DNA of 47,837 nucleotides from a virus: IMG/VR virus record IMGVR_UViG_3300009788_000141, positions 1 through 47,837 of that record, one strand, 5' to 3'. Both the position numbers and the translations under genes were made by a program. Shown here in pieces: positions 1 through 47,837 of the stretch. Position 1 is the stretch's first letter; each line of letters opens with the position of its first letter. The notes beneath the pieces were generated by a model, which was not told the origin of the DNA, searched no databases, and saw only the letters and a program-made list of their open reading frames with translations.

Positions 1-3000
1 CCTGTTAGTTCTGTCCAAGAAGGATTGCTTGCTTCAAAATCTTCACTATAGGATATCCGATTATTTCCATCGACCAATACTGCAACACTTGATACGGAGC
101 GCATAGAGGGCGAGGGGAGAGTTAATGGAGGGTTATAACCATCACCTGCTATAATACCCACTAGCGAGTCCCCATGCGTCATATCACCCGTCTTTACAAG
201 GTCATTAGTTCCATCAGGAATCCATGCGACGGTTCCGTTATCTCCCAATAGAAAAGCAAGGTCTTTATCGGATGCAGATGCATAAACTTTATGCCAAGCA
301 ACTGCAGAAACTGGGGATACTGGAGTAATCCAAGAAGGAGTAGCAGAGCCAGCATTAGCCGTAATAAAAACGCCTCTATGTTGATCTCCTGTACTATCCC
401 ATCCGATAAGATAGATTTGATTAAAATCAGCGTCAGAGACAGCAAAAGATCTTCCACTATGATAGGGTCCATGTTCTACTGCTGTAAAGACAGGAGTAAT
501 GTCTGTTATCTGGGATCCAATTGCTCGATAGAGCCTTGAATCATATCTTGGATTAGCGTAGTATTGTCTTCCATAGAATGCTACTTCATGACCAATAGAA
601 AATTCAAATGGGATTTGTAATGTTTCTGCTAATGCTGCATCTGGATTGATATCAGGTAGATTGAATAAGTTCCAGGTTTGACCAAAATCATGAGTGATGT
701 AGGAAACAGCAATGCTTACATCATTATCTGTTGAATTGAACCAAGCGGTTGTAATAGCCGTACCAGCGTCATAAGGTGATAGCCAAAGGCCTGGGTAAAA
801 AGCTTCAGTATTAAGACTTCCAGTAAGAGTTTGACTGGTAACTACAGATTGTGTCCAATTAAGTAAATCTTTGGACCAAGTAGATGTTACAAATTGGCCT
901 GAAATTTCATCCCATGAAGCTATAATGGCCCAATTAGCTCTGCCCCTTGACCAACCAATCATACGTTGATTGGATTGATTATCGAATGAGAAGACTTTTT
1001 CCACTGAAAGGTTTGGACCCAGTGTATCTCTAACAAGCCAGAGATGACTCAATCCTGCAATTAGAGTTTCAATTTCATCACCTTTGTCTACATATAATGG
1101 TGAATGGGGTGAGGCACTCCAATCTACTGGGGTATCTGAAAAACCATACTCAGTTAAATCAAGTCCAGCCCAACTAGGTGTTGCATCATTCCATGTAGTG
1201 GTTGTGTAGAGTCCACCTAAATCAGTTAATACGGCAAAAGCACCACGACCTGATTCTAGAGCAAAATCTCCCAGATCTATTTCAGGAAGGGTTATGTCAG
1301 GGAGACCCAGATTCAGTTCTGGAAAGTTAAAACCCGGAAAATCGAATGAATCCGGTATATATGTAACGCCGGGTGTTCCTTCAACTTCACGTTCTACCCG
1401 AATTCGACATCTTTGTGAACCCGTCAGAGTATCGGTAGAGTAGGTTATTTCAAGAGGCAGAAATCTTTCATCAGTATAACTAATGCCACGTTCTGTTTGA
1501 TTACTTGCACTTAAAGTAGATCTTATCCAGGTCATTTCGGCGGGATTAATACCGATGTCTCCGCCATGGGCGAGAGTGATATCAAAGATTCCAAATTCAG
1601 CATTTAAACGGGCATAATCATGACCTGTAATGATATTGAGATGGGTTTGACCTGTTGTTAGTAATTGACCAAGATTTTGACTACTTAAACCTTGACCTGG
1701 TGATTCTCCCGGGGATTGGGAAAAGACTACCGGTACTTTTGTTGTATCTGCTACAATTGCTGAAGATCGTAACCAATGAACCTTGGGATAATAACTTTTG
1801 ATAAAACGAACTTCAGTCCAGTCTGCTTCATCAATATCGACAACAACCGTACTGATACGATCAATCGTATCCTGTCTCATTGGGTCTTGAACGACTTGAA
1901 TCATGCCTCTGTGATTAGAAGTGAGTCTATGGGTAATGGCTCTTGCCATTTTATCTAATTGTGAATAGAGAGAACTACCAGTACTTCCCAGGGTTGTTAC
2001 GGGATAGGTACTTCCCAAACCAGAGAGTTTAACACCAGTAACTTCAGATAGTGTTGAATGCCAATGGAGAAGGTAATGAGTGTAACGATCGATATCAGCA
2101 TCTTTTAAATGATTCCAATTCTTTGGAGAAGTTTTCCTTTGAATGACTTGTGAGAAACCGGGTCGTTTTGAAGATCTTTGTAAAAAATCTTCAGCTCTGA
2201 TTGTAGTTTCTGTTACAGTGCCTTGTCGAGAAGCTGAAACTTCTGCAGGATCCTCAACATGATAACCAATGAATTTAAGAATACTATCTCCAATAAGAGG
2301 ACCAGGGGAACCACCGAAATCTTCTTCTTGCATGAAGATGACCATTGCACCGTCCGGTACACTGACCGTATCAGATTTTAGTCTGAAGTTCATTATCTGA
2401 CCTTCAGGTTTGAGTGTTCTTGTAAAACTATCTACTACTAGTGTAGTTGGTGAATCAGCCCCTGTTCTGGCTGCAGGATAGATAACACGTCGTGTTGTAT
2501 GGGAAACGCTATTATGACTAACAGTAAGTTTGATCCATCGAGGTTTTCCAGCTGGAAATGTAACACCACTTACCGTTGCTGTAGTGGCTGTCTCGGGGGT
2601 TGCACCGGCACCAAAGTCCCAGGCGTAGACGGGGGCTCCTGCCCCGCTTTGGATGATAGTAGTATCAACGGCATCAAAGTTAACTGTGAGGAGGGCGGTG
2701 CCGTCATCCACAAAGCCACAATTGTGTTCTCCGGCATGTGCAATAGGAGGTTGAGCAATAGATGCCCGAAAGCTGATTTCATCTTTTGTTATGACTCCGT
2801 CTTCATCAATAAAAGGAGTTTTACTCCAAACATCGAAATGATTAACAACAGTAATATAGGATCCTGCAGCGGGATTGAGTTCTCCAAATCGAGCTCCACG
2901 AGAAGTTCTGCCAATGGGAAGGGTTGTTCCATCGGGAGTAATGTCTCTAGTTCTTACTCTACCTAGATCATAAGTTCCAGCACTACTTCCGATGTAGATG

Positions 3001-3185
3001 GTCATGCCCTCTTCTACATCAAAGATACTACCTTGAAGAGTGCTACCAGAGTCTGTTAAAATATTTGTAAGAGGAAATTCCCAAGAGGAACCCATTATTT
3101 GGGCTTGATAAACCACATCAGGTTCCCAGAAATAGACATATGATTTTACATGAAGTGGATGTCCAATCCATGTAACTTTAGACAT
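1..3185 (-). CDS. Large distal tail protein with PKD-like and Asp-box motifs (partial)
   Basis: This reading frame is open from the ATG at 3185 to the left edge of the window, so at least 1,061 residues are present and the C-terminus is missing. A PKD-like stretch carries YAWDF at residues 187-191. Around residues 830-838 there is a good Asp-box (ITHDFGQTW), with a weaker related stretch near the left edge, suggesting a BNR-type beta-propeller as in sialidases and some tail proteins. The ATG abuts the stop codon of the preceding 121-residue gene. The position after the tape measure protein fits a baseplate, tail-tip or receptor-binding component. The domain calls are by eye; an enzymatic role is not shown. 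Confidence 0.75.
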   Translation of the reverse strand, partial: MSKVTWIGHPLHVKSYVYFWEPDVVYQAQIMGSSWEFPLTNILTDSGSTLQGSIFDVEEGMTIYIGSSAGTYDLGRVRTRDITPDGTTLPIGRTSRGARFGELNPAAGSYITVVNHFDVWSKTPFIDEDGVITKDEISFRASIAQPPIAHAGEHNCGFVDDGTALLTVNFDAVDTTIIQSGAGAPVYAWDFGAGATPETATTATVSGVTFPAGKPRWIKLTVSHNSVSHTTRRVIYPAARTGADSPTTLVVDSFTRTLKPEGQIMNFRLKSDTVSVPDGAMVIFMQEEDFGGSPGPLIGDSILKFIGYHVEDPAEVSASRQGTVTETTIRAEDFLQRSSKRPGFSQVIQRKTSPKNWNHLKDADIDRYTHYLLHWHSTLSEVTGVKLSGLGSTYPVTTLGSTGSSLYSQLDKMARAITHRLTSNHRGMIQVVQDPMRQDTIDRISTVVVDIDEADWTEVRFIKSYYPKVHWLRSSAIVADTTKVPVVFSQSPGESPGQGLSSQNLGQLLTTGQTHLNIITGHDYARLNAEFGIFDITLAHGGDIGINPAEMTWIRSTLSASNQTERGISYTDERFLPLEITYSTDTLTGSQRCRIRVEREVEGTPGVTYIPDSFDFPGFNFPELNLGLPDITLPEIDLGDFALESGRGAFAVLTDLGGLYTTTTWNDATPSWAGLDLTEYGFSDTPVDWSASPHSPLYVDKGDEIETLIAGLSHLWLVRDTLGPNLSVEKVFSFDNQSNQRMIGWSRGRANWAIIASWDEISGQFVTSTWSKDLLNWTQSVVTSQTLTGSLNTEAFYPGLWLSPYDAGTAITTAWFNSTDNDVSIAVSYITHDFGQTWNLFNLPDINPDAALAETLQIPFEFSIGHEVAFYGRQYYANPRYDSRLYRAIGSQITDITPVFTAVEHGPYHSGRSFAVSDADFNQIYLIGWDSTGDQHRGVFITANAGSATPSWITPVSPVSAVAWHKVYASASDKDLAFLLGDNGTVAWIPDGTNDLVKTGDMTHGDSLVGIIAGDGYNPPLTLPSPSMRSVSSVAVLVDGNNRISYSEDFEASNPSWTELT

Positions 3186-3551
3186 CTATAATGCCTCCAG
3201 ATTTCTTAATTCGAAGATGACATTGTCCCAGAAAAAATGATAGGTAAGTTTTCCAGGCCTAACTATCACAGCATTATAATTGGCGAATGCTCTGGCATTA
3301 TTTTGAGTTCTTATTGTTACTAGAGCACTTTTAACAGAAGTAAGACCTGTTTCAGAGAGAATCGTTACATACTCGGTTTCATCCAAAACCGAGTAAATCC
3401 ATTGGGCCGAGAGAGGTCCATCTTCATAAACTGTTCCATCTCCTGATACGATATCAGGCATAGTAGTAAATGTTCCATTAGAACGAGGTTGAATGGTAAG
3501 GTCAACTAGGGTTCCGGGATTGTCATGTCCTGCAACAATTTGATAGGGCAT
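3186..3551 (-). CDS. Minor tail protein candidate downstream of the tape measure
   Basis: A 121-residue protein with no recognised motif and no membrane segment or signal peptide. It is predicted to be mostly beta-strand, judging by alternating polar and hydrophobic residues. Its start overlaps the tape measure stop by one base (TAATG), and the next gene starts directly after its stop, so the three are almost certainly translated together. In many siphoviruses this slot holds a distal tail or minor tail protein, and that is the only basis for the assignment. Confidence 0.6.
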   Translation of the reverse strand: MPYQIVAGHDNPGTLVDLTIQPRSNGTFTTMPDIVSGDGTVYEDGPLSAQWIYSVLDETEYVTILSETGLTSVKSALVTIRTQNNARAFANYNAVIVRPGKLTYHFFWDNVIFELRNLEAL

Positions 3552-6499
3552 TATCCATTCCCCATAAGATCTTGTAGGGCCAGGACTAGACCTTCTTTTA
3601 CAACGTTTGCTGCATCTTCTGGTCTCATATTACCAAGTCCATCAATCGGAATTGAAAGATTTTCGATGGTAAGATTGATTCCACCTCCTCCACTCCCACC
3701 TCCCAACATAGAACGTGTTTGTTGTGGGGACATAACTCTTGCAGGTTGTGAAAGAGTGATGAGCTCAGGTTGTAATGACAGGAATGAACTTCCCACAGGG
3801 GGTGTACCTCCTGAATCAAAAATGGGTAAAAATTTATTTACTGTATTTTTGACGTTGTTCCCAATTCCACCTATGGCTCCTCCTACATCATTAATGAAAT
3901 TCCCAATCCGGTCTCCAAAATTCTGAGCTCCATCTGCTACACTTTTGAAAAATTTAAACATTGATGTAGAGGCGGTTGATGCCAGAGAAATGACAGAATT
4001 ATTAACTGCCCTGATCGATGCACTTTGATCTTCAAGATCTTCACGAAGTTTATTGAGACTTTTCTTACGTTGTTCTTCTAGTAGTTGATCTTCGATTTCT
4101 CGATCTTCTAGAAGTCGGTCTCTAGCAATTCTTCTGTCTTCTTCTGTATCTTGGCGTCTTAATGCTGCATCCTGAATTGCTAAAGCCCTGCGTAATGCAA
4201 ATTGTTCCGCTTCAACCCGCGTACGATTCTCTTCAGCATTAATCAGGGCGGCAATTCTGGCTTCACTTTGTCGAATGAAAAGAGCCATTTCCGTTTCAAA
4301 ATCCGTTTGACGTCTCTGTTGTTGGATTCCGAAGGTGGTTTTCTCTTCATTTATTCTTCTGTTTCTATCATTTCGTGCTTCAAAGACAGCTACAGCATCA
4401 AGTTGAGAAGCAGCTCGTTGTATCCTGACTCTTGCATCTTCTCTGATTTGAGTTAAACGACGTTGATGATCCTGTAGGCGTCGTACTTCCTGTAATTGGA
4501 ATTCCCTAAGTTTTTGAAGTCTGTCTTCCCCTGCTTTTTTTCGTGCTTTCTTTATCTCAGCTTCTGCTTCTTTCACTTTTTCTATTTGACTACGATTGAA
4601 TTCATTAATTTCTCTGATATTTTTACGGGCTTCGTCTCTATCTCTTCTAAATTCCGAAAGGGAGAGATTTTCTCCAGTTCGTTTATCTGCAAGACCTCTT
4701 CTACTTCTGCGTAATTCAATTTCTTTATCGAATTCGTCATTGATTTCGGCTATGGCTTCTATTGTTTGATTCAAGACCATGACATGATTCTGGAATCCTG
4801 CAAGAAGTTGATTGAAGAATTTATTCAATGAGGATAGATTATCTTCAGTTTCAGATATTAATCCAGGGAAGAGAAGCCCTGCTGCAGTTCTAGTGAGATC
4901 TCTCGTATTTGGGAATGCTTCTTCACTTCTAGCTACAATATTATCAAGACCTAGAGATGGCATAGATGCGATTTCCCTTAGTCTCGTTTGTAATTCTTCC
5001 CCAAAGGCAGCTTGAATGGCTAGACTATTTCTTTGTTCATCTGCATTTCCTAGAAAAGGAAATGAATCTAGAATCCCAATAGAAAGTTCAGTAAGAGCCA
5101 TCGCTAAATCATTACCGGCCTGCAAAATGAGTAGTCTCAATGCTTCAAAGGTTCCACCCAATCTTGTACCTATTTCATCCCCAAGCGCTCTAATGATAAA
5201 AACAGCTCTGGCTAGGGCTGTTCCAAAATCATCAATAGCTTGAATAGCAAGGAGGAGAAGTTGTTTAAAGGTATTACCAATGACATCCCCTACACTTTCA
5301 CCCTGTCGAATTCTTTCAAAGCTTCCACCCTCAGCACCTGAATCAGCCAAGGCCTTTACAATAGCAAGGCCACCTCCAATACCAATTCCTGCTGCAATGG
5401 CTAAAACTCCTGCTCCGGCTGCTGTAGCTACAAAACCTTTGAGAAGTAAAACATTAGCTGCAAGAACAGTTTTTAGGCTCACAAAGAGCCCGATAGCTTT
5501 GCTTAGACCAAAGAGTAGAGGTGCTATTGCGGTTGTACCAACCAGGATGAGGGCAACCCAATTCAATAGCTCTGGATTAGTATCGATAATCGCTTGAAGA
5601 AAATCAGAGATCATTTTTGCACCTGGAATCAAGATCTCCATAAGAAGAGGTGTAAAGGCAACAGCCATGGCATTACGAACCGTGTCCTTTAACCTGTTGA
5701 AAACATTAATGCCATTCTTTTGCATCGTTAGAAATGCTTCATTTGAAATACCTACCCGATCAATTAACCGATCGAGTGCATCAATCATGGCCTGAGGATC
5801 ACCCTGGGCTTCGTTGATAGCCTTTCTTACTTCAAATCTGGGTATCTCAAACCGGAATGCAAGAGAACGAGCCTCTCCACCCAATGCTTCACGTAATGCA
5901 ATTGCAGCACCCTGAACACCCTGTGCAGGATCCATTAAAGCAAGACGTTGAGCCAAGAGTAATGTCTGAGATAGATCAATATTTGTACGACCGATAGTAG
6001 GAAGCAATCGTTCTGAGGCTTCTAGAATCGTGAGATATGATTGTCCTGTTCTATCAGCTAATGCTCTAAATTGTGCTTGTCTTTCATTTACCTGATCTTG
6101 ATTTTTTGACATGGCCACGAGAAGCTCATTAGCTCTGAAGAGACCAAAGGCTTCTTTGGCGCCACGTCCAGCAGCCAAACCCGCACCCAGGCTAATGAGC
6201 TTAAAATTATTGGCGATATTACCCGTAGTTTTTTCAATGAGGGCTAGATCACGACCTACTCTCGTCTGAGCAAATGAACTCATTGCTCTTTCAGTTAACC
6301 GGATTTGATTAGCTAGGCCTCGAAATGATTGACCCATCTGTTGAGCAGAACGATCAACTACACGTCCAGTTCGTGACCATGACCTATTAAAGGAATTGGC
6401 AGCAGCAGCATTTACCCGTTGAGCACCGACTACACCACTCATATCAATGGTGAGTCTACCCAATATAGAACGACTGCCTGCACTAGCTCCTGCGAACAT
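3551..6499 (-). CDS. Tape measure protein
   Basis: This 982-residue protein sets tail length and fills the tail tube. It has the usual tape measure composition: an Ala/Arg/Gln-rich helical N-terminus, two or three hydrophobic segments in the middle (roughly residues 305-385, including a Gly/Ala-rich one), and a long charged coiled coil around residues 570-830 rich in Glu, Arg and Gln. A Gly-rich stretch follows near the C-terminus. It lies directly after the tail chaperone pair, as in most long-tailed phages, and its start overlaps the chaperone reading frame by 17 bases. No peptidase or lysozyme motif is visible. Confidence 0.93.
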   Translation of the reverse strand: MFAGASAGSRSILGRLTIDMSGVVGAQRVNAAAANSFNRSWSRTGRVVDRSAQQMGQSFRGLANQIRLTERAMSSFAQTRVGRDLALIEKTTGNIANNFKLISLGAGLAAGRGAKEAFGLFRANELLVAMSKNQDQVNERQAQFRALADRTGQSYLTILEASERLLPTIGRTNIDLSQTLLLAQRLALMDPAQGVQGAAIALREALGGEARSLAFRFEIPRFEVRKAINEAQGDPQAMIDALDRLIDRVGISNEAFLTMQKNGINVFNRLKDTVRNAMAVAFTPLLMEILIPGAKMISDFLQAIIDTNPELLNWVALILVGTTAIAPLLFGLSKAIGLFVSLKTVLAANVLLLKGFVATAAGAGVLAIAAGIGIGGGLAIVKALADSGAEGGSFERIRQGESVGDVIGNTFKQLLLLAIQAIDDFGTALARAVFIIRALGDEIGTRLGGTFEALRLLILQAGNDLAMALTELSIGILDSFPFLGNADEQRNSLAIQAAFGEELQTRLREIASMPSLGLDNIVARSEEAFPNTRDLTRTAAGLLFPGLISETEDNLSSLNKFFNQLLAGFQNHVMVLNQTIEAIAEINDEFDKEIELRRSRRGLADKRTGENLSLSEFRRDRDEARKNIREINEFNRSQIEKVKEAEAEIKKARKKAGEDRLQKLREFQLQEVRRLQDHQRRLTQIREDARVRIQRAASQLDAVAVFEARNDRNRRINEEKTTFGIQQQRRQTDFETEMALFIRQSEARIAALINAEENRTRVEAEQFALRRALAIQDAALRRQDTEEDRRIARDRLLEDREIEDQLLEEQRKKSLNKLREDLEDQSASIRAVNNSVISLASTASTSMFKFFKSVADGAQNFGDRIGNFINDVGGAIGGIGNNVKNTVNKFLPIFDSGGTPPVGSSFLSLQPELITLSQPARVMSPQQTRSMLGGGSGGGGINLTIENLSIPIDGLGNMRPEDAANVVKEGLVLALQDLMGNG

Positions 6500-6899
6500 A
6501 TGACCCTACTAGTCCTTGTATTTTCCGGTTGATTAGATGACTGGTATTGGAATGTTTGTCTTCTTCTGGATCCCAGAGAATCTGTTCAATCTTGTAGATA
6601 GCTTTTCCCTTGCCATCGACCTCATTGAGTTTGTTTTCGATGAGGGTTCCAAAATGAGTAACAGCCATATCAAATTGAAGACAAGCCCAGTAATCATCCC
6701 AGCCAAATGTATGCTGAACCCATTCTCTAAGTCCAACAAATTCACTTGGTCTTACGCCTGCCAACTTTGCTGACAGGTACAGATTCCACACTTTTTTCTT
6801 GTTTACGAAAAAATTCCTTGATCTGTGCTGTTGATCTCCCCAGCAAAGTATAGATCTGAACTTTCTCACTATCTGAAAGTAGATGAATAGAAACTTCAT
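6483..6899 (-). CDS. Tail assembly chaperone, frameshift extension (T-like)
   Basis: This frame overlaps the end of the upstream chaperone and runs to just inside the tape measure gene. It is in the +1 frame (equivalently -2) relative to the upstream gene. The ATG at 6899 has no ribosome binding site and begins an implausible leader, so I think only about 6483-6791 is translated, as an extension of the upstream protein. Candidate slip sites are TTTTTTC (6813-6807) and GAAAAAAG (6798-6791). At either one the P-site tRNA can re-pair one base forward and the fusion would be about 241 residues. In lambda the equivalent fusion, gpGT, chaperones the tape measure protein. Confidence 0.7.
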   Translation of the reverse strand: MKFLFIYFQIVRKFRSILCWGDQQHRSRNFFVNKKKVWNLYLSAKLAGVRPSEFVGLREWVQHTFGWDDYWACLQFDMAVTHFGTLIENKLNEVDGKGKAIYKIEQILWDPEEDKHSNTSHLINRKIQGLVGSYVRRS

Positions 6900-7209
6900 C
6901 TTCTGCTTCTGTACCTGGTTCTGCCAGAGAGAATTTGGGTTCTATGATACAGGTGATACAAAAAAGATTGATGATTGTATTCTGTGCTTGGAAATCTTCC
7001 AAATTACCCAGAAGCTCTTCTGCAGCTTTTCCTGTACTTTGAGCTTTTAACAGGGCTTCTACATGGGGAGTTAATTGATCAGGAATCCCCCCATAAGTGA
7101 TGAAGGTGTCGAAACCAACGGGTCTGACCCTGACAACTTTACCAGAATCAAGAGTGACTTCGACACCTTCTTGGTATTCTTTTTTCCATGTTTGTGCTGG
7201 TGTAACCAT
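6742..7209 (-). CDS. Tail assembly chaperone (G-like)
   Basis: A 155-residue acidic and helical protein with a basic C-terminal tail, preceded by a strong ribosome binding site (AAAGGAGG). Its place between tail tube and tape measure, together with the overlapping shifted frame at its end, is the standard arrangement of tail assembly chaperones. These bind the tape measure protein during tail assembly and are not in the virion. The full-length product ends at 6742 and a fraction of ribosomes is expected to shift into the next frame near 6791-6813. Function is assigned from position and overlap, because these proteins diverge strongly in sequence. Confidence 0.8.
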   Translation of the reverse strand: MVTPAQTWKKEYQEGVEVTLDSGKVVRVRPVGFDTFITYGGIPDQLTPHVEALLKAQSTGKAAEELLGNLEDFQAQNTIINLFCITCIIEPKFSLAEPGTEAEDEVSIHLLSDSEKVQIYTLLGRSTAQIKEFFRKQEKSVESVPVSKVGRRKTK

Positions 7210-7246
7210 CGCATCCTCCTTTAATGGAACGATTAGATTACTACTA

Positions 7247-7816
7247 TCAAGTGGGTGGTAGTGCTACTGCTGTAAGTGCTTCGTATTGGACAACCTGGAT
7301 GATAGAAGCAAGGGAACCACTATCCAGGAAATTGATGTCTCCTACAGCAACAGCGGTGATTTCAGGAGCGGCGAAGGTATTGTATTCAAGCCTGATCTCG
7401 AATCCTTCTGTGATTTTAACTTTGGGAACAAAGATATGATTATCACCTGCTCCCTCTTCTGCATCTGCTTTTCCTGAAATTCCAAAGTAGGGAAGTCTCA
7501 AAGCAGAAATATCGAGTTGACGACGACGATTTGGAGTAGTACCAGAGTTATCAACCGATTGTCCAGTTAAGATAGCAAGGAGATCTAGATCTGCACTACC
7601 AAATCTGAATGTTACTTGTGCAGAAATGATACGAGCAGCAGTTGCAGTAATTGAGTCGTCTCCCTCAAGTTGTGCATTTACTGTTTGAAGATTGGCAACA
7701 TAGAGGGCGACAGAAGGAACATCAACAGCAGTTCCAAATGTACCATCTAGATTGTTTATTGCCACTTTACAATCTCTTAGACCATAGCTAAGAGCACCAA
7801 AATCAAAAATTGACAT
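7247..7816 (-). CDS. Major tail tube protein
   Basis: A 189-residue protein with the pattern of siphovirus tail tube proteins. It begins with a short N-terminal segment, then has an LEGDDS motif around residues 51-56 followed by the ARIISAQVTFRFG strand and a helix reading LDLLAILTG. Multiple beta-strands follow to the end. It lies upstream of the chaperone pair and downstream of the tail completion genes, the canonical site. The ribosome binding site is weak, so expression may depend on coupling to the gene just upstream, 6 bases away. Confidence 0.85.
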   Translation of the reverse strand: MSIFDFGALSYGLRDCKVAINNLDGTFGTAVDVPSVALYVANLQTVNAQLEGDDSITATAARIISAQVTFRFGSADLDLLAILTGQSVDNSGTTPNRRRQLDISALRLPYFGISGKADAEEGAGDNHIFVPKVKITEGFEIRLEYNTFAAPEITAVAVGDINFLDSGSLASIIQVVQYEALTAVALPPT

Positions 7817-7822
7817 AGGTTT

Positions 7823-8290
7823 TTACAACCTTCCTGTGACTAGGTATTCTTGCAGAATGAATGAAGCATCACGTAGATCAGGTTCCCTCCTGGAATTAAT
7901 TTGACCACTAAATTCTGTATTCCAGCTTTGAGTAAGTTTTACTTGTTCAAGAAGTACATAAATCCTGCTCGCTGCTATTGAAATGTTATCCCAACCCGTA
8001 TGGACGGCATCATAAATCCAAATCTGCATTGTTTGGTTAACAACCGTATGACGATTGCTACTATCCTGTGAACGAGCAGCAAATAAAGGGACAGCATCAG
8101 CACCTTTTACAATAGCTATAGGTCTTAAAAAGTTTGTTGATGGATCATACGCTGCAGGCAAATCAAGTCGAGAGAATGCTTCGGGTAGATCCCTGAAAAG
8201 ATAAACACCTCCAGTAAGTGTAATTGCCAGTGTAGCGTCATCATTCAAGATCGTAAAAACTTCTTGACTCCAATCTCCAAAATCAGGCAT
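7823..8290 (-). CDS. Tail terminator / tail completion protein candidate
   Basis: A 155-residue protein placed between a gp10-like neck protein and the tail tube, where phages usually encode the tail terminator (lambda gpU or DUF3168 type). The visible pattern is an N-terminal helix, a Pro/Asp-rich middle (FRDLPEAF), then a strand QTMQIWIYD followed by a helix AASRIYVLLEQV, which suits the alpha/beta fold of that family. The start overlaps the upstream stop (TAATG). The assignment is from position and fold impression. Confidence 0.65.
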   Translation of the reverse strand: MPDFGDWSQEVFTILNDDATLAITLTGGVYLFRDLPEAFSRLDLPAAYDPSTNFLRPIAIVKGADAVPLFAARSQDSSNRHTVVNQTMQIWIYDAVHTGWDNISIAASRIYVLLEQVKLTQSWNTEFSGQINSRREPDLRDASFILQEYLVTGRL

Positions 8291-8649
8291 TATGCTGGCC
8301 TTGATATCTCAGCTTGAATTCTTGAATAAAAACGAGGTGCAAAATGATCCAGGGCCGGTCCGATAATTGCGAATCTTCCTTGATTAGCAAATTCCAACCA
8401 GAAGCCATAGGGAACACCATGACCAATAGCTATTGCTGAACTCAGAAGTAAACCTTCTACTTCAGCAAAGAGAGTAGCTCTGGCGGCTCCCGTTCTATCT
8501 TCCCAAACAGCATTGGTTCTCATCCATTCTTCTACTTCTATCGCCATCTCTTCAGTAATGACAAAGATCCTTCTTCTCCATTCTCTCGTAATTACCTTGA
8601 AAGAATTTTTAAGAACAATTTGGGGATTGGATATCCAAGTAAAAGGCAT
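8290..8649 (-). CDS. HK97 gp10-like neck protein
   Basis: A 119-residue protein with an N-terminal helix and a central motif, RTGAARATLFAEV (near residues 52-64). This is followed by HGVPYGFWLEFANQGR and a C-terminal IIGPALDHFAPRF. That order matches the HK97 gp10 family of head-tail joining or tail completion proteins. Its one-base overlaps on both sides (TGATG upstream, TAATG downstream) place it inside the neck operon. Confidence 0.8.
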   Translation of the reverse strand: MPFTWISNPQIVLKNSFKVITREWRRRIFVITEEMAIEVEEWMRTNAVWEDRTGAARATLFAEVEGLLLSSAIAIGHGVPYGFWLEFANQGRFAIIGPALDHFAPRFYSRIQAEISRPA

Positions 8650-9032
8650 CAGCTTAATACATCACAATGGGCTTGCATCCAACCCGTGTTAGTATCAATA
8701 GTTACTCTGACCTCAAATTCTTTAGAATTCACGATGAATCGATCACCTTTTTGAATATTTAAATCGGCCCTTGTTCTATGACCTTTTAGACCCAGAACAA
8801 TCATGTCTTGATCACCCACAGAACCAGGAGGAGGATTTTCGGAAAAATTACCGAAGTTACTGTCTTCAATTCTTACATCCTGAGCAGCAAGAGCTACTCC
8901 ATTCCTAAAAATAATAATAGAAGTGGGTTTTTCTTGAATTTTTCTCCAATTCATAGAAGCCATGTGTTCTTCACGTTTACCAGAATATCTACTGAGATTA
9001 TCAAGTTCAGTCCATCGATCAAATCTAGGCAT
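8649..9032 (-). CDS. Head closure / neck protein candidate
   Basis: 127 residues from the ATG at 9032, which I prefer over an upstream in-frame start at 9113 because it has a good AAGGAA ribosome binding site seven bases away and a short 8-base overlap with the previous gene. The C-terminal half has a beta-barrel-like pattern (KGDRFIVNSKEFEVRVTID) often seen in head closure proteins. The call rests on this and on its position between a connector-like and a gp10-like gene. Confidence 0.6.
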   Translation of the reverse strand: MPRFDRWTELDNLSRYSGKREEHMASMNWRKIQEKPTSIIIFRNGVALAAQDVRIEDSNFGNFSENPPPGSVGDQDMIVLGLKGHRTRADLNIQKGDRFIVNSKEFEVRVTIDTNTGWMQAHCDVLS

Positions 9033-9426
9033 CTGGGAATTCCTTTTGTCTTGAAGGGATTCTTCTAGTAACCCCTGTTCTAACACTGCCACTAGTAGAA
9101 GGATCTCCCTCAAGTTCTGTATTTAATTTTGCTTGCCAGAATTTCATCCAACGAAGCATCATCTTGGGAAGATCACTGGCATCAATTCTACTATCATTTT
9201 GAAGGAATGTAACTTGTTTAATAGCATCTGCCATTAAAGCTTCATAACCCAGAACTACAGTTGCTATTTTTTTCACATTTTCACTATTATTTACATAATC
9301 TATATCAGATTCCCCATACAAGGCATCAACTTCTGTATTTGTAAAAACATCAACTGCACTATCATCTCCAGAACCTGGGTCCCCAACATTTCTTCTAAAA
9401 TATGATCTTCTGATAGGTGTAGTCAT
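9025..9426 (-). CDS. Head-tail connector (adaptor) candidate
   Basis: A 133-residue protein starting at 9426, where ATGA overlaps the stop of the glycosyltransferase gene. An in-frame extension to 9501 would lie inside that gene and lacks an ATG. The N-terminus is disordered and Gly/Asp-rich. The middle (VDALYGESDIDYV then ATVVLGYEALMADAI) is helical, as in connector adaptor proteins that sit under the portal. It heads the neck cluster. No sequence signature decides the function. Confidence 0.6.
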   Translation of the reverse strand: MTTPIRRSYFRRNVGDPGSGDDSAVDVFTNTEVDALYGESDIDYVNNSENVKKIATVVLGYEALMADAIKQVTFLQNDSRIDASDLPKMMLRWMKFWQAKLNTELEGDPSTSGSVRTGVTRRIPSRQKEFPDA

Positions 9427-10445
9427 GCTGTTTCCCAAAGCTCCTGAATCATTTGACAAAGTGGTTCCCAAGAATAATAATCTTTTACATGTTGAGACCA
9501 ACTCTCAGCTTTTTTCAAATATTCTTGGATATTCAAATGTACATGTTCTAATTTTTTACTAAGATCAAATATATCTGGCTGAGCCCATTCACCCAAACCT
9601 GGATGAGCATCATGAAAAGGCCAGGCTGATACTAATTGGTAATCAATGGGAATTCCCCAAGATTTGATTCCATCAGCCGTTCCCCCGAAATCCGTAGTGA
9701 CAGGGATTCCGCCGGTTCCTGCAAATTCTCTAGGCAGGAAACCAAAACCTTCACCCGTATTGGGATTCAGCAAGACTTCATGTTGAGCGTAGAACTCAGC
9801 CAGTTCGTTGTCACTAAAATCTGTTTCAACTATAGTAGTATTTGGAACTTCTGATTTGATTGCATAGGGCAAAGCCCCCTTCTTACCTTTTAAAGTTAGA
9901 TGACAATTCGGATATTTTTTATATAACATTTGAAATGCTTGAAATGCTGTATCCCAACCTTTTCTTCTACCTCTATCTATAAAGGCTAAATAACGATGTA
10001 TGTGAGTTACTTTTCGTTTTTTATATATTGTAAAAGCTTTAGAAATTCCAAGTCTCTGAGTGAGAAGTTTTTCGGGATTAACTCCTTCATCTAAGAAGAC
10101 TTTATTTACAAATGTTGAAGGGGCGATAACCCAATCCATCTCATTGAGTGCATCTACCCAACCCTCTGGTAAACGAGTTGATTCGAACATGGTTAAAGCT
10201 ATTTTTTTTCCTATGAAAGGAAGAGGGCCATAATCACGATAATGGGTGGGATAGGCTAGAAAGATAGCTCCCATAGAAGGAATGTAAATTTTCTTTCTAT
10301 GATACTCTCCCATTTCATTAACATGATAACCCTGTTTCGAAAAATGATCAGAGAGTTGAATTGCGATCCTTCCATAAGATTCTTCTGGAGACCAATCCGG
10401 AGTACAAATAGTTACTACTGGTTTAATCACTGGCGTATTCACCAT
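9423..10445 (-). CDS. GT-B glycosyltransferase (GT4-like) in the neck operon
   Basis: A 340-residue protein that should transfer a sugar from a nucleotide-activated donor. The C-terminal domain has the EX7E signature (GEGFGFLPREFAG) that binds the donor in retaining GT4 enzymes, preceded by KGKKG and LLNPNTGEG. The N-terminal domain reads ALTMFESTRLPEGWV and WVIAPSTFV, common in phage members. It has a strong GGAGG site and sits between a small SH3-like gene and the neck genes, downstream of an internal promoter at 10770-10797. The acceptor is unknown: virion protein, modified DNA or host glycan are all possible. Confidence 0.85.
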   Translation of the reverse strand: MVNTPVIKPVVTICTPDWSPEESYGRIAIQLSDHFSKQGYHVNEMGEYHRKKIYIPSMGAIFLAYPTHYRDYGPLPFIGKKIALTMFESTRLPEGWVDALNEMDWVIAPSTFVNKVFLDEGVNPEKLLTQRLGISKAFTIYKKRKVTHIHRYLAFIDRGRRKGWDTAFQAFQMLYKKYPNCHLTLKGKKGALPYAIKSEVPNTTIVETDFSDNELAEFYAQHEVLLNPNTGEGFGFLPREFAGTGGIPVTTDFGGTADGIKSWGIPIDYQLVSAWPFHDAHPGLGEWAQPDIFDLSKKLEHVHLNIQEYLKKAESWSQHVKDYYSWEPLCQMIQELWETA

Positions 10446-10459
10446 GTCCTCCTAGACTT

Positions 10460-10717
10460 TTAGAGTTTATGCCAGGTATTTTCTTCTGAATGATGAGAAA
10501 AAGAAACATTTTCTACGTATAGTATACTTTTGTTGATGCCTAATTTATCACTGGCTCCATCTAGAAAAACTTGGAGATTCACTAAATCTTCTGATTCTGA
10601 ATGTATTACTTCTACGATAATAGCAGGTCGTACAGTTTTTACTCCTGGAAGTACGTAAAAAACTATCTGTCCCTTTTTACGAGGTCTAAATATAGATTTT
10701 ACTAAACCTACTGGCAT
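10460..10717 (-). CDS. Small SH3-like beta-barrel phage protein
   Basis: An 85-residue protein with the pattern KGQIVFYVLPG, then VRPAIIVEV, then VNLQVFLDG. I know this pattern from small phage proteins of unknown function with a predicted beta-barrel core, usually in structural gene clusters. It is the first gene after the internal minus-strand promoter and is probably co-transcribed with the glycosyltransferase 14 bases downstream. The ribosome binding site is AAAGGAAG. No function is assigned. Confidence 0.7.
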   Translation of the reverse strand: MPVGLVKSIFRPRKKGQIVFYVLPGVKTVRPAIIVEVIHSESEDLVNLQVFLDGASDKLGINKSILYVENVSFSHHSEENTWHKL

Positions 10718-10769
10718 GATTACATCTTCCTTTTTTAACTAGCTTAATTTGCTACAGGGAGTCAGTCTT

Positions 10770-10797
10770 ATTATAAGATATTTTCTTGTTTTGTAAA
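10770..10797 (-). promoter_or_regulatory. Internal sigma70-like promoter on the minus strand
   Basis: Reading the minus strand, TTTACA (10797-10792) is followed by a 16-base spacer and a perfect TATAAT (10775-10770). It would drive the SH3-like gene, the glycosyltransferase and all neck and tail genes to the left. It lies in the largest intergenic gap of the minus block. Confidence 0.7.
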
Positions 10798-10801
10798 CAA
10801 G
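10785..10801. promoter_or_regulatory. Perfect inverted repeat over the internal promoter
   Basis: CTTGTTT-TGT-AAACAAG is a perfect 7-base inverted repeat with a 3-base centre, and the -35 box TTTACA lies within it. There is no T-tract after it on either strand, so a terminator is unlikely. Its place suggests an operator for a repressor or activator. Which protein would bind is unknown. Confidence 0.5.
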
Positions 10802-11236
10802 TTAAGTAGGTACATTCTCAGAAATATCCAAAAAACATGAAGTTGACCAAGTTCTAGTGAGCGGATTCCAAACATTCGGTGTCTTTGGATCACCTAAAAT
10901 CTCGATGAAAGTCATTATCTTATTATTCTTTTGGAAGCCATAAAATACAATAGGCCTAACATCAATATCAGTCATGACATAAGCCCAAGAAATTCTTAAA
11001 TCATCACGAGAAAGAATTTGATCAATCCTAGTTGTATCTGAGATTAATACATAGTCTGTATTGAACCAAATTTGTGTATCTGTGATAAAATTTCCTCCAA
11101 GAAGAAGGCCTCCCAACCTATTGATTTGTGAAGAAGATTCAAAAAGACACTCCTGAATTGTTTCAGCAGAAGTATTACTCATTGAAATCAATGACCAGAT
11201 AAGAACAATGATGAGAATAAAATAACGATACTTCAT
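10802..11236 (-). CDS. Exported small protein with signal peptide
   Basis: 144 residues from the ATG at 11236, chosen because AAAGG stands just upstream; an in-frame TTG five codons earlier is less likely. The N-terminus is a classical signal peptide: MKYRYF, a hydrophobic core ILIIVLIWSLI, and a likely cleavage after TSA near residue 24. The mature part has two cysteines, one near each end (QECLF and TSCFL), which could form a disulfide in the periplasm or outside the cell. There is no lipobox. A membrane-exported gene inside a virion operon may be a moron, for example for superinfection exclusion, or a lysis helper. The function is unknown. Confidence 0.7.
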   Translation of the reverse strand: MKYRYFILIIVLIWSLISMSNTSAETIQECLFESSSQINRLGGLLLGGNFITDTQIWFNTDYVLISDTTRIDQILSRDDLRISWAYVMTDIDVRPIVFYGFQKNNKIMTFIEILGDPKTPNVWNPLTRTWSTSCFLDISENVPT

Positions 11237-11240
11237 GATA

Positions 11241-11531
11241 TTACCTTTCAACTATTGATAGAGAAAAACTTCTCTCTGCTGTTCTGGGGGGTGAAGAATC
11301 TGTAACTACTCGATTTGTGAAAGCATAGAGTTCTCCGACTGTTCCGCCTGAAACCCAAATAGTTCCAGTAGTAGTGTCATTAGCCAGATCATGTGTAGTT
11401 ACACCTGCGGGAGGACTTGGCCATGTACTAATCGCAATACCTTCACCAGTTTGCAGCCAGTCAGCCCAACTCATTACATAATCCAGATCTGAGTCTGGAT
11501 CTTTAGGTAAAATATCTCCGGGTACTGGCAT
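11241..11531 (-). CDS. Phage fibre-tail adaptor-like protein
   Basis: A 96-residue beta-rich protein: PGDILPKDPDSDLDYVMSWA at the N-terminus, then a repeated beta pattern with TIWVSGG, and a C-terminus reading AFTNRVVTDSSPPR. I recognise this arrangement from small phage proteins annotated as fibre-tail adaptors or head-tail linkers with an Ig-like fold. It has a GAGGAG ribosome binding site and follows the 22-repeat protein by 5 bases. That neighbourhood supports a role in attaching a fibre. Confidence 0.6.
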   Translation of the reverse strand: MPVPGDILPKDPDSDLDYVMSWADWLQTGEGIAISTWPSPPAGVTTHDLANDTTTGTIWVSGGTVGELYAFTNRVVTDSSPPRTAERSFSLSIVER

Positions 11532-11536
11532 TAAGT

Positions 11537-13765
11537 CTACTCCTCAACTAATCTTTCTTCAGGTGGTACTATTATGATACGATTTTCAGCCGCTATATTA
11601 AGAATTCGATTTTCAATTTTTACGATGATAGTTCTTTCAGGAGTAGCAATTGCAATAACTGCTGCTCCCCCTGTAACTGTAAATAGCAAGAATGCTTCAC
11701 TTGATCCCAGTAGGGGAAGAGTAACTTCCTGAAGCATCCTGACAACTGTATGATTGAAGAATGCTTCACTACTTGTCAATAGAGGTAACTCTATGACACT
11801 AATAGCTACGATAGAAGGAGCAAAAAATGCTTCACTACTTGCTAGTAATGGCAAGTTAATGTTTAAATTAACTTGGGGTACGTGTAAAACTCCACTAGAG
11901 GGAAGCAGGTCTAGTGTTACAGTTACTGCACCTGGTGTAACTGTATGTGTAAAAAATTCCTCATCACTACCAAGTAAAGGTAGAGTAAGATTGAGAGCCC
12001 CTACTGTGATGACATGAGTAAAGAATACTTCATCTGATCCTAGTAAAGGAAGAGTTATTATTACCGTACCGGGCGTTACTGTATGAGTGAAAAATGCCTC
12101 ACTACTTCCCAATAAGGGGAGAGCAATAACATATTCAACTGATGGAGTAAAGAACGCCTCACTACTTCCCAACAAGGGAAGGGCGATAACATGTTCAACT
12201 GAAGGGGCAAAGAATGCTTCACTAGAACCTAACAGAGGAAGTGTAACTGTTACTACCCCTGTAGTAATAGTGTGAGTAAAGAAAGCTTCACTCGATCCCA
12301 GTAAAGGCAGTTCAATGTTTAAACCAGAGAGAACTGTATGAGTGAAAAATACTTCACTTGATCCCAATAAACTTAGATCGATATTAAGATTCAATTGATG
12401 AGTAAAGAATGCTTCATCTGATCCTAGTAAAGGTAAATCAATAACATATTCAATTGTATGAGTGAAAAATGCTTCATCACTAACTAGAAGGGGTAGAGTA
12501 ACAGTGACAGGTCCAGTAGTAATTGTATGAGTAAAGAATGCCTCACTACTTCCCAGAAGAGGAAGTGTAACAGTTGCTGCACCTACTGTAACAGTATGAG
12601 TAAAGAATGCTTCATTTGAAGTCAGAAGGGAGAGATTGATGTTAAGATTTAACTGGTGAGTAGGAAAGACTTCACTACTTCCCAGAAGAGGCAAATCAAT
12701 TACATGATTGAGTGAAAAATCGAAGAATGCTTCGCTCGATGTTAGAAGGGGTAAATCGACGTTAAGATTAAGCTGATGAGTGGGGAATACCTCACTAGAT
12801 CCTAATTCTGGTAATGTAACAGTTACAGGACCAGTTGTGATTGTATGTGTCGGAAAGGCTTCACTACTTCCTAGAAGAGGAAGTGTAACAGTGGCAGCTC
12901 CTGGAGAGATTGTGTGTGTGAAGAAGGCCTCATCAGACCCCAGCAAACCTAAAGCGATGTTGAGATTTAGCTGATGGGTAGGAAAGACTTCACTACTTCC
13001 CAGAAGAGGCAAATCTGTATTGAGATTCAATTGATGAGTAAAGAAGGCCTCATCAGATCCCAATAAACTTAATGTAATATCCTGTGCTCCAGCTCCCCCT
13101 GGAGGACCTAAAAGGAAGAGTTTCTGACGCCAAGCAACTGGTGGGTCTTCTTCATCCGTGGTTGTGCCTGATTCAGTCCAATCTCTATCATTATCAGAAA
13201 AGTCTTTGAGTCTATTAGAACTAGTATTGGCAGACCAAAGCCAAATATTAGAAGTGCGAATGGGCTGAAATGTTTCCATTTCTTGGATGACTTCAGCATC
13301 AGAGAGGGAAACATCCCAGATTTTTTGGGCACCAAAACGTAGATCTGCTGGAAATTCGTTATTGGCGATCCTGGCCACAGTCATATTAGCAACAGCAGCA
13401 CGTGTACTTGTATCTTGTGTACTTGTTACATCGACACTACCATCTATCATACCATCGGCGTCTGCAGCTGCATTACGCCGCATACAGAAATTATACCATT
13501 GGCCTATAGTAAGGGCTGATCCCGTTTGAGGATCAAAACCTCCCGATAGAACAGCCAACATGAAAGTGGTACCATTAGAATCGGTTCCAATAAAATCGAG
13601 AGGAGTACCACTAGTTGTTCCATTGTTGAGGATAACAATAGTAGAATTCGCATCTTGATCAGCAACAAGTTGGGCCCAAATCATCCAGGTGTATGGGCTA
13701 TTAAAGTCTAGTACACCTGAGGTGCGTTCTAGACCTTCAGTGTTTGCATTAGTACGAATAGCCAC
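11537..13765 (-). CDS. LamG-headed protein with 22 tandem 20-23-residue repeats
   Basis: A 742-residue protein. Residues 1 to about 225 look like a LamG/concanavalin A-type jelly roll (YTWMIWAQL, then IGQWYNFCM, then a KIWDVSLSDAEV segment). From about residue 232 to 700 there are 22 repeats of the form LPLLGSSEAFFTH followed by a 7-10-residue variable tail, often TVTPGAVTVT or QLNLNID. Core residues (LxLL, E, F) are conserved while tails alternate between a few types. The C-terminus is Ile/Arg/Glu-rich. Repeats of this kind suggest a beta-solenoid or bead-like stalk, probably a fibre or virion adhesin. I cannot assign a ligand. Confidence 0.85.
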   Translation of the reverse strand: MAIRTNANTEGLERTSGVLDFNSPYTWMIWAQLVADQDANSTIVILNNGTTSGTPLDFIGTDSNGTTFMLAVLSGGFDPQTGSALTIGQWYNFCMRRNAAADADGMIDGSVDVTSTQDTSTRAAVANMTVARIANNEFPADLRFGAQKIWDVSLSDAEVIQEMETFQPIRTSNIWLWSANTSSNRLKDFSDNDRDWTESGTTTDEEDPPVAWRQKLFLLGPPGGAGAQDITLSLLGSDEAFFTHQLNLNTDLPLLGSSEVFPTHQLNLNIALGLLGSDEAFFTHTISPGAATVTLPLLGSSEAFPTHTITTGPVTVTLPELGSSEVFPTHQLNLNVDLPLLTSSEAFFDFSLNHVIDLPLLGSSEVFPTHQLNLNINLSLLTSNEAFFTHTVTVGAATVTLPLLGSSEAFFTHTITTGPVTVTLPLLVSDEAFFTHTIEYVIDLPLLGSDEAFFTHQLNLNIDLSLLGSSEVFFTHTVLSGLNIELPLLGSSEAFFTHTITTGVVTVTLPLLGSSEAFFAPSVEHVIALPLLGSSEAFFTPSVEYVIALPLLGSSEAFFTHTVTPGTVIITLPLLGSDEVFFTHVITVGALNLTLPLLGSDEEFFTHTVTPGAVTVTLDLLPSSGVLHVPQVNLNINLPLLASSEAFFAPSIVAISVIELPLLTSSEAFFNHTVVRMLQEVTLPLLGSSEAFLLFTVTGGAAVIAIATPERTIIVKIENRILNIAAENRIIIVPPEERLVEE
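11665..13072. repeat. Coding tandem repeat array, 22 units of about 60-69 bp
   Basis: The DNA of the repeat domain shows the same array, with units of roughly 60-69 bases. Motifs such as tgaagtagtgaagc-like segments and gggagtaat-like spacers recur with substitutions at synonymous positions. Unit lengths vary by whole codons, consistent with expansion and contraction in frame. Confidence 0.85.
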
Positions 13766-13768
13766 GGT

Positions 13769-14251
13769 TTAGGTTTCTCGACAAGCAACGCCTAGTAGTT
13801 GCATATCACCACTGGCAGTATCAGCAGTATTACGACCTACATTTATACGTGCCCATTCCCCTGCCACCCAACCATCCATATCACCACCAGTTACGAATGT
13901 GATCGTGATAAGTTGGGTTACACCTGCTGTACCAGGTACAGTTGTGCCATTTACGACATTGTTTGCAGCAAAAGAATCGGCATCATGATCTAATGTACCT
14001 ACCTGTGATCTTTCGATGCCAATTTCCCAATCGCTGTCCCCCGTTATTGCTGTTGCTGCCATAACCTCTAATTCAAAGGTTAAGCCCCCGTCATCATAAT
14101 GTTCTGGCATATAAACAGAATAACGAGCATCTTCGGATGTAGTATCATCAAAGGCAGCAAGAGGATTACCATTTCTGTCTGTAAAATCACAGGTTGAATC
14201 GGGATTGAAAGAACCCCCTATAACTGCAAATAGACTATCACCAGTAGCCAT
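13769..14251 (-). CDS. Virion-associated beta-sandwich protein (unknown function)
   Basis: A 160-residue protein beginning MATGDSLFAV, with FTDRNGNPLAAFDDTTSEDARYSV and later YDDGGLTFELEVMAATA. I know this family from phages and their tail gene regions: a predicted jelly roll or fibre-tip-like domain without an assigned function. It sits three bases from the 22-repeat gene and is probably part of the same adhesion module. Confidence 0.65.
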   Translation of the reverse strand: MATGDSLFAVIGGSFNPDSTCDFTDRNGNPLAAFDDTTSEDARYSVYMPEHYDDGGLTFELEVMAATAITGDSDWEIGIERSQVGTLDHDADSFAANNVVNGTTVPGTAGVTQLITITFVTGGDMDGWVAGEWARINVGRNTADTASGDMQLLGVACRET

Positions 14252-14253
14252 AG

Positions 14254-14553
14254 TTAACCTCTTTCAGGGGGAATATAACCATCTTCTTCCATGGCCATAC
14301 TTCGGTGGGAAGGGCTTTTAGCACTAATCATTCCATCCCAGAGAACTGTATCTATCTCTGTACCCAACGAATTGATTGCAGTATTTACTGCTGCTACATT
14401 ACCTTCAAGAGCTGTTCCTGTTGGGTCTGGGTTGACTGTCGTATAAAAATCTCGAACTATCACCATCCTGGCATGGGCAGCACGACAGATTTCGATTTCA
14501 CGAGCCATTTGATTGATCATTGTTTGAACTTTTTTAGTGGGTCCAACTGCCAT
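14254..14553 (-). CDS. Small helical protein of unknown function
   Basis: A 99-residue protein with three predicted helices (KVQTMINQMAREIEICRAAH, then VAAVNTAINSLGTEIDTVL). It has no signal peptide or membrane segment. The gene is separated by one or two bases from its neighbours, so it belongs to the same transcript. It is likely virion-associated or assembly-related by location only. Confidence 0.6.
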   Translation of the reverse strand: MAVGPTKKVQTMINQMAREIEICRAAHARMVIVRDFYTTVNPDPTGTALEGNVAAVNTAINSLGTEIDTVLWDGMISAKSPSHRSMAMEEDGYIPPERG

Positions 14554-14554
14554 A

Positions 14555-14914
14555 TCAATTGTCTCCTTGTCTTTTTACAACCGGGGGATAGAGGATTCCT
14601 CTGTATTTAGATTGGGGGACATGACGTCGTAATTTGGTATTCCAGGCTGCTTCCTTTTTGATCTCTTGGATGATTCCTGGATTTTGAGTGAATCCAAAAG
14701 GTGCACCTGTTCTTGCTGCGAATGCCCCGTCATCAATTACCTGTTCGGCTTTTACTTCTTCTTCGATACGTTTAGCTTGATAGATTAATGCTTGGGCTAA
14801 TTGAATAGCCCCCTCGTAGTCCATATCCATAAGAGCTTGACCATCAAAAAGAATAATGAGTCGATGCCCTTCTCTGCGGATAGTCCCTTGTTTACGGGGT
14901 TTCAAGATTTCCAT
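14555..14914 (-). CDS. Unknown protein in the adhesion block
   Basis: 119 residues from the ATG at 14914, which lies one base past the TAA of the previous gene (TAAGATG). An in-frame extension to 14965 would overlap the upstream gene by 50 bases and is less likely. The start lacks a clear Shine-Dalgarno site and may rely on termination-reinitiation. The N-terminus reads GTIRREGHRLIILFDG, a short beta-hairpin, followed by a helix AIQLAQALIYQAKRIEEE. I do not recognise the family. Confidence 0.55.
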   Translation of the reverse strand: MEILKPRKQGTIRREGHRLIILFDGQALMDMDYEGAIQLAQALIYQAKRIEEEVKAEQVIDDGAFAARTGAPFGFTQNPGIIQEIKKEAAWNTKLRRHVPQSKYRGILYPPVVKRQGDN

Positions 14915-14915
14915 C

Positions 14916-15317
14916 TTAAAGAGTGAAAATCCCGCTAGCATTGAAGTTAACATTGATGTCGCCACCGTTAGGTGTTACTGGCAGGCCCGTCGCAGTATCA
15001 AAATTAGCGATAAGCAATGAGGTCGCTTCAACTGCAGAATCATAATAGAATACGATTTCCTCAGAGACGTCTCCTGACACCGTAGAAAGAACGACATCTG
15101 CTGCATCAGCGGTACCATCTGTTGAAGTTTTAGAAGCAAGATTACCACTAGTTGCAACTCGACCTGCTCCAGTAACATCTGCCAAATCGTTATCAGTTGC
15201 CAGATTCTTTATATAATCTGCTGCATCAGTCAATACCAACTTCATATTGTTGGCAGACCAATCAATGTTTGCATCTAGGAAATTACCTCTGCCTAGAGCA
15301 TAAAAAGCGTTAGCCAT
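14916..15317 (-). CDS. Conserved phage virion-type protein, unknown function
   Basis: A 133-residue protein of a family common in phages. It has FLDANIDWSANNMKLVLTDA near the N-terminus, then ATSGNLASKTSTDGTADAAD, and VTPNGGDINVNFNASGIF at the end. It is predicted to be beta-sandwich and often lies next to tail fibre genes. The strong similarity to that family is by memory. The role may be structural in the fibre or decoration of the virion. Confidence 0.7.
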   Translation of the reverse strand: MANAFYALGRGNFLDANIDWSANNMKLVLTDAADYIKNLATDNDLADVTGAGRVATSGNLASKTSTDGTADAADVVLSTVSGDVSEEIVFYYDSAVEATSLLIANFDTATGLPVTPNGGDINVNFNASGIFTL

Positions 15318-15327
15318 GATTGTTCTC

Positions 15328-15531
15328 CTATGTTCCTACATTTTGTGTAAGATTGGGATCACCAGGAGGTCGTTTAGTTTCTACCCACCTGTTTACTTCA
15401 TCAATCTGCTTTTGAATTTCTAGCATTTCTTCTTTCAATGCTAAACGTCGTTGCCATATTTCATTGCTGTAATTTTCGAGTCTCTTTACTTCTGACTTGA
15501 GTTCTTCTAGCGTCATTTCTTGATATGCCAT
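15328..15531 (-). CDS. Small coiled-coil protein
   Basis: 67 residues from the ATG at 15531, preceded by AAGGAAAACAAG. An upstream in-frame ATG at 15552 has no site. The sequence is a single amphipathic helix (MTLEELKSEVKRLENYS, then LKEEMLEIQKQIDEV) with heptad leucines. It could be an assembly factor or trimerisation helper for the spikes encoded next to it. No family is recognised. Confidence 0.6.
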   Translation of the reverse strand: MAYQEMTLEELKSEVKRLENYSNEIWQRRLALKEEMLEIQKQIDEVNRWVETKRPPGDPNLTQNVGT

Positions 15532-15558
15532 CTTGTTTTCCTTTATATCCATTTGCCA

Positions 15559-16539
15559 TTAAAAAGCATCTTCTACTGTAGCACCTGTCGTTGTGTTAAT
15601 ATAACGTCGTTGATTATGAGTTCCCGTATAACCTGCTTCAAGATCAATCTCTACATCATCAAGGTGAGGTCCATTATCAAAAAGCCAACCTGTTGCATCA
15701 TCACCAATAAAGAATTTATTGGGATCGAGATCATTATCAGCACTTTCAAATCGGCAATTGCTAAATACGCCACCATTACCATGTACCTCAATGGCGTATT
15801 CCAGTCGGTTACCTTCAAAATTGATATTCCGGAATACGTTGTTGCTGTTGGGTGTCAATTTCTGTACCCCACGTGTGCCAACAACACGTCCCGATAAGAT
15901 ACCATCGCCAACAGTGATTTTCTTGATATCATAAACCGCTTCAGAAACCCAGCCGCTACCAAAGCGATCTAACTTTAGTCCAATAGCACAATTTAGGATC
16001 CGTTGTCCCCGAACTACATTGTCTGCAAATCCGTTGTCACTTCCAAAACATTCTACACCGATGGAATAATCGAGAATACGAATAAATTCTATAATGCAAT
16101 TTTTGCAATTGATGATTCGAAGTCCTGTATCCGAAGCAATGGCAAGTGACGGTGTATGCCAGCGATTGGTTGGTCGCTGGATTCTTGGTAGTTGTGCAAC
16201 AACATCATCTATCGCAGAAGCTACCTCGCCTATCTGAACGGCAACTCCTGTACCGGTGTAATTAATAATAGCGTCTGGTGAACTCATCACATGAGTTTTA
16301 ATAATTAATGTACTTGTTATAAGATAAGTACCACTGGGGAAGAAGACGATGCCTCCAGCTCCTGCATCGGTAATAGCATCATCAATTGCTGATGTATCAT
16401 CTGCGACCCCGTCACCCACAGCTCCAAATAACGTTACATCAGAAATCTTTCCAAAAAGTGTAGCAATTAGGTTATGATCAGCTACATGTTCAGCTCTAGT
16501 ATTTGTTATGGCTCTATTATTAGGTAATGATGTAGCCAT
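15559..16539 (-). CDS. Beta-helix tail spike 2 (pectate lyase 3-like)
   Basis: A 326-residue protein. Residues 1-35 form an N-terminal anchor-like segment, followed by FGAVGDGVADDTSAI (38-52), the signature of the pectate lyase 3/GH28-like right-handed beta-helix family. The remainder shows repeated short strands (IRIINCKNCIIEFIRIL, NVFRNINFEGNRL). Such spikes bind or cut surface polysaccharide. Catalytic Asp residues could be among those in the helix but I cannot place them. The N-terminal 50 residues are nearly the same as in the neighbouring spike gene (16588-17784), so the two probably use the same virion site. Confidence 0.8.
   Translation of the reverse strand: MATSLPNNRAITNTRAEHVADHNLIATLFGKISDVTLFGAVGDGVADDTSAIDDAITDAGAGGIVFFPSGTYLITSTLIIKTHVMSSPDAIINYTGTGVAVQIGEVASAIDDVVAQLPRIQRPTNRWHTPSLAIASDTGLRIINCKNCIIEFIRILDYSIGVECFGSDNGFADNVVRGQRILNCAIGLKLDRFGSGWVSEAVYDIKKITVGDGILSGRVVGTRGVQKLTPNSNNVFRNINFEGNRLEYAIEVHGNGGVFSNCRFESADNDLDPNKFFIGDDATGWLFDNGPHLDDVEIDLEAGYTGTHNQRRYINTTTGATVEDAF
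16433..16481. repeat. Copy of a 49-bp repeat shared by the two spike genes
   Basis: These 49 bases are identical to 17684-17732. They encode the shared N-terminal segment of the two beta-helix spikes. Flanking bases on both sides are also similar but with mostly synonymous differences. See the spike entries and the finding on duplication. Confidence 0.9.
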
Positions 16540-16587
16540 TAGATAATGTCTCCATGGAATCTCGTGTTGAAATTCACTAGCTAGTTA

Positions 16588-17784
16588 TTAGACTCCGTCT
16601 GTTACACTATAGCTTTGAATGGCATCGGCATCAACCAGTGCACCAGCTGCTGTTGTCCGCTCAAAATCACGCATGATAATATCGGTGCGTACATCAACAT
16701 CGAATAGGTCATCCCCACCTGTAATTGTTGTATCGGTACTGACACGATACCCTTCCACTCGTACGCGAGTTTGCCGGGCCTTAGATGCTACGTTGTTTGT
16801 CTGTATCAGGGGAATTGTCGCCACTGGTAGACTGGCAACAACCGTATCAACTACATGCAATGTGCCGCCGATGCGAAAATCAATAAAGATATCACCGATA
16901 TTAAAATTGCTGCCGGGTTTGAAGATGCAATTATCGACAGTTACTTTTGCCCCGAAGGTTGTTCCAGCAACGATTGCCTCAAGGAACATTTCGGCATTTT
17001 CTGAACGACAACCCATGATCCGCACTGAGTCGGGCGATTGCACATCGTAATCTACTCCACATAATGAGGTGCTGATTTTTTCAAGGTCACATATTCGTGA
17101 CCGGTCTATGAAAACTGCGACTGCGCAATGGGTAATTGTGCTGTTGCGTATATTATGCAACATATTATTACCACTTACAGCATCACCAACATGAATGCCT
17201 TCTTGCCATAGTGTACCTTCGCCGGTTGTCCAACCGCCGCCAATGGCCAGACTCTCAAACAATGAGTTATCGGTTTGTACACCGCTTGCAGCCTGACCTA
17301 TCCGCAATGCAGTTACAAACCGCCCTTCCCAGTGCATGTTTCGGAATATATTTCGGGTGCTGCTGCGGGCGACTATGCCATCCCAGTGATAATACAGCAT
17401 GTCTGTTACTGTAACATCACCATCGCTGTCAAACCAGAGACCCTCAACGACTGAATAGGCAAACCCGTTAAGACTTAAAATACTACTCATCGTTGCTGTT
17501 GCGTGTAGCGTAGCCCCATTGCCCGTGATGTGAACTCGTGACATGCTAGTAAGAGTTAAGGGGCTGGAGACATTATAAGTACCGGGGGGAAAGTGTAGAT
17601 TATCTCCATTTGCCAGATCATCCAGTGCAGCTTGGATGGCAACAGTATCATCAGCCACACCATCCCCTATCGCCCCAAAAAATGTTACATCAGAAATCTT
17701 TCCAAAAAGTGTAGCAATTAGGTTATGATCAGTTACATGCTCTGCTCTGGTATTTGTTATACTTCTATTAGTTGGGAGAACCAT
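16588..17784 (-). CDS. Beta-helix tail spike 1 (pectate lyase 3-like)
   Basis: A 398-residue protein. The N-terminus (NTRAEHVTDHNLIATLFGKI, residues 11-30) is shared with the next spike, and FGAIGDGVADDTVAI (36-50) is the pectate lyase 3 signature. After that come short-strand repeats typical of a right-handed beta-helix (ATLHATATMSSILSL, RNIFRNMHWEG, SVRIMGCRSENAEMF). Downstream of residue 60 it is not related to the other spike beyond the fold. The start overlaps the stop of the LamG protein (TAATG). The target is presumably a host surface glycan. Confidence 0.8.
   Translation of the reverse strand: MVLPTNRSITNTRAEHVTDHNLIATLFGKISDVTFFGAIGDGVADDTVAIQAALDDLANGDNLHFPPGTYNVSSPLTLTSMSRVHITGNGATLHATATMSSILSLNGFAYSVVEGLWFDSDGDVTVTDMLYYHWDGIVARSSTRNIFRNMHWEGRFVTALRIGQAASGVQTDNSLFESLAIGGGWTTGEGTLWQEGIHVGDAVSGNNMLHNIRNSTITHCAVAVFIDRSRICDLEKISTSLCGVDYDVQSPDSVRIMGCRSENAEMFLEAIVAGTTFGAKVTVDNCIFKPGSNFNIGDIFIDFRIGGTLHVVDTVVASLPVATIPLIQTNNVASKARQTRVRVEGYRVSTDTTITGGDDLFDVDVRTDIIMRDFERTTAAGALVDADAIQSYSVTDGV
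17684..17732. repeat. Copy of a 49-bp repeat shared by the two spike genes
   Basis: Identical to 16433-16481, a direct repeat 1,251 bases apart within the 5' ends of the two spike genes. It could support homologous recombination that would delete one spike and fuse the anchor of one to the body of the other. Confidence 0.9.
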
Positions 17785-19400
17785 TAAAACCCTTCCTCAT
17801 AACCGGGATATCCACCATCAATCGATGTAAAAAATCCCCGAGTAAAACGTTCTCTTTCTCCATCAGTAAGAAGATCTCCCACTATTACTTCATCTACTGT
17901 TCCATCTACAGCTCTATTTGCTGCTCCATTATTCATAAATCTAAGTGTATTACCCGATTGTGAAGCAACCAAATTTGAAAGTGGTGTTTGTGTTGTTGTA
18001 TTAAGTTCTGTAACTGTTCCATCAGGATCACCCCTGTAAAGATGAAGATTTTTATCTGCTTGGAATGAAGCAAAAATGACAGCCCAGATTCCTGCAGTAA
18101 CACCCTCATCAGTTATTGTTACAGAGCCCCCAGCAATACTATCTGGAACCTCTCCTCTGAAGGCAGTTAATCCACTATCAAATCGTAACCAAAAACCTCC
18201 ACCACTACCCCATTCAAAAAGGTGACCTAAATCAGGTCCTTCTCCTGCAGTATCTGGGCTAATAGGGATTATATATTCGAATGTTTGTTTTTCGGAGATT
18301 TGATCGGCTGGATCTACAATATCTAGGAAACCTCCTGATCCAGTGAAATCAAATGCTTCGTTATCTCCTTGTTGTCCTATCTGACCAAGGGTAACTCCTG
18401 AACTTGAAATTTGTGCATCAAGTTCTCCAACCTTCTCAATACTAGTACTGGCGACTGTTGCATCATTGGGTGCAGCAAGGCGCTTCAACCCATAATTAGT
18501 GGCTACCGCAATAAAATCATGGGCAGTCACTTCCGCAATGAGTAGATTTGGCCCCAGATTTGCATTACTATTATGAATACGAATCATGCCACCGGTATTA
18601 ATCCCATTGACATCTACCTCAGCACGGTAAGTGTCACCAATGGTGAGAATGCCATTCTCTTCAATCCAGAGATTTGCACCGGGATCAGCCGTCCAGAAAT
18701 TAGCATGATTGCCACCGAGTGTTGGTGCATCAGCCTGGAATTCCCCCGCAGCTACTTCTGAAAGTTCAGCTACACCACCTGATTCATTGAAAACGGTATA
18801 ATCGTCTGGATCATCAGCAGTCCATGCACTGAAGTCAGAATTCTCTAATAGATTACCTGATCTGCGAACACTCGCTTCAGTTATTTTGACATCACAGGCT
18901 GATGCGCGACTAATAACATAATTAGTATTTTCTGCCACAAATGTTACCGAAAACGTCCCGGGTGTTGATATGATTTGTTGCTTTGGAGAAATTCCTGATA
19001 GTCCATGAGTGATAGTTCCACTCTGTACTTCACTTACTTTGATGATAGCTGTGTACTCTGTTCCAACAGTTAGCACTGTTTGAAGGACATGAGCTGCAGT
19101 CCCATCTGAGATGATGTTCAACGACCCATCGGGTGCCTGAGTAATATTACTAGAAGAATCTCCTACTTCGACTACCGACCAATTATCTGGATCATCATCT
19201 GTCCAAACACTAAAATCTTTATTAGAAAGTAGTTCAGCAAATTCTGCAATCGTATATAAACTATTTACCGCAATGTCACCCGTTATTTCTTGAAGTTTCA
19301 GACGAATTGTTAGAGATAGAGAACGCAAGAAGTCTTCATGATTCAGGCCCTGTGCTGTAGGTATCTGAAGTTGAAGACCTCTGTGTGTATGTAGTGTCAT
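17784..19400 (-). CDS. Carbohydrate-binding/LamG tail fibre protein
   Basis: A 538-residue protein. Residues 1-50 are a helical leader (GLNHEDFLRSLSLTIRLKLQ). Two related carbohydrate-binding-like modules follow, each opening with a LLxNxDFSxWTxDDPDxxxV motif, at about 57-175 and 178-330. The C-terminal part (about 345-515) has a LamG pattern (FEYIIPIS, WLRFDSG, LHLYRGDPDGTVTEL, RAVDGTVDEVIVGDLLTDGE). It is likely a host-binding protein. The module duplication is visible also at DNA level. It is preceded by a hairpin at 19418-19439. Confidence 0.75.
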   Translation of the reverse strand: MTLHTHRGLQLQIPTAQGLNHEDFLRSLSLTIRLKLQEITGDIAVNSLYTIAEFAELLSNKDFSVWTDDDPDNWSVVEVGDSSSNITQAPDGSLNIISDGTAAHVLQTVLTVGTEYTAIIKVSEVQSGTITHGLSGISPKQQIISTPGTFSVTFVAENTNYVISRASACDVKITEASVRRSGNLLENSDFSAWTADDPDDYTVFNESGGVAELSEVAAGEFQADAPTLGGNHANFWTADPGANLWIEENGILTIGDTYRAEVDVNGINTGGMIRIHNSNANLGPNLLIAEVTAHDFIAVATNYGLKRLAAPNDATVASTSIEKVGELDAQISSSGVTLGQIGQQGDNEAFDFTGSGGFLDIVDPADQISEKQTFEYIIPISPDTAGEGPDLGHLFEWGSGGGFWLRFDSGLTAFRGEVPDSIAGGSVTITDEGVTAGIWAVIFASFQADKNLHLYRGDPDGTVTELNTTTQTPLSNLVASQSGNTLRFMNNGAANRAVDGTVDEVIVGDLLTDGERERFTRGFFTSIDGGYPGYEEGF

Positions 19401-19417
19401 CGGCCCTCTCCTAAAGT

Positions 19418-19439
19418 GCAGGGAGCCTTAGCTCCCTGC
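19418..19439 (-). terminator. Hairpin between capsid genes and host-recognition genes
   Basis: A 9-base perfect stem (GCAGGGAGC / GCTCCCTGC) with a 4-base loop lies right after the stop of the 129-residue gene. On the minus strand it is followed by ACTTT, a poor T-tract. It may be a partial terminator, an RNA processing site or a 3'-end stabiliser that sets capsid mRNA apart from fibre mRNA. Confidence 0.5.
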
Positions 19440-19440
19440 T

Positions 19441-19830
19441 TTAACCTAATAGGACAACTTTTAGTGATCTTTCAGAGGCTTGATTTACAATTGTCCAAGT
19501 TGTTCCAGAAGTTGTGTTGAGTGAAACTAAACGCATGAAGGGAAATGCTCCGGTATACCAACTAGAAGCAGGAAACAGATAAATCCCAGCTTCACTGGTT
19601 TGAATAGAGATGATACGGACAATAGCACCAATCTCATCTCTAACATGAACCCAAGTAGTTCCATCTTCACTTACTTCCATGGCAAGATCTGCAGCAGTCC
19701 AAGCACTAGGTACCTGGACTGCAACTCCTCGTGGACCTCGCCCCAGAAGGCTAATGGAACCACTAACTGCAGCCGCAGCTGCAATCGTAGTTGATATTCT
19801 GACAACTGGGTCATTGACGTTTCTAAGCAT
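19441..19830 (-). CDS. Conserved virion-type protein downstream of major capsid
   Basis: A 129-residue protein with the pattern TIAAAAAVSGSISLLGRGP, then AWTAADLAMEVSEDGTTWV, then PFMRLVSLNTTSGTTW. This matches a common phage protein family with a predicted beta-sandwich, often next to the capsid or fibre genes. No function is established to my knowledge. It ends at a hairpin, so it may be the last gene of the capsid-level transcript. Confidence 0.7.
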   Translation of the reverse strand: MLRNVNDPVVRISTTIAAAAAVSGSISLLGRGPRGVAVQVPSAWTAADLAMEVSEDGTTWVHVRDEIGAIVRIISIQTSEAGIYLFPASSWYTGAFPFMRLVSLNTTSGTTWTIVNQASERSLKVVLLG

Positions 19831-19848
19831 CGATTATCTCCTAGCGTT

Positions 19849-20862
19849 TTATGTCGGCCAGGTGATTTCTTCAGTTGCCGGGATAACATCTGCATGAACA
19901 CCGAGATAAGCGTCCCAGATTACTTGTTCCAGGATGAAGCGACTAACATCAGGATTCCCACCACCTCGTTGTAGACCTTGTTTAACAAAGGAACCAAAGT
20001 TACGATCCCGGAAAGCCTGGTCAACTAGATAGGCAGTGCCAGCAGTTACTCCAGAGTAGGTTGTTGTAAAGTTTCCTCGTGAACCTGTCCAACCATCATA
20101 GGCGATGATATTACGGATACGAGAAAGGGCGGATGATTGAAGATCAAATCCCTGCTGAGGTACCCGTCTCAAAGCTCGTTCGATCAAAAAGAGATCGGAT
20201 GTAGAAACAAGCAATGTGTAGGGTCCACGGCGGGGATTAGTTGTATCTGCGATTGAATTGGTAATAGCATCTTCAATCGTGCGAAGATAATTCTCAACCA
20301 GAGTAGCACCTGCAGCAGATGCAGCAGTTTGATTAGCTGCAGCATAAGTGGCATCAATAATGGGTGAGAGATGAATATTATTGAGAATAGCGTTCCATGC
20401 GATTCCTGCTTGTCTTTCAACAATAGGAATGCCCCAGAGCTCATTATAAATAACGAGATCTTTACTGTATTCTAACCCCGTAGCATAATGACGAATGGGT
20501 ACCGAGAATGAACTCTCACCCACGGTGACGAACTTAACTTCACCGCCTTCCATTACTTCTTCAAAAACAACAGCTCCAGGCCCCAGCCTGTAAACTGTAA
20601 CGTTCCTAGGAAGTGAGGAATCTTCGACTACATTATAGAGAGGGGTATAGAGAATAGGCTCTTCGTCCCGGCCTGCATCCACTTCGAAACGTTGGCGTTC
20701 AACCCAAGCAGAAGCAAAATCGCCGGTACCAATGAATTCGACAACTGTACCCTGTTTGGTTTGTTCGACAACTTGAAGTTCATCGCGGATATCAAACCCG
20801 TCCTTGAAGCCCCATTTTGGTGTTTCTTTTGCGAGTGATTCTTTAGCGAAAATCTTAAGCAT
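19849..20862 (-). CDS. Major capsid protein (HK97-like)
   Basis: A 337-residue protein at the major capsid position, right after the cement protein and with a good GGAG site. The length suits an HK97-fold capsid lacking a large N-terminal scaffold domain, since scaffolding seems fused to the protease. It has a helical segment around residues 145-200 (ERQAGIAWNAILNNI, NYLRTIEDAI) that would be the spine helix region, then a LLVSTSDLFLIERAL stretch typical of the A domain. The C-terminus ends in a beta-strand with TEEITWPT. Confidence 0.85.
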   Translation of the reverse strand: MLKIFAKESLAKETPKWGFKDGFDIRDELQVVEQTKQGTVVEFIGTGDFASAWVERQRFEVDAGRDEEPILYTPLYNVVEDSSLPRNVTVYRLGPGAVVFEEVMEGGEVKFVTVGESSFSVPIRHYATGLEYSKDLVIYNELWGIPIVERQAGIAWNAILNNIHLSPIIDATYAAANQTAASAAGATLVENYLRTIEDAITNSIADTTNPRRGPYTLLVSTSDLFLIERALRRVPQQGFDLQSSALSRIRNIIAYDGWTGSRGNFTTTYSGVTAGTAYLVDQAFRDRNFGSFVKQGLQRGGGNPDVSRFILEQVIWDAYLGVHADVIPATEEITWPT

Positions 20863-20872
20863 GGGTAATCTC

Positions 20873-21250
20873 CTAGAGCTGGTCTTTGAACATAATACCG
20901 GTCACGAAGTCGTTTGCATCCTTTGCCATTGTTGCCTTGAATAAACGAATAGGGGTCGTACCAGTGCCATCTGTATTCCAAGCTGCATCATCAGGATAGT
21001 GACCCGTGAGATCAGCGATGTCGATATAAACAACAGCACCCTTTGCAACAGCCAAAGCAGCTGGGACTTCAAATTGATATTCCCGGCCATCTACTGTCAT
21101 CGCGATAGTATCTCCACTAACACCATCATTAGCAGCGATACCCAACCAACTCTCAACGACAACCACACGGCTTTTTGCTACTGTAGCCGTAAGAGCCACG
21201 TGAAGAGCTTTACCATCTGATTCGAAATAACTATTCTCACCAGCGGCCAT
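20873..21250 (-). CDS. Capsid cement (decoration) protein, DUF2190-like
   Basis: A 125-residue protein with ALTATVAKSRVVVVESWLGIA, TIAMTVDGREYQFEVP and AKGAVVYIDIADLTG. That is the beta-barrel layout of DUF2190 cement proteins that bind the outside of HK97-like capsids. It is encoded directly between protease and major capsid protein, the usual place. Its start overlaps the protease stop by one base. Confidence 0.8.
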   Translation of the reverse strand: MAAGENSYFESDGKALHVALTATVAKSRVVVVESWLGIAANDGVSGDTIAMTVDGREYQFEVPAALAVAKGAVVYIDIADLTGHYPDDAAWNTDGTGTTPIRLFKATMAKDANDFVTGIMFKDQL

Positions 21251-22407
21251 TATTTACTCCCTTCATTTTGAACTACTGGGCGATCCTTCATGAATTTCCC
21301 CATGTCATGTTTTGCATCGCCCTTTTTCTTTTCGTGGTTATTATCTTCACCTAATTCAGGCCCACCTTCTGTCTCTCGCTGGCCCTCCAGAAGAGTCTTT
21401 ACTTCAGGTGAATCAGTGATATCAACGATAGCCTGAGCAACTTCTGCTGTTGTTGCAGGTTTCTTAGACATAATCAGAGAAAGAACGAGAGGCCTAACTG
21501 ATTCAAGCTTGATAACACGTTCCAATTCAGCAGTAATGTGATTGGCCAGCAAGGTCTGATTTTCACTGGCATAAGTAGAACGTTCACGTTGAAGTTGACG
21601 AATCCCTGTTGCCAGATCATCATCACTTCCCAAAGCCAGAAGTTCTTTTGCTACTTGAAGATCAGTTTGATAGGCTCTAAGTTCGCTAACTTGACGCCGA
21701 AGAGTATCAACTTGATCTTGTAGAAAATCTGCCCCGCTCTCGTTTCCGTCCTTTGTTTTCTTTTTCAGGTCCGGAATTACAACATCTTTGTCTTTGTCCA
21801 CTTCTTCATCTCCTTGTATTTCTGTATTTACTATAGGTTCAGCAGAAGTAATGGGTATTCCCACCCTCTCTGAGCTTGCTAAATCAATTGAAATGAGATC
21901 ATATCCATAAACATCAAGTTCTTCTCCGACTACTACATTCCAGCCAAAGATTGATGTTCCCGTTCTAGCTTGGAGTGCCTTTGCTGATTTAAAATGCCTA
22001 CCAGCAGTTTCAGTCAGGGCTACTCCAAGTCCCCAAGCTACACCCTCATCATCAAGTTCAGCAGCCAACCAACGAACAGCCGCTGGACTGTATTTTGTAC
22101 CAATTTCATCCTCTCGAAGATGACCCCAGAAACCTTCAGGTTTTTTCTGGTTGACTTGTCTAACCAAACCCAAAACAGAGGATTCTTTGTAGGTAAAACC
22201 ATTACCAGACAAAGCATCTATCTGCCCAATGGGTAATGTGAAGGTTACGAGTTCAGTAGTATCCAACGCACGTTTCAATTCATCCCGATTTACTCCTTCA
22301 GGCCAAGGAATTATGGGTTCTTGAGTAAAATCGATTGCTTCTAAGAATTCCCTAGCCAGAGGGAGTACTCTGTGTTGCTTGATAATCTTGTGTTTTTCTT
22401 TATCCAT
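21250..22407 (-). CDS. Prohead protease with fused scaffold domain
   Basis: A 385-residue protein. The N-terminal 190 residues resemble phage capsid maturation proteases: FWGHLREDEIGTKYSP carries a candidate catalytic His, and DLISIDLASSERVGIP a candidate Ser. The rest (about 215-385) is a highly charged coiled coil (DTLRRQVSELRAYQTDLQVA, GIRQLQRERSTYA) with a Lys/Glu-rich end, as expected of an internal scaffold delta domain. It would cleave capsid proteins and itself during maturation. I cannot prove which residues are catalytic. It starts inside the last codons of the DegT gene (8-base overlap). Confidence 0.75.
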   Translation of the reverse strand: MDKEKHKIIKQHRVLPLAREFLEAIDFTQEPIIPWPEGVNRDELKRALDTTELVTFTLPIGQIDALSGNGFTYKESSVLGLVRQVNQKKPEGFWGHLREDEIGTKYSPAAVRWLAAELDDEGVAWGLGVALTETAGRHFKSAKALQARTGTSIFGWNVVVGEELDVYGYDLISIDLASSERVGIPITSAEPIVNTEIQGDEEVDKDKDVVIPDLKKKTKDGNESGADFLQDQVDTLRRQVSELRAYQTDLQVAKELLALGSDDDLATGIRQLQRERSTYASENQTLLANHITAELERVIKLESVRPLVLSLIMSKKPATTAEVAQAIVDITDSPEVKTLLEGQRETEGGPELGEDNNHEKKKGDAKHDMGKFMKDRPVVQNEGSK

Positions 22408-23545
22408 TTATGAGTATCTCCCGGATTTGTTGACAAACATGGTCGATAATTTCTTCTGACATTAATTGATGGGTAGGAAGCCAGAGAGTATTTTCACTGA
22501 TGTGTTCTGCAACATGTAAATTGCCACCCCCGTAAAAGTGATTCTGAGGAGGATGATGAAGAGGAGAAAATGTCATTCTGCTATCAATTCCTCTTTCTTG
22601 TAATCTCCATGTAAGTTGTCGTGCTGACATACCTGCTGTTTCAGCATCTACGAATAATGTCATTAACCAAGGCACCATATCGATATCGTAACTCGTACTA
22701 GTTGTACGGGGGAGAAGACCTGGTAATCCAGAAAGCTTATTGATGTAATGGGCGATGGTATTGACTTTTCCCGTGATTAGTTCAGCCCATCGAAACATCT
22801 GACCACAACCAAAAGCTGCCTGAAGATTACCTAATCTACCATTCCTTCCAATGCGTGTATGGTGATAAGGCATTCTGGCGTCCATGCCATGATTCATTAT
22901 TAATCGACACTCATTGGCCAGAGCTTCATCATCTACAAGAATAGCTCCGCCTTCTCCACATGTAATAGTTTTATTGGCAAAGAAACTAAAGATTGAGCCA
23001 TGTCCAAAACTCCCACAGCTTGTCTGAAGAAGTTCTTTGCCTTTACTACGAAATTTAGATCCATGAGCCTGAGCTGCATCTTCTACTAACAATAACCCGA
23101 ACTTCTGACATAAATTGTATAAGGCATCATAATTAGCTGGATGACCCGAAAAATCCACTGAGATAATGGCTTTAACTTTTCCATCTAACCGATGGATTAC
23201 TTCCTCAGCTTTCTTCGGGTCTATCGTCCAGCTTTCTTTATCGATATCCACCAATACAGGTGTGGCTCCCACTAATCGGCAAGCCGCTGCAGGAGCCACA
23301 AATGTAAAGGAGGACACTAGCACTTTATCTCCAGACCCAATACCTAAAGCCTGAAGGAGTACCACTAGGGCCATTGTTCCACTATTAGTTGCTAGGGCAT
23401 ATTTTCTTCCCACAGTTTGTGAAAGCAAGTCTTCAAATAATTTGACGTGAGGACCTGTTCCAGAAATCATGCCTCGATTCAATGCATCTCTAACTTGGCT
23501 TATTTCACTTTCTGTTGTAGAAACATCCGCCAGAGGGATTTTCAT
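22400..23545 (-). CDS. DegT/DnrJ/EryC1/StrS-type sugar aminotransferase
   Basis: A 381-residue PLP-dependent aminotransferase of the family that converts keto-sugar nucleotides to amino-sugar nucleotides. Visible signatures are NSGTMAL (54-60), the phosphate-binding area, DAAQAHG (156-162) with the PLP-ring Asp, and SFFANKTITCGEGG (187-200) with the Schiff-base Lys192. The length is typical. It follows the PglD-like gene after two bases and overlaps the protease gene, so it is translated inside the virion operon. The substrate would need a nucleotide-sugar dehydratase or oxidase, none of which is in the window, so it may use a host intermediate. Confidence 0.88.
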   Translation of the reverse strand: MKIPLADVSTTESEISQVRDALNRGMISGTGPHVKLFEDLLSQTVGRKYALATNSGTMALVVLLQALGIGSGDKVLVSSFTFVAPAAACRLVGATPVLVDIDKESWTIDPKKAEEVIHRLDGKVKAIISVDFSGHPANYDALYNLCQKFGLLLVEDAAQAHGSKFRSKGKELLQTSCGSFGHGSIFSFFANKTITCGEGGAILVDDEALANECRLIMNHGMDARMPYHHTRIGRNGRLGNLQAAFGCGQMFRWAELITGKVNTIAHYINKLSGLPGLLPRTTSTSYDIDMVPWLMTLFVDAETAGMSARQLTWRLQERGIDSRMTFSPLHHPPQNHFYGGGNLHVAEHISENTLWLPTHQLMSEEIIDHVCQQIREILING

Positions 23546-23547
23546 GA

Positions 23548-24195
23548 TTATTCCGTCTTCTGGATGTCGTCTGCAGGATTACCAATAACAATAGAGCCAG
23601 CAAGGATATTTTTTGTTACGACAGCACCAGCTCCAATGATGGCTCCATCTCCTACAAAAAGATCTGGTAAAATAGTTGCATTAGCACCGATGAGAACTCT
23701 TTCACCGATCTTTACGCCACCCAATAAAACAGCACCTGGACTCACGACAGAAAAATTACCAATCTCAACATTGTGATTAATGATACTACCAATGTGAAGG
23801 TAACAGTGAATCCCTATTTTTACTTTTACTGTGAGAACAGTATTTGGAGCAACTACAGACCCTTCACCCAGTATTGTATCAAATCCCGAATAATTTGTAA
23901 AGGAAAAATCGTGTGCCCAGATCATATTGGGATTTGCACTATAGATTTTTTCTCGTAGAGTAGGATTTCCTACAGCAATTACGCCTACAACTCCAACTCT
24001 TCTAAAATCTCCATCGTTTCCTACAACTTGTACATCAAGGACTCGCTTTCCTTTATCTTTATGACTTTCTGTAATACATCCCATGGGAGTGAATCCAGCT
24101 TCAGTATAACTTCTCATGTATCCAATCAGTTCTTGGGCCATTGAACCCGCACCAAATATCGCCACGGAAATGGAGCTGTTTCTTATAGATCTCAT
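23548..24195 (-). CDS. PglD/NeuD-like sugar O/N-acyltransferase
   Basis: A 215-residue protein with a Rossmann-like N-terminal half opening with AIFGAGSMAQE (residues 12-22) and a left-handed beta-helix of hexapeptide repeats at about 105-205 (SVVAPNTVL, VVSPGAVLLGGVKIG). INHN at 139-142 contains the expected general base His141. This is the layout of PglD and NeuD, which acetylate amino-sugar nucleotides. It has a strong AAAGGAGG site and overlaps the glycosyltransferase stop (ATGA). It would act on the aminotransferase product made by the next gene. Confidence 0.88.
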   Translation of the reverse strand: MRSIRNSSISVAIFGAGSMAQELIGYMRSYTEAGFTPMGCITESHKDKGKRVLDVQVVGNDGDFRRVGVVGVIAVGNPTLREKIYSANPNMIWAHDFSFTNYSGFDTILGEGSVVAPNTVLTVKVKIGIHCYLHIGSIINHNVEIGNFSVVSPGAVLLGGVKIGERVLIGANATILPDLFVGDGAIIGAGAVVTKNILAGSIVIGNPADDIQKTE

Positions 24196-25424
24196 GATTG
24201 TCCTCCTTTAGACTGATAGAGATCAAGGTACTGTTGGGCAATGTCTAACCAATCACCAGTAAGTAACTCCTTTAATCTAGTTGCTGTCTTTTTGAAATGT
24301 TTCTCATTGATATAAGCTTTACAAATAGCTAGGGACAAGTCTCCGGGATTACCAACTTGAAAATGATAACCAGGTGAATCTATGCTTTCCCCAAGAACTT
24401 CAACATGTGCAGGTATATTAGAATAAATTACGGGGGTTTTAGACTCTGCAGCTTCACAAATAGTACCTGAGACCCCTCCTTCACTTTTAGATGGAGCTAT
24501 TACAAATTTGGCTCCATGATACATACCCCCCAACAACTCTTCTGGAATAAAACCTAAAAACAGCATATGTTCTTCCCAATTTAAATCTGCAGAAACAATA
24601 AGGCTTTGTACTTGTCTTGCTGCAACATCTCGAGTTGGATAATTGGGAGAAAAAGACTCAGAATGAAGTCCAGCTAATACGAGTTTTGGAAGTTGGGGGA
24701 AAATGATTTTAGCCATGGAATATCCCTTCAAAAGAGTGAAAGGATCCTTATGCCCATAAACATGCATTGCTAAAATATAATCTTCGTTAAGATTATATCG
24801 TTCCCTGAATTTACTTTCTTCGAGTTCATCCGATTTAAAATTATCAGGTACAAAACCAGGTTTACGAATGAGTACAGTATTTTTCATCCCATACTTTTGA
24901 ATAGCCCAGTCTCTTTGAAAATCTGATGACAGAACTATTTTATGACACCAACGAGAAAAATTAAATGCTTCCCTTCTTGCACCATAAACATCTTTCTGCG
25001 AAATTAAATTGGAAAGATAATCATAGGCAAAATCAGGAAGAAATGCTATTACTGGTATTTTAATATCCCATTCCTGTATATATCTCATGGTATGCCAGGG
25101 CATGGGCAACCAAATAGCATCATAACCAGGGGCTATTTTCTCTAGATGTTCATAATGAATTTGAGTATGGGTTTTTAACCAGGAAAATAATCGATCTCCC
25201 GTGGGGTGGGGTTCTGGGTCTAGTTGAAGAATCTTTACTCGTGGATCCCATTCTATCTTTTGTCCTATTTCATTCGAAGCAGAACCCAGAAAAGTTACTG
25301 ATTTTCCAAGATCTAACCATGCTCGAGCTAATTTCTTAGAAACTAAAGTACAACCTCCTCTGCCTACTACTGGTGCATAAATCAAAATCTTCTCAACTTC
25401 GAGTCTTTTGTTTGATTGGACCAT
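24192..25424 (-). CDS. GT4-like glycosyltransferase in the portal-protease gap
   Basis: About 410 residues. The start at 25424 (with GGAAAC upstream) is preferred to an ATG at 25436 that has no site. Both lie inside the 3' end of the portal gene. The N-terminal part opens with EKILIYAPVVGRGGCTLVS, a GT-B glycine loop. The C-terminal part has a donor-binding stretch reading SEGGVSGTICEAAE, close to the EX7E motif but with one extra residue between the two Glu. It leads the three-gene sugar cassette. The transferred sugar is probably the acylated amino-sugar made by the next two enzymes. The acceptor is unknown. Confidence 0.83.
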   Translation of the reverse strand: MVQSNKRLEVEKILIYAPVVGRGGCTLVSKKLARAWLDLGKSVTFLGSASNEIGQKIEWDPRVKILQLDPEPHPTGDRLFSWLKTHTQIHYEHLEKIAPGYDAIWLPMPWHTMRYIQEWDIKIPVIAFLPDFAYDYLSNLISQKDVYGARREAFNFSRWCHKIVLSSDFQRDWAIQKYGMKNTVLIRKPGFVPDNFKSDELEESKFRERYNLNEDYILAMHVYGHKDPFTLLKGYSMAKIIFPQLPKLVLAGLHSESFSPNYPTRDVAARQVQSLIVSADLNWEEHMLFLGFIPEELLGGMYHGAKFVIAPSKSEGGVSGTICEAAESKTPVIYSNIPAHVEVLGESIDSPGYHFQVGNPGDLSLAICKAYINEKHFKKTATRLKELLTGDWLDIAQQYLDLYQSKGGQS

Positions 25425-26880
25425 TCTTGTTTCCATTTTTATTATTAGAAGTATCGTCTTTATCTATCTTACCAGACTTATCTTGTGAAGCATCATTTTG
25501 TATAGCAAGTTCTGGTCTTTCTTCGTCAAGAGCTTGATCGAGAACTTCTTCTGGGTCAGTGATATCTAATGGTAAATGACTGATGGCTGTTTCTCTATCG
25601 ATGAGTCTTTGGGCATAACTCCATTGAACAGCTTGAAGTGTGAGTTGGCCATCTTTCCGTGTCAATATGGGCCAAATGATATCCATCTTCTCTTCTTCTT
25701 TAGTAGAAGATTGAAATTTCAATTCAGATAAACTCTTCATTTCGATGAGTGTTGAAATAAGAGGTTTGAACCACATCTCAATGTCCAATCTCTTCATCGT
25801 AATGAATCGAACAAGGGGATCAACCTGAACCTCAGCAGATGCTCTAGAACCCGTGATAGCATTTCCCAAGACCCACTCTGGCATTTCTGAGTGTTGAACA
25901 TATAAATAAAAGAGAATACCCAAAAGGGTTTCAGTATCACTACTGGCACTTCCGGGAGAAGCCCAGCTAAATTTTGCATCACCTCCCAATGTCACTGCCC
26001 TGTCAGCATCAAAATCAATGACATCATATGTTTCAGTTGTACCATCATCGAGTTCTCGATTGACACGAGTACTATGACGTGTCCAGAAAGCATCTAATTC
26101 TTTAGATGAACCTAATCCAGAAAAGACGGGAGTTGGACGGCCTTGACGAAGATTTCCATCTAAAGCTGCATCAATAGCTTCACCATAACGATGAAGCAAT
26201 TCAACTAGCATTTCTGCTTCTGGTCTACCAAATCTCTCATTCTCGGAGGGATTATTTGAGATATGAAATAGGGGAATTTGGCGAAGAGGAAGAGAAAAGA
26301 CTTCTCGACTGAGTTCATTATCCCTTTCATCTGTAATTGTTCTTACTCTGAAGTATCTTCCTTTTTCATGTGTAAGAACTTCCTTGATCATTTGAACGCT
26401 ATTAAGATCTATGGGATTCTTGAATTCTCTAACAATCGTCCAACCAATGATGGATGAAAAATCGTTAGGATCAACAATTGGAAAAACATTCTGAGGCGAA
26501 ATAACGGATAAGGTAAGATCTGGGTTAATGAAGATGTAACCATCTCCAAGTTTTAGACTAGATTTATAACCTTTTATCAATTGATTCAGGTTAGTCTCTA
26601 ACCATCTAGCCACAAACTTATTCTTTTCTCGGTTACCCAATTCAACACGAGGAGGAGTTCCCAGAGCCCATGCAGCAATTTTATTGACCAAAGGTTTGAT
26701 CAACAATCCTGAAAGTTCAAGACCTTCTACCTTTGCATGATAAGCTCGGTCCCAATAGTCATAGGCAACATTTCCAATATCCTGGGAAACACTTTGCCGG
26801 CTAGAGAGTCTAAACCTTACCTCGAATTTTCTAACAATTCGTTGACCTTGACCAATCAACTCACGAATAAATTTTATCAT
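25393..26880 (-). CDS. Portal protein (SPP1 gp6-like)
   Basis: A 495-residue protein between large terminase and head maturation genes. It has a helical N-terminus, a KPLVNKIAAWALGTPPRVEL segment, an LKLGDGYIFINPD strand and the NPSENERFGRPEAEMLVELL motif typical of portals. A DAALDGNLR helix and an Asp/Lys/Asn-rich disordered tail follow. It forms the dodecameric DNA channel at the capsid vertex. The gene overlaps the terminase stop (ATGA). Confidence 0.9.
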   Translation of the reverse strand: MIKFIRELIGQGQRIVRKFEVRFRLSSRQSVSQDIGNVAYDYWDRAYHAKVEGLELSGLLIKPLVNKIAAWALGTPPRVELGNREKNKFVARWLETNLNQLIKGYKSSLKLGDGYIFINPDLTLSVISPQNVFPIVDPNDFSSIIGWTIVREFKNPIDLNSVQMIKEVLTHEKGRYFRVRTITDERDNELSREVFSLPLRQIPLFHISNNPSENERFGRPEAEMLVELLHRYGEAIDAALDGNLRQGRPTPVFSGLGSSKELDAFWTRHSTRVNRELDDGTTETYDVIDFDADRAVTLGGDAKFSWASPGSASSDTETLLGILFYLYVQHSEMPEWVLGNAITGSRASAEVQVDPLVRFITMKRLDIEMWFKPLISTLIEMKSLSELKFQSSTKEEEKMDIIWPILTRKDGQLTLQAVQWSYAQRLIDRETAISHLPLDITDPEEVLDQALDEERPELAIQNDASQDKSGKIDKDDTSNNKNGNKNGPIKQKTRS

Positions 26881-28448
26881 GTCATTCTCCTGTATCTTCT
26901 TCTTCGACTAGGAGCCTTAGTTGCAATCCTATGTATCGTATCTTTTTCTTTTCTGCCAAGTGCACGTGCACTCTGATTGATTTCTCGATAGTTCCAAGCA
27001 ACATGCCCTTGACGCATTTCCGTAAAACTCCCAGAAATGAGAATAGCTTTCATTGCTAAAGCAAAGGCATCGGCCTTGTCATCAAGATCGTGTTTAGGTG
27101 CCTTAAGAGTATTTCCCTCTATATTTCTAAGCTGAGTGAATGTGTCTTCATCATGGATAATCATCCACTGATTTTTAGCTGCTTCAGCTGTATCATCATA
27201 CAAAGAGACTTTACCGGGTCGAGTACTTAACCAGCCCAATTTTTTATCTGGACCTTCAGTTAAATCTGATTGGCCATTATTTTCAAACCATGAAATAACA
27301 GTATGGCCATGATGATTTCTCTCTACCAGAATAGGTGCTTTGTTGAAGAAGAGAGCCAATTGGTCCATGTAATCAGCAAAGATGTTGGGTTCATGTTGAC
27401 CTGCAAAAATAGCTACTTGTTCTCCTGTTTCTTTGCAAAGAACAATGGCGCATGAATCATTACTGTTGGGGTTACCTTCCGCTGGATCTCCCCCTACTAC
27501 ATAATTTAATTCTGGTTCTGGAACCTTGAAGATAGAAAGATCAGGTATAGCAGGAGCCTCTGAAATAAAAGTTAAAGGAATACGATCTTGAGGCTCATAA
27601 CAAGCTTCAAGCCACAGAGGGGGAATTCTTTTATTTCTAACACTTCCAGCTAATGCTTCAGCTTCCGTTTTAGGGTATTGCTCATGGAGATCGTCTATAT
27701 AACCTGTTCTTGTTAAAATATCTATCTTTTGATCTTCATACCATTGTTGATCCCGATCTAAACGAACATACCAGGGAAGAAAAACTGGAGACCAATTATT
27801 CTTTTTCAATCTAGCATTACGATAAATGTTTTTAAAAACAGATTGAGGATTATCTTTATCTGCTCTAGATACAAGAACAATTCTATTTCCAGCATCAATC
27901 GTAGGTTTAACTGCCCTCATGAGACTACCAAGATCCGGAATAAGATCTGCTTCATCTACAATTACTAAAGATGCTGTATAACTATCTCCAGCCGTTGTAG
28001 GAAACGCATAAAAAACAGAACCATTAGAAAGTTTGAATTCATGAGAACTATCTCGAAGTATCTCTTTAGCTTGCATCCATGAAGGTAGTCTTTTGTACAT
28101 ACCTTTTAGACGTTCATCAGAAATCAGATATTTGGCCTCATCATCTCTTCTAGAAAAGATAAGAATAATAGAGATAGGATGAAAAAGAGCTAACCATAAA
28201 CCAATAGCTAAACATAACCATGTCAGACCTAGTTGTCTAGCTTTCAGAATAACTATCCAGAGATTATTGAGTACAGCATTCAATGCTTCTTCTTGAGCAG
28301 GCCAGAGATCAAAATCTATCCAGTCTCCTTCAACAGAATCATAAATTTTAACATAGGTAATAATGAAATATAAACAACTCTCTTTACACTTCTTCCACTC
28401 TATCTGAATTTTCTCTAGATCTATCTCTTCTTTCTTTATTCCATTCAT
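26877..28448 (-). CDS. terL: Terminase large subunit
   Basis: A 523-residue ATPase and nuclease that packages DNA. The Walker A variant KARQLGLT is at residues 69-76 and the Walker B LVIVDEAD at 161-168. The C-terminal RNase H-like nuclease shows GGDPAEGN (Asp321), ILVERNHHG (Glu375) and a HDLDDKADAFA segment (Asp460). It has AAGGAG before its start and overlaps the small terminase candidate by 65 bases. Confidence 0.95.
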   Translation of the reverse strand: MNGIKKEEIDLEKIQIEWKKCKESCLYFIITYVKIYDSVEGDWIDFDLWPAQEEALNAVLNNLWIVILKARQLGLTWLCLAIGLWLALFHPISIILIFSRRDDEAKYLISDERLKGMYKRLPSWMQAKEILRDSSHEFKLSNGSVFYAFPTTAGDSYTASLVIVDEADLIPDLGSLMRAVKPTIDAGNRIVLVSRADKDNPQSVFKNIYRNARLKKNNWSPVFLPWYVRLDRDQQWYEDQKIDILTRTGYIDDLHEQYPKTEAEALAGSVRNKRIPPLWLEACYEPQDRIPLTFISEAPAIPDLSIFKVPEPELNYVVGGDPAEGNPNSNDSCAIVLCKETGEQVAIFAGQHEPNIFADYMDQLALFFNKAPILVERNHHGHTVISWFENNGQSDLTEGPDKKLGWLSTRPGKVSLYDDTAEAAKNQWMIIHDEDTFTQLRNIEGNTLKAPKHDLDDKADAFALAMKAILISGSFTEMRQGHVAWNYREINQSARALGRKEKDTIHRIATKAPSRRRRYRRMT

Positions 28449-29049
28449 TTAATTCTCCTTCAGCCTTGCTATGAATAGCTTCTAGTTCATCAACAGATAC
28501 TTCTTGTGCTCTACTATTGAGTTCTCTTTCTCTAGCTACAGCAGATTGAGTAATAGTACTGGGAAGTCCTGCAGTCTTTCTACCTATTTCATCAGCATAT
28601 TTCAATGCCATACCTAATTCTTTTAATTCTCTGGGACTTAATGTTCCCTCTTCTTGTACTATTAAACTATCTATGATTCTTTGTCTAAGCATTTGATAGT
28701 CTGCCCAAGAATTAGATTCAACAACATCTTGTCTTTCTATAAGTTGATGAAGATTCTTAGCACTGATCCAATCATCTAAAGCTCTTGCTCTTTCTATCCA
28801 TTTGTAACTAGATGACCATGATTTAAAATTCTTTCCTACTCTAAGATCTGAGCTATAGGATGTTTCTTCTCTGGTTATGTTTCCTTTATCTATACTATAA
28901 TTATAATAAGCACGTCTGAGTGTTCTCTTTCTTCCTAATAACAAATAGTGATTAAAACCTAGAAATTGATCATCTGTTTCTTCTTCTTTTCTTTCTATTT
29001 CATCAGGAAGATCATCTCTATTTTGATTTAACCATTCTCTATAGTCCAT
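28384..29049 (-). CDS. Terminase small subunit candidate
   Basis: 221 residues from the ATG at 29049, chosen over 29070 for its AGAGAGAA site. It is the first gene of the minus block and lies just upstream of the large terminase. SSYKWIERARALDDW is the kind of helical motif seen in several small terminases. The C-terminus is a long charged helix (ELEAIHSKAEGELNEWN). It would recognise the packaging start site. No HTH is clear enough to prove it. Confidence 0.65.
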   Translation of the reverse strand: MDYREWLNQNRDDLPDEIERKEEETDDQFLGFNHYLLLGRKRTLRRAYYNYSIDKGNITREETSYSSDLRVGKNFKSWSSSYKWIERARALDDWISAKNLHQLIERQDVVESNSWADYQMLRQRIIDSLIVQEEGTLSPRELKELGMALKYADEIGRKTAGLPSTITQSAVARERELNSRAQEVSVDELEAIHSKAEGELNEWNKERRDRSRENSDRVEEV

Positions 29050-29076
29050 AGTATTCTCTCTTAGCAACAACGGCCC

Positions 29077-29105
29077 TTGATCAGATTATAGTATCTTGCT
29101 ATATG
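29077..29105 (+). promoter_or_regulatory. Plus-strand promoter for the replication block
   Basis: TTGATC (29077-29082), a 17-base spacer and TATATG (29100-29105), with TGC just before the -10 making it an extended -10 type. It shares the CTTGCTATA core with at least four other sites downstream. The ribosome binding site AAAGGAGG follows at once. Confidence 0.65.
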
Positions 29106-29114
29106 ATTTGTAAA
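29085..29114 (-). promoter_or_regulatory. Minus-strand promoter for the virion operon
   Basis: Reading leftward: TTTACA (29114-29109), an 18-base spacer, and a perfect TATAAT (29090-29085). Transcripts would begin near 29078, about 30 bases before the small terminase start. The promoter overlaps the plus-strand promoter in opposite orientation. Confidence 0.65.
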
Positions 29115-29126
29115 GGAGGACTTAAA

Positions 29127-29471
29127 ATGACAAATTCAAAATTTTATGAATTAGTAGATGTAATAGCTCATAAACATAGCAATGAACATCCTGACCTAGA
29201 AATTTCTTTATCTCTTTTTTCTGAATTATTAGGTTTTACAGATCTTATCGATAAGGATATCCATTCTCTCTATGTTTGGTTACATTTTACAGATTGGAGG
29301 GGAGAAATAGACATAGATAGACTAATAGTTGAAGATTTAATTCGTAAAAGTCCTATAGTTGATGAGGAAGGTTGGAAAAAATATTCTCCTCATTACCGAT
29401 ATACTCTGACAGTTAAAGCTTTGGCAATTTTATTACATCCTGGAAAACATGTGAAAGTTTCAAGGAAGTAA
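29127..29471 (+). CDS. Early unknown protein
   Basis: 114 residues starting at 29127 after AAAGGAGG. An upstream in-frame ATG at 29103 would lie in the promoter. The protein is acidic and helical with a C-terminal KALAILLHPGKHVKV. As first gene of the plus block it is probably expressed early, and such genes often act on the host. I do not recognise it. Confidence 0.65.
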   Translation: MTNSKFYELVDVIAHKHSNEHPDLEISLSLFSELLGFTDLIDKDIHSLYVWLHFTDWRGEIDIDRLIVEDLIRKSPIVDEEGWKKYSPHYRYTLTVKALAILLHPGKHVKVSRK

Positions 29472-29517
29472 GTAAAAGTATTCATGGATATCATTTAATA
29501 TAAAAATCAGAATTTCT

Positions 29518-29528
29518 TGCTATATATT
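29518..29528 (+). promoter_or_regulatory. Extended -10 promoter before the DUF932-like gene
   Basis: TTGCTATATATTATAACATC in the 101-base gap. The TGC-TATA core is the recurring motif. No convincing -35 box is visible, as is common for extended -10 promoters. Confidence 0.55.
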
Positions 29529-29572
29529 ATAACATCATCTATATCCTGATAAATTACACAAGGAGACACAGA

Positions 29573-30562
29573 ATGTCGAAACGAACTGTTCAGGTAATTG
29601 GTGAACCTCAGCGAGTAAATACTGTTGACAGGGAAGGCAATTCTCAACCATGGGGTGAAATTGTCGTAGAGGAATATGAGGGTGAAGAGCATTATTCCTA
29701 TTCCTTTCTGGAGGATGGTTCAGAAGAACCTCCTACACTACTCGGTACATCCAATCGTTTGGTCCGTCCTGTTGATCCAGCCCGGGCCTTGGCCCCTGTT
29801 CTGGAGAATGGTTGGAAACTTCAGAGATTCTATGGTTCATCTCGAGATTATCGGGCTATTCTGGTTCAGGAGGGTAGTTCTCGTATTCCTGACCCTATTC
29901 AATGGGATCATAATATCTGGTGGGGCCAAGTAACCGATCGGGATGATGACGGAGTTCGTTATCTGAGTGAATCTCTTATTGTAGACGGGGGTATTAGTCC
30001 ACGTCAATCCTTGGTTTATTCACATGCACTTCATCGAAGCATTTGTGATAATGGCCTCACTGCCAAGGTAATGGATTTTGGTCGTCTTCGGATTGGACAC
30101 AAATCTTTCAATGATAACTCCGTCATCAATTCAGTAAATGGTTGGCAGGGTTTCACTGAAAACGACACAAGGATTATGGGTCCTGATTTTGGTTCCCCAG
30201 AGGCTGCGGGAAGACTTCACACCTTCATCAATCGAAATTTTTTGACACCCGATGATGCTGATGGACCTGGGTTGATTAGAATTCCAGGTTTCCTTGCCAA
30301 AACAGCAGCAACCTTTAATCGGCTTCCCAATTGGTATTTGCGGGAGTATGCTATTCAAATGCAAATGATGGCGGATGGTTTAAATCGCAGGATTAGAGGA
30401 CTCGATGTCCTGAATGCTATCACCAATCCTTTGTCACAAGAAGATCTTAAGGACGAAGATGAACGACGGGCTGTTACTCGAATCGTTTCCAAACAGGAAT
30501 CTCTCTTCACTGCTACTATGCAGATGATGGGTACCTTCGATCTGATGACTGAATTGAACTAA
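29573..30562 (+). CDS. DUF932-like phage protein
   Basis: A 329-residue protein. ALHRSICDNGLTAKVMDFGRLRIGHKS (given here in pieces: the RSICDNGL core near residue 155 and the RLRIGHK core 15 residues later) matches the order of motifs in DUF932, a family on phages and plasmids with unknown activity. It follows its own promoter and an AAGGAG site. It is the first sizeable gene of the plus block. The function is unknown, though such proteins often sit with recombination or ssDNA-binding genes. Confidence 0.65.
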   Translation: MSKRTVQVIGEPQRVNTVDREGNSQPWGEIVVEEYEGEEHYSYSFLEDGSEEPPTLLGTSNRLVRPVDPARALAPVLENGWKLQRFYGSSRDYRAILVQEGSSRIPDPIQWDHNIWWGQVTDRDDDGVRYLSESLIVDGGISPRQSLVYSHALHRSICDNGLTAKVMDFGRLRIGHKSFNDNSVINSVNGWQGFTENDTRIMGPDFGSPEAAGRLHTFINRNFLTPDDADGPGLIRIPGFLAKTAATFNRLPNWYLREYAIQMQMMADGLNRRIRGLDVLNAITNPLSQEDLKDEDERRAVTRIVSKQESLFTATMQMMGTFDLMTELN

Positions 30563-30592
30563 ATCTAGAATCTTATCTCTCCCCCTATAAAA

Positions 30593-30623
30593 ATACCTGA
30601 CCTTGATACTTGAGGTCAGGTAT
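30593..30623. other. Strong RNA hairpin before the 84-residue gene
   Basis: ATACCTGACCT, a 9-base loop and AGGTCAGGTAT make a perfect 11-base stem. No T-tract follows, so a simple terminator is unlikely. It lies 17 bases before the start codon at 30640, close to the AAAGGA site, so it might protect the mRNA, be an RNase cut site, or affect translation. Confidence 0.65.
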
Positions 30624-30639
30624 CCGCAAAGGATCTAAA

Positions 30640-30894
30640 ATGTCTGTCAAATCAATCGAATATCATATCTATTTTACAGAAAATGGTAGGGACTATGCTC
30701 TTGCCTGGCGTCATATTGCTTCTCGGGGTTTATTTCCCAAAGAAACTTTTGATTCTTTAGAATCGGCCCTTGAATATGTTGAGGTTTGTCTGCAGAAAGT
30801 GGGGGGTTTTCTTGTTGATGACAGGGGGCTTAGGATCATTAAACTTGAGACCTTTAGTAAAATTATGCAAACCTATAGTGCTGAATCAGACTAA
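30640..30894 (+). CDS. Small unknown protein
   Basis: 84 residues from the ATG at 30640 with AAAGGATC upstream. The layout is alpha/beta (IEYHIYFTENGRDYALAW, then SALEYVEVCLQKVGGFLV). No motif is recognised. It is next to the TS-like gene. Confidence 0.6.
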   Translation: MSVKSIEYHIYFTENGRDYALAWRHIASRGLFPKETFDSLESALEYVEVCLQKVGGFLVDDRGLRIIKLETFSKIMQTYSAESD

Positions 30895-30967
30895 GGAAGA
30901 AGTAGAAGAAGAAGCGATTGAATACCTAGATGAGTATAAGGGTATAGATCTAGGTCATGATGAATGA
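30818..30967 (+). CDS. Possible small acidic protein overlapping its neighbour
   Basis: 49 residues in another frame than the preceding gene. It ends with an ATGA overlap with the TS-like gene, a typical sign of a real, coupled gene. The C-terminus (KEEVEEEAIEYLDEYKGIDL) is a believable acidic helix. The start is uncertain: I used the ATG at 30818 after a G-rich stretch, but a GTG near 30878 is possible. Low confidence. Confidence 0.35.
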   Translation: MTGGLGSLNLRPLVKLCKPIVLNQTKEEVEEEAIEYLDEYKGIDLGHDE

Positions 30968-31839
30968 TTCAAATCGAAGCTGACACTGCAACTGAACTTT
31001 ACAAAAAGGTTCTCTGGAATTTTGTACTTGATGGTGAAGGTTTGGGCCCAAGTCATAACTCATTATATAATGCTGATAGTGGTCGGGCATGGGTAACCGA
31101 TGGAAATTTCTTTATCAGAAATCCTCTAGGTGAACAATTTAATCTCATCCACTCTGGCTACATCTTCCCCAATCGATGGGCAAAATTTTGGACAGAATAC
31201 ACACAACAAGGTGAGATGCAACAATTTCTAGAAGATTGCAGGATGCGTCAACCCTTTGAAGAGATTGGATATACATGTCCTGTACGAGCAAATCATAAAT
31301 TGGGTAATTGTTTACATGCCATTAATTTCAGATCTGCAGGTATGGGACAAAAGGCTCAGGTAACATTAATGTCACGTTCTTCATTATTTGCCCCCACTGC
31401 TGTACTTGATCTGGGATTCGGACTTGCAATAGCTCGATGGATTGTTGAAAATACACGTCAACGTATTAAACCCGATGACATTTCATTATTGTGGCAATGT
31501 TCACAGGTTCAAGTAATGTCCTGGAAAATGTTGTTGCCATTAAGGATGTTCGGCCTTATTAAAATGGAGGACGACCTCCCAGACACTCGAATGGGAAATT
31601 TACTGAGAAGTCATCTTCAGAATTCTAGACGGGGAAGACTTCCTACTTTGAGAATGTTTGCTAGACAAGGGATTAAATATCTGGAATTTGAGGAGAGTGG
31701 TCGTTTTGACAACCCACCTTTCTTCCCCTCAACGGTCCCTGAAGCCTATGATCCCAACAGTCAAATAAAAATCAGAGAGGGAGAACATATAGATTATGAA
31801 ATAGATGCACAAGACTGGATGATAGATAGAGATTTTTGA
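30964..31839 (+). CDS. Divergent thymidylate synthase/hydroxymethylase-superfamily protein 1
   Basis: A 291-residue protein. Around residues 114-155 it follows the thymidylate synthase core: GNCLHAINF holds a candidate nucleophile Cys116, then SRSSLF (137-142) matches the phosphate-binding QRSxD loop, then a D at residue 149 eight positions on, where thymidylate synthases have Asn177. Asp there is known from T4 dCMP hydroxymethylase. The QRSxD Asp is Leu here, so the protein is not a standard enzyme. The N-terminal stretch ELYKKVLWNFVLDGEG also fits the family. It may be a deoxynucleotide hydroxymethylase or a non-catalytic partner of the second copy at 33486. Confidence 0.55.
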   Translation: MIQIEADTATELYKKVLWNFVLDGEGLGPSHNSLYNADSGRAWVTDGNFFIRNPLGEQFNLIHSGYIFPNRWAKFWTEYTQQGEMQQFLEDCRMRQPFEEIGYTCPVRANHKLGNCLHAINFRSAGMGQKAQVTLMSRSSLFAPTAVLDLGFGLAIARWIVENTRQRIKPDDISLLWQCSQVQVMSWKMLLPLRMFGLIKMEDDLPDTRMGNLLRSHLQNSRRGRLPTLRMFARQGIKYLEFEESGRFDNPPFFPSTVPEAYDPNSQIKIREGEHIDYEIDAQDWMIDRDF

Positions 31840-31842
31840 TCT

Positions 31843-31851
31843 TGCTATAAT
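31843..31851 (+). promoter_or_regulatory. Extended -10 promoter before the ssDNA-binding gene
   Basis: TGC followed directly by a perfect TATAAT, in the motif CTTGCTATAATTTATA. It is right after the stop of the TS-like gene. The promoter would raise SSB expression separately from the upstream genes. Confidence 0.65.
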
Positions 31852-31904
31852 TTATACCATAAAGAAAATCGCCAATCGCATATATCATACAAGGAGAAAT
31901 TGCA

Positions 31905-32474
31905 ATGGCAGATTCACAACCCAATCCCTGGGAAGATCTTTTGGATACTCTTTCCAATTCAGGGGGTGGACAATTCTTTTTTCCCAAGAAGGGTAAAACA
32001 AGTTTCCGTATTGTCCCAGAAGATTGGAAAAGAGGAAAAGATGCTCGACGATTTTTCACGCAGGTTGATAATATGTATCGAGGTCAACCAAAAACCAAAT
32101 TCATAATTCGGGCGGTTATTGGTGCAACTTCTTCTGGGGAAATCAGTGAACTTTATGCTGATAAGGTAGTTCCCTTAGTTATCGCTAAGAGTGCCTTCAC
32201 ACAGATTCTTCAAATTTTAGCAGATGGAGATGCCGATCTCTTCTCGCTAGACACAGGCACAATCCTGAATCTTAATAAATCTGGTGAAGGAAAAGAAACA
32301 ACATATGTAATTATCCCCACTGTAAAAGTGAAACTGATTGATTTTGATGAAATCGAAGATGCTTCCCAAACTCTAGAAGAATGGGCGCAGGCTTATACAG
32401 AACGGGAAAATGCCCGAGCTGGGTCCTCATCTTCCGATGCCTCCCAGTCATCCAATGATGACCTGGGCTGGTAG
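31905..32474 (+). CDS. ssDNA-binding protein candidate
   Basis: A 189-residue protein. The N-terminus has FFFPKKGKTSFRIVPEDWKR, a pattern found in phage ssDNA-binding proteins where the first strand of the OB fold begins. The C-terminus is a flexible Ser-rich linker ending in NDDLGW, an acidic tip with an aromatic end like the SSB tail that binds partner proteins. It has its own promoter and is followed by a terminator, fitting a highly expressed replication protein. No structure-level proof. Confidence 0.6.
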   Translation: MADSQPNPWEDLLDTLSNSGGGQFFFPKKGKTSFRIVPEDWKRGKDARRFFTQVDNMYRGQPKTKFIIRAVIGATSSGEISELYADKVVPLVIAKSAFTQILQILADGDADLFSLDTGTILNLNKSGEGKETTYVIIPTVKVKLIDFDEIEDASQTLEEWAQAYTERENARAGSSSSDASQSSNDDLGW

Positions 32475-32500
32475 AGGGAGTTCTTCTCTCCTGGTTGATG

Positions 32501-32528
32501 GGAGGGCCTTTCGGGGCTCTCCTTTTCC
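32501..32528 (+). terminator. Intrinsic terminator after the ssDNA-binding gene
   Basis: GGAGGGCC and GGCTCTCC form an 8-base stem with one G-U pair and a 6-base loop, followed by TTTTCC. It would end a monocistronic SSB mRNA, or partly attenuate transcription into the dUTPase gene. Confidence 0.65.
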
Positions 32529-32540
32529 AAAGGAAAAATA

Positions 32541-33179
32541 ATGAAAGTTGATGATTATTTAGAGGGAATTTATGTTCCTTTCTTGAGTATTGAAACTGTT
32601 AATGAGCTTTTAGTAAAACGAAATTTAACCTTTCTTGCATTTGCTTCTATCGAAAACCAAAAAGGTTTTGTGAAACCCACTGTTTCATTCTCCTCTTCAC
32701 AGGGCCAAGAAATGTTAAGAATCATGCTCTTCAGAACTCTTGAAGAAGTTGTTGAAGCAAGTGAAGCCAAAGCCAATAATCATGTTTTGGAAGAACTCAT
32801 CGATGCATTGAATTATCTGATGAGTGCCTTGATGCTAGATCAAGAATATTTTACCATCGAAAGAATGACGGAACTCACGTATGATATACTAAATAATCAA
32901 AGGTGGATAACCTTTGTTCCTGAGGACATTGTTGTTTCAGATCATTCTATTTTATATATTCTTCATTTAATCATGGGCAGAATGGCAGAGACATTCAGAA
33001 ACAGAGCATGGATGAATCAAACTCAACAAACATTCTTTCATGGTTATGAGGAAGCTGGACAGGTTTATCAAAGAATCCTTCATACCTTCTTAGTCCATTT
33101 TGATTCTTGGGAAACATTTTACAAATTTTTTGTTGCGAAAGATAACGTCCTTCAATTTAGACTCAATAGCAAATACTAG
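32541..33179 (+). CDS. All-alpha dUTPase/dCTPase-type (MazG superfamily) protein
   Basis: A 212-residue helical protein. TLEEVVEASEA (67-77) and VLEELIDALNYL (82-93) carry the paired ExxE and ExxD metal-binding motifs of the all-alpha NTP pyrophosphatases. The C-terminus reads WETFYKFFVAKDNVLQFRLN, the last-helix motif of dimeric dUTPases. T4 dCTPase gp56 belongs to the same superfamily, so dUTP or dCTP may be the substrate. The product would be dUMP or dCMP for the TS-like enzymes nearby. Confidence 0.7.
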   Translation: MKVDDYLEGIYVPFLSIETVNELLVKRNLTFLAFASIENQKGFVKPTVSFSSSQGQEMLRIMLFRTLEEVVEASEAKANNHVLEELIDALNYLMSALMLDQEYFTIERMTELTYDILNNQRWITFVPEDIVVSDHSILYILHLIMGRMAETFRNRAWMNQTQQTFFHGYEEAGQVYQRILHTFLVHFDSWETFYKFFVAKDNVLQFRLNSKY

Positions 33180-33189
33180 GAGAATCCAT

Positions 33190-33489
33190 ATGGCTGATAA
33201 GCCTGATTATGATGCCCCGCGGTATCGAAAAGCAAAGAGTTTAAAATCTGCCATCAAAAAACCCAATGGTCATCGTCTTTCCCATCGAGATTTTAAAGAA
33301 ATCAAACGTCAAGCTGAGGCCCTGTCTGATCGAGAGGGAGAATTTAAAGACGCCAAAATCATGTCCTACCATAAACGACGTAAGAGGTCTCGATGGGCTG
33401 TTGGAAAAGACAAAATTTATGAAGTTTTTTTGAAGGCGGGTTTACTTTCTATTATGTTTATTACATTAATACCGGGGGATGTTTCATGA
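33190..33489 (+). CDS. Small basic protein
   Basis: 99 residues from 33190 with an AGGAG site. The N-terminal 70 residues are very basic (KAKSLKSAIKKPNGHR, then YHKRRKRSRWAVG) and could bind nucleic acid. The C-terminus has a hydrophobic stretch LLSIMFITLI that may be a membrane anchor or a buried helix. It overlaps the next gene by ATGA. No family recognised. Confidence 0.6.
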   Translation: MADKPDYDAPRYRKAKSLKSAIKKPNGHRLSHRDFKEIKRQAEALSDREGEFKDAKIMSYHKRRKRSRWAVGKDKIYEVFLKAGLLSIMFITLIPGDVS

Positions 33490-34235
33490 AAAGTTTTGCT
33501 ACTCTTTACGAAGCAATTAGTGAGATTGAGCGAGATCTCTCTCGTGCGGATCAGGTATCTGTTACTCGAGTTCAGCAACAGACAAATTTAAATATTAGGG
33601 CTCGGGAGCTCTTGAATTATTCATATCAAATTGCAGGAGGAATACCTCAGGCATCTCTGGAATTAGTAGAAATTGGAATGAAACATTTTTCCTTTTTTAA
33701 AGAGATGGATGCGATGGAATGGGAAAATTGGTTAGATGCAGAATTTTTTCAACGAATTACTACAGACGCATCCCAGTATTCTGATTCTCCCTCAGATTTT
33801 CATCCCGCTCTTGTTCATTGCAGAGAAGGTGATGGATTTTCCTATACCTATCCCGAGATTATGTCTGGAGCATTTGAGGCTATTCGGGCAGCACTTGTTC
33901 ATAATCCTGATACTCGCAGAGCCTATTACCCATTTTTTAAAGATCATCACGGTTACAGGGCTAGTAATCCCACCAGAATCCCCTGTTCTTTAGGTTACCA
34001 GGCCTTTATCCGTACTATTCCGGGTTTGGGTCCACATCTTTTACTTCTTTACAGTCAAAGATCTTCAGATTTTGATAGATTCTGGCTTTCAGATGTTTGG
34101 TTTGCAAGGGCCTGGCAAATGCAGTTGTTAGACTCTCTTCAGGGGGAAGATCATTTCAAAGATCTTAAAGCAGGACCTCTTATGCATTCTATTCACAGTT
34201 TACATAGTTTTATCGATGACGAGGAAATTTACTGA
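33486..34235 (+). CDS. Thymidylate synthase/deoxynucleotide hydroxymethylase-like protein 2
   Basis: A 249-residue protein with a good match to the thymidylate synthase core. RIPCSLGYQAF (164-174) contains candidate nucleophile Cys167, YSQRSSD (189-195) is the phosphate-binding loop, and HSLHSFID near residue 240 resembles the H-x-Y motif that holds the deoxyribose, with Phe for Tyr. Asp203 lies exactly eight residues after Asp195, the place of Asn177 in E. coli ThyA, which is Asp in T4 dCMP hydroxymethylase. So hydroxymethylation of dCMP or another dNMP is a better guess than dTMP synthesis. The N-terminal folate-binding region is divergent. Confidence 0.7.
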   Translation: MKSFATLYEAISEIERDLSRADQVSVTRVQQQTNLNIRARELLNYSYQIAGGIPQASLELVEIGMKHFSFFKEMDAMEWENWLDAEFFQRITTDASQYSDSPSDFHPALVHCREGDGFSYTYPEIMSGAFEAIRAALVHNPDTRRAYYPFFKDHHGYRASNPTRIPCSLGYQAFIRTIPGLGPHLLLLYSQRSSDFDRFWLSDVWFARAWQMQLLDSLQGEDHFKDLKAGPLMHSIHSLHSFIDDEEIY

Positions 34236-34861
34236 TGATAGGTGATCGTACTCTTCGTATTTTTGGATTAGACCCTGGTCTATCCCATGGAGCTCTTGTT
34301 GCTTGTAAATTCAACATGACACGACAAGGCCCTGTTCTTTCAGAATTTCAACTGGTACATCGATGGGACAAACGAAAAAAAAAGATGAAGGCGAAGAGTC
34401 TGTCAATAAATTCTTCTCTCGGAGATATTGCTAAATTCACATTTGAGATGATGAATTCACTTCAACATGAACTTAACCTCGATGAATGGATAGGTTCTCC
34501 CCTGGCCATTGATTATGATCAAAATTCAGTTTACTACAGGACTCGAAGAGCCCAGGTGGTGAAGTTGGGTGAAGTCATTGGTTATTTGAGTAGGTCATTT
34601 CACGACCTTTTGATCTCTCCAGTACATATTACTTCCAGAGAAATTAGATCATGGTTGGATCTCCCTCTGAAATCTAGTAAGGATGATGTTCATGAAGCTT
34701 TCAGAATCTTTCTGATTGAATTTTCTTTGGATTCTTCTTTGGATGTTTTAGAATCTGGTGTTTTGAAGGACACTCATGGAGATCTCTTGGATGCATTTAT
34801 TCTTTGCCATTTTTTAGTTAGAGCTACATCAATCGTTCAATCTCAAGGGAAGGTATTTTAA
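34235..34861 (+). CDS. RuvC-like Holliday junction resolvase
   Basis: A 208-residue RNase H-fold protein. FGLDPGLSHGAL (10-21) has the first catalytic Asp, IDYDQNS the second strand, and DTHGDLLDAFIL near 184-195 the C-terminal acidic pair. The KSSKDDVHEAF segment fits the RuvC helix before it. It would resolve branched DNA before packaging. It shares one base with the TS-like gene (TGATG). Confidence 0.82.
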   Translation: MIGDRTLRIFGLDPGLSHGALVACKFNMTRQGPVLSEFQLVHRWDKRKKKMKAKSLSINSSLGDIAKFTFEMMNSLQHELNLDEWIGSPLAIDYDQNSVYYRTRRAQVVKLGEVIGYLSRSFHDLLISPVHITSREIRSWLDLPLKSSKDDVHEAFRIFLIEFSLDSSLDVLESGVLKDTHGDLLDAFILCHFLVRATSIVQSQGKVF

Positions 34862-34862
34862 A

Positions 34863-35981
34863 ATGCCCTATTCTAATAAATTTGCTCGACTGGTTTATCT
34901 GGCGGCTGAATTAAATCTGGCTATTCCCAGAGTAGTACAAAACTATGTTCCTCAGGGCGATTTGGTTGCTTCCATAGCTGCTGAGGGTATCATGGGAGCA
35001 GCAAGTCAATTCGATATTAGTGAACAACAACTAATAAATTTAAGGGACGAGGGAAGACAAAAGGGCCCTTTTACCGAACGAGAATTCAGGATGCTTCTAT
35101 CTAGTCAGGCAATCATCAATCTAGAAGAGGCTAGAAGTAATACCCCCATTGATGTTTATATGGCTAGAATGTCTTCTATCTCCTCTTTCTTTTTAAATCA
35201 GAATGGTTCTTCAATTGTGGATGCTCAAGCTTTAAATTTAAATTTATTGCATGAGAAACTCGAAAAAATCCCCAAATTTGCTTCTGGATTTGAGCCCTTC
35301 GATCTTGTTACTGGGGGATTTTATCAGGGTTTAGTAACAATTACTGCAAAAACAGGGCATGGTAAAACTACTGCAATGCTGGGATTGATGAAATATATAA
35401 GGGAAACTGAACAAAGCGATGAACAATGGTTCTTCGAGAATGAAATACCATTGATGATGATGAAATGGAAACTTAAAACAGTTGACAAGGGATTCTTCAC
35501 AGATAAAGATCAACTTTTTTGCGGAGAGATTGACATCGACAATATTATTGAAAAGGTTCAAGAAAATCCCAATCCCAATCGAGTTATTTATATCGATTCT
35601 CCCGATGTCATGGCTGGAGGTTCTGGGGAAGGAAAACGTTTTCTTCTGGATATGATTTTTCGTAAATTGGTAATCTTAAAGAACTTTTGTAAAATGGTTG
35701 TCGTTTCTTCCCAGGGAAAACAAAAAGATAAAGGAATCACGCTTGAATCTGGTTCTGATAGTTTTGACAAAGCCCGATATAGTGATATCATGCTGGGATG
35801 GAGGAGAATCCGTATGTTACCTGATGGTCTTGCAGAAGTCAAGGTAAATGTTCCCAAGAATCGTTTTGGAGCACCAGAACAACAATTGGTTTTCCATTTT
35901 GATTACAATACATTTGACTACGATATGCTTTTAGAAGATGAAAGAACTGAATTATTTGAATTGGGAGATGAATCATGGTAA
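34863..35981 (+). CDS. DnaB-like replicative helicase
   Basis: A 372-residue RecA-fold ATPase. It has a helical N-terminal region (residues 1-130), then FEPFDLVTGGFYQGL and the Walker A AKTGHGKTT at 162-170, Walker B RVIYIDSPD (240-248), and VVVSSQGKQKDK where DnaB proteins have motif H3. A KNRFGAPEQQLVFHFDY segment near the C-terminus resembles the DnaB motif 4 with arginine finger. It is shorter than host DnaB (about 470). The primase gene follows soon after. Confidence 0.8.
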   Translation: MPYSNKFARLVYLAAELNLAIPRVVQNYVPQGDLVASIAAEGIMGAASQFDISEQQLINLRDEGRQKGPFTEREFRMLLSSQAIINLEEARSNTPIDVYMARMSSISSFFLNQNGSSIVDAQALNLNLLHEKLEKIPKFASGFEPFDLVTGGFYQGLVTITAKTGHGKTTAMLGLMKYIRETEQSDEQWFFENEIPLMMMKWKLKTVDKGFFTDKDQLFCGEIDIDNIIEKVQENPNPNRVIYIDSPDVMAGGSGEGKRFLLDMIFRKLVILKNFCKMVVVSSQGKQKDKGITLESGSDSFDKARYSDIMLGWRRIRMLPDGLAEVKVNVPKNRFGAPEQQLVFHFDYNTFDYDMLLEDERTELFELGDESW

Positions 35982-36253
35982 ATGATAATGGAGATTCTCG
36001 TTCTGAAACAATTCTGGCTAAATTGATAGTTGTTTCTAGTTTGAAAATCGCTAATCAAATGCTAATTACACAATCACAAGATTTTCATGATGCTTTGGTA
36101 GTACAATCTGTGAGTAATGTAGGTCTTCTGTCTCCTGGCCTTCTTCAAAATTCGTTGATTGCTATTACTACTCTAACTCGTCTGCAAAACGAGTTGGGAA
36201 AAACACAATCTTTACTCACAAATGAGATGAAAGATATACTCCATGCGACTTAA
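35975..36253 (+). CDS. Unknown protein between helicase and primase
   Basis: 92 residues, helical, with ILAKLIVVSSLKIANQML near the N-terminus and ATTLTRLQNELGKTQSLL-like helix near the C-terminus. It overlaps both the helicase end and the primase start. A helicase loader or an accessory subunit is conceivable from the position but nothing in the sequence decides it. Confidence 0.55.
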   Translation: MVNDNGDSRSETILAKLIVVSSLKIANQMLITQSQDFHDALVVQSVSNVGLLSPGLLQNSLIAITTLTRLQNELGKTQSLLTNEMKDILHAT

Positions 36254-37097
36254 TGATTCCAATAGTGATAATGAACTCGTCATCAGATGCCCCTTTTGTG
36301 GTGATAGTAATGATCTCAGTCATGGCCATCTGAAGGTGAACATGATTACTGGTTTGTATTTTTGCATGAGATGTTCTCAGGGGGGGAAATTTTCAACAAA
36401 AGAAATGTTGAAATATTCGAGTCAAGAACAACTACTTATCCATAATGATACCCCTCTCCTTCCAGTTCCTAAAGAAGTAGTTAGTGAACATGATTTAAGA
36501 CTGGGTGCTGGGATGCCTCGAAAATCCTTTTTAGATCGATATCATGTTACTTTTCGAGGGTCACTCTGGGATGCATTTGAAATGAAGTATCCGGGAGGTT
36601 CAAGTGCAGGTGTTTATCTCAGAACACAAAATAAAATTTCATATATTGCGGGTGAAAAGGGGGTAGCATGGAAAGGCAAAGGGCCCTTGTTATCTTCTTT
36701 TTCTGAACCTATTCGTATAGTTGAGGGCCCGTATGATGTAATACAAAAAGGGGATGTCTGTGTTTTTGGGGCTATTACATCTAATATACTTCAGAAGTAT
36801 TTCCTGGGTCAATATGTAATATTAGCACCAGATGGTGATGTCTGGAGAAAAACTTATCTTGCACAACAAATTTACAAGGCTTTAGTTATCGCTCAGCAAA
36901 AGGGTGTTTGTATTATAGGTCTTGAACTTTTCAAAGATGGTAAAGACCCAGACGAAGTTAATCTTCAAGATATTATTTCTATTGCTTCGGATCAGATTTC
37001 TCATTTCAGGGATGATCTTCGTCATGTACTTGGGGTACCTAAAAAATCTTCAGACTTTGGTAGGAGATCTACTTTTAGAAATGTTCTTGCTATATAA
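36243..37097 (+). CDS. DnaG-type primase, zinc ribbon plus TOPRIM
   Basis: A 284-residue protein. The zinc ribbon has Cys16-Cys19 (CPFC) and Cys41-Cys44 (CMRC). The TOPRIM domain shows RIVEGPYDVI (catalytic Glu161) and LAPDGD (Asp197, Asp199). The RNA polymerase-like region between them is short compared with host DnaG, as in several phage primases. It probably makes primers for the DNA polymerase, working with the helicase. Confidence 0.85.
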   Translation: MRLNDSNSDNELVIRCPFCGDSNDLSHGHLKVNMITGLYFCMRCSQGGKFSTKEMLKYSSQEQLLIHNDTPLLPVPKEVVSEHDLRLGAGMPRKSFLDRYHVTFRGSLWDAFEMKYPGGSSAGVYLRTQNKISYIAGEKGVAWKGKGPLLSSFSEPIRIVEGPYDVIQKGDVCVFGAITSNILQKYFLGQYVILAPDGDVWRKTYLAQQIYKALVIAQQKGVCIIGLELFKDGKDPDEVNLQDIISIASDQISHFRDDLRHVLGVPKKSSDFGRRSTFRNVLAI

Positions 37098-37098
37098 T
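37088..37098 (+). promoter_or_regulatory. Extended -10 promoter before the kinase gene
   Basis: TTGCTATATAATTTATC at the very end of the primase gene, with TGC before TATATAAT. It belongs to the recurring motif group. The start codon of the kinase is about 25 bases downstream. Confidence 0.55.
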
Positions 37099-37121
37099 TT
37101 ATCTCAAACAGGAGAAAAATC

Positions 37122-37781
37122 ATGGGGAAGATTTTTATCATTGAGGGTCCTGCTGGAGCTGGAAAAACTACACTGATCCATAAAATTCTAGATGAGTATA
37201 ATGGTGCTGTTGAAATTACTAAGCCCTCAGAACAATTGGGAATTCCATTGGAAAGACCACGTGATTATGGTAAACAATTGAATTCTTCAGGTTTTGCTCT
37301 TACCAAAGATATAGCCCACCTTCTTTCTGCTTTTCATTTGTTGGAACATGAACGTCTCCCTCTTGTTTTAATCGATCGTTGTTTATTCTCTGCAATTATT
37401 TATGAGGGAATTAGGGCACAAAGAGCTACTGACCACATCTGGCCTTCTTTTTTGAAGTATTCACTTAATTTTATTGAAGACATGCTAGTTCAATACGCTC
37501 TTTATTCTCGTTTTTCAGTTTCACCAAGTATGATCGAAATCGTTCTTGTTGTTCCTTTACCTTATGAATATGTCCTTATAAATCGAAGACGAGATTCATC
37601 GAGGAATTACCCATTTTCTCTTTATGAAGAGTATCGTCGTTATGAAGAACTTGTAAATAATCTTCCTCTTAAACTAGATTCTCCCCGGTCTCTCATTCAA
37701 TTTAGGATGTATCGAGGTAGTGAATGGGTAGAGAAAGGGAATATTTCCTCACCTCTATCAGCAGAATTGATGACAACATGA
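37122..37781 (+). CDS. Deoxynucleoside monophosphate kinase
   Basis: A 219-residue P-loop kinase. GPAGAGKTT is at residues 9-17 and the DRC motif of thymidylate/deoxynucleoside kinases at LIDRCLFSAIIYEG (about 84-97). Later there is a LINRRRDS segment that may be the lid arginines. It would phosphorylate dTMP or a modified dNMP. Its neighbours (TS-like, dUTPase, polymerase) fit a role in supplying special dNTPs. It overlaps the polymerase start by ATGA. Confidence 0.78.
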   Translation: MGKIFIIEGPAGAGKTTLIHKILDEYNGAVEITKPSEQLGIPLERPRDYGKQLNSSGFALTKDIAHLLSAFHLLEHERLPLVLIDRCLFSAIIYEGIRAQRATDHIWPSFLKYSLNFIEDMLVQYALYSRFSVSPSMIEIVLVVPLPYEYVLINRRRDSSRNYPFSLYEEYRRYEELVNNLPLKLDSPRSLIQFRMYRGSEWVEKGNISSPLSAELMTT

Positions 37782-40114
37782 TGACACAACATGTTTATAT
37801 TGATATCAATCTCCGAGACCCTGAAGCTCGTCCGGGAAAGGGCTCTGTTCCAGCTAAGTATGCTATGGTAGGAATCGCTCCATCAAAGGCTAGATCCCAA
37901 GAATTTGATAATGATCCCTTTGGTTCTAAGACTTGGAAGTTCTTGGATAAGATCAAAAGAACCATAGAAGATTCTATTTATGCAACCAATCTCGTTAAAA
38001 CCCCAGTCATTCCTGGAAAGAAACCTCCCCTCAAATTAATCAGGGAATCTTATCCAGGTTTGATACATGAATTAAGGATAGTAAACCCAGAAAGGATATT
38101 GGCTCTTGGAGCTTTAGTAGCAGAAGCTCTTTGCCCCGGATTCAAGGATCTTCGGGAAGATCATGGGACACTATTTTATAACGAGGATTTAAAAACTTGG
38201 GTAGTTCCTACCTACCATTTTAGTGCCGTGGCTGACTCGCCTTCTTTAAATCGTATTTTAATCAGAGATCTTCAGCGCTTTTTTGAACTTCCAGATCCAG
38301 AACCCCATGGTTTTAATATCGTTACTGATCTTGACGATATCAATTTTCCGATAGATACAGAGATTTTCTTAGATATTGAGACTACCGGTTTTGATGAGGT
38401 AAATGATCAGATAACATCTCTTGGTTTTTGTTTTGATCTTGAGGTAAATAATGAGATTTACGTTTTACCAAACCCCGATAAAAATATTCTTAGAAGACTC
38501 TACACTATCATTAATAAACATGATCTTACCGTTGTGGGTCACAACCTGGCATTTGACCTTCGTTTTCTTTGGGAAAAAACTGGAATTTTCTGGGAGAACA
38601 AAATTCAGGACACTATGGTTCTTGCCTATTTGGTTGGCGAGAAACCTCTCAACCTCAAACATCTGGCCACATATCATACCGATAGGCCCGGCTCAAGAGC
38701 TTTTGGCAGCTTTGATAGTTTCGATTACCTCTCCGAGGATGTTATCAGTACTTACCTTATCTTTGGAATATTCTCAAAACAACTTGGGAATGTTTTCATT
38801 CGAGATCTCACAAGTGATCTGATCAAAGTTCTGATTGGAATGAAATCTAGAGGTGTTTATATTAATAGAAGTCTTCTTGAAGGAGTTGAAATTGATCTCC
38901 TGAAGGAAAAAGATGACTTAGAAAACAAATTACTTGATCTTTTTCAACAAGATTCCAACACAGAGAAGATAAATCTGGGAAGTCCAGATCAAATTGTAAA
39001 AGCTTTTCAAAAGAATGACATTACTCTTACAGAAAAGACGCCCAAAGGTAAATATACTGTTGCCGAGGACGTTTTGATTCAATTATCTGAAAATCACCCC
39101 GAAGCAGCTCTGTTACTTCAATATCGCAGTACTGAAAAGACCTGGGATACTTTTGTCAAGGCCTATCTTGAACAAACAACAAAGAATTCTCCCCTGCTTT
39201 ATCCCAGTCTGATATTAACTGGAGCCCGTACAGGTCGCCTTTCTTGTCGGAAGCCAAATCTTCAACAGGTTCCACGGTTAGGTCCCATCAAAACAGCTTT
39301 TGTTTCTCGATGGCCTCAGGGAAGGATTGGTCTGGTCGATTTTTCTCAGGCAGAACTCAGAGTCTTTGCTCTACTTTCTGGAGATGAGAAATTCGCGGAG
39401 ATGATTTTGTCTGGAGATGCTCATCTCGAAATCGCTTCTGTCCTTTTCAAGAAAAATCGTGAAGACATTTCTGCAGGAGAAAGAAAGAAATCGAAGGGTG
39501 TTACTTTTGGTCTTCTCTATGGGGGTGGTCCTCCCTATCTCGCCAAGAAAGCGGGAACATCTGTGGTTGAGGTCAAGAAGATCATGAAAGATTGGTTTTC
39601 TAATTTTCCTCGAGCCTCAACCTATTTAGATGAAATGAAGAAAGAAGGCATAAAATCTAAGTTAGTTAAAACTATCTTTGGTCGACAACGACCTTTAAGA
39701 GATGTAGTTATTGTTGAGGGAATCCATCGAGCACAAAGAATCGCTGTAAATTCCCCCATACAAGGTACTGCTTCAGACCTTAATCTCATGGTATTACTTT
39801 ATACTGCTAATTTTCTTCGAAGAGAAGGATTGAAGAGTCGTCCTTTTATGGCTGTTCATGACTCTTCACTGTTAGAAGTAGCAGAGGGCGAAGCGCTTCA
39901 TGTGGCAAAGGGGATTCAACAAGGTTTTGAAACAATTCTGGATTCTCCTTTGGGCGATTTACCTCTAGCGAAAGATATCCCCTTCCAGGGAGAACTAGCC
40001 ATCGGCAAAAGCTGGGCTGAGGTAGAATCTACAGCAGAAGACTACTATGATCCAGATATTATTTATCCCATGAATAGTTTAAAAAGAGAGGATTGGTATC
40101 ATGTTTCCCGATAA
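37778..40114 (+). CDS. UDG-like domain fused to family A DNA polymerase
   Basis: 778 residues from the first ATG of a double ATG at 37778. Residues 25-170 resemble a family 4/5 uracil-DNA glycosylase: GIAPSKARSQE (32-42) and VPTYHFSA (143-150). The 3'-5' exonuclease has LDIETTG (198-204), VGHNLAFD (253-260) and YLSED (317-321). The polymerase has motif A VDFSQAELR (Asp521), the O-helix RKKSKGVTFGLLYG (Arg569, Lys573, Phe577) and motif C VHDSS (Asp695), where Ser replaces the usual Glu after HD. It copies the phage genome. A similar UDG-polymerase fusion exists in phage SPO1. Confidence 0.88.
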   Translation: MMTQHVYIDINLRDPEARPGKGSVPAKYAMVGIAPSKARSQEFDNDPFGSKTWKFLDKIKRTIEDSIYATNLVKTPVIPGKKPPLKLIRESYPGLIHELRIVNPERILALGALVAEALCPGFKDLREDHGTLFYNEDLKTWVVPTYHFSAVADSPSLNRILIRDLQRFFELPDPEPHGFNIVTDLDDINFPIDTEIFLDIETTGFDEVNDQITSLGFCFDLEVNNEIYVLPNPDKNILRRLYTIINKHDLTVVGHNLAFDLRFLWEKTGIFWENKIQDTMVLAYLVGEKPLNLKHLATYHTDRPGSRAFGSFDSFDYLSEDVISTYLIFGIFSKQLGNVFIRDLTSDLIKVLIGMKSRGVYINRSLLEGVEIDLLKEKDDLENKLLDLFQQDSNTEKINLGSPDQIVKAFQKNDITLTEKTPKGKYTVAEDVLIQLSENHPEAALLLQYRSTEKTWDTFVKAYLEQTTKNSPLLYPSLILTGARTGRLSCRKPNLQQVPRLGPIKTAFVSRWPQGRIGLVDFSQAELRVFALLSGDEKFAEMILSGDAHLEIASVLFKKNREDISAGERKKSKGVTFGLLYGGGPPYLAKKAGTSVVEVKKIMKDWFSNFPRASTYLDEMKKEGIKSKLVKTIFGRQRPLRDVVIVEGIHRAQRIAVNSPIQGTASDLNLMVLLYTANFLRREGLKSRPFMAVHDSSLLEVAEGEALHVAKGIQQGFETILDSPLGDLPLAKDIPFQGELAIGKSWAEVESTAEDYYDPDIIYPMNSLKREDWYHVSR

Positions 40115-40337
40115 AAGTCCTAGTCTTCGTTATGTAAAAAGTCGAATCGCCTTTGATAAACAACTTTATCTAGAATTGGAGGCAGAAAAGGATCAAATCA
40201 TCAATCACAATCTTGATATTGAGGGGGTTAGAACAGAGGGTTTTGATTTAAAGAGATACACTGATCTTTGCATCCAACAAAAACTTATAGAAATTGATGC
40301 CTCTTATTGGAAAGGTTTCTGGCATGATAAGACCTAA
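40101..40337 (+). CDS. Small unknown protein
   Basis: 78 residues, charged, with YLELEAEKDQIINHN and a C-terminal SYWKGFWHDKT. It overlaps the polymerase end (14 bases) and the exonuclease start (14 bases). No motif recognised. Confidence 0.6.
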   Translation: MFPDKSPSLRYVKSRIAFDKQLYLELEAEKDQIINHNLDIEGVRTEGFDLKRYTDLCIQQKLIEIDASYWKGFWHDKT

Positions 40338-41148
40338 AAGATTGGTTGATGGCGGATATCTTACTTGGACCTATGGGGCCAGTCCTTTTGGTCTTGCTCA
40401 GTGGGGGAAGGCTGCCTATAAGAAATATGATCGAAAATCTGATTCTCTTATGTTAATGGATAGCTCTCATAATCTCAGAAAAGATTATGCAGAAGATTAC
40501 AAGGGTCATCGTGCAGAAAGATATGATAAAGACGATGAGAGGATAGCTGCAAAAGAACGAGTTGATATGTTAAGGGAAATGATCGAAGAAGACCCACGTA
40601 TCCACTCTCTTCAGATTGATGGGTTAGAGGCTGATGATTTGATTGCTTGTTTCATTCATCTTAGACTTCTTAACAGACCTGTTTCTCTCATTGGTGTGGA
40701 TAAAGATTTACTTCAACTACCTACGGGTTCTATTAAAATGTCTGATCACAAGGGTCAGGTCGTTGGCCTTAAGAAATTTGCTAGATCACTGCCAAAAATC
40801 CTACATGATGAGATTTTAAGACCAGAACATGTTCTTTTGACATTAGCTCTTTATGGTGATAAATCTGACAATGTCCCTCGAGTTGTTAGCAAGGTTAATG
40901 AAGTCATCCCCATCATTCGTAACGAAAAACCTTTCTCTCAAGCTAAACTCATTTATGGTAATCGGTTTATAAGTAATCTCTGGTTAACCGTTCTTCCTTT
41001 TCCCGGGATTATCAGCACTGAACCATCAATAGGGAAACTACCTGACATTCTAGATAGATTAGGTCCCGGGTGGATTGGTGGAGATTTTAAAATCAATCGT
41101 GAATTGATAGAACAAATCGATGCTTATCTCTTACAAGGAGAATTCTAG
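40324..41148 (+). CDS. 5'-3' exonuclease / flap nuclease (PIN fold)
   Basis: 274 residues from the ATG at 40324, with AAAGG upstream; the in-frame ATG at 40294 has no site. It has LRKDYAEDYKGHRAER, the arginine/lysine-rich helical motif of flap nucleases. QIDGLEADDLIA and GVDKDLLQL carry catalytic acidic residues and ALYGDKSDNVP is the H3TH region. It would remove RNA primers and degrade host DNA as T7 gp6 and T5 exonuclease do. It is separate from the polymerase, as in many phages. Confidence 0.83.
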   Translation: MIRPKRLVDGGYLTWTYGASPFGLAQWGKAAYKKYDRKSDSLMLMDSSHNLRKDYAEDYKGHRAERYDKDDERIAAKERVDMLREMIEEDPRIHSLQIDGLEADDLIACFIHLRLLNRPVSLIGVDKDLLQLPTGSIKMSDHKGQVVGLKKFARSLPKILHDEILRPEHVLLTLALYGDKSDNVPRVVSKVNEVIPIIRNEKPFSQAKLIYGNRFISNLWLTVLPFPGIISTEPSIGKLPDILDRLGPGWIGGDFKINRELIEQIDAYLLQGEF

Positions 41149-41150
41149 TA

Positions 41151-41738
41151 ATGGATGAATTTCAAGAACTTCTATTAAAGATTATGGCTGTAAGAAAACT
41201 GCGTGAAACTGCTTCACAAAGTTTAGCATCAGCAAAAGATGCTTTCAAGGAAGAGACTACCCCCCTGACGACAAGCTTGAGTTACTTGAAAGATAGAGAA
41301 GATGAATTGGAAGAATTATATCGTTCGACGGGTCGTCCTCTTGTAGAAGAGGGAGATTTTAAATATCCAACAAGGAAAAGTACATTTCTAGAGATTCATG
41401 ATCTTTCAGAACTCATTAACTTTTGTCTGTCACAATTTAATCAGGGTCTTATTATTGACATTGCAAAGGAGCGTGAAATTGTTCAAATTCTAGCACGAGA
41501 GGGTAGGGAAGATTTGTTATTGGTAGAACCTACTATCATTGAGAAGGCTATCAAAACTTCCATTATAGAAATGAATAAAGGTGTTGCTGAAGTAATTGAA
41601 ACCAAGAACATTTCTATCCCCAAGAAAACTATTGATAAACATATTGAGGCTATTAACCCTATGATTTTCTTTGAAGAGGAAAAGAATCTTTTTCTAAAAG
41701 AAACAGAACCATCACGAGAAGAAGAGGGCCTAGAATGA
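41151..41738 (+). CDS. Unknown coiled-coil protein
   Basis: A 195-residue acidic protein with an N-terminal helix (ETASQSLASAKDAFKEE) and long helices to the end. The layout, a coiled coil then RPLVEEGDFKYPTRKST, is reminiscent of host-nuclease inhibitor or Gam-like proteins, though I do not see a decisive motif. It overlaps the next gene by ATGA. Confidence 0.55.
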   Translation: MDEFQELLLKIMAVRKLRETASQSLASAKDAFKEETTPLTTSLSYLKDREDELEELYRSTGRPLVEEGDFKYPTRKSTFLEIHDLSELINFCLSQFNQGLIIDIAKEREIVQILAREGREDLLLVEPTIIEKAIKTSIIEMNKGVAEVIETKNISIPKKTIDKHIEAINPMIFFEEEKNLFLKETEPSREEEGLE

Positions 41739-42247
41739 CAATTTACCTTCCTTATGCTTCATTGAAAGAATCTGCTACCTGTTTACATACAGGTTTGCTA
41801 TATATACAAACTAACAGAATCAACTCCCTTTTCCGGGAAATTTTTTTTCTCAAAAATTCTCATAGACGAAATTTTGCACGGACCTTGGATTCCCGGGTCT
41901 GGCAAGGTTATGAGGCCATACTTTGGTTATACTGGGGTGTTTGTATTGATGAATTGGTTGAAAACAGAGGGAAAAGCAGTAAATTTTATCCACTTCCTTC
42001 TTTGTTAAATCTAGAATTAGATATCCCTCCCTGGTTGGGTGATGATGTTTTTCATGATAGTCATCAAAGCAGATTAATTCGTCATTACGAGTCCTTACTC
42101 GCTTCTAAATTATGGGATGGGAGTGTTTTACCCTACCCTGAACAATTCAATATCAGTAGTGAACTTGTTACCCGTACACCTTTTAACTCTTCAATAAAAA
42201 GTAAAGATTCTGTTTTAGATGTTCTTGCTAAATATTTTATATCATAA
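41735..42247 (+). CDS. Endonuclease V / pyrimidine dimer glycosylase-family-like protein
   Basis: A 170-residue protein with the pattern YLPYASLKESATCL, SRVWQGYEAILWLYWG, and PPWLGDDVFHDSHQSRL (98-114). That order is found in the family related to pyrimidine dimer DNA glycosylase (MSMEG_6728-like). Members open DNA at a damaged base. Here it could repair ultraviolet damage or act on modified or host DNA. The catalytic N-terminal Thr (T4 DenV uses Thr2) is present as the second residue. Confidence 0.65.
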   Translation: MTIYLPYASLKESATCLHTGLLYIQTNRINSLFREIFFLKNSHRRNFARTLDSRVWQGYEAILWLYWGVCIDELVENRGKSSKFYPLPSLLNLELDIPPWLGDDVFHDSHQSRLIRHYESLLASKLWDGSVLPYPEQFNISSELVTRTPFNSSIKSKDSVLDVLAKYFIS

Positions 42248-42264
42248 AAACGGGATTTTGTCCA

Positions 42265-42450
42265 ATGAAAAAAGAAGATATAGAGACAATTACTCTTACC
42301 CTGATTGAAGGTGACATCGCTATGGACAAGTTGAGATCAATAGAAAAAACAGTAGATGCTTTTGAAGCTACACCTGTTGCTGCATTGACGGATGAACAAA
42401 CCTATACAGCTCAATTTATAAAAGAATTGAAAAGGATTTTAAACGAATGA
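42265..42450 (+). CDS. Small helical protein
   Basis: 61 residues, acidic and helical, KKEDIETITLTLIEGDIA then AALTDEQTYTAQFIKELK. It is coupled to the next gene through a 4-base overlap. The function is unknown. Confidence 0.6.
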   Translation: MKKEDIETITLTLIEGDIAMDKLRSIEKTVDAFEATPVAALTDEQTYTAQFIKELKRILNE

Positions 42451-42983
42451 CTACTCCGGGAGAAAGATTACAACAGGTTTATGAACAAATAGATCTTATC
42501 AAGAAAGACATGGATTATCCCGACAGGGATCGAGTAATGAAGAGACTTCGTAAGGAACGAAGAAAACTCGAAAAACAAGAGGGTATTGCTAAACCCACTA
42601 AATCTCCTATCCAATCTCAGAAGAAGACAACAGGGAAAATTGAAAAACCCAAGAAAACCACGAAGAAGACTCGGGAGAAGAAATCCACCAAGAATTTAAC
42701 AGCAGGGGATGCTTCAGAGAAATATCTAGATTCTCCACCTGAACATATTTATTCATGGTTATCCGAAAATGGTTATAAAGATCGAAGAGATGATCCTACT
42801 TCACTAAATGCAGGTATACTTTATTGTACCAGTATCGAGAGAATCCACGAGGAAGAATCACCTACTTATATTATTGAGAAATTTGAGGCTCGTTGGGGCC
42901 AAAAACCAGACTTTTTTACCATTCTTAAACAGGGTAGAATTACAATGTTGGCTATGGGCCCTTGTGCTTCACAGTTTATATAA
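42447..42983 (+). CDS. Lysine-rich linker protein, unknown
   Basis: 178 residues: an N-terminal helix (RLQQVYEQIDLIKKD), a Lys/Thr-rich low-complexity linker (about 50-90) and a folded C-terminal part (IYSWLSENGYKDR). It looks like a nucleic-acid-binding linker between two small domains. The family is not recognised. Confidence 0.6.
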   Translation: MTTPGERLQQVYEQIDLIKKDMDYPDRDRVMKRLRKERRKLEKQEGIAKPTKSPIQSQKKTTGKIEKPKKTTKKTREKKSTKNLTAGDASEKYLDSPPEHIYSWLSENGYKDRRDDPTSLNAGILYCTSIERIHEEESPTYIIEKFEARWGQKPDFFTILKQGRITMLAMGPCASQFI

Positions 42984-43020
42984 GAGTTTTTAAAATTCCT
43001 TTTAAACTAAGAAAACTTCG

Positions 43021-43029
43021 TGATATAAT
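43021..43029 (+). promoter_or_regulatory. Extended -10 promoter in a conserved intergenic module
   Basis: TGATATAAT, preceded by a TTAAAATTCC element 30 bases upstream and followed by GGGAATTTTATCC. The same arrangement appears near 45182-45262. Confidence 0.55.
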
Positions 43030-43071
43030 TAAAATATAAGGGAATTTTATCCTCAAAACAGGGAAAAAACA

Positions 43072-43686
43072 ATGAAGGGGCAACAAAATCAATACGAAAT
43101 CCAACTCATTCTCCCCAATCCCAAAAAGGATGACATCGACCAGGAAATAGCTCTTCTGAAATTACAGGGTGTTCCAAACCCTTCTCGGTCAATTGTTTCT
43201 AAACGTTTGGCTAATGATGACAGAGCCTATCTGGTTGATGATTTCACAAATCTCCCCAGTGTTCTTCCGTTGTTTGGGAGTGACAATTTTACTGGGGAAA
43301 GGATGGAAGCCATTACTAACTTGCTAGAATGGGCAGCAAAACAGGCTGATTATATCGAAACTGCTATTCATGATTTTCTTGAAGATCCTTCTGAAGCCTC
43401 TCTCCGAATCATTATGGGTATTCTTGAGGATGCTCAACTTCTGATGATCTCAGCATTTGATAAACATAAAAAGCCCAAGAAACTCACACTCACAGAACTC
43501 ATTCGTCGGTCATTAAGATCAGGTTCATGTTCCATAGAACAACTTTACATTTTGGGAAGAGAAAATTCTCCACAGAGTAAAAGACCAGAAGCTGCGGTTA
43601 GACAAGCTCTTCGTAGAATGGAAAGGCTGGGAGAAGTCAATCAAAACAAATGGGGTGAATACTTCATCACACAGGAGAAAGAATAA
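43072..43686 (+). CDS. Winged-helix-like DNA-binding protein candidate
   Basis: A 204-residue protein. The first half has FTGERMEAITNLLEWAAKQA. The second half has a helical segment, SKRPEAAVRQALRRMERLGE, followed by VNQNKWGEYFI, which looks like a winged helix with recognition helix and wing. It could be a transcription regulator. It is the first gene of a cluster with its own promoter. Confidence 0.6.
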   Translation: MKGQQNQYEIQLILPNPKKDDIDQEIALLKLQGVPNPSRSIVSKRLANDDRAYLVDDFTNLPSVLPLFGSDNFTGERMEAITNLLEWAAKQADYIETAIHDFLEDPSEASLRIIMGILEDAQLLMISAFDKHKKPKKLTLTELIRRSLRSGSCSIEQLYILGRENSPQSKRPEAAVRQALRRMERLGEVNQNKWGEYFITQEKE

Positions 43687-43687
43687 G

Positions 43688-43942
43688 ATGGGTTTACCAA
43701 TGAAAAGAATGCTTCGTCTCAGAGAATCCCTTCAAATTGAAGATCTTGCTCTGATTTCGAGTCAGGAAACAAGAACTCAATATAATGAGGTTCACAAATC
43801 ATACAAGAGAAAAGGCGGATTTCAATCTAGAGAAATTCAAGCTGTTCAACTCTGGATAGATTTTTACACAGCCTTTGACAATGAAGACTATGATGAGGCA
43901 GTTCGATCTTATTATCCTCTTAAAAGAATGATTGGAGCTTAA
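43688..43942 (+). CDS. Small unknown protein
   Basis: 84 residues from 43688, with GGAGAAAG upstream. A basic helical N-terminus (MKRMLRLRESLQIED) is followed by an acidic C-terminus (DFYTAFDNEDYDEAV). It lies two bases after the previous gene and three before the dCTP deaminase. Confidence 0.6.
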   Translation: MGLPMKRMLRLRESLQIEDLALISSQETRTQYNEVHKSYKRKGGFQSREIQAVQLWIDFYTAFDNEDYDEAVRSYYPLKRMIGA

Positions 43943-43945
43943 GCA

Positions 43946-44524
43946 ATGACGATATTAGCTGATCATCAAATAGTAAATTTATGTAATGGAGAAAAAGGCC
44001 CTATGATTCGGCCTTTTGTAGATGAGCTAATGCGTACAAATCATGGGAGCCAAAAAATCATTTCTTGGGGTCTTTCATCCTATGGATACGATATCCGATT
44101 GGGAAGGAAGTTCATGGTTGCTAATTCTAATTCACGAACAGTGGACCCCAAGAACAATGACATATCCTCATGGAAAGAAGTGGAAACAAAAGAAGGGGAA
44201 TCAATTATCTGTCCAGCCGGCAGTTTTGTTTTAGCTGAATCGATAGAACGATTTTATATGCCACATGATGTTATAGGTATAGTTATTGGAAAATCCACCT
44301 ATGCAAGATGTGGTCTCATTGTTAATGTAACACCCATCGAACCCGGTTGGGTTGGTATACTTACACTTGAACTTCATAATGCTTCTCATCATGATATCGT
44401 CTTGTATCCTCTTGAGGGTATTGCTCAGGTTAATTTTCATCAGGGTGAGCTTCCTGATGTTACTTATGGTCAGCGGGGTGGCAAATACCAAAATGCTGAA
44501 AAGGTTACTCCAGCCAAAGTTTAA
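43946..44524 (+). CDS. dcd: dCTP deaminase
   Basis: A 192-residue protein of the Dcd/dUTPase trimeric fold. SYGYDIRLG (45-53), GKSTYARCGL (115-124) and LTLELHN (139-145) with the catalytic-site Glu142 are present, as is the C-terminal YGQRGGKYQ lid. It turns dCTP into dUTP, or into dUMP if bifunctional. Together with the dUTPase it would drain dCTP towards dUMP, the substrate for thymidylate synthase-type enzymes. The family assignment is firm, the mono- or bifunctional nature is not. Confidence 0.9.
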   Translation: MTILADHQIVNLCNGEKGPMIRPFVDELMRTNHGSQKIISWGLSSYGYDIRLGRKFMVANSNSRTVDPKNNDISSWKEVETKEGESIICPAGSFVLAESIERFYMPHDVIGIVIGKSTYARCGLIVNVTPIEPGWVGILTLELHNASHHDIVLYPLEGIAQVNFHQGELPDVTYGQRGGKYQNAEKVTPAKV

Positions 44525-44532
44525 TCTGTTGT

Positions 44533-44541
44533 TGCTATAAT
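44533..44541 (+). promoter_or_regulatory. Extended -10 promoter
   Basis: TGC directly before a perfect TATAAT in TTGCTATAATATATATC, right after the dCTP deaminase stop. It is one of the recurring TTGCTATA sites. The AAGGAG site and ATG at 44571 follow. Confidence 0.65.
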
Positions 44542-44570
44542 ATATATCTATTATCAAGGAGATAATAAAA

Positions 44571-44930
44571 ATGTTGACAGTAGGAGATCTTAAACAAGTT
44601 TTAGAAGACATTCCTGATGAGGCTGTGGTTGTTTTTCTTTCTCAGCCCTCTTGGCCTTTTGTCTACTCTATTTCTGGTACAGGCGATGTGCAAGAAGTTT
44701 TACAACATGAGTGTGAGAGTGATGATTATCATGGAGAAGGTATTTCTTTTGATGAATTCATGATGATAGAAGATCCTCTCCATTCTCTATTGGGTAGTGT
44801 TTTTGGCAGGAGCCAAATGGATGACATGAAGGAAATGATAGAAAATGGTGAAACTCCCATTCTCTATTTGACTGAGGGTACACAACTTCGCTATGCAACA
44901 GGGGGAGAAGCGGGTTTATGGAATGGGTAG
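44571..44930 (+). CDS. Unknown acidic protein
   Basis: 119 residues with many Asp/Glu. It opens with LTVGDLKQVLEDIPDEAVVVF, a motif of small phage proteins often placed next to nucleotide metabolism or unknown early genes. No catalytic motif is visible. It has a good AAGGAG site. Confidence 0.6.
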   Translation: MLTVGDLKQVLEDIPDEAVVVFLSQPSWPFVYSISGTGDVQEVLQHECESDDYHGEGISFDEFMMIEDPLHSLLGSVFGRSQMDDMKEMIENGETPILYLTEGTQLRYATGGEAGLWNG

Positions 44931-45184
44931 AATTAAATCAAACAGAACTAGATATCCTAGAAATTCTTCATCGAGTTCAGAATGAAGGAGGCTACTGGAT
45001 TACTCTTGCTGATAATCTACAACCTATCGCTCTGAGAATGGCATTAACTACAGGGTATTGTATTCGAGACATCGGAAACAAACAACCAGCGGGATTTACT
45101 CTAACAGCCAAGGGGCTTTTGTATTTAAGTAAAAATGGAATCGAAATTGACCCCAAAAATAGTATTTGGAATTGGGAGAGTTAA
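44918..45184 (+). CDS. Small winged-helix-like protein
   Basis: 88 residues with LNQTELDILEILHRVQNEG, then a helix and FTLTAKGLLYLSKNG, similar to a winged-helix layout. It could regulate phage genes. It overlaps the preceding gene by 13 bases. Confidence 0.55.
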   Translation: MEWVELNQTELDILEILHRVQNEGGYWITLADNLQPIALRMALTTGYCIRDIGNKQPAGFTLTAKGLLYLSKNGIEIDPKNSIWNWES

Positions 45185-45210
45185 AATTCCCTCAAAACTC
45201 AAAATTCATT

Positions 45211-45221
45211 TGTTATATAAT
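45211..45221 (+). promoter_or_regulatory. Extended -10 promoter in a conserved intergenic module
   Basis: TGTTATATAAT preceded by TTAAAATTCCC and followed by GGGAGTTTATCC. It is the second copy of the module seen at 42990-43055. Confidence 0.5.
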
Positions 45222-45262
45222 TATTTTAAATAAAAATATAAATCAGGGAGTTTATCCGTAAA

Positions 45263-45379
45263 ATGGAAGAAAAATCCCATTCAATCGATAACATTAATTC
45301 AGGATTGGGATGTTTTATCTGGTTTGGGATGTTCTTTTTTTGCTCAATCTGTGGATGGTTAACAGGGCTGATTTACTAA
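45263..45379 (+). CDS. 38-residue membrane microprotein
   Basis: A very short gene, MEEKSHSIDNINSG then a hydrophobic stretch CFIWFGMFFFCSICGWLTG, ending TAA. It has one membrane segment with several Cys and Trp. The stop overlaps the ATG of the next gene by one base (TAATG), and GGGAG stands 12 bases upstream. It is likely real and possibly an inner-membrane effector or lysis/host-modulating peptide. The function is unknown. Confidence 0.55.
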   Translation: MEEKSHSIDNINSGLGCFIWFGMFFFCSICGWLTGLIY

Positions 45380-45669
45380 TGAACGATGATGAACGAATTC
45401 CCATGATGAACTCAATTCTACTTTCTAATAATCCCAGACTTTCATATTGGATGATAAATCTTCAGTATGACAAGGAGAGTTGTGTCTGGTCAATCGAAGC
45501 AGATGTTCCAGGTGGGGTAGATTTTCTGGATGAACTGGACAAGGGTGTGGGTGATCTTGATTTTTCTATTACGGGGATATCTTCTACACCTATGGATAAT
45601 ATGGTAGTTTACTTTAAATACAGGGGGAGTCGCATTATTGATGAAAAACCAAATGCTTCAAAGAATTGA
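45379..45669 (+). CDS. Small unknown protein
   Basis: 96 residues from 45379, where TAATG couples it to the microprotein. Acidic, with a beta pattern (LSYWMINLQYD, then CVWSIEADVPGG). No motif known. It overlaps the next gene by 29 bases. Confidence 0.6.
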   Translation: MNDDERIPMMNSILLSNNPRLSYWMINLQYDKESCVWSIEADVPGGVDFLDELDKGVGDLDFSITGISSTPMDNMVVYFKYRGSRIIDEKPNASKN

Positions 45670-45943
45670 ATTTCCTCTGGATGTCCAGGCCATTCTTCAC
45701 TATTTGGATGAGAGAGATTTTAAGGCCGATGAATATATCGTTGTCCCGGGTATCAATTCTCCCTCTGGCCATTGGTGCATTGTTTTTCTCGACCAATTTC
45801 TGTCTTTGGAACGGGTTATCAAACTTTTACCCGAATGTCAGGTTAATATGGTAAGAACTGAATCTAGTCAGAGGGGAAATCTGGGGAAACATATTCTTGC
45901 TCAAATTCCTTTACAGGGTGATGAGGATGATCCTATAATGTAA
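45641..45943 (+). CDS. Small unknown protein
   Basis: 100 residues from the ATG at 45641 (GGGGGAG 11 bases upstream), with alpha/beta pattern (VQAILHYLDERDFKADEYIVV). No motif recognised. A second ATG at 45653 is possible. Confidence 0.55.
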   Translation: MKNQMLQRIEFPLDVQAILHYLDERDFKADEYIVVPGINSPSGHWCIVFLDQFLSLERVIKLLPECQVNMVRTESSQRGNLGKHILAQIPLQGDEDDPIM

Positions 45944-45976
45944 TTGGATCTCTATCCACATTGAAGCTCAAGAGTT

Positions 45977-46000
45977 AGGCCCCTTTCTCTTGGGCTTTGA
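45977..46000 (+). terminator. Weak terminator-like hairpin
   Basis: AGGCCC and GGGCTT pair over six bases with one G-U, with a 9-base loop, followed by TGATGATTG. The T-run is short, so it may be a processing or attenuation site. Confidence 0.35.
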
Positions 46001-46029
46001 TGATTGTATTAGATAAACAGGAGGATACA

Positions 46030-46365
46030 ATGACTACTCAAGAAATCAAGATCAAAGAAACAATTACGGGTTCTTTCGATATAACCAAGGCAGAGAAAAC
46101 CCTGGCAAAGGAACTTTCTTCTCCCCCCAGACTTACTCATTGGGCCATGTTTAATATTGAACTTTACAACATGAATCCCTACATCGTTATTCGTCGTAGA
46201 ATGTCTCTTAATTCCTATTATTTAAATGGATTGAGTTCATCTTCTAAACAGCGATTGACTGACATACTCAATGATGAGGGATTATGGGATCACAACTCCG
46301 AAATTCATCTTGAATCAGATGAGTCTGTTTGGTTTGAAATCTGGGGAAACTATTTTCCCAAATAA
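46030..46365 (+). CDS. Small unknown protein
   Basis: 111 residues from 46030 (GGAGGA site). Charged N-terminus (IKIKETITGSFDITKAEK), then beta-rich middle. I do not recognise it. It may be one of the small effector genes of the right-hand cluster. Confidence 0.6.
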   Translation: MTTQEIKIKETITGSFDITKAEKTLAKELSSPPRLTHWAMFNIELYNMNPYIVIRRRMSLNSYYLNGLSSSSKQRLTDILNDEGLWDHNSEIHLESDESVWFEIWGNYFPK

Positions 46366-46465
46366 TTCTCATACACAATTTTTGACTGGCCCAGGGAGAA
46401 ATCATACCCGAGGGTTTACCTTCTCATCACCACGACCTTTATTTGATCACTGGGAGACATTCTAC

Positions 46466-46762
46466 ATGTTCAACAACTTAATAAAACGACGTGTTATGCA
46501 ATTTGTTGTTGATGAAGATGATACTGTTAATCTTCCTATAGAATATGAACTGCTGGGATTTGGCTGGGATAAACGAGGCTTCCCGGTTGTTTTCGCCATG
46601 GTAGAAGATGGCTGGAATGATATCAATACACATGTTCTTTACTTTTTCAAACCAGGGCAAAAGGTTCTACCGTATCTATCTTTGCGTTATCTGGGTGAAC
46701 TTAGAAAGGAAGATAATCAGGTAATTGGTCCCAAAGTTTTATTTGTTTTTGAGGAAATTTAA
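46466..46762 (+). CDS. Small unknown protein
   Basis: 98 residues from 46466, where GGGAG lies nine bases upstream. A longer frame to the left has no convincing start. The sequence is beta-rich with YELLGFGWDKRGFPVVFAM. The gene is followed by a gap with the AAATCTTTTGAA element. Confidence 0.55.
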   Translation: MFNNLIKRRVMQFVVDEDDTVNLPIEYELLGFGWDKRGFPVVFAMVEDGWNDINTHVLYFFKPGQKVLPYLSLRYLGELRKEDNQVIGPKVLFVFEEI

Positions 46763-46873
46763 AATTCCCCCAGAACCCCCAAATCTTTTGAATTAATATA
46801 TAAATATGGCGTATCACATGCGCTATATATGGAACATCTTTTCCATATTAACTATCACGGAGGACAAAGCAAC

Positions 46874-47182
46874 ATGCCAGAAAAAACAGTTACAACCCGA
46901 ATCCGGGATCTGAAACGGTTGACGGGAAAAATTGAGGGGCTTCGGATCACATCAATACAACCCGAAGTTACGATTGAGGTTCGACACGAGTTTAAACAAT
47001 TACCTGAAGACTTCCCTGATTCAGTTCTGGGCGTTGGGGATGAAGTCATCGAAAACAGAACAGAAAAAGATGGTGACGAATATCACACGGTCGTCAATAT
47101 CTGGCTAGGTTCACCCTTCGTCGAATCAACAGAAGAAACTGAGGAAGAAACTGCTGAGGCAGAATCAGTCATCGAAGAATAA
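46874..47182 (+). CDS. Small acidic-tailed protein
   Basis: 102 residues from 46874 with GGAGGA nine bases upstream. It has a folded N-terminus (IEVRHEFKQLPEDFPDS) and an extremely acidic tail (EETEEETAEAES). Such tails are common in phage DNA mimics and inhibitor proteins, but there is no direct evidence here. It ends at a strong terminator. Confidence 0.6.
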   Translation: MPEKTVTTRIRDLKRLTGKIEGLRITSIQPEVTIEVRHEFKQLPEDFPDSVLGVGDEVIENRTEKDGDEYHTVVNIWLGSPFVESTEETEEETAEAESVIEE

Positions 47183-47209
47183 CTTCAAAAATCTTTTGAA
47201 ATAAATTTT

Positions 47210-47236
47210 AGGCCAGGTTCTTTTCCTGGCCTTTTC
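47210..47236 (+). terminator. Intrinsic terminator
   Basis: AGGCCAGG and CCTGGCCT form a perfect 8-base stem with a 7-base loop (TTCTTTT), followed by a T-rich tract. It is the clearest rho-independent terminator in the window and ends the acidic-tailed gene's transcript. Confidence 0.8.
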
Positions 47237-47269
47237 TTGATTTTTATTTACCTATCTGGAGTTTATATC

Positions 47270-47581
47270 ATGTCAGAAAAAGAATCGTCTCAACCTGGTC
47301 CTTTCACTGAATGGGTTAATAATAATCATCTCGATACTTCAAATTCAGAATTTCGAGACTTTTACCTAAATCGTTTGTCAAAGGTAATTCGGAATTCGAA
47401 TTTTTTCGATTTCCACCCGGATGACCCTGAATTTCAGCGTCAAATTCTTGTTGAGGAATTGGCCACAAGACTAGATGGGATATTCATGGAAGAACTCCAG
47501 AGATTGACTCAAGATCTTGATAAAGGCCTTCTAATAGCCTTTTCCCCGTCACATACAACTACAGGAGAAGAACTAACATGA
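47270..47581 (+). CDS. Small unknown protein
   Basis: 103 residues from 47270, after a CTGGAG site. Helical and acidic, FRDFYLNRLSKVIRN then ILVEELATRLDGIFMEELQRL. It overlaps the next small gene by ATGA. Confidence 0.6.
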   Translation: MSEKESSQPGPFTEWVNNNHLDTSNSEFRDFYLNRLSKVIRNSNFFDFHPDDPEFQRQILVEELATRLDGIFMEELQRLTQDLDKGLLIAFSPSHTTTGEELT

Positions 47582-47700
47582 CTGAGATTATCACATATCT
47601 GGCATGTCTTTGGTACATCTTCATCACCATTCGCCCACTTTCTCAAATGTATATAAGGACTCGTAATGAAGAAATCAAGAATCGCACAAATCTATCTTGA
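47578..47700 (+). CDS. 40-residue membrane microprotein
   Basis: MTEIITYLACLWYIFITI begins with one membrane segment, followed by a basic tail (YIRTRNEEIKNRT). ATGA couples it to the previous gene. A short phage inner-membrane peptide, function unknown. Confidence 0.5.
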   Translation: MTEIITYLACLWYIFITIRPLSQMYIRTRNEEIKNRTNLS

Positions 47701-47837
47701 GGCTCTCTATGAACAAGGGGAGGAACACGCAACATATACCCTCTCCCGTGATTTTCATGAAAACATTGAAGACATAGGACCCCTTTATTTTAACGCAGCA
47801 TATATCAGGGAGAAGGAAAGAGAAGATCTTAACGATC
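47666..47837 (+). CDS. Unknown protein (partial)
   Basis: Starts at 47666 with AAGGA upstream, overlaps the microprotein, and runs off the right end of the window. The visible part (57 residues) is helical and acidic: AQIYLEALYEQGEEHATYTL. Nothing more can be said. Confidence 0.5.
   Translation, partial: MKKSRIAQIYLEALYEQGEEHATYTLSRDFHENIEDIGPLYFNAAYIREKEREDLND

Follow-up and report, generated by a model that had tools for sequence, protein, structure and literature searches.

Two divergent thymidylate synthase-fold proteins in a recurrent phage gene cassette, a candidate route to modified cytosine

The window considered here, that is, the whole stretch of viral DNA that was analyzed (47,837 nucleotides; IMG/VR record IMGVR_UViG_3300009788_000141), encodes two proteins that were predicted from the sequence to be divergent members of the thymidylate synthase (TS) superfamily. 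Which nucleotide do these proteins use, and what does each contribute? The first, P1 (positions 30964..31839, + strand; 291 aa), contains Cys116, Arg138-Ser139, and Asp149, with Leu141 where the QRSxD motif has Asp; the second, P2 (33486..34235, + strand; 249 aa), contains Cys167, Gln191-Arg192-Ser193, Asp195, and Asp203. Both ORFs and all of these residues are exactly as originally described. P2 is located 1.6 kb downstream of P1 on the same strand, with two genes between them.

Membership in the thymidylate synthase fold

In TS enzymes, the Cys attacks C6 of the nucleotide and the Arg binds its phosphate. We tested the arrangement of these residues as a motif, Cys-(18–32 residues)-R[STA] with [DN] at R+11; it occurs by chance in 3–6% of shuffled copies of P1 and P2 and also in one unrelated ORF in the window, so its spacing alone was rejected as proof of TS membership. 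The motif in P1 and P2 is nevertheless more than chance because the Cys, Arg, and Asp are invariant in their relatives and because the predicted structures match TS-fold enzymes. Cys116, Arg138, and Asp149 of P1, together with Tyr79 and Gly114, are conserved in 62/62 relatives (~20% identity); Cys167, Arg192, and Asp203 of P2, together with Arg144 and His240, are conserved in 88/88 members of a large family of phage TSs; and the Arg-to-Asp spacing is 11 in all 62 and all 88. P1 and P2 from the window, used alone as queries, identified no relatives in IMG/VR, and alignments from named phages were needed.

The AlphaFold2 models of P1 (pLDDT 77.6, pTM 0.80) and P2 (pLDDT 82.2, pTM 0.81) were compared with the PDB using Foldseek. 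The P1 model matches the dCMP hydroxylase AfhB (E 1e-6) and the CMP 5-hydroxymethylase MilA (E 4e-6), followed by ThyA and T4 gp42; the best matches of the P2 model are MilA, AfhB, and T4 dCMP hydroxymethylase (top E 1.8e-11). For both proteins, then, the best structural matches are TS-fold enzymes that act on cytosine nucleotides, and the models support the predicted placement of both in the TS superfamily.

In sequence comparisons, P2 matches the PHROG 160 thymidylate synthase family (E 1.2e-6), and its best sequence-profile match is MilA; the TS models of Pfam and NCBIfam match neither protein, and P1 has no sequence match in Pfam, NCBIfam, or the PDB. An hhalign comparison of the P1 and P2 profiles is marginal (P-value 0.033); therefore, the place of P1 in the superfamily rests on its predicted structure and motif geometry. 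PHROG 13667 (‘unknown function’) is matched by 56 of the 62 P1 relatives, with E-values as low as 1e-132. P1 from the window matches it directly at E 0.03, a weak score; it matches the companion-family profile that we built, which includes P1 itself, at E 6e-35 and, in an independent phmmer search, the L032 companion at E 3e-8. We describe P1 as a divergent TS-fold protein of the PHROG 13667-type companion family. Two records label PHROG 13667-type genes ‘pyrimidine hmase synthase’; our literature search found no paper on these genes, and the companion may have been recognized earlier.

A recurrent cassette of nucleotide genes

The original prediction regarded two such genes so close together as unusual, which proved wrong: the pair is a recurrent module that we found in 64 paired loci. 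Elsewhere, a P1-like gene immediately precedes its P2-like partner, in many cases with the stop of the one overlapping the start of the other, and in the loci that could be evaluated a P1-like companion never occurs without a P2-type TS (36/36). The gene order is kinase > (NTP pyrophosphatase) > P1-like > P2-like > dCMP deaminase > PolA in 58 of the 64 paired loci; a dCMP deaminase is present in all 64, the kinase in 62, PolA in 60, and the NTP pyrophosphatase in 47. A deaminase is found near only 1 of 13 TS genes with no companion in view. The nucleotide-pathway setting is thus stronger than had been claimed. The cassette is also present in Gordonia phages and in the therapeutic mycobacteriophage Muddy.

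The window contains a rearranged version of this cassette, in which a dCTP deaminase (Dcd; 43946..44524, + strand; TIGR02274 E 7.8e-40, PF22769 E 1.3e-30) replaces the standard dCMP deaminase. Both this gene and a dNMP kinase had been predicted; the latter is supported as a P-loop deoxynucleotide kinase (37122..37781, + strand) that matches the PHROG 761 thymidylate kinase family (E 7e-13) and the cassette kinase profile (E 1.1e-5). It is followed by PolA, a family A DNA polymerase (37724..40114, + strand; PF00476 E 1.5e-71, cassette polA profile E 4e-61), the N-terminus of which is a family-4-like uracil-DNA glycosylase (UDG) domain (PF03167 E 8.8e-10). The genes between P1 and P2 encode an SSB-like protein (31905..32474, + strand; PHROG 1192 E 2.5e-6) and a probable all-alpha NTP pyrophosphatase (dUTPase_2/MazG-like; 32541..33179, + strand). 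The latter had been read as dUTPase/dCTPase-like, and a match of that type exists, albeit a weak one (PF08761 E 0.033); it would correspond to the NTP pyrophosphatase of the cassette, although it does not match the profile of that gene.

Asp177 and the identity of the substrate

As predicted, both proteins have Asp at the substrate-selecting position (Asp149 in P1; Asp203 in P2, at the position of Asn177), and the Asp177 equivalent is found in every P1 and P2 relative; the canonical Asn177 of ThyA is absent. Asp also occupies this position in T4 dCMP hydroxymethylase and RB69 5-hydroxy-dCMP synthase, with Asn in the SPO1 dUMP hydroxymethylase. In the MetaGPA study, TSs with Asp177 were associated with contigs that contain modified cytosine and co-occurred with PRA-PH/MazG-like proteins and with PF00383/PF14437 deaminases (PMC8670742); the same deaminase families are matched by Muddy gp45 and KimJongPhill gp79. 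Because the T4 and RB69 enzymes have Asp, the SPO1 enzyme has Asn, and Asp177 is associated with modified cytosine, Asp177 in P1 and P2 points to a cytosine nucleotide. That the pair might be the equivalents of T4 td and gene 42 was rejected; Asn177 occurs in neither family.

We consider it probable, with some reservation, that the cassette makes a C5-modified dCMP (5-hydroxymethyl or 5-hydroxy) for phage DNA, with P1 and P2 as its TS-fold members. The NTP pyrophosphatase and the deaminase would remodel the dCTP/dCMP pool; P2, most likely the main enzyme of the cassette, would modify C5 of dCMP with a one-carbon or hydroxyl group; P1 would bind and activate the cytosine nucleotide via its own Cys, Arg, and Asp, having lost the folate-side residues; the kinase would raise the modified product toward the triphosphate; and PolA would insert it. 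P1 and P2 would share the same nucleotide, either in a mixed dimer or as consecutive enzymes. In the window, the rearrangement of the cassette and the weak NTP pyrophosphatase assignment count against a modified dCMP, as does, in general, the dCMP deaminase beside the pair, which also fits a dUMP route.

That route would have the pair act on dUMP to give a modified thymine analogue (e.g., 5-hydroxymethyl-dUMP); the dUMP would come from the deaminase and the dUTPase-like gene, and the PolA UDG domain would guard against unmodified uracil. The dCMP/dCTP deaminase and dUTPase_2 genes that accompany the pair are consistent with it, as are the UDG-PolA fusions in the window, Serbin, and KimJongPhill. 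SPO1 gp29, the dUMP hydroxymethylase of a Bacillus phage, is a TS-superfamily member that shares a DTRQA segment with the P2 family; however, it differs in having Asn where both P1 and P2 families have an invariant Asp, and no companion is annotated beside it. Given this difference, the association of Asp177 with modified cytosine, and a Muddy PolA with no UDG match, we regard the dUMP route as improbable. In Manatee Spring phage L003, the presence of a separate ThyX means that the pair is not needed for dTMP.

Within the cytosine reading, the product could be 5-hydroxy-dCMP, with P1 or P2 a flavin-dependent C5 hydroxylase like AfhB (Mosigvirus) instead of a folate enzyme. AfhB, which is nearly identical to the 5-hydroxy-dCMP synthase RB69 p048, is described in its PDB titles (9iqc, 9iqu) as a dCMP hydroxylase and riboflavin-dependent monooxygenase; it shares the TS fold and Asp177 with P1 and P2 and acts on a cytosine nucleotide, as proposed for them. 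No PDB entry matches the P1 model better, and AfhB also ranks among the leading matches of the P2 model. Those ThyA folate-side residues that could be placed are not kept in the P1 family, as this reading would have it. The similarity is, however, at the level of the fold (10–13% identity; 11% between AfhB and P1), and MilA (PDB 5jnh, 5b6d), a folate hydroxymethylase, scores equally well; a flavin-dependent hydroxylase is thus conceivable, at perhaps one chance in four. The annotation of RB69 shows no companion next to p048. MilA itself differs in using a ribonucleotide and in belonging to antibiotic biosynthesis.

Division of labor between P1 and P2

T4 gp42 (dCMP hydroxymethylase) resembles P2 in its TS fold, Cys nucleophile, Arg, and Asp177, and its pathway resembles the cassette in that it works with a dCTPase, a dCMP deaminase, and a dNMP kinase. 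It is, however, a single enzyme, with ~15% identity to P2 in the structure alignment, and the dimer-arginine segment is RQ in most P2 relatives, not RR. We know of no PHROG 13667-type protein in T4. The catalytic, folate-activating Glu60 of T4 has no conserved equivalent in P1; in the P2 family, the best candidate counterpart is the column of Asp84, mostly E or D, where the alignment is uncertain.

The original prediction of one catalytic protein and one partner is only half correct: with the invariant Cys, Arg, and Asp still in place, P1 is probably not an inert scaffold. P1 is most likely a catalytically competent partner dedicated to P2. Alternatively, P1 could do no more than bind nucleotides, as a pseudo-enzyme or as a regulator of P2 or the polymerase. 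Most of the ThyA catalytic accessory residues are lost in P1, the C-terminal part of its relatives is basic and helical, and in a mirror-tree comparison P1-like proteins correlate strongly with PolA (partial r 0.76); against these observations stands the nucleophile, with its Arg and Asp, in every relative, and we give a regulatory role little credence.

How a competent P1 would work with P2 is a closer question. One possibility, which we hold tentatively, is an obligate heterodimer, that is, a mixed dCMP hydroxymethylase with two active sites across the interface. P1-like genes always adjoin P2-like genes, often with the overlap described above; known TSs are dimers in which the phosphate-binding Arg comes from the other subunit (PMC6400193); and most P1 relatives conserve an Arg next to the equivalent of the dimer-arginine segment. 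Yet P2 relatives in one or more nested clades lack P1, which shows that P2 can function by itself, and two genes separate P1 and P2 in the window. The mirror-tree comparison of P1-like and P2-like proteins detects no co-evolution beyond that of the cassette (partial r 0.08), although selecting the loci on TS similarity narrowed the TS range, and as a test of heterodimer formation it was uninformative. Our literature search returned nothing on hydroxymethylases that are heterodimers. We lean slightly toward consecutive or complementary catalysis, because P1 retains a complete active site of its own and not all P2 relatives are accompanied by P1. A bolder proposal, and a doubtful one, is that PHROG 13667 is a new class of folate-independent Cys/Arg/Asp TS-fold enzyme that acts on the P2 product or with P2, in a cytosine modification not yet described in many phages, Muddy included.

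PHROG 13667, which has no assigned function in PHROGs, now has a predicted fold, active site, and pathway. P1-like proteins would be missed by Pfam-based searches (as in PMC8670742) because no Pfam model matches them. The analysis predicts modified cytosine in cultured phages, including the therapy phage Muddy and dozens of Gordonia phages; if present, the modified base would matter for restriction, for sensitivity to CRISPR, and for the engineering of phages. A study of modified therapeutic phages, Muddy among them, describes host adenine methylation of phage BPs (PMC11604996), which is unrelated to the cassette.

P1 and P2 in the window

The original prediction placed two thymidylate synthase (TS)-superfamily genes in this 47,837-base IMG/VR virus record (GC 40%). 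The ORF calls agree with its coordinates for both P1 (30964-31839) and P2 (33486-34235), and the residues it named are present: Cys116, Arg138-Ser139, Leu141 and Asp149 in P1, and Cys167, Gln191-Arg192-Ser193, Asp195 and Asp203 in P2. The motif alone is unconvincing, because it recurs in shuffled copies (6% for P1, 3% for P2) and in one unrelated window ORF. For P2 there is a match to the thymidylate synthase family PHROG 160 (E 1.2e-6); P1 has no match in Pfam or NCBIfam, and among the PHROGs it has only a weak match, to PHROG 13667 (E 0.03).

Structure prediction, proposed as a check with the original prediction, gave TS-fold matches for both proteins. AlphaFold2 models built from family alignments (P1, pLDDT 77.6, pTM 0.80; P2, pLDDT 82.2, pTM 0.81) were compared with the PDB: the top match of P1 is the phage dCMP hydroxylase AfhB (9iqu; E 1e-6, TM-score 0.63 by target), followed by the CMP hydroxymethylase MilA, thymidylate synthases and T4 dCMP hydroxymethylase; the best matches of P2 are MilA (E 1.8e-11), AfhB and T4 dCMP hydroxymethylase. 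The P2 family profile is likewise nearest MilA and AfhB (E 2e-9 and 3e-9), and among true TS entries it is nearest L. casei TS 1njc, which is titled an Asn229Asp mutant with dCMP.

In IMG/VR scans using alignments as queries, we collected 521 P2-type loci, of which 80 were kept, and 32 + 7 P1-type loci. The window P1 is joined to the P1-type family by phmmer (E 3e-8 to the P1-type protein of L032). All 62 non-redundant P1-type proteins (~20% identity) share Tyr79, Gly114, Cys116, Arg138 and Asp149, and all 88 P2-type proteins share Cys167, Arg192, Asp203, Arg144, His240 and other residues; in both families the Arg and Asp are always 11 positions apart, the distance that separates Arg166 and Asn177 in E. 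coli ThyA. PHROG 13667, of unknown function, is matched by 56 of the 62 P1-type proteins; none has a meaningful match in Pfam or any match to PDB sequences. Direct comparison of the two family profiles is marginal (P-value 0.033) but pairs the Cys, Arg and Asp of one family each with its counterpart in the other. The putative superfamily membership of P1 therefore rests on predicted structure and residue invariance.

A conserved gene cassette

A P1-type ORF (the companion) is on the same strand in 65 of the 80 P2-type loci, mostly directly upstream. The 64 paired loci used for the gene-order test contain dCMP deaminase (64/64), kinase (62/64), PolA (60/64) and NTP-pyrophosphatase (NTP-PPase; 47/64). 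In 58 of them the genes run kinase, (NTP-PPase), P1-like, P2-like, deaminase, polA. The deaminase occurs in 1 of 13 P2-type loci without a companion. A P2-type gene is downstream in 36/36 loci detected by P1-type sequence alone (L095, L096 and L103, cut off by contig ends, are outside the 36).

The companion-less genes form two nested groups in the TS tree. For one group, made up of L042, L084 and the second TS gene of L049, the lack of a companion may be apparent only, because the contigs are fragments. No recognizable companion was found in the whole records behind L057, L068, L070 and L071 (127-173 kb, possibly incomplete). The L049 contig has two P2-type genes (3141-3845 and 9965-10777); one, very divergent, adjoins the companion and the other is alone. 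In two human-gut phages, two tandem P1-type genes precede one P2-type gene (L004, 8000-8989 and 8982-9767; L005, 7260-8318 and 8311-9099), and in L121 P1-type genes (5938-6768 and 8572-9315) flank the P2-type gene on both sides. The P1-type gene of L019 is divided into two ORFs; the records behind L019 and L085 each have one in-frame TGA within the P1-type reading frame (error, decay or TGA recoding).

The window's gene set is a divergent, rearranged member of the cassette. An SSB-like and an NTP-PPase-like gene (weak match) separate P1 from P2 downstream, and replication genes, the kinase, UDG-PolA (37724-40114) and, farther downstream, dCTP deaminase (Dcd) follow. The kinase, PolA, P1 and P2 each correspond to a gene of the cassette, with Dcd in place of the dCMP deaminase of other loci. 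The window PolA has an N-terminal family-4-like UDG domain, also found in PolA of Serbin and KimJongPhill and absent from that of Muddy. Transcription direction flips at ~29.1 kb: terminase and other long ORFs lie to the left on the minus strand, replication and nucleotide genes to the right on the plus strand.

Named phages, Muddy among them, also carry the cassette. Using tblastn, P2 relatives are found in >100 phage records, mostly labeled 'thymidylate synthase'; the sole P1 match is gene 77 of Streptomyces phage KimJongPhill (E 4e-3), immediately upstream of that phage's thymidylate synthase gene. Curtobacterium phage Shrew, Gordonia phage CherryonLim and Serratia phage Serbin show the same arrangement, with a 'hypothetical protein' gene immediately before thymidylate synthase and then deaminase and PolA; in a Manatee Spring phage the gene upstream of TS is named 'pyrimidine hmase synthase', and the deaminase farther on lacks an annotation. 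Aligned with P1, the upstream proteins share four invariant positions (Tyr79, Cys116, Arg138 and Asp149). Muddy gp45-gp49 are deaminase, TS, companion, dUTPase_2 and kinase, and the companion gene was detected in 85 actinobacteriophage records. The companion may already have been noticed in a preprint on TS-fold 5-hydroxycytosine synthases.

Substrate and mechanism

Asp takes the place of Asn177 in T4 gp42 and RB69 p048, as in P1 and P2; in contrast, the dUMP hydroxymethylase SPO1 gp29 has Asn (in an alignment with a one-residue shift). AfhB and RB69 p048 are nearly identical, and the Mosigvirus enzyme is described as a TS-superfamily 5-hydroxy-dCMP synthase (PMC13390438). Asp177 sets apart the TS proteins of modified-cytosine contigs, and the Asp177 genes are accompanied by genes for MazG-like (PRA-PH) proteins and PF00383/PF14437 deaminases (PMC8670742). 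The same association is seen here: the Muddy and KimJongPhill deaminases match PF00383 and PF14437, and the pyrophosphatases match PF08761. Together, the residue comparisons and the gene company suggest that the substrate is more likely a cytosine nucleotide; dUMP is still a rival candidate, since the deaminases also supply it.

With a cytosine nucleotide as substrate, established TS chemistry suggests that Cys would attack C6 of the base, Arg would hold the phosphate and Asp would recognize cytosine. P2 would be the main C5-modifying enzyme. The analysis supports the predicted fold, the conserved residues and the linkage. The P1 family keeps the substrate-activating Cys/Arg/Asp and does not keep the other ThyA residues that could be placed: the QRSxD Asp position is mostly Tyr, the His after Cys is replaced by Met or Leu, and no conserved equivalent of the catalytic Glu was found in the family. 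Judged from these residues, P1 therefore probably binds a cytosine nucleotide and either handles the cofactor differently or shares that of P2. P1 and P2 might form a heterodimer or act consecutively; their mirror-tree partial correlation (0.08) does not separate these. Across the 78 loci compared, companion tree distances follow PolA (partial r 0.76) far more closely than TS (0.08). In BFVD, the P1 fold is also matched by A0A8S5MQL3 (Myoviridae sp. ctOAa14; 408 aa), which is annotated with a CMP/dCMP deaminase domain and may join a TS-fold domain to a deaminase.
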